From positions 1 through 30,849 of IMG/VR virus record IMGVR_UViG_3300027872_000022: a stretch of 30,849 nucleotides of DNA. The stretch is one strand, 5' to 3'. The DNA comes from a virus. The notes below the pieces were generated by a model. That model had not been told where the DNA came from and did no database searches. It saw nothing but the letters and a program-made list of their open reading frames with translations. A program made the position numbers and the translations under genes. Positions 1 to 30,849 of the stretch are shown here, piece after piece (positions within the stretch are counted from its first letter, which is position 1; each line of letters starts with the position of its first letter).

Positions 1-89
1 CGGGCATGACGATGGCGACGTGCGTCTCGCCGGTTTCTATCTCGCTACCGGGAAACCCCAGGATGATCACTAGTAGAAAGGTCTTCATC
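1..89 (-). CDS. Hypothetical small protein with hydrophobic N-terminus (partial, runs off left edge)
   Basis: The frame opens at an ATG whose complement is at 87-89. A Shine-Dalgarno-like GAAGGTG lies about seven bases upstream. It stays open to the left edge, giving 29 visible residues that begin MKTFLLVIILGFPG. The N-terminus is a charged residue followed by a hydrophobic run, as in a signal peptide or small membrane protein. It overlaps the last 45 bases of the preceding minus-strand gene in another frame, which is a large overlap even for a phage. The good ribosome site and signal-like start argue that it is real. The function is not recognisable and the C-terminus is outside the window. 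Confidence 0.5.
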
Positions 90-287
90 TGTTTCACCTT
101 CTTTGTTGCTCGCATGGCACTTGCCGTTCTCGTCAACGACGCGCCAAAATTTCACCGCAGTCCATCGCATGAAGAGATCGCGGGCATACTCCTCAGCCTC
201 TGTCGGTGTCGGGAACAGGACAGCATTACCTGTCCACGTGTCTTCGTCTTTGTCACCGCTCACATTTACTTGAATTCGATAGTCCAT
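45..287 (-). CDS. Small conserved-type phage protein, unknown function
   Basis: The 80-residue product is soluble and mostly acidic. It has a central block with WTGNAVLF, then a helix containing EEAEYARDLF-like residues, then MRWTAVKFWRVV. From memory, this TEAEEYARDLF...WTAV..WRVV pattern recurs in small phage early proteins of 60-80 residues, but I cannot name a family or activity. The last 20 residues are acidic and serine-rich and look disordered. The start is set by GGAG about eight bases upstream, and the start codon shares one base with the stop of the previous gene (TGATG), implying coupled translation. It belongs to the leftward early operon starting near 1565. Confidence 0.75.
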   Translation of the reverse strand: MDYRIQVNVSGDKDEDTWTGNAVLFPTPTEAEEYARDLFMRWTAVKFWRVVDENGKCHASNKEGETDEDLSTSDHPGVSR

Positions 288-454
288 CAGACTGCTCCTC
301 CGGGTTCCACTCCATCGTCGATGCGCTGGATCACTTCTTCGATGAGGCGCACTGCTTGATCGAGTGCTTCATCGTGACCAGTCACGTCACGCTCACTCAG
401 CTCAAGGATCACGTGTTCGAAATCCTTCTGCCAGCTGGTGTTACTTCTACTCAT
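287..454 (-). CDS. Small hypothetical phage protein
   Basis: The product is 55 residues starting MSRSNTSWQKDF. The frame is open further upstream, but this ATG lies eight bases inside the end of the preceding gene, the spacing used throughout this operon, so I prefer it over the ATG at 499. The sequence is largely helical with alternating acidic and hydrophobic positions (DEALDQAVRLIEEVIQRI) and ends in a Gly-rich tail. There are no membrane segments, cysteines or known motifs. The function is unknown. It is probably cotranscribed with its neighbours from the promoter at 1590-1618. Confidence 0.65.
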   Translation of the reverse strand: MSRSNTSWQKDFEHVILELSERDVTGHDEALDQAVRLIEEVIQRIDDGVEPGGAV

Positions 455-773
455 CGTCGTCCTCCGGGTAAGGGATGATGCCCACCTTCTGGAGCCCACC
501 GTGGATGCTGTCGATCCCTTCGCGCAGATCGTAGTGCGAGCGGATGAACGCCTGAGCTATATCGTTGGCAAACGATCCGTTCGACTCCTCGATCAGCCAT
601 TGAACCAAATCCCCGATGTAGCTCGCCTTGTGCGCGCCCCAGAAGTCCTCCTCTCTGAGCAGCATCTCGACGTCGCTGATGTTGATGCGGTGCTGCTTCT
701 CCCAGATCTCAAGCAAGCGCTTGAGCATCCGCTTCGCGGCAGCGTCGGTCATTCTGTATTTGCTTCTGCTCAT
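447..773 (-). CDS. Hypothetical phage early protein, helical
   Basis: The product is 108 residues. The N-terminus is basic (MSRSKYRMTDAAAKRMLKRLL), the middle is helical with tryptophans (LLEIWEKQ, DFWGAHKA, VQWLIEES), and the tail is acidic (PEDDDE). The start codon overlaps the upstream stop by four bases (ATGA), which supports the assignment and suggests translational coupling. I recognise no domain or catalytic motif. Its place among small early genes leaves roles such as host takeover or accessory replication open, and nothing in the sequence chooses between them. Confidence 0.7.
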   Translation of the reverse strand: MSRSKYRMTDAAAKRMLKRLLEIWEKQHRINISDVEMLLREEDFWGAHKASYIGDLVQWLIEESNGSFANDIAQAFIRSHYDLREGIDSIHGGLQKVGIIPYPEDDDE

Positions 774-1456
774 CGGACTATCTCCTTCGATGTGTCGAGT
801 GCGTTCAGCTCGTCTTGTCGTGGCGTGATGTAGTTCTCCATCACCCAGGCATTGAATCGGATGTGCACGCGCTTCTTGCGCACGAGGATGCGGATGTACT
901 CCTGACCTTCGAGCTTGTCCTGCATGATGTCGCTGGCAAGCAATCGGATGAAGCCATCCACGTTGGGCGATGCGCCGTAACCGGTGCCCTCGATGTGCAG
1001 GCTGCGCCTGGAAGCGTTCTGCAACACGTCACGGTAGTGGCGCAGCTCTTTACGCAGCACCTCCGCACGCGTCTCATCATTTGACACAGCGATGCAGAAC
1101 TTCGCGATGTTTAGGATCACCGAGTCGATGTTCTTGTAGTCGCGGTGTCCGTTCCTCCTGCTGTACCGACCCCGTGATGGGATGCGCGGACTGCGCAGAC
1201 GGTAGCGGAACTTGTGCTGGTAGCTGTAGCCTGAGGTTTCCCACGCGACGGATCCAACGTCCTCATCACCGCTCATGATGGTGCGACGCAGCTGAGCGTT
1301 TTCGCTCGCGCCCTCTTTGAGGGGTTTGAACGTGAGGGGCAGGATGAGACGTTCGATGTAGTCCATCTTCTCAACACGCTTGAGGTGTTCTGCGAGTCGC
1401 TTCTCTTCTTCGCGCTTCTGCTGTTCAGCGTAGCGCTCTCTATCTGCGTCGTTCAT
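770..1456 (-). CDS. Hypothetical basic phage early protein (228 aa)
   Basis: I chose the internal ATG at 1456 because AAGGAG sits seven bases upstream of it. The in-frame start at 1474 has no such site. The N-terminal 30 residues are a highly charged helix (DADRERYAEQQKREEEKRLAE) likely to form a coiled coil. The middle is Arg/Tyr-rich with SGYSYQHKFRYR and SRGRYSRRNGHRDY. The C-terminal half alternates helix and strand and contains LVRKKRVHIRFNAWVMENY. The basic, aromatic middle could contact nucleic acid, but this is inference. It overlaps the upstream small gene by 17 bases and the downstream gene by four. The family is not recognised. Confidence 0.75.
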   Translation of the reverse strand: MNDADRERYAEQQKREEEKRLAEHLKRVEKMDYIERLILPLTFKPLKEGASENAQLRRTIMSGDEDVGSVAWETSGYSYQHKFRYRLRSPRIPSRGRYSRRNGHRDYKNIDSVILNIAKFCIAVSNDETRAEVLRKELRHYRDVLQNASRRSLHIEGTGYGASPNVDGFIRLLASDIMQDKLEGQEYIRILVRKKRVHIRFNAWVMENYITPRQDELNALDTSKEIVR

Positions 1457-1565
1457 TTGCTTGCTCCTTTCCAATGCGACGTTCCTTGCTTCGGGTGCGC
1501 CGACGGTTCTTTTTGTTCTCCTTGCGGGAGAGGCTCATCTTGTAGGGCTCTGCGCCGTACTTCAT
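1440..1565 (-). CDS. Small very basic phage protein (41 aa), first gene of the leftward early operon
   Basis: The product begins MKYGAEPYKMSLSRKENKK and is dominated by Arg and Lys afterwards (RRRTRSKERRIGKE). AGGAG lies seven bases upstream of the ATG. The minus-strand promoter at 1590-1618 would start RNA only about 18 bases upstream, so this is the leader gene of the operon. It ends 17 bases inside the next gene. The composition suggests nucleic-acid or ribosome binding, but no family is recognisable. The well-formed promoter, ribosome site and overlap support it despite its size. Confidence 0.65.
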   Translation of the reverse strand: MKYGAEPYKMSLSRKENKKNRRRTRSKERRIGKEQANERRR

Positions 1566-1589
1566 TTGTTCACTCCTATCTTGCCACGC

Positions 1590-1618
1590 AGTAAACCACA
1601 TTAGCGTTCACGTGTAAA
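1590..1618 (-). promoter_or_regulatory. Leftward sigma-70-like promoter
   Basis: Read on the minus strand, the -35 is TTTACA (1618-1613). A 17-base spacer follows, then a -10 of TTTACT (1595-1590) preceded by TGTGG. It aligns with the divergent plus-strand promoter at 1641-1669 at about 21 of 30 positions, sharing TTTACACG, CG and TGTGGT. The predicted RNA start near 1583 puts the 41-residue gene at 1565 about 18 bases downstream. The -10 is weaker than that of its twin. Confidence 0.65.
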
Positions 1619-1640
1619 GTAAGAGGATGTAAGTGCCCGC

Positions 1641-1669
1641 TTTACACGGAAGCGTATGTGTGGTATAAT
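1641..1669 (+). promoter_or_regulatory. Rightward near-consensus sigma-70 promoter
   Basis: TTTACA (1641-1646), a 17-base spacer and a perfect TATAAT (1664-1669) with an extended -10 TG (1661-1662) make this the strongest promoter in the window. Its -35 arm CTTTACACG (1640-1648) forms a perfect 9-base inverted repeat with CGTGTAAAG (1611-1619) of the divergent promoter, with 20 bases between. A repressor or activator could therefore read both sides at once. The expected RNA start is near 1676, about 15 bases before the 36-residue gene. Confidence 0.85.
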
Positions 1670-1690
1670 GGGTTTTTACGGAGCAGTCAG

Positions 1691-1801
1691 ATGAAACGCA
1701 GAAACTTTGTAGCCAAGCATGCGCGGACCTTTAACAAGGCCCACGTGCATGTTGATCGGAAGAAGGCTGCGAAGCGAGGCTACCGCAAGCACAAGCGCTA
1801 G
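1691..1801 (+). CDS. Small basic phage protein (36 aa), DUF7230-like
   Basis: The product begins MKRRNFVAKHARTFNKAH and ends KRGYRKHKR, with RDRKK-like spacing between. This pattern (RNFVAKH..TFN..H..DRKK..KRGY.KHK) matches, from memory, a family of tiny phage proteins of unknown role, possibly DUF7230. It has its own promoter at 1641-1669, and GGAG lies seven bases before the ATG. Its TAG overlaps the TAG of the convergent primase gene in the palindrome CTAG (1798-1801). With about one third Lys, Arg and His it is a candidate RNA or DNA binder. It is the only plus-strand gene in the first 4 kb. Confidence 0.75.
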   Translation: MKRRNFVAKHARTFNKAHVHVDRKKAAKRGYRKHKR

Positions 1802-3918
1802 TGGTCAGCGAGATCCATTCGACGAGTGGAGAAGTACACCTCTCGATCTTCCCTCACCGTACTGCTAACGATCTCTGCTTCATGCATTGCGTTGAGAATA
1901 TTCTGAAGCTTCATCTTGTCAAAGTGAGTACCACGTGTGAGGACCGACCACACAACGTAGCCCTGCTCCATCAGCTTGCGTTGCCTGTGCTGTTTCGGAT
2001 CCGCAGCAAGACCCAAATGATCCTGCGGTCGTTCGATGATGCGCTGAACCTTATGCCAGTCTTGATCCTCTCGACTATTCCCACCCGCTAAGTGAATTCG
2101 CTCAGCCCAACAGTTGTTGCTCCACGTCACGATCTGCATTGCCCAGCGTGCGATGTCCGCGTCGATCACCGGCTTGTGTGGATCCATACCCACGGCTCCA
2201 AGTCCAGCGAGGATCAGTGCGTTCTGATTTGACCGTGCCCACGTGTAGTCTTTCTTCAGCGTGCGCCGACGTGCGATCTCCTCGAACTCTCGAAATTTGT
2301 TGTACGTCTTCCCATCCTTGAACGGGATCGTGGTGTGATCACCATCAGGCTCGTGGTCGCGCAGTGCTCGGGCAGTCTTCGTTATGGCAGAGGAGAACAC
2401 GTGTGATCGCTCTCGGTTGATGGGTGGGAGATCGTGACCGCTCGTGTCGAACAGGACGAAACGATTCACGAAGCCTGTCTGCTGAGCAACACCACCGATG
2501 GCTTCCATGAGGACGTCTGGTTGAGCGGTAGCGAGGAGAATGAGGAAGGGGTGTTCAAGAGGGGGGATGTCGTTCTTTCTACCAGGGATCCCTGCGACTG
2601 TCTGATTGGCAGCGCCGTAGAGCGACAGCATGTGCGTGATGGTCTGGAAGTCCGGTCCGTTGACGTTCTTCGCTGAGGCGAGGTTACGCGCAGCCTCATC
2701 CCACGTCAGGCACGCTATGTTCGGTTGCTCCTTCAGGATGTCGAGCATCGCGTAGTAGGATTGGAATCCCCGGTACACATACTCGTCCATGGCGATCTTC
2801 TGGCCGAACTTGTGGATCGCACTGAGCACTGCATTCTTGCCCGCGCCAGTCACCCCCGTGATCATAGAGTATGGCTGCAGCGGAGTATCCCAGGTATCGA
2901 CGACGTAGTTGTTGCAGGTCGCCAGTGCGGTGCAGGTGATCGCAGTTGCGAGATCGTAGGCAGGCTGTTGGATGTACGATCTCCTGTGAGACCACTTGGC
3001 GACGTCACCTATCAACCCCGGCATCCTCAGCCACTCTTCATTGAACTCCAGCTCGTTTTTCTTCGGTTTGAGGCGCACAGGCTCGGTGAGCATCTTGCCC
3101 TCGAACGTGCCGCTCTGGATCCACCGACGCAGACCCATGATGCTGTCGATGGGCATGAAATCTTCCATCGAGGTGAGCCCTTTGATGTGGTCACCCTCGC
3201 TGTGCTTCTTGATGGTGTTGATCACGGAACCGAGACGGTCCTTGATCTCTTCATCGTCGTCGAGCACCTCACTGAGCACACCTCGCATCACGCGCCGGAT
3301 CTTGTCTTCCGGCCAGTCAGCCCAGCAGAGCACACCCGTGCAGACGTGGACGTAGTCGTGACGTGATCCGGAGTCAGGGTAGTGATGCAGGTACACCGCG
3401 CCGACCGCTATCTCATCGCACATGCGTTCCAGTTCTAGCTTGGTGGCTACCTCGAACTCGACGTCATTCTCGATGGAGTACCGATCACCGTCTGGGTGTA
3501 TAGAAGGTGGCAGAACTGACTGCGCTCCTGTGGATCTGATCTCGACGATGGTGCCCAGCAGCTTGGTCTGCCACTTCTTGGTCTCGGCACCCTTGCACCT
3601 GAAGATGTAGTGCGAACCGGGTTTGTCACGCCGACCGTAGACCAGCGTCTCGGGGAGGATGTACTCAGCTATCCAGCACGCCTCCATCATGTCCAGATCG
3701 ATGTCGGTCGCACCGTCGGATGCATCACCCCACAGCGCACCAATATTGTCACCGGGTTTGAATTTCTTTCTGAGATCTTCTCCGACTAATCGGAGGTGCG
3801 GCCAGTTATGATCTTTGGGTCTTTTTGATCGCTTGCGGAGCGGTACTGTGTGCACTCCTTTTTCCAACCAGTACTCTGCCGTTTGCGTTGGATCGAAGCC
3901 TGCTTTATTCTTCTGCAT
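1798..3918 (-). CDS. Bifunctional primase-polymerase (PrimPol) fused to helicase-like ATPase
   Basis: The 706-residue product has an N-terminal archaeo-eukaryotic-type PrimPol domain. It shows an acidic metal-binding cluster TDIDLD (about 71-76), GSHYIF (about 101-106), and SIHPDGDRYSI (about 139-149), whose Ser and His match the nucleotide-binding motif of the family. The C-terminal half carries a P-loop, TGVTGAGKNAV (about 353-363), and a Walker B-like ACLTWDEA (about 401-408), as in phage primase-helicases of the DUF3987-like type. The expected job is to unwind DNA and lay primers for the UDG-polymerase encoded divergently at 4096. The start is supported by AAGGGA upstream. It is read against its replication partners, and its stop interlocks with the 36-residue gene. 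The ATPase class is less certain than the PrimPol call. Confidence 0.85.
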   Translation of the reverse strand: MQKNKAGFDPTQTAEYWLEKGVHTVPLRKRSKRPKDHNWPHLRLVGEDLRKKFKPGDNIGALWGDASDGATDIDLDMMEACWIAEYILPETLVYGRRDKPGSHYIFRCKGAETKKWQTKLLGTIVEIRSTGAQSVLPPSIHPDGDRYSIENDVEFEVATKLELERMCDEIAVGAVYLHHYPDSGSRHDYVHVCTGVLCWADWPEDKIRRVMRGVLSEVLDDDEEIKDRLGSVINTIKKHSEGDHIKGLTSMEDFMPIDSIMGLRRWIQSGTFEGKMLTEPVRLKPKKNELEFNEEWLRMPGLIGDVAKWSHRRSYIQQPAYDLATAITCTALATCNNYVVDTWDTPLQPYSMITGVTGAGKNAVLSAIHKFGQKIAMDEYVYRGFQSYYAMLDILKEQPNIACLTWDEAARNLASAKNVNGPDFQTITHMLSLYGAANQTVAGIPGRKNDIPPLEHPFLILLATAQPDVLMEAIGGVAQQTGFVNRFVLFDTSGHDLPPINRERSHVFSSAITKTARALRDHEPDGDHTTIPFKDGKTYNKFREFEEIARRRTLKKDYTWARSNQNALILAGLGAVGMDPHKPVIDADIARWAMQIVTWSNNCWAERIHLAGGNSREDQDWHKVQRIIERPQDHLGLAADPKQHRQRKLMEQGYVVWSVLTRGTHFDKMKLQNILNAMHEAEIVSSTVREDREVYFSTRRMDLADH

Positions 3919-3966
3919 CTCGTCCCTTAGAAGATGAGTGGAGACCGGGGTTTCCGGGTCGGGATT

Positions 3967-3995
3967 GGGGAGTATCGTTTTCGGGCGTACTCCCC
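3967..3995 (+). terminator. Perfect 8-bp hairpin followed by U-rich run in the primase/polymerase intergenic region
   Basis: GGGGAGTA (3967-3974) pairs perfectly with TACTCCCC (3988-3995) across a 13-base loop, followed by TTTCTTT. On the plus strand this resembles a weak intrinsic terminator or an attenuator ahead of the polymerase gene. It could equally be a DNA operator between divergent genes. The rest of the 3919-4078 gap shows no convincing sigma-70 promoter on either strand. Confidence 0.4.
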
Positions 3996-4078
3996 TTTCT
4001 TTCCAGAGTGTTTATTAGTTCGCTCGGGGTTGATCATCCTAGCCGCTAATCAGAGCGCTGAAAAGGACGCACGCTAAA

Positions 4079-4099
4079 ATGACTTGCATTGGCTCATGA
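4079..4099 (+). CDS. Possible six-residue leader peptide coupled to the polymerase start
   Basis: The ORF reads ATG, five codons, then TGA, encoding MTCIGS. AAGGA lies about 11 bases upstream. Its stop overlaps the ATG of the UDG-polymerase gene at 4096 as ATGA, while that ATG has no Shine-Dalgarno of its own. Translation of the leader could deliver ribosomes to the polymerase start. A TTG at 4084 in the polymerase frame is the competing explanation. Confidence 0.35.
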   Translation: MTCIGS

Positions 4100-6609
4100 G
4101 GAGCCTCAATCCAAACTGTACTGACTGCGATCTGCACAGGACCGCTCGCACTATATGTATGCGCGGCGACGGTCCGGAGATACCAGATGATGTGCGCGTG
4201 ATCCTCGTCGGGGAAGCTCCCGGTGCCAGCGAGGACAAGCGAGGGCATCCGTTCATAGGCGAATCCGGGCGCATCATTCGGAACGAGTTGGAGCAGAATA
4301 AGATCATCGACCAGACCTACATCACCAACCTCGTCAAATGCCGCCCACCGAACAACCGCACTCCGACCGCTGCCGAAATCAAAGCCTGCCGACCCTACCT
4401 CAACGAAGAGATCGAACGCCTGAAGCCAGACTACGTGGTGACCGCTGGCGTACCCGCGACCAAGACCTTGTTCCGTGGCAAGGCGAAGATCAATCAGTTC
4501 CATGGCGAGGTGATCGAGAACCCGAAGGTGGACTACATCGGCATGCCGGTCTTCCATCCGGCGTACACGCTACGAGATCCGTCGAAGCTGCCTGGGCTTC
4601 AGGATGACTTGCACCGACTCGCGAGACTTATGCGTGGGGGGCTCAGGAATGACACTGTCGAGTGGAATGTCGTTCGCAAGGGCAATCTCCACGAGTTCGT
4701 GAAAGAATTCGAGGCGGCTGATGAATTTGCCTACGACTGTGAAACTAGCGGGCTCTTTCCATTCGACCCGCTCGGCTATGTGACTGCTGTCGCGATAGCA
4801 CTCAAAGAGCGCACGTGGGTCATCCCCGGCTACATGCACCCGGATTATCAGAAGTTCTCGCACAGTCCGTTCGCGCATGGCAATGCCCTCAAAGCTCTGA
4901 TGCAGCTGCTCTTCTTCATCGCCCACCGAGACAATAAACGCACCTACGCTCAGAATGGAAAATTCGACAATAAGTGGATGCGCTGTCAGTTCGGTGGCAG
5001 CTTCCGACTCTCCTTCGACATCATGCTAGCGCACCATCTGCTCGATGAGAACGTTGCTCATGACTTGACAGCGATGTGCCGCACCTATCTCGATGAGCCT
5101 GAGTACGACATCCCACTGGCAGAGAAGCAGGGCAAATCCGAGAAGCCCGTGCGCAACTACAAGTACTGTGCTCAGGATGGTGCGTACACGCTCAGGCTGG
5201 GCAAGCTGTTCGAAGACATGCTGCGGGAGGAGCCCGAACTGCACCGACTGTTCTGGAAGCTCACGATGCCGGGAGCGCGTGCAATGGAAGATGCCGAGAT
5301 GGAGGGCATGACCATCGACGCTGATGCACGCAAAGAGGTGGGACTCGAACTGTTATCTAGACGCATCACGTTGAATGAAGAGCTGAACGAGCTGGTGGGC
5401 TACGAGGAGCCAGTCAACTGGAACTCACCCAAGCAGATCGGGGAACTCCTATATGACGATCTCGGGTTACCCTGCAAAATTCTTACCAAGAAAAAGCAAA
5501 AGAGCACATCTGAGCAAGCCCTGCTCCACCTGAAAGGCAAGCATCCCATCGTCAACAAACTGCTCGACTACCGGGAAGCCGATAAATTTTTCAACACCTA
5601 CATCAAGGGCTGGGAGCAGTACCGCATCGGCAACAAGTATCACTTCGACTACAAGTTGCACGGCACCGTCACTGGACGCTACAGCTCGCCGCTGCACCCG
5701 ATCCCTCGCGATGGATCCATTCGCAATCTGGTCACCGCACCTAAAGGCTGGACGCTGGTCGCCATGGACCTCGCCACCGCAGAGATGCGCATCGCTGCAC
5801 ACATGTCGAAAGACCCAGAGATGATGCGCTGCTTCCAGCAAGGCGAAGACATCCACTGGCGCACGCTGATCGAGACACTGTCCGTCGGTACGCAGGGTGA
5901 GTTCGCTGCGAAGGTGCGCACGACCGCAGAGCAGGTTGCCATCCTCAACGGCACGCCCACCTACTCTGACGCACTCGAAGTGATCCGCATGGCAGGAGCG
6001 AAGGCGTGCACCGCTGTCGATGGTGACTGGTACGAAGGACGCACGCGTGCCAAGGCAATCAACTTCGGCTACATCTACGGCATGCAATACAAAAAGTTCA
6101 TCGAGCAGTCGGAGAAAGACTACGGGTGGTCACCGTCAGTGACGGAAGCGAAGTCGTCGCGTGCTGCGTACTTCATGCTGTACGCCAGCCTCGAAGCATG
6201 GCACCGCAAGGTGAAGAAGCTAGCACGCCTGAACGGGCACGTACGCTGCCTCACAGGACGTCTGAGACGTCTGCCGGGTATCCGTGCCAAGGATCGGATG
6301 ATCCGCTCAGAAGCCGAGAGGCAGGCTGTGAACAGCGGTGTGCAGGCGATGATCGGTGACTACAAAGCGATGGTGCTGATCGAGGTCCACCAGACGTTCC
6401 CACGCACCCAGCTCAGGTTGGTAGGTGAGCACCACGATGCCGTGCTGCAGATCGTGAAGAACGAGCATCTAGATGAGGTGGTGCCGAAGATGCTGAAGAT
6501 CGCAGAGCGACCGAAACTGATGGACACATTTAAAATTAATCTCGACGTACCGATGGAAGGCGAAGCCGAACTCGGTCGATGGGGAGCAGGGGAAAAGTAT
6601 GCGGCTTGA
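4096..6609 (+). CDS. Uracil-DNA glycosylase / family A DNA polymerase fusion
   Basis: Counted from the ATG at 4096 the product is 837 residues. Residues 1-180 are a family 4/5-like uracil-DNA glycosylase. They include Cys8, Cys11, Cys82 and Cys98 as likely 4Fe-4S ligands, GEAPG (39-43) with Glu46-Asp47, and HPAYTLRDP from His154. A DEDD 3'-5' exonuclease follows with Asp214/Glu216, Asp291 in NGKFD, and Tyr357/Asp361. The polymerase palm has motif A Asp558 (MDLATAEMR), motif B Arg649-Lys653-FGYIYG, and motif C HHD with Asp781. Motif A lacks the usual DYSQIE form, and motif C has Ala where HDE is usual. The protein would copy phage DNA and may excise uracil at or behind the fork. The start could instead be the TTG at 4084. 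Confidence 0.9.
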   Translation: MRSLNPNCTDCDLHRTARTICMRGDGPEIPDDVRVILVGEAPGASEDKRGHPFIGESGRIIRNELEQNKIIDQTYITNLVKCRPPNNRTPTAAEIKACRPYLNEEIERLKPDYVVTAGVPATKTLFRGKAKINQFHGEVIENPKVDYIGMPVFHPAYTLRDPSKLPGLQDDLHRLARLMRGGLRNDTVEWNVVRKGNLHEFVKEFEAADEFAYDCETSGLFPFDPLGYVTAVAIALKERTWVIPGYMHPDYQKFSHSPFAHGNALKALMQLLFFIAHRDNKRTYAQNGKFDNKWMRCQFGGSFRLSFDIMLAHHLLDENVAHDLTAMCRTYLDEPEYDIPLAEKQGKSEKPVRNYKYCAQDGAYTLRLGKLFEDMLREEPELHRLFWKLTMPGARAMEDAEMEGMTIDADARKEVGLELLSRRITLNEELNELVGYEEPVNWNSPKQIGELLYDDLGLPCKILTKKKQKSTSEQALLHLKGKHPIVNKLLDYREADKFFNTYIKGWEQYRIGNKYHFDYKLHGTVTGRYSSPLHPIPRDGSIRNLVTAPKGWTLVAMDLATAEMRIAAHMSKDPEMMRCFQQGEDIHWRTLIETLSVGTQGEFAAKVRTTAEQVAILNGTPTYSDALEVIRMAGAKACTAVDGDWYEGRTRAKAINFGYIYGMQYKKFIEQSEKDYGWSPSVTEAKSSRAAYFMLYASLEAWHRKVKKLARLNGHVRCLTGRLRRLPGIRAKDRMIRSEAERQAVNSGVQAMIGDYKAMVLIEVHQTFPRTQLRLVGEHHDAVLQIVKNEHLDEVVPKMLKIAERPKLMDTFKINLDVPMEGEAELGRWGAGEKYAA

Positions 6610-6802
6610 AAATATGACGAGTCACGATCCTTGGGAGACCGACACCTGGGAAGTAGATTATTTCGACGAGGATTGCTCAGGCCGGAAGCTCAAAGAGCCG
6701 CTGCTCGGCGTGCGCGTGAACGGAGGCACGTGGCTCGAAGTCCGCGCTCTGCTCGAACACATCGACCTGCGAAAGGGGCAACTAAATGTCAGCGACGACT
6801 AG
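6599..6802 (+). CDS. Hypothetical acidic small protein
   Basis: The product is 67 residues, rich in Asp, Glu and Trp (DPWETDTWEVDYFDEDC). The second half contains LLGVRVNGGTWLEVRALLEHIDL. The ATG lies 11 bases inside the end of the polymerase gene, with AGGGGA five bases upstream, and its end overlaps the following nuclease gene by 17 bases. Position and overlaps on both sides suggest coupled expression with polymerase and nuclease. It could be a small accessory factor, but no family or motif is recognised. Confidence 0.65.
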   Translation: MRLENMTSHDPWETDTWEVDYFDEDCSGRKLKEPLLGVRVNGGTWLEVRALLEHIDLRKGQLNVSDD

Positions 6803-7778
6803 CTTTTCTCAGGTAGACAAGTTCCGACGCTGCCAGCAGGCGTGGGCGTACAAGTACCGCGATGGGCTCAAGCGCAAGCGGAAGTTCGTGCGCATGTTCA
6901 AGGGCAGCATCCTGCACGACATGTTAGATGCTCACATCCGAATGAGAATGACCAAGGGCAAGTCCACGAAAGGTGACGCCTGGGATGTGCTCGCTAAATA
7001 CGAAGAGGAGTACACCACCTACTTCGAAGAAGAGCGGGAGGCAGGTGGTGACATCATCGGTGACTGCGGCAGGATCTTCGAGGGCTACCTGCGGATGTAC
7101 CGGAAGGATCCACTGCGCTACGAAGCGAGTGAGGTCAACGTGTACTTCGACTTGCCGGGTAAGCTGCCACGCTTCACGGGATTCATTGACAAGGTCGCAG
7201 TCGATCAGCAAGATCGCCGCTGGCTGATGGACCACAAGTTCGTCGCCACGATTCCGACTGCCGAGGATAGGTTCAGCGAGTTGCAGCTGCTCCTCTACGT
7301 GTGGGCGTGGAACGAGACGCACCCTGATGAGCCGCTCGATGGTGTGTGCTGGGACTACGCCCGCTCGAAGGCACCGAGAGTACCTGAGATCCTGAAGAAG
7401 GGTGGGTTGTCGAAAGCCAAGAACATCGACACCGATCCGTACACCTATCAGAAAGCTATCGCGGACAACAACCTCAATCCCAACGACTACGCCGAGATGC
7501 TCACTCACCTCGATGGGAAGGAGACCACCTTCTACGAGCGTGTGTTCCTGCCGAAGCCTACCAAGAAGATGATCGCAATCATCACGGATGACTTCCTCGA
7601 AACCACGCGTGAGATCCAAGAGAAGAAGAAACCGAAGGCGCATGTCACCCGCAGCATGTCACCTTTCAACTGCAACACCTGTGAGTACCGACCTGTCTGC
7701 GAGGCTGAAGTCCGTGGGCTCGATGCTGAGTTCATCATCAAGTCGGAGTTCACCCAACGAGAAATTGGAGACGACTGA
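6786..7778 (+). CDS. Cas4/AddB-like PD-(D/E)XK exonuclease with Fe-S cluster
   Basis: The 330-residue product starts with SFSQVDKFRRCQQAW, the N-terminal signature of RecB-family nucleases (PDDEXK_1/Cas4/AddB). Catalytic positions are His44 (GSILHDM), Asp135 (GFIDKV) and Asp149-His-Lys151 (MDHKF). A downstream Gln/Tyr helix follows (SELQLLLYVWAW). Cys16 with Cys296, Cys299 and Cys305 (CNTCEYRPVC) form the usual four-cysteine 4Fe-4S set. Such enzymes resect DNA ends in recombination or degrade host DNA. It sits between polymerase and the Sak4-like ATPase, which supports a recombination and replication role. Its stop shares one base with the next ATG. Confidence 0.88.
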   Translation: MSATTSFSQVDKFRRCQQAWAYKYRDGLKRKRKFVRMFKGSILHDMLDAHIRMRMTKGKSTKGDAWDVLAKYEEEYTTYFEEEREAGGDIIGDCGRIFEGYLRMYRKDPLRYEASEVNVYFDLPGKLPRFTGFIDKVAVDQQDRRWLMDHKFVATIPTAEDRFSELQLLLYVWAWNETHPDEPLDGVCWDYARSKAPRVPEILKKGGLSKAKNIDTDPYTYQKAIADNNLNPNDYAEMLTHLDGKETTFYERVFLPKPTKKMIAIITDDFLETTREIQEKKKPKAHVTRSMSPFNCNTCEYRPVCEAEVRGLDAEFIIKSEFTQREIGDD

Positions 7779-8011
7779 TGGGAACGAAAAACAACCCCGG
7801 TGAGTTTGATTGTTACGAAAGCGCTGACCCAGATGAGCCGATGTTTGTGCTTTTAGCACGTGACGAACTGGCACCGGAAAGAGTCAGAAACTGGGCTCAT
7901 GCCTATTCCATGAAGTGTGGCACCGACCCAACACCTCAGCAGAACCACAAGATCAATGAAGCGTATCAGTGTGCGCTCAACATGGATCGGTGGCGTCAGG
8001 AGAACACCTAA
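7778..8011 (+). CDS. Conserved-type small phage protein, unknown function
   Basis: The product is 77 residues beginning MGTKNNPGEFDCYESADPDEPMF. From memory, the motif NNPG.FDCY..A.PDEP.FVLLARD recurs in phage proteins encoded near replication and nucleotide genes. No activity is assigned. Later residues form helices with RVRNWAHAY and HKINEAYQCALNMDRWR. The start is fixed by the TGATG overlap with the nuclease stop, and the stop overlaps the next start (TAATG). The arrangement implies cotranslation with the nuclease and ATPase. It may be a small partner of one of them, but this is inferred only from position. Confidence 0.75.
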   Translation: MGTKNNPGEFDCYESADPDEPMFVLLARDELAPERVRNWAHAYSMKCGTDPTPQQNHKINEAYQCALNMDRWRQENT

Positions 8012-8853
8012 TGGTAGCGAAGAAGAAACCAGCACCGAAGAAGAAGCGGAAGAAAAAGGTCACAAGCATTCTCGACAAGATCCAGCCAGTCAGTGAGCTG
8101 GAGACCAACCTCGTGATGCTCGTGTACGGCAGGAGTGGCACAGGCAAGACATACTTCGGTTCGACGTTCCCGAAGCCCTGCCTGTTCATCGACACCAACG
8201 AGCGAGGCACCGAGACCATCAAGCAGGTCGAGGGTGTTGACGTCGTACGTGTCACCGAATGGGCTGAGTTCGATGAGCTGTACTGGGCACTGGTCAACGA
8301 CGAGACCGAGACCGAGTACGCATCCATCGTGGTCGATCAGGTCACCAACTTGCAAGACATCGGCATGGCTGAGGTGCGACGTCGAGCACGCAAGGGCAGA
8401 GACGAACTGTTCACCCAGAAGATGTGGGGACAGCTCAGTGGAATGATCAAACAAGCAATCAGCGATTGGCGCGAGCTTGCCGACCGCTACCACATCCTAT
8501 TCATCGCGCATGAACGCATCGATGAGCCGGGTGACGACGAGGACGAACTGATCGAGCCCAGCATTGGTGCTCGTGTCATGCCGTCCGTGGGCTCCTTCCT
8601 TGACGGGGCAGTTGATTCCATCGGTTCGATGTACATCAAAGAGCGATGGGAGACAGAAGACAAGGAGGAGGTGCGCCACGTGGACTACTGTATGCGGCTC
8701 GGTCCACACGCATTTTATTCAACGAAGATCCGCAGACCTCCGACAGCAGGTCCGATTCCTGAGTTCATCGTAGACGCGACGTTCGACAAGATTCGGCACC
8801 TGATCGCAGGAACTAAACCAAAACGTAAAGTAAGGAGAAAGGCAAATGCCTAG
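8011..8853 (+). CDS. Sak4-like RecA-fold ATPase (phage recombinase/AAA_24)
   Basis: The product is 280 residues from the ATG at 8011, which has AGGAG upstream and overlaps the previous stop. Walker A is GRSGTGKT (40-47). A Walker B-like SIVVDQVTNL lies near 104-113. The LFIAHERI segment resembles the sensor strand of compact RecA-like phage recombinases of the Sak4/AAA_24 group. These load on ssDNA and assist annealing and strand exchange with the phage SSB, encoded next door here. The first 16 residues (KKKPAPKKKRKKK) and the C-terminal KPKRKVRRKANA are highly basic and lie outside the ATPase core. They probably bind DNA or acidic SSB tails. A pure DNA-packaging or replication ATPase role cannot be excluded. 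Confidence 0.82.
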   Translation: MVAKKKPAPKKKRKKKVTSILDKIQPVSELETNLVMLVYGRSGTGKTYFGSTFPKPCLFIDTNERGTETIKQVEGVDVVRVTEWAEFDELYWALVNDETETEYASIVVDQVTNLQDIGMAEVRRRARKGRDELFTQKMWGQLSGMIKQAISDWRELADRYHILFIAHERIDEPGDDEDELIEPSIGARVMPSVGSFLDGAVDSIGSMYIKERWETEDKEEVRHVDYCMRLGPHAFYSTKIRRPPTAGPIPEFIVDATFDKIRHLIAGTKPKRKVRRKANA

Positions 8854-9658
8854 AAAGAAAGCGCCTGCGAAACGCAAGGCTCCCGCTCGCAAGAAAGCGC
8901 CAGCGAAGAAGCGAGGTCGTCGCAACGCAAACATGATCAGCGTGGACTTCACTGACGTCGATGCTGGTGGGATGATGCCCACGCCTGATGGCATCTACAC
9001 CGCTGAGGTGAAGAGCGCTGAGAAGGACGTGAGTTCCAACGGCAACGAGATGGTCGTCGTGCGTTACAGAACGCAGATCGGCTCCACAGTGTTCGACCGC
9101 TTCATGCTGCTGCCTCAGTCGTTGTGGGTACTCCGCACCGCACTGAATTGCATGGGCTACGACACTCCGGACGGTCCGTTCGACTTCGACCCTGATGATC
9201 TGGTCGGGCAGCAGCTCGGCATCGAGATCACCAACGAGGAGTACGAAGAGAAGGACCAGCCTCGTGTAACAGGTTACCTCACGTACGATGCTGCTGAAGA
9301 GCAAGCTGAACTTCCTGCAGCTGAAGAAGAAGAAGAGGAAGAGGAGGAGGAGGAGCCAGCTCCGAAGAAACGTCGCGCTCGCAAAGCAGCTGTCGAAGAA
9401 GAAGAGGAAGAAGAGGAAGAAGAGCCTGAAGAGGAGGAGGAGGAAGAAGAAGAGCCTCCACCGAAGAAGGCACCTCGCAAGAAAAAAGCACCCGCCAAGA
9501 AAAAGGGCGCACTGCGTCCGGGTGCACGTGTCACCTTCGAAGACGAAGACGATGAGTATGGCGGCGTGATCGAGAGCATCGATGACGGTGTCGCCACAGT
9601 CGTGGACGACGAAGATGGTGAGTGGGAGATCCCGGTAGACGAGCTGACCAAAGCTTGA
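8846..9658 (+). CDS. DUF669-like ssDNA-binding protein with H1-like, poly-Glu and SH3-like extensions
   Basis: The 270-residue product has four parts. Residues 1-28 are Lys/Pro/Ala-rich (KKAPAKRKAPARKKAPAKK). Residues about 30-150 resemble phage DUF669 ssDNA-binding proteins (SVDFTDVDA, DGIYTAEVKSAE, FDRFMLLPQSLWVLR). Residues about 155-225 alternate long Glu runs with basic blocks (PPPKKAPRKKKAPAKKK). The last 45 residues look like a small SH3/Tudor/KOW-type barrel ending in EWEIPVDELTKA. Acidic SSB tails normally recruit replication partners. Here the acidic part is internal and interleaved with basic blocks. The start overlaps the ATPase stop. GAA/GAG runs at 9323-9460 are slippage-prone, so lengths may vary between relatives. 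Confidence 0.72.
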   Translation: MPRKKAPAKRKAPARKKAPAKKRGRRNANMISVDFTDVDAGGMMPTPDGIYTAEVKSAEKDVSSNGNEMVVVRYRTQIGSTVFDRFMLLPQSLWVLRTALNCMGYDTPDGPFDFDPDDLVGQQLGIEITNEEYEEKDQPRVTGYLTYDAAEEQAELPAAEEEEEEEEEEEPAPKKRRARKAAVEEEEEEEEEEPEEEEEEEEEPPPKKAPRKKKAPAKKKGALRPGARVTFEDEDDEYGGVIESIDDGVATVVDDEDGEWEIPVDELTKA

Positions 9659-9873
9659 GTCAGTACTCTCCAGGGTGGCTGGATCCTCGTACCATCGAGG
9701 GTCCGTTCACTCGCATAGCACCACTCGATTTCCAGAAGCTCATAATTGCAGGGAGACCTCATTACTTTGAGTCAATGGAAATCGGGTGGCGCTTTTACTA
9801 TGAGATAGCGAAACAGCAAAGTGAGTGGCGCTTTTACTATGGGATAGCGAAACAGCAAAGTGATCCGCACTGA
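9655..9873 (+). CDS. Hypothetical protein with duplicated 13-residue C-terminus
   Basis: An open frame follows the SSB gene. The best start is a TTG at 9655 that overlaps the SSB stop (TTGA), giving 72 residues that begin MSQYSPGWLDPRTIEGP. An ATG at 9775 would leave only the repeat region. The C-terminus contains the unit WRFYYEIAKQQSE followed by WRFYYGIAKQQSD, encoded by the tandem repeat at 9786-9863. The stop lies inside the helicase gene start. There is no strong ribosome site and no family. It is either a genuine coupled small gene or a decaying spacer that has kept its frame. Confidence 0.45.
   Translation: MSQYSPGWLDPRTIEGPFTRIAPLDFQKLIIAGRPHYFESMEIGWRFYYEIAKQQSEWRFYYGIAKQQSDPH
9786..9863 (+). 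repeat. 39-bp direct tandem duplication at the helicase start
   Basis: Copies at 9786-9824 and 9825-9863 match in 38 of 39 bases, with one A/G difference. The period is exactly 13 codons, so the upstream frame stays open. The second copy ends with the context CAGCAAAGTGA, which holds the GTG start of the helicase. The first copy holds the same GTG context, which opens an eight-codon ORF ending in TAG. It looks like a recent duplication. Confidence 0.9.
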
Positions 9874-11272
9874 ACTCCGACCCTATCAAGACATCGCCGC
9901 TCGTACTGCTTGCGCATACGACGGCTTCGCCCTGTTCCCAGAACAGCGCACAGGGAAGTGCCTGATCTCTCTAGCCATCATGGATCGGATCCGACCAGAG
10001 ACGCTGGTCATCATCTGTCCGAAGAAGGCAGTGCTCACGTGGGAGGAAGAGATCGATCTGCATCTCGACCTCGACTGGGACTGCGACATTTTCATCCTGA
10101 CCTATCAGGAGCTGGTCAAGAACAAAAAGCTACGTGCGCAGTGGTACAAGTGGTCACTGGAGTACGTCAAGCACAACGGTCGCCTGATGGTGATCGCAGA
10201 CGAAGCGCACTACATCAAGAAGCCTGGGTCATCGCAGAGTCGAGTTGTTAGAACACTGGGCAAGCGAGCCGAGTACCGTCTAGCACTCACCGGCACACCC
10301 ATCGACAAGAACTACGAACAGTTCTGGGCGATCATGGATTTCATTCAGCATGGTGTCGCCTTTCCACGCACGTCTGAAGGCTTCAAGAAGATCTACTGCG
10401 ACTACGAGACTGTGTTCAACAGGAGCAAGACAAAATCCTGGCCTGAACTCGTGGGCTACAACCACGAAGACAAGATGCTGAAGATCATCCACAAGTACAG
10501 CTACCGGGTGACCTTCAACGAAGCCCGTCAATCAATAGGCAAAGCACCCGTGCGCATCCACCGGAAGAAAGCATACTTCGATCTCAGTGAGACCAGTCGG
10601 GGCATCTACAACGAGATGAAAGAAGATCTCGAAGTCGTGCTCGACGACCTGACCATCGAGTCTCCGCTGCCCATCACCTTGATCCAGAAGCTGCAACAGA
10701 TCTGCGGAGGCTTCCTGCTCCACCAGCAGCGCATCCCCGGAGAGAAGAAGCGCAGGCGCATCGTCGTTGAGATCGGCAGCGAGAAGCTCGACCACCTGAT
10801 GAACGTGTGCTCAGGAATTGGCGACGAGAAGGTCGTCATCATCTGTCGCTACACGCACGAGATTGAAGCGATCTCGAAGAAGTTCGAGAAGTTCAACTGG
10901 ACCTACAAGGTGATCAGCGGCACCTCCGAGTGGGACGGTGTGTTCGACACCGACTTCGTGATCCTGCAGGTGAGGAGTGGGCTCGGCTTCGACCTGAGTG
11001 AATCAGCTACCATCGTCTTTTACAGCTGGGACCACAGCTACATCACGTTCGAGCAGTCGCGCTTCCGGGTGATGAACATGGAGACGACGAAGAAGGTCAA
11101 CTACATATTTCTGATCGCGAGGAACACCATTGAAGAAGAGTACTACACGGCAGTTGCGAAGAAAAAAGAGTTCTCGACCCTCGTCCTCGATACCCGGCGA
11201 CGTGAAGAGCGTGCGACAACAGCTAGCGGTCGTAAGAGGCGAGTTCGAAAAGCCCGTCGCGCAACTGCATGA
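9860..11272 (+). CDS. SNF2/SF2-type DNA helicase
   Basis: The 470-residue product shows SF2/SNF2 motifs in order. A Q-like element ELRPYQ is at 5-10. Motif I EQRTGKC (28-34) ends with Cys where Thr or Ser is usual. DEAH is at 114-117, and motif III is LTGTPID. A C-terminal RecA-like lobe has VVIICRYTHE and a motif VI-like FEQSRFRV. Relatives in phages remodel DNA-protein complexes or drive branch migration. The start is a GTG lying inside the second copy of a 39-bp tandem repeat. No ATG exists upstream in frame near it. The C-terminus is very basic (SGRKRRVRKARRATA). Coexpression with SSB, Sak4-like ATPase and nucleases points to replication or recombination. Confidence 0.88.
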   Translation: MIRTELRPYQDIAARTACAYDGFALFPEQRTGKCLISLAIMDRIRPETLVIICPKKAVLTWEEEIDLHLDLDWDCDIFILTYQELVKNKKLRAQWYKWSLEYVKHNGRLMVIADEAHYIKKPGSSQSRVVRTLGKRAEYRLALTGTPIDKNYEQFWAIMDFIQHGVAFPRTSEGFKKIYCDYETVFNRSKTKSWPELVGYNHEDKMLKIIHKYSYRVTFNEARQSIGKAPVRIHRKKAYFDLSETSRGIYNEMKEDLEVVLDDLTIESPLPITLIQKLQQICGGFLLHQQRIPGEKKRRRIVVEIGSEKLDHLMNVCSGIGDEKVVIICRYTHEIEAISKKFEKFNWTYKVISGTSEWDGVFDTDFVILQVRSGLGFDLSESATIVFYSWDHSYITFEQSRFRVMNMETTKKVNYIFLIARNTIEEEYYTAVAKKKEFSTLVLDTRRREERATTASGRKRRVRKARRATA

Positions 11273-11541
11273 ACCGAAAGGATAGGGAGCAGCTGCGTCA
11301 CTGGCGCAGGCTCTTCATCAATCCCACTCCCGATGGAGCAGCTCACTATGCTCAGAAGTACATGCCTGAGCGCACTCGCGATGGCTACAAGGTCACGGAC
11401 ATGGACAAGCGAGTGATGGTGGCAGGTGTGCACAAAGCACGCGTCGAGACTGGCAACCCTATCCAAGTGAACGAGTCGCGCAAGTGGCTCCGCGAGCACG
11501 GGTACAAAGAGACCATGGAGCACTCGAAGCACAATGAATGA
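11269..11541 (+). CDS. Hypothetical basic small phage protein
   Basis: The product is 90 residues, rich in Arg, Lys and His (MNRKDREQLRHWRRLF). It contains HYAQKYMPERTRDGY and RVMVAGVHKARVETGNP and is predicted soluble and helical. The ATG overlaps the helicase stop (ATGA), and its end overlaps the nuclease gene by eight bases, so translation is probably coupled on both sides. The positive charge and place between a helicase and a nuclease suggest nucleic-acid contact, but no family is recognised. Confidence 0.7.
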   Translation: MNRKDREQLRHWRRLFINPTPDGAAHYAQKYMPERTRDGYKVTDMDKRVMVAGVHKARVETGNPIQVNESRKWLREHGYKETMEHSKHNE

Positions 11542-11965
11542 GGACAGCACATGGGAGTGGCTGCGTGACATAACGTTGCCTGAGGGGCACTACTCTCGCG
11601 TCGAGTCTGCGTTCACGTCGCCGGGATTCCCCGACGTGGACTATTGTCTCGGGCTCGGCTGCAGTGGGCAGATCGAGCTGAAGTACTCGAAGCTCAAAGA
11701 GATCCCTTTTCCAGGCAAGCCAGGAATGAGGATCACACAGGTCAAGTGGATTCGTAAGCGTGTCAAGGTCTTCGGCTACGTGTTCATCATCGCGGAGGCA
11801 CCTCCTGAGATCTATGTGATCCCCGGAAGCGCTGTCGAGGAAATCAATGGTGCAGATCGTGAAAAGCTGTCAAGAATTTCTGTGGGTATTTTGAATCGAG
11901 AGGATACCAAAGACGCTCACTACCAGCTGCACAACATTTTGACCACATGGAGATACGACAAATGA
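11534..11965 (+). CDS. VRR-NUC-like PD-(D/E)XK nuclease
   Basis: The product is 143 residues. A compact nuclease core is visible: Glu24 in RVESAF, Asp34 in GFPDVDYCLG, and Glu48-Leu-Lys50 in GQIELKYSK. A basic helix follows (RITQVKWIRKRVK) and then a strand, YVFIIAEAPPEIYVI. This order (E...G.PD...E-x-K...Q..W) matches phage VRR-NUC-type nucleases, which include structure-specific and Holliday-junction-processing enzymes. It is shorter than eukaryotic FAN1 relatives but typical of stand-alone phage versions. It would resolve branched replication or recombination intermediates produced with the helicase and Sak4-like protein. It overlaps genes on both sides by a few bases. Confidence 0.75.
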   Translation: MNEDSTWEWLRDITLPEGHYSRVESAFTSPGFPDVDYCLGLGCSGQIELKYSKLKEIPFPGKPGMRITQVKWIRKRVKVFGYVFIIAEAPPEIYVIPGSAVEEINGADREKLSRISVGILNREDTKDAHYQLHNILTTWRYDK

Positions 11966-12378
11966 GGACATGCACTTTTTTGGACCCACACAACATCGAG
12001 CGCTGCACCGAGTGCGGAACTCCGATGGACCTGTGCCTGTGTGCGAACGTCGATCTCTCAGCACACCAGCGACTGAACAGTACCGACGGTGTGATCATTT
12101 CTATGATCAGAGGTGAGCTGGATGCTGCACGCAAACAGTTCCCAGGTAGCACACACATGCTGGCAGCGCTGATGGAAGAAGTCGGTGAGTTGGCGCAAGC
12201 TCTGATGCAGCACGACACGGACGGCAGTCAAACCACGCAGGAGGTGCTACGTGAAGCCGTGCAGGTAGCATCCATGGCGATCAGGGTCGCTGCAGAAGGC
12301 GACGAGAATTTTGTGTATGAGTTCCCCGTCACGGAAGAGGATCTACCTCGCGGACCAGTCGGGGGGCGCTACGATTGA
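11962..12378 (+). CDS. MazG-like nucleotide pyrophosphohydrolase with N-terminal Cys-rich module
   Basis: The product is 138 residues from the ATG at 11962, chosen because it overlaps the nuclease stop (ATGA) and has GGAG upstream. An earlier ATG at 11947 lacks a ribosome site. Residues 1-30 hold a cysteine cluster (Cys4, Cys15, Cys18, Cys25, Cys27) that could bind zinc. Residues about 50-115 form the all-alpha MazG/dUTPase-like fold with MEEVGELAQAL (EExxE metal motif) and a later REAVQVASMAIRV helix where ExxD is expected. The second metal motif is degenerate. Phage MazG proteins hydrolyse non-canonical or surplus NTPs and may alter host nucleotide signalling. It precedes csrA by 12 bases. 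Confidence 0.72.
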   Translation: MRTCTFLDPHNIERCTECGTPMDLCLCANVDLSAHQRLNSTDGVIISMIRGELDAARKQFPGSTHMLAALMEEVGELAQALMQHDTDGSQTTQEVLREAVQVASMAIRVAAEGDENFVYEFPVTEEDLPRGPVGGRYD

Positions 12379-12382
12379 TGGA

Positions 12383-12395
12383 GACACCGGATGTT
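12383..12395 (+). promoter_or_regulatory. Candidate CsrA autoregulatory site over the csrA start codon
   Basis: The csrA start lies in GGAUGU, the conserved core of CsrA-binding RNA. GACA (12383-12386) can pair with UGUU (12392-12395), G-U included, leaving CCGGA in a five-base loop. The stem is only four pairs. A second GGA lies in the Shine-Dalgarno at 12380-12382. CsrA self-repression through such sites is known in bacteria, but its occurrence here is inferred. Confidence 0.35.
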
Positions 12396-12642
12396 AGTTC
12401 TTACGAGGTACGTTGGAGAGACCATCGTAATTGGCGACGACGTGCGCATCAAAGTGTTGAGCATGAAAGGCAGTCAGATAAAGCTCGGCATCATCGCACC
12501 GGACGACGTATCTATTCATAGGGAGGAGGTGTATGAGCGAATCAGAGCAGAGCAGCTGGGACAAAGAGAGAGCCAAGGACATCATCGACAAGGCAGTCGA
12601 GGAGATCCTACCGAACACGGAGATGAAGAAAGGAACCGTTGA
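12391..12642 (+). CDS. csrA: Phage-encoded CsrA/RsmA translational regulator
   Basis: The product is 83 residues. The first 55 align over their whole length with cellular Csr[16 protein letters not shown], then [25 protein letters not shown] and [12 protein letters not shown]-contacting residues are kept (Leu4, Thr5, Arg6 and Arg44 in the IHREE motif). Residue 7 is Tyr where Arg is common. The homodimer binds GGA in hairpin loops and usually blocks ribosome sites. The last 35 residues are basic and low in hydrophobics and are encoded in the 110-base overlap with the next gene. They are probably an overprinted tail rather than a domain. It follows the MazG-like gene and could reset host or phage translation. 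Confidence 0.93.
12515..12537 (+). promoter_or_regulatory. Hairpin presenting the ribosome site of the gene after csrA, candidate CsrA target
   Basis: UUCAUA (12515-12520) pairs with UAUGAG (12532-12537) in five Watson-Crick pairs and one G-U. The 11-base loop GGGAGGAGGUG is the Shine-Dalgarno of the gene starting at 12533 and contains two GGA motifs. The AUG lies in the stem. GGA in the loop of a short hairpin over a ribosome site is the classical geometry of a CsrA-repressed mRNA. The site is inside the csrA reading frame. Confidence 0.45.
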
Positions 12643-12820
12643 AGAGTTCCAATGTTACAAAGATATGGTAGAGTTACTCGGGAGCGTTCGGGCGGAAGCT
12701 ATCGGATGGACCTGGGCTGAGGCGTGTTCTCAGCATGACAGGGGTCTGGATCCTCGACGGTTTGAAGTACCGCTGCTCATGGATAAAGCGAACGCTGATC
12801 TGAATCCGATCAGGGAGTAA
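12533..12820 (+). CDS. Hypothetical phage protein overlapping csrA
   Basis: The product is 95 residues, acidic and helical ([26 protein letters not shown]). It has a central [27 protein letters not shown] and ends [14 protein letters not shown] very strong ribosome site, GGGAGGAGG, sits just upstream. The gene shares 110 bases with csrA in a different frame. The protein-like composition of this frame, compared with the unstructured csrA tail, suggests that this gene is the constrained partner. The family is not recognised. Its start is presented in a GGA-loop hairpin, so it is the first candidate for regulation by the phage CsrA. Confidence 0.7.
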
Positions 12821-12823
12821 GCG

Positions 12824-13039
12824 ATGATCAGTGTGTGGTGGATGGTCCCCGTGTTCTGCGGGGGGTTAGCCTTTGGAATTGCAGCCGTAGCCTTGTTAGG
12901 AGGAGTACATGAGCGACAACGAACAGGGAGAGAACGAAGAGCCAGAGTTCCCAGACGGGCAACTCAACGAGGAGGACGGAGGCTCAATTCAAACTGGGAT
13001 CGGGATCGAGGACGGACGAGTGATGATTGTCTGGCCTAA
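12824..13039 (+). CDS. Small single-pass membrane protein with overprinted tail
   Basis: GGGAG lies six bases before the ATG. The first 28 residues form one hydrophobic segment (MISVWWMVPVFCGGLAFGIAAVALL), recalling the tiny phage membrane proteins of the DUF3789 type. After residue 28 the sequence becomes Arg-rich (RQRTGRERRARVPRRATQRGG) and coincides with the next gene in another frame. Total length is 71 residues, of which over 40 are in the 131-base overlap. The membrane segment followed by positive charge would place the tail in the cytoplasm. It may be real only as the N-terminal helix, and the tail may be fortuitous. Confidence 0.45.
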   Translation: MISVWWMVPVFCGGLAFGIAAVALLGGVHERQRTGRERRARVPRRATQRGGRRLNSNWDRDRGRTSDDCLA

Positions 13040-13139
13040 GCCGATCACGTGGATTGCCTTCGACCCTGACGGTGCTGACGAGTTCGCAGACAGCATCAAA
13101 GAGAAGGCTGCAGCCGCCAGACTGCTTACATCTGGTTGA
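12909..13139 (+). CDS. Hypothetical acidic small phage protein
   Basis: The product is 76 residues. The N-terminus is very acidic (MSDNEQGENEEPEFPDGQ). A beta-like core follows (QTGIGIEDGRVMIVWPKPITWIAFDPDGADEF), then a helix (ADSIKEKAAAARLL). TTAGGAGGAG precedes the ATG at good spacing. The gene ends two bases before the promoter at 13142. The fold is probably a small alpha/beta unit. No family or function is recognised. Its ribosome site also carries two GGA motifs, but the possible stem around it is only four pairs. Confidence 0.7.
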   Translation: MSDNEQGENEEPEFPDGQLNEEDGGSIQTGIGIEDGRVMIVWPKPITWIAFDPDGADEFADSIKEKAAAARLLTSG

Positions 13140-13141
13140 TA

Positions 13142-13169
13142 TTTACACGCGAGCGAATCCGTGTATAAT
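13142..13169 (+). promoter_or_regulatory. Internal rightward sigma-70 promoter of the same family as 1641-1669
   Basis: TTTACA (13142-13147), a 16-base spacer and TATAAT (13164-13169). It shares TTTACACG, GCG and GTG(G)TATAAT with the promoter at 1641-1669. The RNA would start near 13176, about 20 bases before the gene at 13196, which has AAGGAG. It gives the last four plus-strand genes their own transcription start. Confidence 0.8.
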
Positions 13170-13195
13170 AGGGGCTGGCTAAAGTAAGGAGACCT

Positions 13196-13411
13196 ATGAT
13201 GCCTGCAGTACGCAAGAGCCCCAAAGTTAAGGCAACCAGCGATAGCGTCGGTGCTCAGCTTGCAATGATGCGTAAGCGTGGATCGAAAAACTGCGAGAAC
13301 CCTGAGTGTGGTAAGAGATTCAAGGGACTCGCGATCACCAACTACTGCTCGGACGAGTGCCGGTTCAGGGCTGCGTACCTGCGCCGACGCGAGGTCGAAG
13401 CGGGAAAATAG
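13196..13411 (+). CDS. Small zinc-finger-like phage protein
   Basis: The product is 71 residues. A basic N-terminus (VRKSPKVKATSD) precedes a four-cysteine module, NCENPECGKRFKGLA followed by NYCSDECRFRAAYLRRR. The C-x4-C...C-x3-C layout with a following basic helix is typical of small treble-clef or MYM-like zinc fingers found in phages. It probably binds nucleic acid. AAGGAG precedes two adjacent ATGs (13196 and 13199), either of which could serve. It is the first gene after the promoter at 13142-13169, so it may be made at high level or at a separate time from the replication genes. Confidence 0.75.
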   Translation: MMPAVRKSPKVKATSDSVGAQLAMMRKRGSKNCENPECGKRFKGLAITNYCSDECRFRAAYLRRREVEAGK

Positions 13412-13421
13412 GAACTAAAAA

Positions 13422-13652
13422 ATGACAGTGTTGAAACAGCACAGGAAGGCGAGCCTCGAACTCGAAGGGCGCAAGCTCATAGGAAAGTTCGAGGTGAGCC
13501 TGACCAACCAAGGCGACCGCAAGGAGCTGGTCGATGTGATCAACGAGTGTCGCAAGCAGCTCAGGGAGTTTGACCCTGCGAAGGCTGCGAAGCGTAAGCC
13601 AACCGGTCCAGCCAAGAAGAAGGCAGCAGGGAAACGTCGCAAGCAAAGATGA
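13422..13652 (+). CDS. Hypothetical basic protein with H1-like tail
   Basis: The product is 76 residues. Residues 1-47 alternate charged and hydrophobic positions (LELEGRKLIGKFEVSLTN, ELVDVINECRKQL), suggesting a small alpha/beta fold. Residues 50-76 are almost only Lys, Arg, Ala, Pro and Gly (AKAAKRKPTGPAKKK), much like histone H1 tails and like the tails on the SSB and Sak4-like proteins here. It probably binds DNA or RNA nonspecifically. It overlaps the start of the HAD-like gene by four bases and follows the zinc-finger gene by ten. Confidence 0.7.
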   Translation: MTVLKQHRKASLELEGRKLIGKFEVSLTNQGDRKELVDVINECRKQLREFDPAKAAKRKPTGPAKKKAAGKRRKQR

Positions 13653-14116
13653 AGACGATCATGGTTGACCTCGAAGGCACGATGAGCGATCACACTGACC
13701 GCTTACGTGTCCTTGAGGCGACCACTGCAGCTGACCCCAAGAACCGAGAAGCGTGGAAGACATACTACAAAGGACTCCCCGACGACGAGCCCCGCATGGA
13801 TGTCATCCGCGCTGTTCGAGAGTGGATCCGCAGGGAACACTTCTTGATGGTCTACACCACACGGTTCGCTAACAAGTACAGACACGAAGAGGAGTGGCTG
13901 AAAGGTCACGAGCTGTGGGAGCACATCGAGCTACTGCAGCGAGAGCCCACGGAAACTCAGATCAAAGGTCCGAACCTTGTTGCTATCTGGGCTGGATCTA
14001 TCCGACCTGATATCCTCGTCGATGATCGAGAGGATGTACGCAATCTCGTGAAGGAACACTCGCCTGACACCACTGTGCTAGGACTGGAGGACTTTCATGG
14101 ACGCGAAGTGCACTGA
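13649..14116 (+). CDS. HAD-superfamily phosphatase-like protein
   Basis: The product is 155 residues. HAD motif I is VDLEGTMSDH (Asp7, Glu9, Thr11), motif II is MVYTTRF (Thr70 or Thr71), Lys106 may be motif III, and motif IV is ILVDDRED (Asp125, Asp126). The layout resembles the phosphatase domain of polynucleotide kinases and small phage 5'-nucleotidases. Likely substrates are nucleotides or DNA/RNA 3'-phosphates. The usual second Asp of motif I, the general acid/base, is Glu here, which may change activity. It is translated in the segment served by the promoter at 13142. I do not see a kinase domain, so a full end-healing enzyme is not present. Confidence 0.75.
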   Translation: MKTIMVDLEGTMSDHTDRLRVLEATTAADPKNREAWKTYYKGLPDDEPRMDVIRAVREWIRREHFLMVYTTRFANKYRHEEEWLKGHELWEHIELLQREPTETQIKGPNLVAIWAGSIRPDILVDDREDVRNLVKEHSPDTTVLGLEDFHGREVH

Positions 14117-14378
14117 CGGCTTTCTATTCCACCGCTGGACGTACGACTACACGTGCGGTCGGTGTGGGATCACCGGGCACGTCCGGGGAAGCCCATCCTC
14201 CGAGAAATGGGCGGACGACCTGTCTGAGTCTGCATTGCTCTCGCCAGCCCACCCTGTTGATCGGCAGGTCCAACACGATTCCCACCAAGATTTCCTCGAC
14301 GCTGCATCGACTGCTTCTGCTGGAAGCCACGGAACGGCATCGCTCGACCTCCCGGCATTCTTGCGTCGTCCGGTCTAA
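14097..14378 (+). CDS. Small Cys/His protein convergent with the virion operon
   Basis: GGAGG lies six bases before the ATG, which is 20 bases inside the HAD-like gene. The first 35 residues contain Cys5, His12, Cys20, Cys23 and His27 (YTCGRCGITGH), a plausible single zinc site. From about residue 25 on, the frame runs opposite the end of the minus-strand gene at 14170 and is Ser/Ala/His-rich. The total is 93 residues. The N-terminal portion looks protein-like, and the rest may simply be open by chance against the other gene. The function is unknown. Confidence 0.45.
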   Translation: MDAKCTDGFLFHRWTYDYTCGRCGITGHVRGSPSSEKWADDLSESALLSPAHPVDRQVQHDSHQDFLDAASTASAGSHGTASLDLPAFLRRPV

Positions 14379-16179
14379 GCATCTCGGGGCGACCTCCCGG
14401 CATGCCACCCGGTCCACCCGGCTGCACACGACCACCCATACCCGGACGAGGCTGCGGACCACCTAGCTGCTTCATCGGACCACGCATCCCCGGTGCCACC
14501 ATGCCACGACGACCACCACCTCGTTGCTGCGCCATCTTCTGACGCATCATGTTCATCATCTGCGGATTCGGACGTCGCGCATCGTTACCGCGCATCGGTG
14601 ATCGTCGTCCACCCGGCATACGTTGCGGTCCTCGACCACGGAAGCCACCTCGTGTTGGACGTTGCATCGCAGCTTGCATCTGAGGGGAGCCTCTCCTGCC
14701 CATCGAACCTCGTTGGCGTTGCATCGCCTGTGCCAGTCCACCCGCTTGCATTTCCAAAGGCTCCTCCTCCTCGATCAGTTGTGGTGCTTCTGTGTAGAAT
14801 CCTGGCGTGCCACCGGCAACGACGTTGCCACCACCCCCACCACCGCTAAGGATGTCAGACACCCTCGCCTTGTGCTGTCGTAACTGTTCACGTTGGGGCG
14901 ATTGTTTCCCAGCCATCTCGGGGTAGGCAATCACCTCGCGCAGCTGGTCCTGCTGTTCACGTTGCTGGTTCCACCCCTCGTACTCTGCTCGTGCAGGGTC
15001 GTCTGCAGGCAAGTGTGCAAGTGGATCTTCCTTCATCGCCTCCTGCGAGGTGCGGTCGTAATTTGTCCACGTCGGATCGATGATGCCGTACTTGTTGTAG
15101 ATCTCTTCAGCGATGGAGCCTGGATCGAAGTCAGTGCCGGTGCGCGTGCTGGGTTGAGGAATTGCATAGCCACCAGCTCGTGTTGCATCTTCCAATCCAC
15201 CCACAGGTTCCAGCGCACTGAGTCGTGTGCCCGCCTTCTGTCCGATGTTGTAGAGCATGTTGCTGAACATGCCTGTCGGTTCCATGGACCCGTACTGGTT
15301 GTAGATCTGAAGCAGTCCTGCCTTCTCCTTTTCCTTTTGGGCAGCTTCATACTCAGCCAGTTGCTCAGGTGTCATCCCTTGTTTCTTCGCCTTCTCGATC
15401 ATCTCAGCGAGACCACCGAACTGATACCCTTTCACTTTCTTGTCAGCAGCAACGAACTCCTTCGCTACGGCACGTGACGGTCCGCCACCGGGCTTCTTCC
15501 ATCCGTGTGCAACAGCTCGCATGAGCTTCGCCTGTGCTGGTGATTTTGATGGCACTCTTCCACCCTCCGCGTTTCCCGTAGGTTTCATAAACATGTGTTC
15601 CATGCCCTTCAGTCCGTAGCTGTACGGATCATCCAGAGCACTGAAACGTCTCAGCAGACCTTCCGCCTGTCCCAGGTGCTCTCCCGGTCCACTTTGAAAG
15701 CCCCTCACAACATCAGTCAAGCCACCGGGTTCGTCCATGCCTGATGCATACGCTGTCCCCAACTTCGTTGCAGTGCCAATAGCTGTCTGCGTTGCAGGTG
15801 CTATCGCCGCACCACTGGCGGAACTTGCAGCGGCTCCTAATCCCGACGCAGCTGCGCCTCCACCGATAGCTCCAGCGATCATCCCTGCTACATCTTGCAC
15901 TTGCTTACCGGGACCGATGTCGATCCCTTCTGACATTGCTTGCTGGTAGTCGTGCGCAGTTGCACCACCCAGCTGATTAACTAACGCACGGTCGTCTCGG
16001 TTGAGGATCTTGTTCCACATCTTGGTGCTGAGTGGATCGACACCCAGGATCAAACGCTTCGGATCGTCCTTGAGCCCCTTCCACAGATTTTTGAAGTGCG
16101 ACTTCTCAAACTTCAGTACCTTCTTGAGGAAGCCACCGAGTCCGAGATGTGGGTAAGCTTGTTCAGGTCCGGGGTGCAT
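14170..16179 (-). CDS. Probable virion/ejection protein with long RG/M-rich tail
   Basis: The product is 669 residues. Residues about 96-145 are Gly/Ala-rich and hydrophobic, as in membrane-active ejection proteins. Residues 213-258 hold SPAQAKLMRAVAHGW followed by AVAKEFVAADK and YQFGGLAEM, a module I recall from many phage structural proteins. Residues about 280-445 are charged and helical. Residues 478-669 are low complexity, rich in Arg, Gly, Met, Pro and Gln (GGFRGRGPQRMPGGRR), with QAGGLAQAMQ and QQGGLARAMQ at their borders. It is the last gene of the leftward operon, and GGAGG precedes its start. An RNA- or DNA-binding disordered tail is likely. Exact virion location is unknown. Confidence 0.7.
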   Translation of the reverse strand: MHPGPEQAYPHLGLGGFLKKVLKFEKSHFKNLWKGLKDDPKRLILGVDPLSTKMWNKILNRDDRALVNQLGGATAHDYQQAMSEGIDIGPGKQVQDVAGMIAGAIGGGAAASGLGAAASSASGAAIAPATQTAIGTATKLGTAYASGMDEPGGLTDVVRGFQSGPGEHLGQAEGLLRRFSALDDPYSYGLKGMEHMFMKPTGNAEGGRVPSKSPAQAKLMRAVAHGWKKPGGGPSRAVAKEFVAADKKVKGYQFGGLAEMIEKAKKQGMTPEQLAEYEAAQKEKEKAGLLQIYNQYGSMEPTGMFSNMLYNIGQKAGTRLSALEPVGGLEDATRAGGYAIPQPSTRTGTDFDPGSIAEEIYNKYGIIDPTWTNYDRTSQEAMKEDPLAHLPADDPARAEYEGWNQQREQQDQLREVIAYPEMAGKQSPQREQLRQHKARVSDILSGGGGGGNVVAGGTPGFYTEAPQLIEEEEPLEMQAGGLAQAMQRQRGSMGRRGSPQMQAAMQRPTRGGFRGRGPQRMPGGRRSPMRGNDARRPNPQMMNMMRQKMAQQRGGGRRGMVAPGMRGPMKQLGGPQPRPGMGGRVQPGGPGGMPGGRPEMLRPDDARMPGGRAMPFRGFQQKQSMQRRGNLGGNRVGPADQQGGLARAMQTQTGRPPISRRMGFPGRAR

Positions 16180-16751
16180 CAGTCTTCCTCCACCTGCCCA
16201 GTCTTACCGTCGATGAGAACGTTGTCTGGCTTCGGTTTGATGAGTGCGAGGATGCTCGACATCACTTCCATTCTCGTCTCGTCACGCAGACCCAACGGAG
16301 CGTTGTCATCTGCACCACCATGCATACCCACCTGCTGACGATCCTTCCAGTTCTCGCGCTGCCTGTTAGTGAGCCACAACTTGATCGCAGCGATGTCTGG
16401 CTTGTAATGCTTCTGCGTGTCAGCTCGGATGATGTCACCGTCCCACTGGAAGATCTTCTCCTCGTCGTGGGTGTAGCCGACCGCACTCTGGTACAGAGCT
16501 GACAGCACAGCTGCATCAGCATCGGTGTAGCCCTCAACGAGTGCGTCCTGAAACAGGGGGTACTGCTTCTTCCAGAGCTTTATCATGCGCGGGTGGATGT
16601 CGAAGATGTCGCACATCTCCTTCTCACTAACACCTCGCATTGCAATCGCTCGCACCTGATCGAGGTGGTCGGGCAGGAACAGACGTTTGCCTTCTGCCAG
16701 CAGTGCACCTGATTGATTGCGTGTGCGTTTGCCTAGATAGGTTGCGCTCAT
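16179..16751 (-). CDS. Terminase small subunit-like protein
   Basis: The product is 190 residues. An N-terminal helix-turn-helix (VRAIAMRGVSEKEMCDIF, HPRMIKLWKKQYP) is followed by ADAAVLSALYQSAVGY and a region ending KLWLTNRQRENWKDRQ. This order (HTH, an acidic ALY..A.GY helix, a short beta hairpin with EEKIFQWDGDII, then W-L-x-N-R-x-x-x-x-W-x-D/R) matches phage small terminases that recognise packaging sites and activate the large subunit. The C-terminal 40 residues would contact partners. A large terminase is not in the window, and finding the small subunit between ejection-like genes is unusual. A regulatory DNA-binding role is an alternative. Confidence 0.75.
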   Translation of the reverse strand: MSATYLGKRTRNQSGALLAEGKRLFLPDHLDQVRAIAMRGVSEKEMCDIFDIHPRMIKLWKKQYPLFQDALVEGYTDADAAVLSALYQSAVGYTHDEEKIFQWDGDIIRADTQKHYKPDIAAIKLWLTNRQRENWKDRQQVGMHGGADDNAPLGLRDETRMEVMSSILALIKPKPDNVLIDGKTGQVEED

Positions 16752-18856
16752 CAGTCCAACATCCTACCCAATGATTGCGTCACGTCTTCCATCTTCTCCA
16801 TGCCGTAGTCACCCAGACCACGCAAGTACTCCATGCCGTAGTCGCCCAAGTCTTTCATCATCTCCTTGTCGAACTCGATGTCAGGTAACTCAGGGGGACC
16901 ACCTTCTTCGAGGTACTGGTTCTCCGCAGCGACAACGTAGCCGCGAAGCTCCTGCATGATGGCTTGAGATTTTGTGGGGTCACCTTTGGCATACACCAGC
17001 TTCAAAAGCCCGTTACGGATCGGCGCGCTCTGAATGACTCGCCCTGCGAGTGCCGAGGTTGCAGCTATCCCCCACAAACCATTCAGGACAGCGAGTCCGA
17101 CAGCAGCGCCACCACCCATCGCAGCAACCATGCCCGAACCCTTACCTGTCTGGGCAGCTAACGAAGTGATCCGCATATACTCACGAGCCCCTTCGAGCAA
17201 CTCTCGTTCACCTTCGTCGAAGAAGACATTCAACATCTTCTTGTTCTTAGGATCGCTGAGGTACTTCACGAAGCCATCCGGATCAGCGATCTGCGGAGCG
17301 TCAGGAGTCCAACCTGCTTTCTCCAGTCCCTTGGTGAGGAAGCGCTGCTTCACTGCTTGCTTCCCTTCGGGCATCAGCTTGTTAAACAGATCATCGATGC
17401 GTTTGGGCACGCCTTGATCTAGAACACGCTCAACGATCTCATCGTCAAGGTTGCCTTGTCGCAGTTGCTTAGCTATCGCAGCGTCAACAACCTGCTCAGA
17501 TTCCTTCACGTATGCACGTTCAAGCAGCTCTTGTGCCTTCGCCGCAGCTTGCCGATGTTCATGCGGTCGCGTGACTTGTGAGGGCCAGTTTGCCGGGTCC
17601 ATGATCTCCTTGTTCTTACCCCAGAAGCGTTGCTTGACCATCCGCGTAATGAAATTGTCAGCGATGTCTTGACCCAGCTCAGTCTCGATGTCGATGCCGT
17701 ACTTGTTAGCGATATCGATGAGTGCATCTGTTCTCGCTGCTTTCTGTCTGATTCTCTGACGACCGATACCTGTGATCGGGATACGCTCAATCGTTTTTAT
17801 GAAGATATTTTGGATAGGACTGATGTACTGCGAGAGAGCATCGGAGGTGTAGATTTTCCGCCCCGTTGACTCTGCATAATCCAGTGCTTGCTGGACACCT
17901 TTGGGTACAACATCAGCAACCTTCCCTATCAGCTCCTTGCCTTTGGTAATGACGTTCGTCAGTGGCTTCACGAGGTGCTCACCCACCTTGCCTGCGACTG
18001 CAGTGAACGCAACGTCTTCGGGATCGAACTCGCCACCCGGCACCGCTGCGTGACCTGCCTCAATCCCTGCTTGAGTGGCACCGAAGGTGCCTGCAGCTTG
18101 GTAGCTCGCTCTACGAACAGCTGCTTTCTCCAGCTGCTGACGCATCGTTGCACTGGCTACTCTAGGCAGCACTGTCTTCACACCCATCGATGCAACTTTA
18201 CCTGCGGGTGTGAACAAAGCACCCAGTCCTAACATCTGCAGTGCGTCCATACCGCTCATGCCGGGACGGTTGATGAGCCCACGTGCACCGGTCTCGTTGT
18301 TGGTCGCGATGATCGCACCGTCCGGTGCATAGCTGATGCCAATGACATCATTAGAAACTGCCTTCAACATGTTCGCGATCTCTTGCGGATCCGTCATGGT
18401 CATCGCAGCTGCTGAGATGGCAGCTCGCTGCCCAACGGTAAGCGTTGCACCTACACCACCACCAGTCTCTTCTGTGGTACGTTCCGGTCCTACCTGCGGA
18501 GCATCACCACCCAGCATCGGTGGCACGAACATCTCGCCCAGCTCCTGCGATGCACGCGACGTCCCCGGCTCCTCCGGAAACTCACTCGGGAACTGTGCCA
18601 GCGGGTTTGCCAGTGGCTGATCCGTCTGCGGTTGAAACTGCGAGAAGGGATCGTCTCCCTGGAATTGGTCAAAGGGGTCTGCCTCAGCAAACGAAACGTC
18701 TGGCTCAGGGAGTTGCTCCTCTACTGCAGCCTGTTCTACTTCAGGTGGGATCTCCCCCGGTGCGTACCCTTGTGCCATCAGCGCTTGGTCTTGCGCCTGC
18801 ATCTCAGCCTGCATACGGAGGAGATCTTCCTCTGTCGTGTAGTCAGTCTCAGCCAT
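16751..18856 (-). CDS. Probable internal virion / DNA ejection protein
   Basis: The product is 701 residues. Residues 1-130 are acidic, Gln/Pro-rich and probably disordered, with repeated DPFDQF and DPFSQF. The middle is a long helical region (LEKAAVRRASYQAAG, KELIGKVADVVPKGVQ, RAYVKESEQVVD). Residues about 575-605 are Gly/Ala-rich and hydrophobic, long enough to cross a membrane. The C-terminus has a tandem 11-residue repeat, LGDYGMEYLRG then LGDYGMEKMED. This build, acidic leader, helices and a late membrane segment, is common among podovirus internal proteins that enter the host envelope with the DNA. There is no lytic transglycosylase motif. The start overlaps the previous stop (TAATG). 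Confidence 0.65.
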   Translation of the reverse strand: MAETDYTTEEDLLRMQAEMQAQDQALMAQGYAPGEIPPEVEQAAVEEQLPEPDVSFAEADPFDQFQGDDPFSQFQPQTDQPLANPLAQFPSEFPEEPGTSRASQELGEMFVPPMLGGDAPQVGPERTTEETGGGVGATLTVGQRAAISAAAMTMTDPQEIANMLKAVSNDVIGISYAPDGAIIATNNETGARGLINRPGMSGMDALQMLGLGALFTPAGKVASMGVKTVLPRVASATMRQQLEKAAVRRASYQAAGTFGATQAGIEAGHAAVPGGEFDPEDVAFTAVAGKVGEHLVKPLTNVITKGKELIGKVADVVPKGVQQALDYAESTGRKIYTSDALSQYISPIQNIFIKTIERIPITGIGRQRIRQKAARTDALIDIANKYGIDIETELGQDIADNFITRMVKQRFWGKNKEIMDPANWPSQVTRPHEHRQAAAKAQELLERAYVKESEQVVDAAIAKQLRQGNLDDEIVERVLDQGVPKRIDDLFNKLMPEGKQAVKQRFLTKGLEKAGWTPDAPQIADPDGFVKYLSDPKNKKMLNVFFDEGERELLEGAREYMRITSLAAQTGKGSGMVAAMGGGAAVGLAVLNGLWGIAATSALAGRVIQSAPIRNGLLKLVYAKGDPTKSQAIMQELRGYVVAAENQYLEEGGPPELPDIEFDKEMMKDLGDYGMEYLRGLGDYGMEKMEDVTQSLGRMLD

Positions 18857-20157
18857 TAGATATCAACCCCCTTCTTACGCAGCGCAGAAATTATTTCTGG
18901 AGAGGGGTTCCCAAACCTCCCCCGGTACGTCTCAAGTAATTCAGGAGTGTAGTTGTTGATCAGGTACTGATTGGAGTCCGGAGTTGGAACTTCTTTCTCT
19001 GCAGCCTGCTCCACCTGCTTCATCTCTGCTGCCGCAGCCTGTTCGCTGCGGAACTGTCGGAACCTTTTAACTGAGAGATCAGTCTTTGGATCCCCTCTAT
19101 CTTGTGCTCTCTGCAGTGCTGCATCTTCCCCAAAGCCAATCATATTTTCATACCGCTTCAGCATGTCATCGATGATTGCAAGGTTGGCTTCTTTACCCTT
19201 CGCAGTACTGGCATTGAGTTCCTCGATCTTCTTGTACTCGAAGTCAGTTTTGGTACCTGTCAACAAGGTCAGCTGATTCAAAACCTCAGCCCCCATGAGC
19301 CTCCGTGCCAGCTGGAAGTCTGCATTTTCACCGATTTCGATACCAAAGAACTGGGCAAGATCTATGAACTTCCCTTTAATTCCACTGGTCGATATGCCTG
19401 CGAAGATTTCACGAGCCCTCACCAACTTGTTGACTGCCAGTGTTGAGTTCAGACCCTGCTCGATCTCATGAGACCTCTTTAATGTGTCATCCCCCGCTGC
19501 TTTCTTCGCAGCCTCAGCCTCCGATACTGCGGTGGGATTGAGGTTGGACACCACCTCCAGAATCTCACCTGTTTCGAGGCCTGTGAAGATGTGCTCCGTC
19601 GTACCATCGCTGTGTACGATGGTTTGTTTTTCTATGTGCCGCCACTTCGTGGGGTCGTCTGGGAACTCAATTTGATCATCGGGGTGGTACACCTTGCTGG
19701 ATCCCCCCAGACGAGCACGTGATGCCTGCAGTAGAGTCTGCTGCTTCACCTCAGCGTCAAGAAGATCCTTCTCAATATTAGTCAGTGCCTCGCGGTGCTC
19801 TCCCCTAGCCTCTCTGACCAGACCTGCAGCAGCACCCACTGACTCACCAAAGCTACCCGTCCGTGTCGGTGCCAACATCCCTTGTGCAAGTGCGAGCCAC
19901 CGACCACTCTTATCAGACTCGATTTTGTCACGTCGCTCAACCAGACGTTGGCGTGCCTCGTCCAGTCGCTTCAGGGCTTGTACGTTAGTCATCGTCTTGC
20001 CAGCCCGACTGGACTGCGTAGGCAGATGAGCGCCTTTCTTTTCAGTCGCCTCTTCTAGTCCGCCGAGAGTTTCGGGAACTACGATGGAAGGATCATCCCG
20101 TTCGTCAGGATCTACACCCGTCGCTGCTGCCAGTCCACCTGCTTGATAATTAGCCAT
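18856..20157 (-). CDS. Probable internal virion protein with N-terminal GGLA motif
   Basis: The product is 433 residues, starting MANYQAGGLAAATG. Residues about 55-150 are strongly helical and charged (LKRLDEARQRLVERRDKI, GEHREALTNIEKDLLDAEVK), a likely coiled coil. A short beta-rich stretch follows (KWRHIEKQTIVHSDGTTEH, FTGLETGEILEVV), then more helices to the end, which closes with ISALRKKGVDI. No enzyme motif is visible. It lies between two other probable internal proteins, with overlapping starts and stops, and resembles the elongated helical ejection proteins of podoviruses. The assignment rests on context and composition. Confidence 0.6.
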   Translation of the reverse strand: MANYQAGGLAAATGVDPDERDDPSIVVPETLGGLEEATEKKGAHLPTQSSRAGKTMTNVQALKRLDEARQRLVERRDKIESDKSGRWLALAQGMLAPTRTGSFGESVGAAAGLVREARGEHREALTNIEKDLLDAEVKQQTLLQASRARLGGSSKVYHPDDQIEFPDDPTKWRHIEKQTIVHSDGTTEHIFTGLETGEILEVVSNLNPTAVSEAEAAKKAAGDDTLKRSHEIEQGLNSTLAVNKLVRAREIFAGISTSGIKGKFIDLAQFFGIEIGENADFQLARRLMGAEVLNQLTLLTGTKTDFEYKKIEELNASTAKGKEANLAIIDDMLKRYENMIGFGEDAALQRAQDRGDPKTDLSVKRFRQFRSEQAAAAEMKQVEQAAEKEVPTPDSNQYLINNYTPELLETYRGRFGNPSPEIISALRKKGVDI

Positions 20158-20345
20158 CAGTCTTCATCCTCAATCCGAACGCCGCCTCGTGCTCGGCTAC
20201 GCATGTCACATTTCTCGTACAGCTCGTTAGCAGCTCGGGCGAACCCCGGATCCTCTCGACCAGTGTTGCTCCCAGTGAGCCCACGCCACCAATCTTTCAC
20301 TCGTGTCCATCCGGATTTTGCTGCCTGCGCCAAGCCGCCCAACAT
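20157..20345 (-). CDS. Small protein with N-terminal GGLA motif
   Basis: The product is 62 residues starting MLGGLAQAAKSGW. Next come an amphipathic Trp-rich helix (TRVKDWWRGLTG), a charged middle (DPGFARAANELYEKCDMRSR) and an acidic end (RIEDED). The stop overlaps the next start (TGATG). There is no clear Shine-Dalgarno, and it lies 14 bases after the preceding gene. The GGLA motif at its second residue matches those of its larger neighbours, which supports a place in the virion or its assembly. The amphipathic helix could touch membrane. The function is unknown. Confidence 0.6.
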   Translation of the reverse strand: MLGGLAQAAKSGWTRVKDWWRGLTGSNTGREDPGFARAANELYEKCDMRSRARGGVRIEDED

Positions 20346-20359
20346 GTAGGGCTCAGCGC

Positions 20360-21481
20360 TTAAAGCTTTCCCGCAAGTGCCAAGCCCCCGTGTGCGTATC
20401 TGTTAGGTTCGAAATACTCACCGCTCTCGTTGTCGATGTATCCACCTTCAGCTTCCGTCAGACCTTTGTACGTGCCGTAGGCACCGACGATCTGCGACAG
20501 ACCTGAAGGCTGGTACACGTCTGCGGGACCGTAGTCCTCACGCGTCGTTGCTGTGCTTGTTGGCAGTCCGCGCACGATGTCCGACATGAACTTGACACGA
20601 TCCATCGGCAGGTCTCGCTGTTCGAGGAAGTCTTGGTATCCCAGATCGAGGCTGGCTTGACCCATACCGCGTCGTTGCTTACCAACCGCTTCCATCGCAG
20701 CGGCGTCACCGTAGCCTAGTTTCGATGCCATCTCACCTAGTCCACCAGCTGTCTCACCGGCTTGCAGCATGCCCAGTCCTTGCTGGACACCGAGTCGTCC
20801 GCCAGCCTCTTCAAGACCACCTCTGATCTCACCGGCTTGAAGATCTCGCGCTCGGTCTGCACCGAACAACTCACCAGCCTGACCGTAGGCACCGGACAGT
20901 GCAGCAAGGTTCTGCTCGTTGAGCCCTTCCGTGATACCCCGGACACCCTTGACACCGATGTCTTCCATCGAGCCGGTCCCACCTCGTGAGCCGAACTGAC
21001 CTGCACCTGTGAATGCCTTCTGCAGACCGGGTAAGAATTCCTCCGTGAGCTGACGTCCAGCGAGGCTAGCGTTGCGGTCGAGCACGTGCTGGATGTAGGG
21101 GTCCATGTACTGCCCGACTTGTCCGGGGAAATCTTGAGCACCTTCCGCGAGGTATGGATCTGCTACGCCACGAGGATCGTAATCTTGAGAGAATTCGTCC
21201 AGCCCACCACGTACACCTTCAGCACCTGCTTCAAGCCAGGGCTGATAGGCACCGACGTTCTCTTCGGCCAGACCAAAGGAAGCTTCTTCCTCCGGAGCGA
21301 ACGGCGCGATGCGCGGACCACCGTAGGGGATGTAAGGCTCCGCTGCTGCAGCGTTCGCTCTCGCGATCAGACCCTGCGTGTAATCGGACATCCACTTCGG
21401 GACGTTTTCGATAGTCTGCCCGTAGGTGGTGACCGACTTGGGCGGCTTACCTTCGAACAAGAAATCAGTGACGCTGCCCAT
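20360..21481 (-). CDS. Phage virion-associated protein ending in HGGLALAGKL
   Basis: The product is 373 residues. The N-terminus MGSVTDFLFEGKPPKSVTTYGQ leads into MSDYTQGLIARANAAAAEPY and GGPRIAPFAPEE, which I recall as the opening of a family of phage structural proteins without assigned function. The middle has Gly/Ala/Gln-rich repeats (LQAGEIRGGLEEAG, LQAGETAGGLGEMA) likely to form helices. The end has FEPNRYAHGGLALAGKL. GGAGG lies upstream of the start, which overlaps the previous stop. Context places it among ejection or core proteins. There are no membrane segments and no enzyme motif. Confidence 0.65.
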   Translation of the reverse strand: MGSVTDFLFEGKPPKSVTTYGQTIENVPKWMSDYTQGLIARANAAAAEPYIPYGGPRIAPFAPEEEASFGLAEENVGAYQPWLEAGAEGVRGGLDEFSQDYDPRGVADPYLAEGAQDFPGQVGQYMDPYIQHVLDRNASLAGRQLTEEFLPGLQKAFTGAGQFGSRGGTGSMEDIGVKGVRGITEGLNEQNLAALSGAYGQAGELFGADRARDLQAGEIRGGLEEAGGRLGVQQGLGMLQAGETAGGLGEMASKLGYGDAAAMEAVGKQRRGMGQASLDLGYQDFLEQRDLPMDRVKFMSDIVRGLPTSTATTREDYGPADVYQPSGLSQIVGAYGTYKGLTEAEGGYIDNESGEYFEPNRYAHGGLALAGKL

Positions 21482-23469
21482 CAGGCGTTCCCTCCTATCG
21501 CTGGTCTATTTGGCTGCACGGGAGTGGTCCCACCTACGTTGCTCAGACCTCCGTGTTCGTACTTCATCGTGCGCCTCAACTTCTTGACTTTGTTCATGTA
21601 AGCGGTGGGCTTCTTCGCCTTGTGCGTGAACTCACCACCCTTCATCTTCGCCGCCTTGTGCTTGCGCAGCTCCTGACGCATCTCGTCGAGCCGTCGTGCG
21701 CCTTCCGATCCAGATCCATCACCAAGCAGGGAGACGGACTCAGCATCGATGACGTACTCCCCGTCGCTTAGATACGCTGGGATATCGTCTGATCGACCTG
21801 AGCCCGGACCCTGCACATGATGACCTCCTTCCCGACTGACCGTCGGTGCTGCGTTGGATACATCTTGATTCTGTTCCCAGTAGTCGAACTCGCCACCACG
21901 CTGGTAGCCACCGTGTGCAACAAACTCAGCTGGCAACTGCGGACGTCCACGCGGAGATCCTACGTTAGCAACTGAAGCGCCTGCAGGTGGCAGCATGCTG
22001 TTGGTCCCGATGTCGAACGTCCAGCCCTGAGTCTCCATCTCACGTCTCTTGATCTGCCCCTCTCGACCCGGAGGTAGCGGCATTGCCTGAGGTCCAGTTG
22101 CCCCTGCACCCGCTGCCAGAGGGCTCGTGTCACCGGGGAATGGATCCGGCTTCAGGAACAGATGCTGCCCGCTCTGAGGCGCACCCGCTTGACCGTAGGT
22201 GAAGTACGACTGCGGGTCCATCCCCCGAAACTTTCGATTCATCTTGAAGACTGGCAGCGTCTCGGTGAACTCAGCTGGCAGCTGCGGACGTCCCTCATCC
22301 TCGTAGTCACCCGAACTCGCTGCGCCCAGAGTAGTCAAGCCAGCCAGTGCAGGCATCGCGTACTTACCTGCCAGATCCATCAGTTGCTGAGTTCTAGTAG
22401 GTGGCGCAGCTGCAGGAGTCGCCAGCGGGTCCGTGGTGGGTGCAGGGCTAGCCGTCCGGGCAACACGCCCCGGATCGGCTCCAGCTAGGATCTCCTGTCC
22501 CGTCACAGGACGATCTAGGGTCGGGGTGTACTCGTCACCCCCTGCATCGATACCGGGGTCAGGAGGCGCTGTGCGGCCCTCACCGGCAGCTATGTACCGT
22601 CCAATTGCCGTCTCGCTCGCAGGCTTCATGCCCAGAGCAGAGCGAGCATCCCTGCTGAGCTGGTCTTGTGTTCCACGTGTCGCCGCGCCCAGCCCGCCCT
22701 GAATGGCACCTTCGACGAAGTCACCACCGGTCAGTGCGGAGCCTGTACCCTGGATCACAGCGCTGCCTACGGCTTCGGCAGTCTTGCTGCCAGCTTCGAG
22801 ACCTAGCTTCGCACCCACGGTAGAGCCGTACGCGCCAGCAGCAGCGCCCAGACCACCAGAGAGGGCTCCCTTGAGTGCTCCTTCCTTGCCACCGGTCACG
22901 GCACCCAGTCCACCCTGCACGATAGCGTTGCCTGCGATGGATGCCATGGCACCACTCATGCCCAGCTTCATGCCAATGGCAGTCCCGATCCCCGGCATGA
23001 AGATCGACAGTGCGATAGGAGCGATCATCTTGAAGACCGGCGACTTGACGATTTTCTTCACACCCTTTTTGATCTTCTTCCACACCTTGGAGAGGAAGCC
23101 GTACTCACCGATGCCGGTCTTCGGGTTGATGTCTGGCTCACCCCACATCGCACTGATCGCTTCGTACTCCTCAGGGCTCATGTGGAGCATCATCGAGTCG
23201 TCACCGCGACCTGCAGCTCGGGTCTTCTCAGCAGCGCTGGCAACACCACCACGTGCCTTGTGTACCGACCCACCGATGCAGTAGAGCCTGATCTTCTTGG
23301 CATCCTTCTTCTCGACACCCTGCGCCTTCATCATCTCTTCGGCTGCGACGGTGTAGAGCAGCTCCGGACCTCCAGGCACCAGCTCGATTGCGCGAGCGGT
23401 GTCGATGAGTTCTTCCGACCCGCCCTGCTGAGCGAGCATTTGTGCGAGTCCACCTTGGGGTGCTGGCAT
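21481..23469 (-). CDS. Large virion protein with Gly-zipper region and SDDIPAYLSDGEYV module
   Basis: I chose the ATG at 23469 (MPAPQGGLAQML) because GGTAGGAA lies just upstream. The frame is open to 23562 without a ribosome site. The product is 662 residues. Basic helices (WKKIKKGVKKIVKSP, about 112-126) lead into a long Gly/Ala-rich hydrophobic stretch (about 130-260), probably membrane-active. A Pro-rich linker follows, with two copies of GRPQLPAEF. The C-terminal module has GSGRSDDIPAYLSDGEYV and ESVSLLGDG...GARRLDEMRQELRKHK, an element I recall in many phage structural proteins. Near the end is YEHGGLSNVGG. It is likely an ejection or internal core protein. Confidence 0.7.
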   Translation of the reverse strand: MPAPQGGLAQMLAQQGGSEELIDTARAIELVPGGPELLYTVAAEEMMKAQGVEKKDAKKIRLYCIGGSVHKARGGVASAAEKTRAAGRGDDSMMLHMSPEEYEAISAMWGEPDINPKTGIGEYGFLSKVWKKIKKGVKKIVKSPVFKMIAPIALSIFMPGIGTAIGMKLGMSGAMASIAGNAIVQGGLGAVTGGKEGALKGALSGGLGAAAGAYGSTVGAKLGLEAGSKTAEAVGSAVIQGTGSALTGGDFVEGAIQGGLGAATRGTQDQLSRDARSALGMKPASETAIGRYIAAGEGRTAPPDPGIDAGGDEYTPTLDRPVTGQEILAGADPGRVARTASPAPTTDPLATPAAAPPTRTQQLMDLAGKYAMPALAGLTTLGAASSGDYEDEGRPQLPAEFTETLPVFKMNRKFRGMDPQSYFTYGQAGAPQSGQHLFLKPDPFPGDTSPLAAGAGATGPQAMPLPPGREGQIKRREMETQGWTFDIGTNSMLPPAGASVANVGSPRGRPQLPAEFVAHGGYQRGGEFDYWEQNQDVSNAAPTVSREGGHHVQGPGSGRSDDIPAYLSDGEYVIDAESVSLLGDGSGSEGARRLDEMRQELRKHKAAKMKGGEFTHKAKKPTAYMNKVKKLRRTMKYEHGGLSNVGGTTPVQPNRPAIGGNA

Positions 23470-23473
23470 ATTC

Positions 23474-23716
23474 CTACCCTTCAAAATTCGTTGTGGCGAA
23501 GAGGCGTTGTGCCCACTCTCGCCAGTTATCGTATGAGTGCGGATCGGGCGCGTCCTGCCCAATCGGATCTACATCCCCAAACACTGTCGCCGCCCAATCC
23601 TGCCACTGCTCCGGATCATCGAGACGAGGGAAGTTCTCCGACTCGATCTCGAACAGTGGCACCATGAAGTCTGCCCACTGGGTCACCGTCTCGAAGCCTC
23701 GCGGATCTATGATCAT
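23474..23716 (-). CDS. Small acidic virion-operon protein with three W-x-x-W/F repeats
   Basis: The product is 80 residues. Three similar units are visible: TQWADFMVPLFE, EQWQDWAATVFGD and DNWREWAQRLFATTNF, each with Trp at the start and Phe at the end. The spacing suggests three short helices packed by aromatic residues. The start overlaps the previous stop as ATGA with GGGAGGG upstream, and it ends four bases before the next gene. From memory, the final DNWREWAQRLFATTNF resembles a recurring small phage protein in podovirus-like structural operons. It is probably a structural or assembly protein, and the function is not assigned. Confidence 0.7.
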   Translation of the reverse strand: MIIDPRGFETVTQWADFMVPLFEIESENFPRLDDPEQWQDWAATVFGDVDPIGQDAPDPHSYDNWREWAQRLFATTNFEG

Positions 23717-25251
23717 GACTCGACCCTCCCGTCCGCTGGCTCGATGTGCGCGTAGGTGTCACCGTACTCGTAATCACCTCCCCCAGTGTTCGACTCGAAC
23801 CGGAAGCTCATCAGTCGTTGGATCGTCTTCAGCTTGATCGTCTCTTCTGTTCCCGATGCTGCTGCCGCCACGAACGTCACGGGAGTCTCCGTGATCTGCG
23901 GAGCCTTCGTGTTGACACGTCCCTTCACCGTCAAGCTCATGTCACCGACCTGCACGAAGTCAGGCTCGATCCTCGCAACCCGAAGCGACTTCTCGCTGTT
24001 CCCACTCTCCAGCAACGACAGCTCATGGGTCTCGAAGAATGATTGGATGGCACTGATCTGACTGGTGCGCACCTTGTCCTTGGTCGTCTCGTGCTGCCAG
24101 AGTGTGCGACCGTTTGCAGTCTCAAAGTTGTCCACCATGAATGGCTTCTGGTAAACGTTGGCGAAGATACCCGCTGTGCGTCCTTGGTCAATATCATCTG
24201 AGTCAGGCAGCTCAGTGTCGTACCAGAACCCCTTCCGCACGTTGTAGATGATCGCGTGCGTACACTCAGTTGCGCTACCTCTCGGGTAGCACCACCAGAT
24301 CTCACCGTAGCGCGGGATCTTGAAGCCGAACACCTTCTGCCGCGCAGTGAAGTTCAGGTTGTTGAAGAACCAGTTCTCGTTCATCTCATTGGGCATCTCA
24401 CGCACGACACCGTTGAACAACAAGAACCGGTCGTTACCGGGCCAGTAGTAGATGCCGTCGTACTCGACGATGCCTTGCGACGAAAGGATTGAGATGCCTC
24501 GCGCAATGGTGTCAAAGACAAAGTCACTGGGACCAGCTGGGTTGAACGTGCCACGAATGAGTGAGTCAAGGGACCACAGAAGCACCGCAGGACCACTGCC
24601 TGCACCTCGAAGGGGAAACCCTTTCACGATCTTCTGCGTGCCGGTGTTGAACGCGACTGGTGCAGCACTGATGTCGTTTACCGTACCGTTGTACTCAATC
24701 AGCCCGTCGCTACCAAAGGAGAACAGATACTGCTGCGTGACCACGATGCCACCACTCTGATCTGACCACGCTACATTGAACGGTGCATGTGACAACGCTG
24801 CCCCTGCATCGATAGTGTCAGCGTAGAGCAAGCCCGTCACCGAGTTGTCGATGAGAGCTGCGTTAGGTGCAGCGTGTGCGATGAGCAGATGATTACCTGA
24901 TCCTGCAGTGTCCGCGAAGATGTCGAACTGCCACAGGTTGTCCACGTTCGTGGCGAAGCCTCCAGGCGTTCGATCATTGAACAGGTTGAGCGACCCGTTA
25001 GAAACCTGATACTGACCGATGGTGTCTGGGTGTCCAACGTGCAGGTATTGGATGTCGTCTTTCGAAAACGAGTGCATGCCGCGAGCAACTTCAGGCACCG
25101 TGTCAGTGACCTGCTGGTAGCCTCCCATCTTCTGAGGTTTGCCACGTTGGAACCGGCACCAACGACCATCGACGTAGTTGTCGCCTTCGAATTTGGTCCC
25201 GTCCCGTTTGATACCGGGCTTCGACCAGATGGGTGCTGGAGTCTCAGCCAT
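23713..25251 (-). CDS. Virion structural protein, beta-propeller-like, possibly tail hub or DNA-stabilisation type
   Basis: The product is 512 residues. The opening KPGIKRDGTKFEGDNYVDG leads to RWCRFQRGKPQKMGGYQQV, a pattern I recall from phage virion proteins with Y.D..W.RW..G.P.K.GG. The rest alternates short beta strands with repeated YLFSFGSDGLIEYNG and FLLFNGVVREMPNE, suggesting beta-propeller blades. The last 100 residues are strand-rich (ARIEPDFVQVGDMSLTVKG). Relatives are often annotated as packaged-DNA stabilisation or tail proteins. I cannot choose. The start TAATG overlaps the fibre gene stop. Position after a fibre gene supports a tail or neck role. Confidence 0.6.
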   Translation of the reverse strand: MAETPAPIWSKPGIKRDGTKFEGDNYVDGRWCRFQRGKPQKMGGYQQVTDTVPEVARGMHSFSKDDIQYLHVGHPDTIGQYQVSNGSLNLFNDRTPGGFATNVDNLWQFDIFADTAGSGNHLLIAHAAPNAALIDNSVTGLLYADTIDAGAALSHAPFNVAWSDQSGGIVVTQQYLFSFGSDGLIEYNGTVNDISAAPVAFNTGTQKIVKGFPLRGAGSGPAVLLWSLDSLIRGTFNPAGPSDFVFDTIARGISILSSQGIVEYDGIYYWPGNDRFLLFNGVVREMPNEMNENWFFNNLNFTARQKVFGFKIPRYGEIWWCYPRGSATECTHAIIYNVRKGFWYDTELPDSDDIDQGRTAGIFANVYQKPFMVDNFETANGRTLWQHETTKDKVRTSQISAIQSFFETHELSLLESGNSEKSLRVARIEPDFVQVGDMSLTVKGRVNTKAPQITETPVTFVAAAASGTEETIKLKTIQRLMSFRFESNTGGGDYEYGDTYAHIEPADGRVES

Positions 25252-27287
25252 TAGGCACCTATGTCAGTGACGCGCAACCAGCTGCCACGGATCATCCGCG
25301 AATCGTTCGCCATAGGCGTGTCCTGCCCAAAGCGGATCGTGAAGGTCGTCAGCGCATCCATCTCGAACTGGCCTGAAATGTAGTAGCCGCGACGGATCGT
25401 TGACGTCGAGGGCATGTTCGTAATTGTGGTGTTGAGTGCGAAAGTGACTTCCGCCGTGCCGCCAACAGCATCAGTGTGGTAAGTCGTGAAGTTGGAATCG
25501 ACCAGTACTTCGGAAACCTGCCACTCGTAGCCATTGGTGGCACCGATGTCCTGCTCGGCGGCAATGTAGCACTCCATTGCGTAGACGCGGCCTACCGTCA
25601 ATCCGCTAACCGCCAGAGGACTTGGCGTGACCCCGCTGTTGTTCACCGTGAAGTCAGATGTCAGCCCGGTGAAGAACACTGTCGTTCCACCACCAGCATC
25701 ACTCGTCGTGAGCACCCGCTCGAAGCCACCACCTGTCAGCGTGTTGTTAGCTTCTGCTCCACCAGCGGCTGCAGTCAATGTGCGAAAGACCTCGACGGTT
25801 GCCTGATGAAGTTTCACGTCCGCACCGGGATCAATGATTATGCCGGGAGTGTCTAACCAGTCGCCCGCGCTTTTGTAGAGCACTGCGCCTGTCGCAGGTG
25901 CGGTGAGCGTGACATCTGTCAAGCCCCCTAAGGAGGGTGTAACTATGGGAAAGTTCGTCAGTTTCAGAGGCGTAACGATCCGTGTGTCATCGACACCTGC
26001 ATCTGTCTCAGCCTGCGTCGCCAGCTCTGCACCACCCAGTAGCCCTTCTGTCGCTTGGATAACGTCGATGTCGTTGGCGTTGACGAGGATGCCGACACCT
26101 GCAACTACATCGAACGTGCGATCTGCCGAGAGGTCTCCTCCCCCAACCATCCCCGCGCCCGCGATCATGTTCTGACCGTCGAACGCAGTACTTAAATTAG
26201 CCCGTGCACCCGATGCTGTCGTCGAGCCCGTGCCGCCTTGTCCGACCGAGATCGGAAAGCCGATGGTGGTGGACGACGCTGCATTGATCACATCAACGGC
26301 ATCGCAATACGTGATGATGGTCGAGCCTTGAGGGACCGTCTGACCTGAACCTGCAGCTGTGTTGATATCCAGATCAAAAGCACCTGACGTCTGGTTGTCT
26401 ACCCAGTACTGCTGCGTGGTGTTCGGTACAACAATTGTCCGGTTACCCGTCAGTGCACCCGTGAATCGGTAGGAGATTCTGTTGAGGTTCGCACCGCTGA
26501 GCACGAAGTCACCAGAGCCCGGTACCGCAATCGAGACGAAGTCGAACGCGATGGTCGAGCCGGTGCTCAAGCCGACGGTGAAGAAGTCTGTCCCATCAGT
26601 GAAGATGAACGCACTGTCGTTCGGGTCGAGGTTGATGCTCGCGCCACCATCGATCACACCAGACGGAGGCAACACGTTGAGCGTGCCACTGCCAGAGTTC
26701 CGGATCATGAAGAACCAGTCGTTACCTACAGCACCCGGAGAGGGTAGGTTGCACGTGCCTGCACCAGCGGTGTAGACGGAACACTTCGCTCGGTCACCTT
26801 CTACCACAGTAAACGGAGTCGCTGCCTCGACATCGGAGTCGATCTTCTGGTTCAACGTAGTGGTGATCGCTTTGATGCCAGCACCTGCCAGTGCAGACGC
26901 AGACGCAACCGACACGGTCGCACCCAGCTGTGAAGTGATCCACGTACCTGCAGCGGTGGAGTTGTCCGTCAAGATCAGTACCCACTGCTCACCCGGTGCA
27001 ACCGATTGGATTGTCCCACCTGTGCTGTCACGCACGGTGTAAGTGTTCGCACCTATGTTATTGAACGTGACTTTGTTGCCGGTGCTCACGCTACTGGCTG
27101 AAGGCATGTCGATGTTGAGTGATCCAACCGAAGCATCGATGTCCATCCAGTCAGCAACAACATCGATCCCTTCTATCTGCTGCTCTCTCGCCCACTGCAA
27201 CGTGACGTCAATAGCAGTCGTGATCGAGTTGTAGCTCGTGATCGACGGGAAGAGCAGCTCCCCACCAAAGACGTCGGTATAAGACAT
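25251..27287 (-). CDS. Tail fibre or tail spike-like protein
   Basis: The product is 678 residues, dominated by Thr, Ser, Gly, Asn and Val in short beta strands (TVRDSTGGTIQSVAPGE, NDWFFMIRNSGSGTLNVLPP). This is typical of trimeric fibres and spikes. Residues 1-60 (TDVFGGELLFPSITSYNS, LQWAREQQI) form a likely particle-attachment end with AMQEA-like helix. Near residues 510-530 lies EANNTLTGGGFERVLTTSDAGG, shared with the fibre protein at 29951. Beyond it is a C-terminal beta domain of about 150 residues that could bind receptors. GGGAG precedes the start, which overlaps the adaptor gene stop. There are no enzymatic residues that I can recognise. Confidence 0.75.
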   Translation of the reverse strand: MSYTDVFGGELLFPSITSYNSITTAIDVTLQWAREQQIEGIDVVADWMDIDASVGSLNIDMPSASSVSTGNKVTFNNIGANTYTVRDSTGGTIQSVAPGEQWVLILTDNSTAAGTWITSQLGATVSVASASALAGAGIKAITTTLNQKIDSDVEAATPFTVVEGDRAKCSVYTAGAGTCNLPSPGAVGNDWFFMIRNSGSGTLNVLPPSGVIDGGASINLDPNDSAFIFTDGTDFFTVGLSTGSTIAFDFVSIAVPGSGDFVLSGANLNRISYRFTGALTGNRTIVVPNTTQQYWVDNQTSGAFDLDINTAAGSGQTVPQGSTIITYCDAVDVINAASSTTIGFPISVGQGGTGSTTASGARANLSTAFDGQNMIAGAGMVGGGDLSADRTFDVVAGVGILVNANDIDVIQATEGLLGGAELATQAETDAGVDDTRIVTPLKLTNFPIVTPSLGGLTDVTLTAPATGAVLYKSAGDWLDTPGIIIDPGADVKLHQATVEVFRTLTAAAGGAEANNTLTGGGFERVLTTSDAGGGTTVFFTGLTSDFTVNNSGVTPSPLAVSGLTVGRVYAMECYIAAEQDIGATNGYEWQVSEVLVDSNFTTYHTDAVGGTAEVTFALNTTITNMPSTSTIRRGYYISGQFEMDALTTFTIRFGQDTPMANDSRMIRGSWLRVTDIGA

Positions 27288-27931
27288 CAGACGTTCTCCC
27301 TCGTTACGTTTCTATCGATGATGCGCTTCACGTCCTGCGCTTCGAGGATCATGACGTCACGGTCATAGATGCCCTGCCATATCTGGATGCGGTCATCGTT
27401 TTTCAAAAAGGGAGTCGCCTGTAGAAGGCAACCATGAAGCAGCGCGTTCGGGGCAAAGTCCGTCGTCCAGTTCGTTTGGTTCGTGTTATCTAACAGCGCA
27501 GGCAACTCCCAGTAATTGACCTCGAACGGATATGCGAAGTCCGCTGAGGGTGCGATCAGCCAGTTGAAGTAATCGTAATCCCCATAAAACTTTGGCTGAT
27601 CAGTGAGGTCTTCATCCGGCCAGTACCGACGCATGTACTCGTACGAGCGCAGGAACAGAGGGGTGCGTATCTGCGTCGCTCCCACACCGAAGTTGATCGA
27701 GATCGTATCCCTCCAACGATCAGGCTTCGGGATCACCGATTGGCCGATACCCAACGTGTCTGTGACGACGGTTACGAAGCCCAGAATCTTGAGCGAGTTC
27801 GCAAGCTGTCGTTCAGCGAGGTTGATCAGCCTTGGCAGCTGATCAAACACGGTGGGATCAACAGACGTACCACGCTCCAGATACTGACGCATGTCAGTCT
27901 GCAGCGAATTGAATGTTAGTGTCTCAGCCAT
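27287..27931 (-). CDS. Head-tail adaptor / tail tubular A-like virion protein
   Basis: The product is 214 residues. MRQYLERGTSVDPTVFDQLPRLINLAERQ leads into a helix LANSLKILGF. Beta-rich segments with KPDRWRDTISINFG, LRSYEYMRRYWPDE and YFNWLIAPSADFAYPFEVNYWE follow, then C-terminal helices (LHGCLLQATPFLKNDDRI, WQGIYDRDVMILE). From memory this is the plan of phage adaptor (gp11/tail tubular A-like) proteins that join portal to tail. AGGAG lies six bases before the ATG. It is encoded ahead of a fibre gene, consistent with tail assembly. The family assignment is moderate, but a virion function is likely. Confidence 0.62.
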   Translation of the reverse strand: MAETLTFNSLQTDMRQYLERGTSVDPTVFDQLPRLINLAERQLANSLKILGFVTVVTDTLGIGQSVIPKPDRWRDTISINFGVGATQIRTPLFLRSYEYMRRYWPDEDLTDQPKFYGDYDYFNWLIAPSADFAYPFEVNYWELPALLDNTNQTNWTTDFAPNALLHGCLLQATPFLKNDDRIQIWQGIYDRDVMILEAQDVKRIIDRNVTRENV

Positions 27932-27941
27932 CGGTCACTCC

Positions 27942-28289
27942 TCAGACGGGGGCGGCTTCCGTATCGTCGTCAGCCTCTTCTTCCGTCGCCTCTTCAGTCT
28001 CAGCAACCGGCTCTTCTGTCGGCGTTTCCGCAACCGGCTCTGGCTCGGGTTCTGGTTCGGGCTCGGGGGTTGGTTCTGGCACACTAGGTGTTTCTCCCGC
28101 ACGCATTGCATCCCACTCAGAAGGGGTCGGTTGACGAGGCACATCTGCCATCGCATAGAGCAGCTCTTCTGAACAGGCACCTGAATCCAGATGTGTCATC
28201 AGTTCAGCGAGCAGTGGTAAAGTCAGGACACTGCCGCCACCTATTCTGGTGCAGTGGGTCAGTTCACTTAGTGCAGCTAGTACGCTCAT
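27942..28289 (-). CDS. Acidic Pro-Glu-rich phage protein
   Basis: The product is 115 residues. Residues 1-65 are an ordinary soluble helical segment (LSELTHCTRIGGGSVLTLPLLAELMTHL). From about residue 70 it becomes PEPTPEPEPEPEPEP, then acidic (EEPVAETEEATEEEADDD). The DNA of this part shows GGTTCTGG/GGCTCGGG-type repeats and probably varies in length among relatives. The start overlaps the holin stop as ATGA with GGAGG upstream. A flexible spacer or binding tail is likely. The function is unknown. Confidence 0.65.
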   Translation of the reverse strand: MSVLAALSELTHCTRIGGGSVLTLPLLAELMTHLDSGACSEELLYAMADVPRQPTPSEWDAMRAGETPSVPEPTPEPEPEPEPEPVAETPTEEPVAETEEATEEEADDDTEAAPV

Positions 28290-28768
28290 TTAGAGCCTCC
28301 GTTTTTCCATTTATCAAAAGTACGCACACCCATGTAGGTGAGCGCGGGAGATGCAATCGCAATGAACACTTCCCACTGGAAAGTGAGACCCGCAAATACA
28401 CCGGCAACCACTACACCATCCGGACCCGTCTGCGCAGTGAAGTGCGCCAGCAACGGAGCCACGATGGTCGAGAAAATCGCGTACGCGATGGTGAGGTACC
28501 ACGACTGCCTCGCAATTTTCGGACGGGTCTGTTTTGTGTACACGTCTGACTGGTGCAGCTCAGCGGTGATGCGGTTGGTCATCGTTTCTTCAAACGCAAT
28601 CTCGGCTTGACGCTCAAGATCTTTGTCCGCGAGCACAGCCAGTTCCATCTTGTGGACGAACTCAGCTGCCTTGTCTTTGTCGGTGATGAACTCCGACACC
28701 AGATCCCCGACACCCTTGCCGCCCATGATGCCTTTGACGGCACCCGCTATGGCTGTGATGACACTCAC
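28286..28768 (-). CDS. Holin (GTA_holin_3TM-like)
   Basis: The product is 160 residues from a GTG start that overlaps the preceding stop (GTGA). Residues 1-25 form a hydrophobic or amphipathic helix (ITAIAGAVKGIMGG). A charged helical middle follows (DKDKAAEFVHKME). Two membrane segments come next: WYLTIAYAIFSTIVAPLLAHF (about 90-110), then FQWEVFIAIASPALTYMG (about 130-148), ending FDKWKNGGSK. The MSVITAIAGAVKGI start, Glu-rich helix and QSWYL segment match the three-TM holin family first named from gene-transfer agents. It would open the inner membrane so that the M15 endolysin, encoded two genes upstream, can reach peptidoglycan. Confidence 0.78.
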   Translation of the reverse strand: MSVITAIAGAVKGIMGGKGVGDLVSEFITDKDKAAEFVHKMELAVLADKDLERQAEIAFEETMTNRITAELHQSDVYTKQTRPKIARQSWYLTIAYAIFSTIVAPLLAHFTAQTGPDGVVVAGVFAGLTFQWEVFIAIASPALTYMGVRTFDKWKNGGSK

Positions 28769-28935
28769 TTCTCAGTTTTCCTCACGGTCCACTCTTTGCA
28801 CCACTCCCACACGATGACTTCCACCGACATACAGATCTGATGACCTTTGTCATTGCGTGCGTACTGCACCTCCACACCGGCACCCAACAGGGCAACCGAC
28901 ACAAGTGGAAGTGGATTGTTCAATTTGATCTTCAT
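28765..28935 (-). CDS. Small hypothetical protein between endolysin and holin
   Basis: The product is 56 residues: MKIKLNNPLPLVSVALLGAG, then VEVQYARNDKGHQICMSVEV, then VWEWCKEWTVRKTEK. Start and stop both overlap neighbours by four bases (ATGA and GTGA), strong evidence that it is translated. It has a weak hydrophobic segment near residues 9-22, two cysteines and several tryptophans. It could be a lysis accessory or membrane-associated protein. No family is recognised. Confidence 0.65.
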   Translation of the reverse strand: MKIKLNNPLPLVSVALLGAGVEVQYARNDKGHQICMSVEVIVWEWCKEWTVRKTEK

Positions 28936-29375
28936 AACCTGATCTCCACATGACCCCAGTCCATGAACGTCTGATCCTCAGTGGATCCGTCCATGTCCCA
29001 ATCACCACCCCAGCGCAGTGTCGCTCCACACTCTTCCGCTGCGGCGAACCAAACCCCCGCTACCACCGCAAAGGCGTGCGTATCGCCCCACGGAATCTTG
29101 CCGTTGATCAACACACCGAAGTCGATGGCGAGTGAGCACGGCATGAGCACACCGTCACCTTCGTCTTCTTCGTTGTTATGCGTGGACTCAGGCCAGGGTT
29201 TCTTCGACGCACCTGACTCGAACAACACGGTCTGGACTTCTTCTCCACGCCAGCCATGGATGATGGTGTAATCCACGGGCGTCAGCTTGATCGCACGCAT
29301 CGCCACGTCCTGCATCTTCACGTGGCACGTTGCGATACGACCAGCTGACTTACTGCCGTAGACGAAGTCACCCAT
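28932..29375 (-). CDS. Endolysin, M15 family peptidoglycan peptidase
   Basis: The product is 147 residues from the ATG at 29375, eight bases inside the preceding gene. The upstream in-frame ATG at 29426 would add 17 residues lying wholly inside that gene. FVYGSKSAGRIATCHVKMQ opens the protein as in phage L-alanyl-D-glutamate peptidases (VanY/Peptidase_M15_4). Zinc ligands are likely His66 (STHNN), Asp85 (SLAIDFG) and His142 (DWGHVE), with Asp139 nearby. DWDMDGSTEDQTFMDWGH matches the family end. Its lack of a signal peptide means it needs the holin. Confidence 0.88.
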   Translation of the reverse strand: MGDFVYGSKSAGRIATCHVKMQDVAMRAIKLTPVDYTIIHGWRGEEVQTVLFESGASKKPWPESTHNNEEDEGDGVLMPCSLAIDFGVLINGKIPWGDTHAFAVVAGVWFAAAEECGATLRWGGDWDMDGSTEDQTFMDWGHVEIRL

Positions 29376-29634
29376 CGTCTGCGATCTTCTTAATGTCATC
29401 AGCAATCTGCTGCAGGATCTGCACATTGAGTGCCTGCTGCGTCTTGATGTCAGAGAGTTCGTCTTTCACTTCGAGCTTCTGCTCTACGACCTCTTCCCCG
29501 ACCTTTTCGATAGCCTCGACATTTTTTTCGATCTTCGCATCCTGAGCATTCACCCAGTATCCAAGACCCAAAAGCAGGATACCCGCGACCGCAGTGATGG
29601 GGAGACTGGCCTTGCTGATATCCATGCCGTTCAT
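29368..29634 (-). CDS. Single-pass membrane protein with coiled coil, possible inner-membrane spanin-like
   Basis: The product is 88 residues. An N-terminal segment, LPITAVAGILLLGLGYWVNA (about 11-30), is a strong membrane helix. The rest is a heptad-rich charged coil (AKIEKNVEAIEKVGEEVVEQ, VQILQQIADDIKKIA). This is the build of inner-membrane spanins (Rz-like), and it lies immediately upstream of the endolysin gene. No Rz1-like lipoprotein partner is visible, so the spanin call is tentative. Start candidates are the ATG at 29634 and one three codons later. Confidence 0.6.
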   Translation of the reverse strand: MNGMDISKASLPITAVAGILLLGLGYWVNAQDAKIEKNVEAIEKVGEEVVEQKLEVKDELSDIKTQQALNVQILQQIADDIKKIADDG

Positions 29635-29930
29635 CAGCTTGCTTTGCCTCCGTCAATTCGTCCGAGACCCGGAGGGGTCAGCTCCTCAGGAGCATCGGGC
29701 GGATCACCGGGACCATCCGGCACAGGTACTGCGTTCGCCTGCAGCTCAGGGTTGGGACCGACGATCAGCTCGCCACGTGCGATGGCTTGCAGCATTCCAT
29801 CGAGCACTGACAGTGCACCCGACTTTGCGATACTCATCGGCACCGGCAGATCCTTAATCGCTAGAAGCTCGACCCCTGCAGATGCCGCCATTTGGATCTG
29901 GACTGGGGTTACTTGCTGTTGTTGTGGCAT
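29634..29930 (-). CDS. Small hypothetical protein of the virion/lysis operon
   Basis: The product is 98 residues: MPQQQQVTPVQIQMAASAGVE, then a helical and strand segment (LLAIKDLPVPMSIAKSGALSVLDGMLQAIARGELIV), then a Pro/Gly-rich end (PDGPGDPPDAPEELTPPG). It is soluble, without cysteines or motifs. The stop overlaps the following start (TGATG). It follows the partial fibre protein by about 20 bases. It may be a chaperone or small virion protein, but nothing in the sequence decides this. Confidence 0.6.
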   Translation of the reverse strand: MPQQQQVTPVQIQMAASAGVELLAIKDLPVPMSIAKSGALSVLDGMLQAIARGELIVGPNPELQANAVPVPDGPGDPPDAPEELTPPGLGRIDGGKAS

Positions 29931-29950
29931 TTTCTAGTTCTCCGTTTTGG

Positions 29951-30849
29951 TTATGGAAGCGGGATGAGCCATAGATAGGTTTCATCATCAAACACAGTGG
30001 CATCCGCCCCTGTGTCCGCCAGTTTGCTAGCTTGAAGTGTCAGCGTCCCTGCAGTTCCAGCGACCCTCACGACAGCCGTCATCGTGATGGTGTCAGTGGA
30101 GACTCCTAACGTTGAGAAAGACTGAATGACATCTTCCGCAATCGGACGAATGTCATTGTCCCCTGTGTTGGTTGCAGTGCCGTTGAGTACCAGACCAGCG
30201 GGTTCAGTAAAGGTGAAGCGCATGTCATCCGCTGTGGGCGATATGATTTGAATCTGCGCCATCAACAAGTAATCGGTATTCGCTACAACAGCGGCAGATA
30301 CAATGTTGGTCAGCGTCGTGCCGGTGAGCGTAACATTGCCCGCAGTCAGGATTTCCCCGACAAGAGCGCTAGCGGTACCACCGAGATCACCCGTAGTGAG
30401 CACACGCTCCAACCCTGCGCCAGTCAGTGTGTTGTTGACGAACGCACCACCAGTTGCAGGGGTGTGCGTCTCGATGACAATAGCTGCTGACGGTGGGTGG
30501 TAGATCTCGATGTCGGTATCGGGATCCATGTGAAGCAGTTGGCGATTCACGCTACCCGCGTCACGTGCGTTGAAGTTGAACTCCATGCTGTCAACGAAGC
30601 CGTCGAACTGGAAGTTCGCACCGTTCCACACCATCCGCAGGGCGAGGTTGCCGCTGACTTGGTGAAAGTCGAGGATCGTATTCGAGCCAGTGCGACCTTC
30701 AAGGATGATCCCTGAGATCGTCGTCTCGATGATGTTGCCGCCTGACCCGGCACCGTTGGCATGTCGGAGATTGACTCCACCCGCAACGGCAGCAGATGCA
30801 GGAGGACCAATCCACACAGTCTCACCAAGGGGATTGAGGAACAAGTCGA
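29951..30849 (-). CDS. Tail fibre-like protein (partial, N-terminus beyond right edge)
   Basis: The frame is open to the right edge, giving about 299 visible residues. The start is not in the window (a TTG at 30844 is not needed). The composition is beta-rich with Thr, Gly, Asn and Ala. A central HMDPDTDIEIYHPPSA precedes ATGGAFVNNTLTGAGLERVLTTGDLGG, which matches a block in the other fibre protein at 25251. The C-terminal 130 residues form beta strands ending DDETYLWLIPLP. It is probably a fibre, spike or collar component. The duplicated NNTLTG block suggests a shared fold or a shared binding partner. Confidence 0.7.
   Translation of the reverse strand, partial: DLFLNPLGETVWIGPPASAAVAGGVNLRHANGAGSGGNIIETTISGIILEGRTGSNTILDFHQVSGNLALRMVWNGANFQFDGFVDSMEFNFNARDAGSVNRQLLHMDPDTDIEIYHPPSAAIVIETHTPATGGAFVNNTLTGAGLERVLTTGDLGGTASALVGEILTAGNVTLTGTTLTNIVSAAVVANTDYLLMAQIQIISPTADDMRFTFTEPAGLVLNGTATNTGDNDIRPIAEDVIQSFSTLGVSTDTITMTAVVRVAGTAGTLTLQASKLADTGADATVFDDETYLWLIPLP

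Follow-up and report, generated by a model that had tools for sequence, protein, structure and literature searches.

Beyond T7 and P22, it is poorly understood how short-tailed phages sort, count and pack their ejection proteins. Phage structural genes with programmed −1 frameshifting include lambda G/GT, T7 gene 10A/10B and the Kuravirus capsid gene, and the proteins for which recoding is known are tail-assembly chaperones and capsid proteins. Adenovirus and asfarvirus proteases have GG-X cleavage sites. The capsid targeting sequence (CTS) of phage T4 is N-terminal and is removed by the prohead protease. This T4 CTS is a short peptide common to otherwise diverse internal virion proteins and is their sole conserved part (PMC3012670). 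Among ejection proteins of the T7 and P22 type, the N-terminus of gp14 sits in the gp15 dome, and gp16-N has been proposed to stitch gp15 (PMC8954989). In E. coli, ribosomes shift very readily at the heptamer G_GGA_AAG (PMC5009743), which also serves as the slip site of the Kuravirus capsid (PMC9965538).

We analyzed a 30,849-nt stretch of viral DNA (IMG/VR record IMGVR_UViG_3300027872_000022), hereafter the window. Our explanation combines a conserved motif, a frameshift cassette in the gene p20360 and an uncleaved docking peptide, and as a whole we give it a probability of roughly 0.5.

A conserved short linear motif in virion proteins

The genes concerned and the copies of the motif are as follows.

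14170..16179, (-): p14170, low-complexity protein rich in Gly and Arg, three GGLA copies
14242..14253, (-): GGLA copy in p14170, aa643, DQQGGLARAM
14731..14742, (-): GGLA copy in p14170, aa480, MQAGGLAQAM
15406..15417, (-): GGLA copy in p14170, aa255, GYQFGGLAEM
18856..20157, (-): p18856, probable ejection protein, 433 aa, motif in the N-terminal tail
20128..20139, (-): GGLA copy in p18856, aa7, MANYQAGGLAAATG (QAGGLAAA of the preliminary description)
20328..20339, (-): GGLA copy within the predicted frameshift extension ("p20157" aa3), EPYMLGGLAQAAKSGW
20360..21481, (-): p20360, probable ejection protein, 0-frame product 373 aa, ending RYAHGGLALAGKL
20378..20389, (-): GGLA copy close to the 0-frame C-terminus of p20360, aa365 of 373
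21481..23469, (-): p21481, probable ejection protein, likely start ATG 23469, MPAPQGGLAQML
21541..21552, (-): GGLS copy close to the C-terminus of p21481, aa671, KYEHGGLSNV
23443..23454, (-): N-terminal GGLA copy of p21481, aa37 (aa6 if ATG 23469 is the start)

On the basis of synteny, p18856, p20360, p21481 and p14170 are probable ejection or internal proteins. Genes for the tail adaptor and nozzle (PHROGs 2941 and 3287) lie next to their gene block, on its upstream side, and in MW202545 and GB2A a transglycosylase or "lytic tail protein" closes the block at the position of p16751. Location next to adaptor and nozzle genes, with a lytic transglycosylase at the end in relatives, is the layout of a podovirus ejection block. 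GB2A has homologs of both p20360 and p21481 (E 3e-112 and 1e-80, respectively); no homology to GB2A genes was found for p18856 or p16751. A fold search with p18856 returned mainly unnamed or uncharacterized phage proteins at low TM-score, and p21481 has a C-terminal domain in common with tape-measure proteins.

All GGLA and GGLS copies named in the preliminary description were found where it had placed them, and GGLA exceeds its expectation from composition. Seven copies were observed in the virion-operon proteins of the window, against 0.59 expected from residue shuffles (0/2000 reached the observed count) and 1.24 from dipeptide-preserving shuffles (0/300), and the early genes contained none. 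GGLA was the 4-mer shared by the most virion proteins of the window (five). In 11% of dipeptide shuffles at least five proteins had some 4-mer in common; once corrected for this look-elsewhere effect, the sharing within the window is by itself no more than suggestive. We take the motif as real because homologs otherwise 18–45% identical retain it at the same termini and because it recurs in phages that played no part in defining it; chance, which composition and the look-elsewhere effect would permit from the window alone, is excluded by this conservation. In distant, newly found phages, [YFW]..GG was present at the N-termini of 6/17 p18856 homologs (0.47 expected) and at the C-termini of 14/24 p20360 homologs (3.5 expected). 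Every synonymous codon is in use at the motif, a free variation that points to selection at the protein level and on which we rejected a DNA repeat or recombination signal.

The core of the motif is [YF]-x-x-G-G-x-[VA], with GGLA as its commonest form, and a fuller version is [YF]-[QA]-x-G-G-[L]-[A/V], or about Tyr-x-x-Gly-Gly-Leu-Ala; specific enrichment was seen for the aromatic residue at −3 and for L/Y at +1. When [YF]..GG.[VAILMS] was counted per 1000 aa in four near-complete relatives, its density was 5.5 in p14170, 3.9 in p20360, 3.1 in p21481, 2.4 in p18856 and 14.0 in a small basic protein, against 0.26 in all others. The motif is thus 10–50x denser in the four probable ejection or internal families and the small basic protein than elsewhere, whereas p16751, from the same gene block, lacks it (density 0). 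The excess persisted when normalized per GG dipeptide (0.09–0.31 vs. 0.03). These results support the earlier proposal of a shared short linear motif. It is conserved and restricted to functionally linked virion proteins, and in p18856, p20360, p21481 and p14170 its copies are found close to a terminus or where the chain is unstructured. Literature searches for the motif and for neighboring conserved strings gave no relevant result.

The setting of the motif was considered protein by protein. In p18856, G7 (0.93), G8 (0.89), L9 (0.79) and A10 (0.75) are conserved well above the remainder of the tail (0.38), and the AF2 model, a helical core with residues 1–57 at pLDDT <50, suggests that the motif forms a conserved island inside a disordered tail. 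Across 30 homologs of p20360 the corresponding values were 0.93 for Y362, 1.00 for G365, 0.90 for G366 and 0.87 for L367. The N-terminal motif of p21481 has a fixed second G (1.00), an almost fixed L (0.94) and a first G that varies among G, R and P in homologs; it is predicted to cap helix 1 of a small, helical domain in an AF2 model that is of low confidence over most of its length (mean pLDDT 48). As modeled, then, the structural setting differs between p21481, a helix cap in an ordered domain, and p18856, a disordered tail. At the aa643 copy of p14170, relatives have DQQG[G/A/S][L/M/F][A/S]RA.

The 3′ end of p20360

The features at the 3′ end of p20360 are listed below.

20366..20372, (-): in-frame slippery heptamer G_GGA_AAG; the p20360 ORF ends 13 nt further on
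20327..20359, (-): predicted stimulatory stem-loop with a stem of 10 bp, separated from the heptamer by 6 nt
20157..20345, (-): "p20157", a 62-aa ORF when read alone, distal portion of the predicted −1 extension of p20360
20157..21481, (-): predicted frameshift product p20360-fs, 372 + 69 = 441 aa, two GGLA copies

The preliminary description placed the motif at the termini of four consecutive, otherwise dissimilar proteins. The copies stand, but the count of separate proteins and, in part, the dissimilarity do not, as two of the four, those with the copies at 20389 and 20339, are probably one frameshifted protein. The sequence strongly supports the assignment of both copies to a single gene, the mRNA of which would carry a programmed −1 frameshift cassette, and such frameshifting fits the 3′ end of p20360 best. 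On this reading MLGGLAQA is not the natural N-terminus that had been supposed and would lie inside the joined product.

The heptamer conforms to X_XXY_YYZ in the zero frame of p20360. Beyond it the −1 frame is open and runs through the supposed 62-aa gene, giving a 69-aa extension with the predicted junction peptide LAGK-ALSAEP. Most relatives have a conserved tail of 40–60 aa after the motif of p20360. Fourteen distinct short-form p20360 genes (window included) have GGGAAAG, GGGAAAA or CCCAAAA in frame and <=46 nt from their end; the background rate of these heptamers in the pooled genes is 0.00025 per codon. Their −1 frames encode 46–81 aa and match tails that 16 relatives have in frame, with E down to 1e-27. 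For the window itself the match of the extension to such tails is weak (E = 0.003), its homology to them running via L022, L031, L093 and L222. Four long-form relatives retain GGGAAAA where a −1 slip would yield the short form, and two in-group relatives (L006 and L007) have neither heptamer nor tail.

A stimulatory RNA structure would be expected roughly 5–9 nt past the heptamer. Stem-loops were predicted there in two lineages, each represented by four sequences: at 6 nt with one compensatory pair in the first, and at 5 nt with two such pairs in the second. In the lineage of the window, 40/40 pair cells were kept in the four sequences, including one compensatory G-C/A-U pair, and slid registers all gave <=45%. 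The fold of the window's stem-loop alone was no more stable than those of shuffles (z −0.36), no significant stem-loop followed the heptamer in three CCCAAAA and two GGGAAAG sequences (L031 and L093), and Rfam matched nothing at positions 20100–20700.

It is very unlikely that p20157 is an independent small gene read from its own ATG, with an incidental heptamer. That ATG is present in the window and in L002 but is missing at the same place in L001, L022, L031, the GGGAAAA group and the CCCAAAA group, whereas the frame is open from the heptamer on in all members, three different heptamers are located where the frames have to join, and sixteen relatives carry a p20157-type tail in frame. Compared directly with in-frame tails, p20157 shows no more than suggestive homology (HMMER, E about 0.001; hhalign, probability 65%), and the weakness of this match is explained by a frame already open upstream of its ATG.

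If frameshifting occurs as predicted, the majority of ribosomes would make the 373-aa p20360 and stop just past the first motif, and others, after slipping at G_GGA_AAG, would extend the protein by 69 aa that include the second motif and a helical segment, so that the shift would determine the fraction of p20360 subunits with the extra tail. Ordinary ORF calling misses p20360-fs, which appears as a truncated gene and a tiny spurious one. A conserved frameshift in p20360 would, if true, extend recoding to the DNA-injection machinery; titles and abstracts on ejection proteins and frameshifting yielded no described case.

Candidate functions of the motif

The likeliest function, we infer, is that of a docking peptide of the ejection core. 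Such a peptide would stay uncleaved and consist of an aromatic anchor, a Gly-Gly hinge and a short helix (LAxAM or LAxML), through which ejection proteins may pack on one another or on a common surface presented by the internal core or portal. The assembly signal proposed in the preliminary description is a candidate reading. Loss of the motif in p18856 and in p20360 was associated across genomes (Fisher p = 0.01), but the association disappeared after correction for the tree (p = 0.51, one shared branch only), so that coevolution with a single receptor is unsupported and was rejected. A more specific version, in which [YF]xxGGLA is a docking code for one receptor surface of the ejection core and a −1 frameshift, functionally conserved despite a slip site that moved and changed, sets the number of second copies and tails of p20360, and so the stoichiometry of the complex, is doubtful.

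A tentative alternative, and somewhat less doubtful than that version, is convergence upon a hinge or helix cap, in which flexible Gly/Ala-rich proteins reuse Gly-Gly plus a short Ala/Leu-rich helix, there is no common partner, and each copy is kept for local reasons. The differing settings in p21481 and p18856, the tolerated loss of either glycine, the lack of coordinated loss on the tree and the frequency of GG in these proteins are as this alternative predicts. It accounts poorly for an excess that survives GG-count normalization, for the specificity of the enrichment at −3 and +1, and for the absence of the motif from p16751, an equally relevant neighbor.

Protease recognition was also suggested earlier. 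A maturation protease that cuts at or beside Gly-Gly close to the termini of several virion proteins, in the style of adenovirus or African swine fever virus, is very unlikely. The motif is terminal or between domains in several proteins, and eukaryotic virus proteases with GG-containing sites are known, but the Gly-Gly invariant at P2-P1 of a GG-type site was not found: the first position is G/R/P in p21481 homologs and the second G/A/S in those of p14170. Cleavage would cost p20360 of most relatives its conserved tail and would remove only about 8 residues from p18856. Furthermore, Pfam and PHROGs identified no protease among the scanned virion proteins of a 55-kb relative (G001), many of which have no family match. 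The replaceable glycines and this result together disfavor a protease site. The exception in G001 is one of names, its capsid-family matches carrying those of fused capsid-protease families.

Least probable of all is a chaperonin-ligand mimic recruiting GroEL or phage GroES to the ejection proteins, for although G001 encodes a GroES close to its capsid gene and the GroES mobile loop (TKGGIIVPHD) bears a superficial GG-hydrophobic likeness, that loop has nothing matching the aromatic at −3, and folding clients normally need no linear tag.

As a marker of probable ejection proteins, the motif offers a handle to find them, and a testable contact, in a group of uncultured short-tailed phages that otherwise lacks annotation.

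Comparison with known systems

Like the T4 CTS, the motif is a short peptide shared at the termini of diverse proteins, here internal as judged by synteny. It differs in sequence, in being C-terminal and internal as well as N-terminal, and in occurring several times per protein; the T4 peptide, moreover, steers proteins into the scaffolding core and is cleaved, and no protease was found among the virion proteins scanned here. The GG-X sites of adenovirus and asfarvirus likewise place Gly-Gly close to the ends of several dissimilar virion proteins, but in our set the glycines vary, the residues four before do not fit, and again no protease was found among the scanned proteins. Ejection proteins of the T7 and P22 type (gp14/gp15/gp16; gp7/gp20/gp16) resemble those described here in forming a syntenic block following tail adaptor and nozzle genes, and their terminal segments make contacts between ejection proteins, as those here may do; no sequence relation was shown, and in the literature searched no short repeated motif of this kind was found described for them. 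Finally, as in other phage structural genes with frameshifts, a heptamer by the 3′ end would give a minor, C-terminally extended product. Here the gene is a probable ejection-protein gene, the identity and position of the heptamer vary by lineage, and some relatives have the tail in frame while others may obtain the short form by the shift.

Distribution of the GGLA motif

The GGLA copies named in the preliminary description were all present in the window. The motif is genuine and conserved, and the literature searched contains no earlier description of it. The minus-strand virion operon (17 proteins) holds seven copies, more than composition predicts: residue shuffles gave 0.59 and dipeptide-preserving shuffles 1.24. 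The early genes hold none. GGLA was the most widely shared 4-mer of the virion proteins (five proteins). Since some 4-mer occurred in at least five proteins in 11% of dipeptide shuffles, the window by itself is not decisive.

Relatives were drawn from viral contigs using p21481, p27287 and the small terminase as queries, giving 124 loci in total, annotated phage records included. Homologues of the window proteins have diverged but retain the motif at the same termini. Homologues of p18856 start MAEPQGGLAAV, LQQGGLAAALTG or RYQSGGLAEV and those of p21481 MPQGGLAQVLEQ or PVKGGLAAMLAE, tail copies in p20360 homologues read YQLGGLARAAG and YGIGGLATAAW, and p14170 homologues end DQQGGLARALQ. Mean column identity in p18856 was 18%, and in its 57-residue tail, predicted to be disordered by AlphaFold2, conservation was 0.93 (G7), 0.89 (G8), 0.79 (L9) and 0.75 (A10) versus 0.38 at other positions. 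The motif codons vary freely, indicating that constraint acts on the peptide. The deepest conserved C-terminal form, Y[ML]xGGx[AV], was found in p21481 homologues, including those of cultured Caulobacter phages, where YMDGGRV is the very end.

The motif is restricted to one protein group. Across all GG dipeptides of the ejection block, Y was enriched 3.8-fold at -3, position -2 favoured Q/A, +1 favoured L or Y, and +2 favoured V/I/A; GG contexts in other virion proteins differed. In four near-complete relatives, motif density was 2.4-5.5 per 1000 aa in p14170, p18856, p20360 and p21481 and reached 14 for one small basic protein (MxKNVGLTYVKDFSFPAEQG...); outside these five families it was 0.26, and zero in the neighbouring p16751. 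Enrichment was also tested protein by protein, and the excess persisted after division by GG count. The highest density in the genome of one relative (G001) belonged to the following protein, whose G001 copy, the one tested, matched neither a PHROG nor, above the curated cut-off, any Pfam family:

G001:C1:40003-40599 (L127:2003-2599), minus strand: small Lys/Gly-rich protein with 3-6 YxxGGx[VI] copies; counterparts in G002-G004

In distant phages outside the definition set, N-terminal [YFW]..GG occurred in 6/17 p18856 homologues (expected 0.47) and the C-terminal motif in 14/24 p20360 homologues (expected 3.5). Motif-bearing p18856 homologues, close and distant, have an acidic stretch after the motif (D/E 28% in the next 20 residues versus 16% overall).

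Separately, one p18856 homologue (L117:6421-7836) starts MRSTDFRNIVEPRGYQTGGLAAV, its first residues duplicating the N-terminus of the major capsid protein (MAVPMRSTDFRSIVEPIL in G001 45606-46535, G003 and G004; MAAPMRSTDFRSIVEPIL in MW202545). A phage-encoded GroES-like co-chaperonin (G001:C1:48779-49237; loop TKGGIIVPHD) lies near the capsid gene.

Predicted frameshift joining p20360 and p20157

The preliminary description placed GGLA in four separate proteins; the copies stand, the separateness probably does not, as two of the four revealed a predicted frameshift joining p20360 and p20157. What looked like a small gene at 20157-20345 has a reading frame that stays open upstream of its ATG (ALSAEPYMLGGLAQ); in close relatives this position has no ATG. 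The candidate slip site is:

20372-20366, minus strand: slippery heptamer G_GGA_AAG in the zero frame of the gene at 20360-21481, 13 nt before the gene's end

A -1 slip here would continue through 20157-20345, yielding a predicted 441-residue product with two GGLA copies. GGGAAAG, GGGAAAA or CCCAAAA was found in 14 distinct short-form genes (ending early, without an in-frame tail), 13, 25, 37-40 or 40-46 nt from the end, and every one has a -1 extension of 46-81 residues. These extensions match the in-frame tails of sixteen relatives (E down to 1e-27); the window's own does so only at E 0.003, linked through intermediates. Across the pooled genes the frequency of the three heptamers is 0.00025 per codon. 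At the sequence level the anatomy of the cassette is clear, and the predicted programmed frameshift, with its product, is the best-supported new result. E. coli ribosomes are highly prone to shift on G_GGA_AAG (PMC5009743), which is also the slip sequence of Kuravirus capsid genes (PMC9965538).

Predicted stem-loops begin 6 or 5 nt past the heptamer in two lineages. With the 6-nt spacer, 40/40 pair cells were kept and one pair changed on both sides; with the 5-nt spacer, 66/68 were kept, and two pairs show compensatory changes. No slid register came near either stem's pairing. Because each stem rests on four sequences, shuffle controls gave weak support to the stem with the 6-nt spacer, and the fold of the window itself was no more stable than shuffles, the stem-loops are supportive of the frameshift, not conclusive.

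Two other in-group p20360 genes, those of L006 and L007, lack both the heptamer and the tail. Five further homologues (L255, L260, L266, L271, L281) stop abruptly soon past the conserved core, lacking the tail motif, and no heptamer was found in their last 75 nt; they may use another form of recoding or have undergone gene loss. Four long-form relatives, with the tail encoded in frame (L037, L026, L034, L003), keep an in-frame GGGAAAA 118 nt before the p20360 end. Slippage by -1 at that heptamer would shorten the product, which would then end in TGSGRVE or a similar sequence; in the window, by contrast, the slip would lengthen it. GGGAAAA is out of frame in L028, as expected of a putative repaired fusion.

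Possible function and precedents

Synteny with adaptor and nozzle genes and, for relatives, with a transglycosylase gene suggests that the motif-bearing proteins are ejection proteins, for which the motif may act as a docking peptide. A plain structural hinge without a common partner is a serious rival: the p21481 motif caps a helix inside an ordered domain, its first glycine can be R or P, and motif loss is not coordinated across proteins, an apparent association (p = 0.01) disappearing on the tree (p = 0.51). A single receptor reading all copies should entail coordinated loss, and the tree-corrected test gave no support for one shared receptor. Protease recognition, also proposed in the preliminary description, is unlikely, as each of the two glycines is replaced in some homologues and the proteins scanned yielded no recognisable protease.

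Two window proteins have other recognizable parts. Residues ~575-612 of 693 in p21481 (window 21730-21850) form a domain, GPGSGRSDDIPAYLSDGEYVIDAESVSLLGDGS, common to tape-measure PHROGs of long-tailed phages. In p14170 (window 14170-16179), a segment PSKSPAQAKLMRAVAHGW (phrog_16759) is followed by RGG-rich low-complexity sequence, and the protein looks like a condensing or DNA-contacting one.

The frameshift would put a second motif and a tail on a fraction of p20360 subunits, a fraction that we liken to the fixed gpG to gpGT ratio of lambda. A docking peptide would have precedents in the T4 capsid targeting sequence, which is the sole conserved part of the T4 internal proteins (PMC3012670), and in the T7 ejection proteins, which hold each other by terminal segments (PMC8954989).
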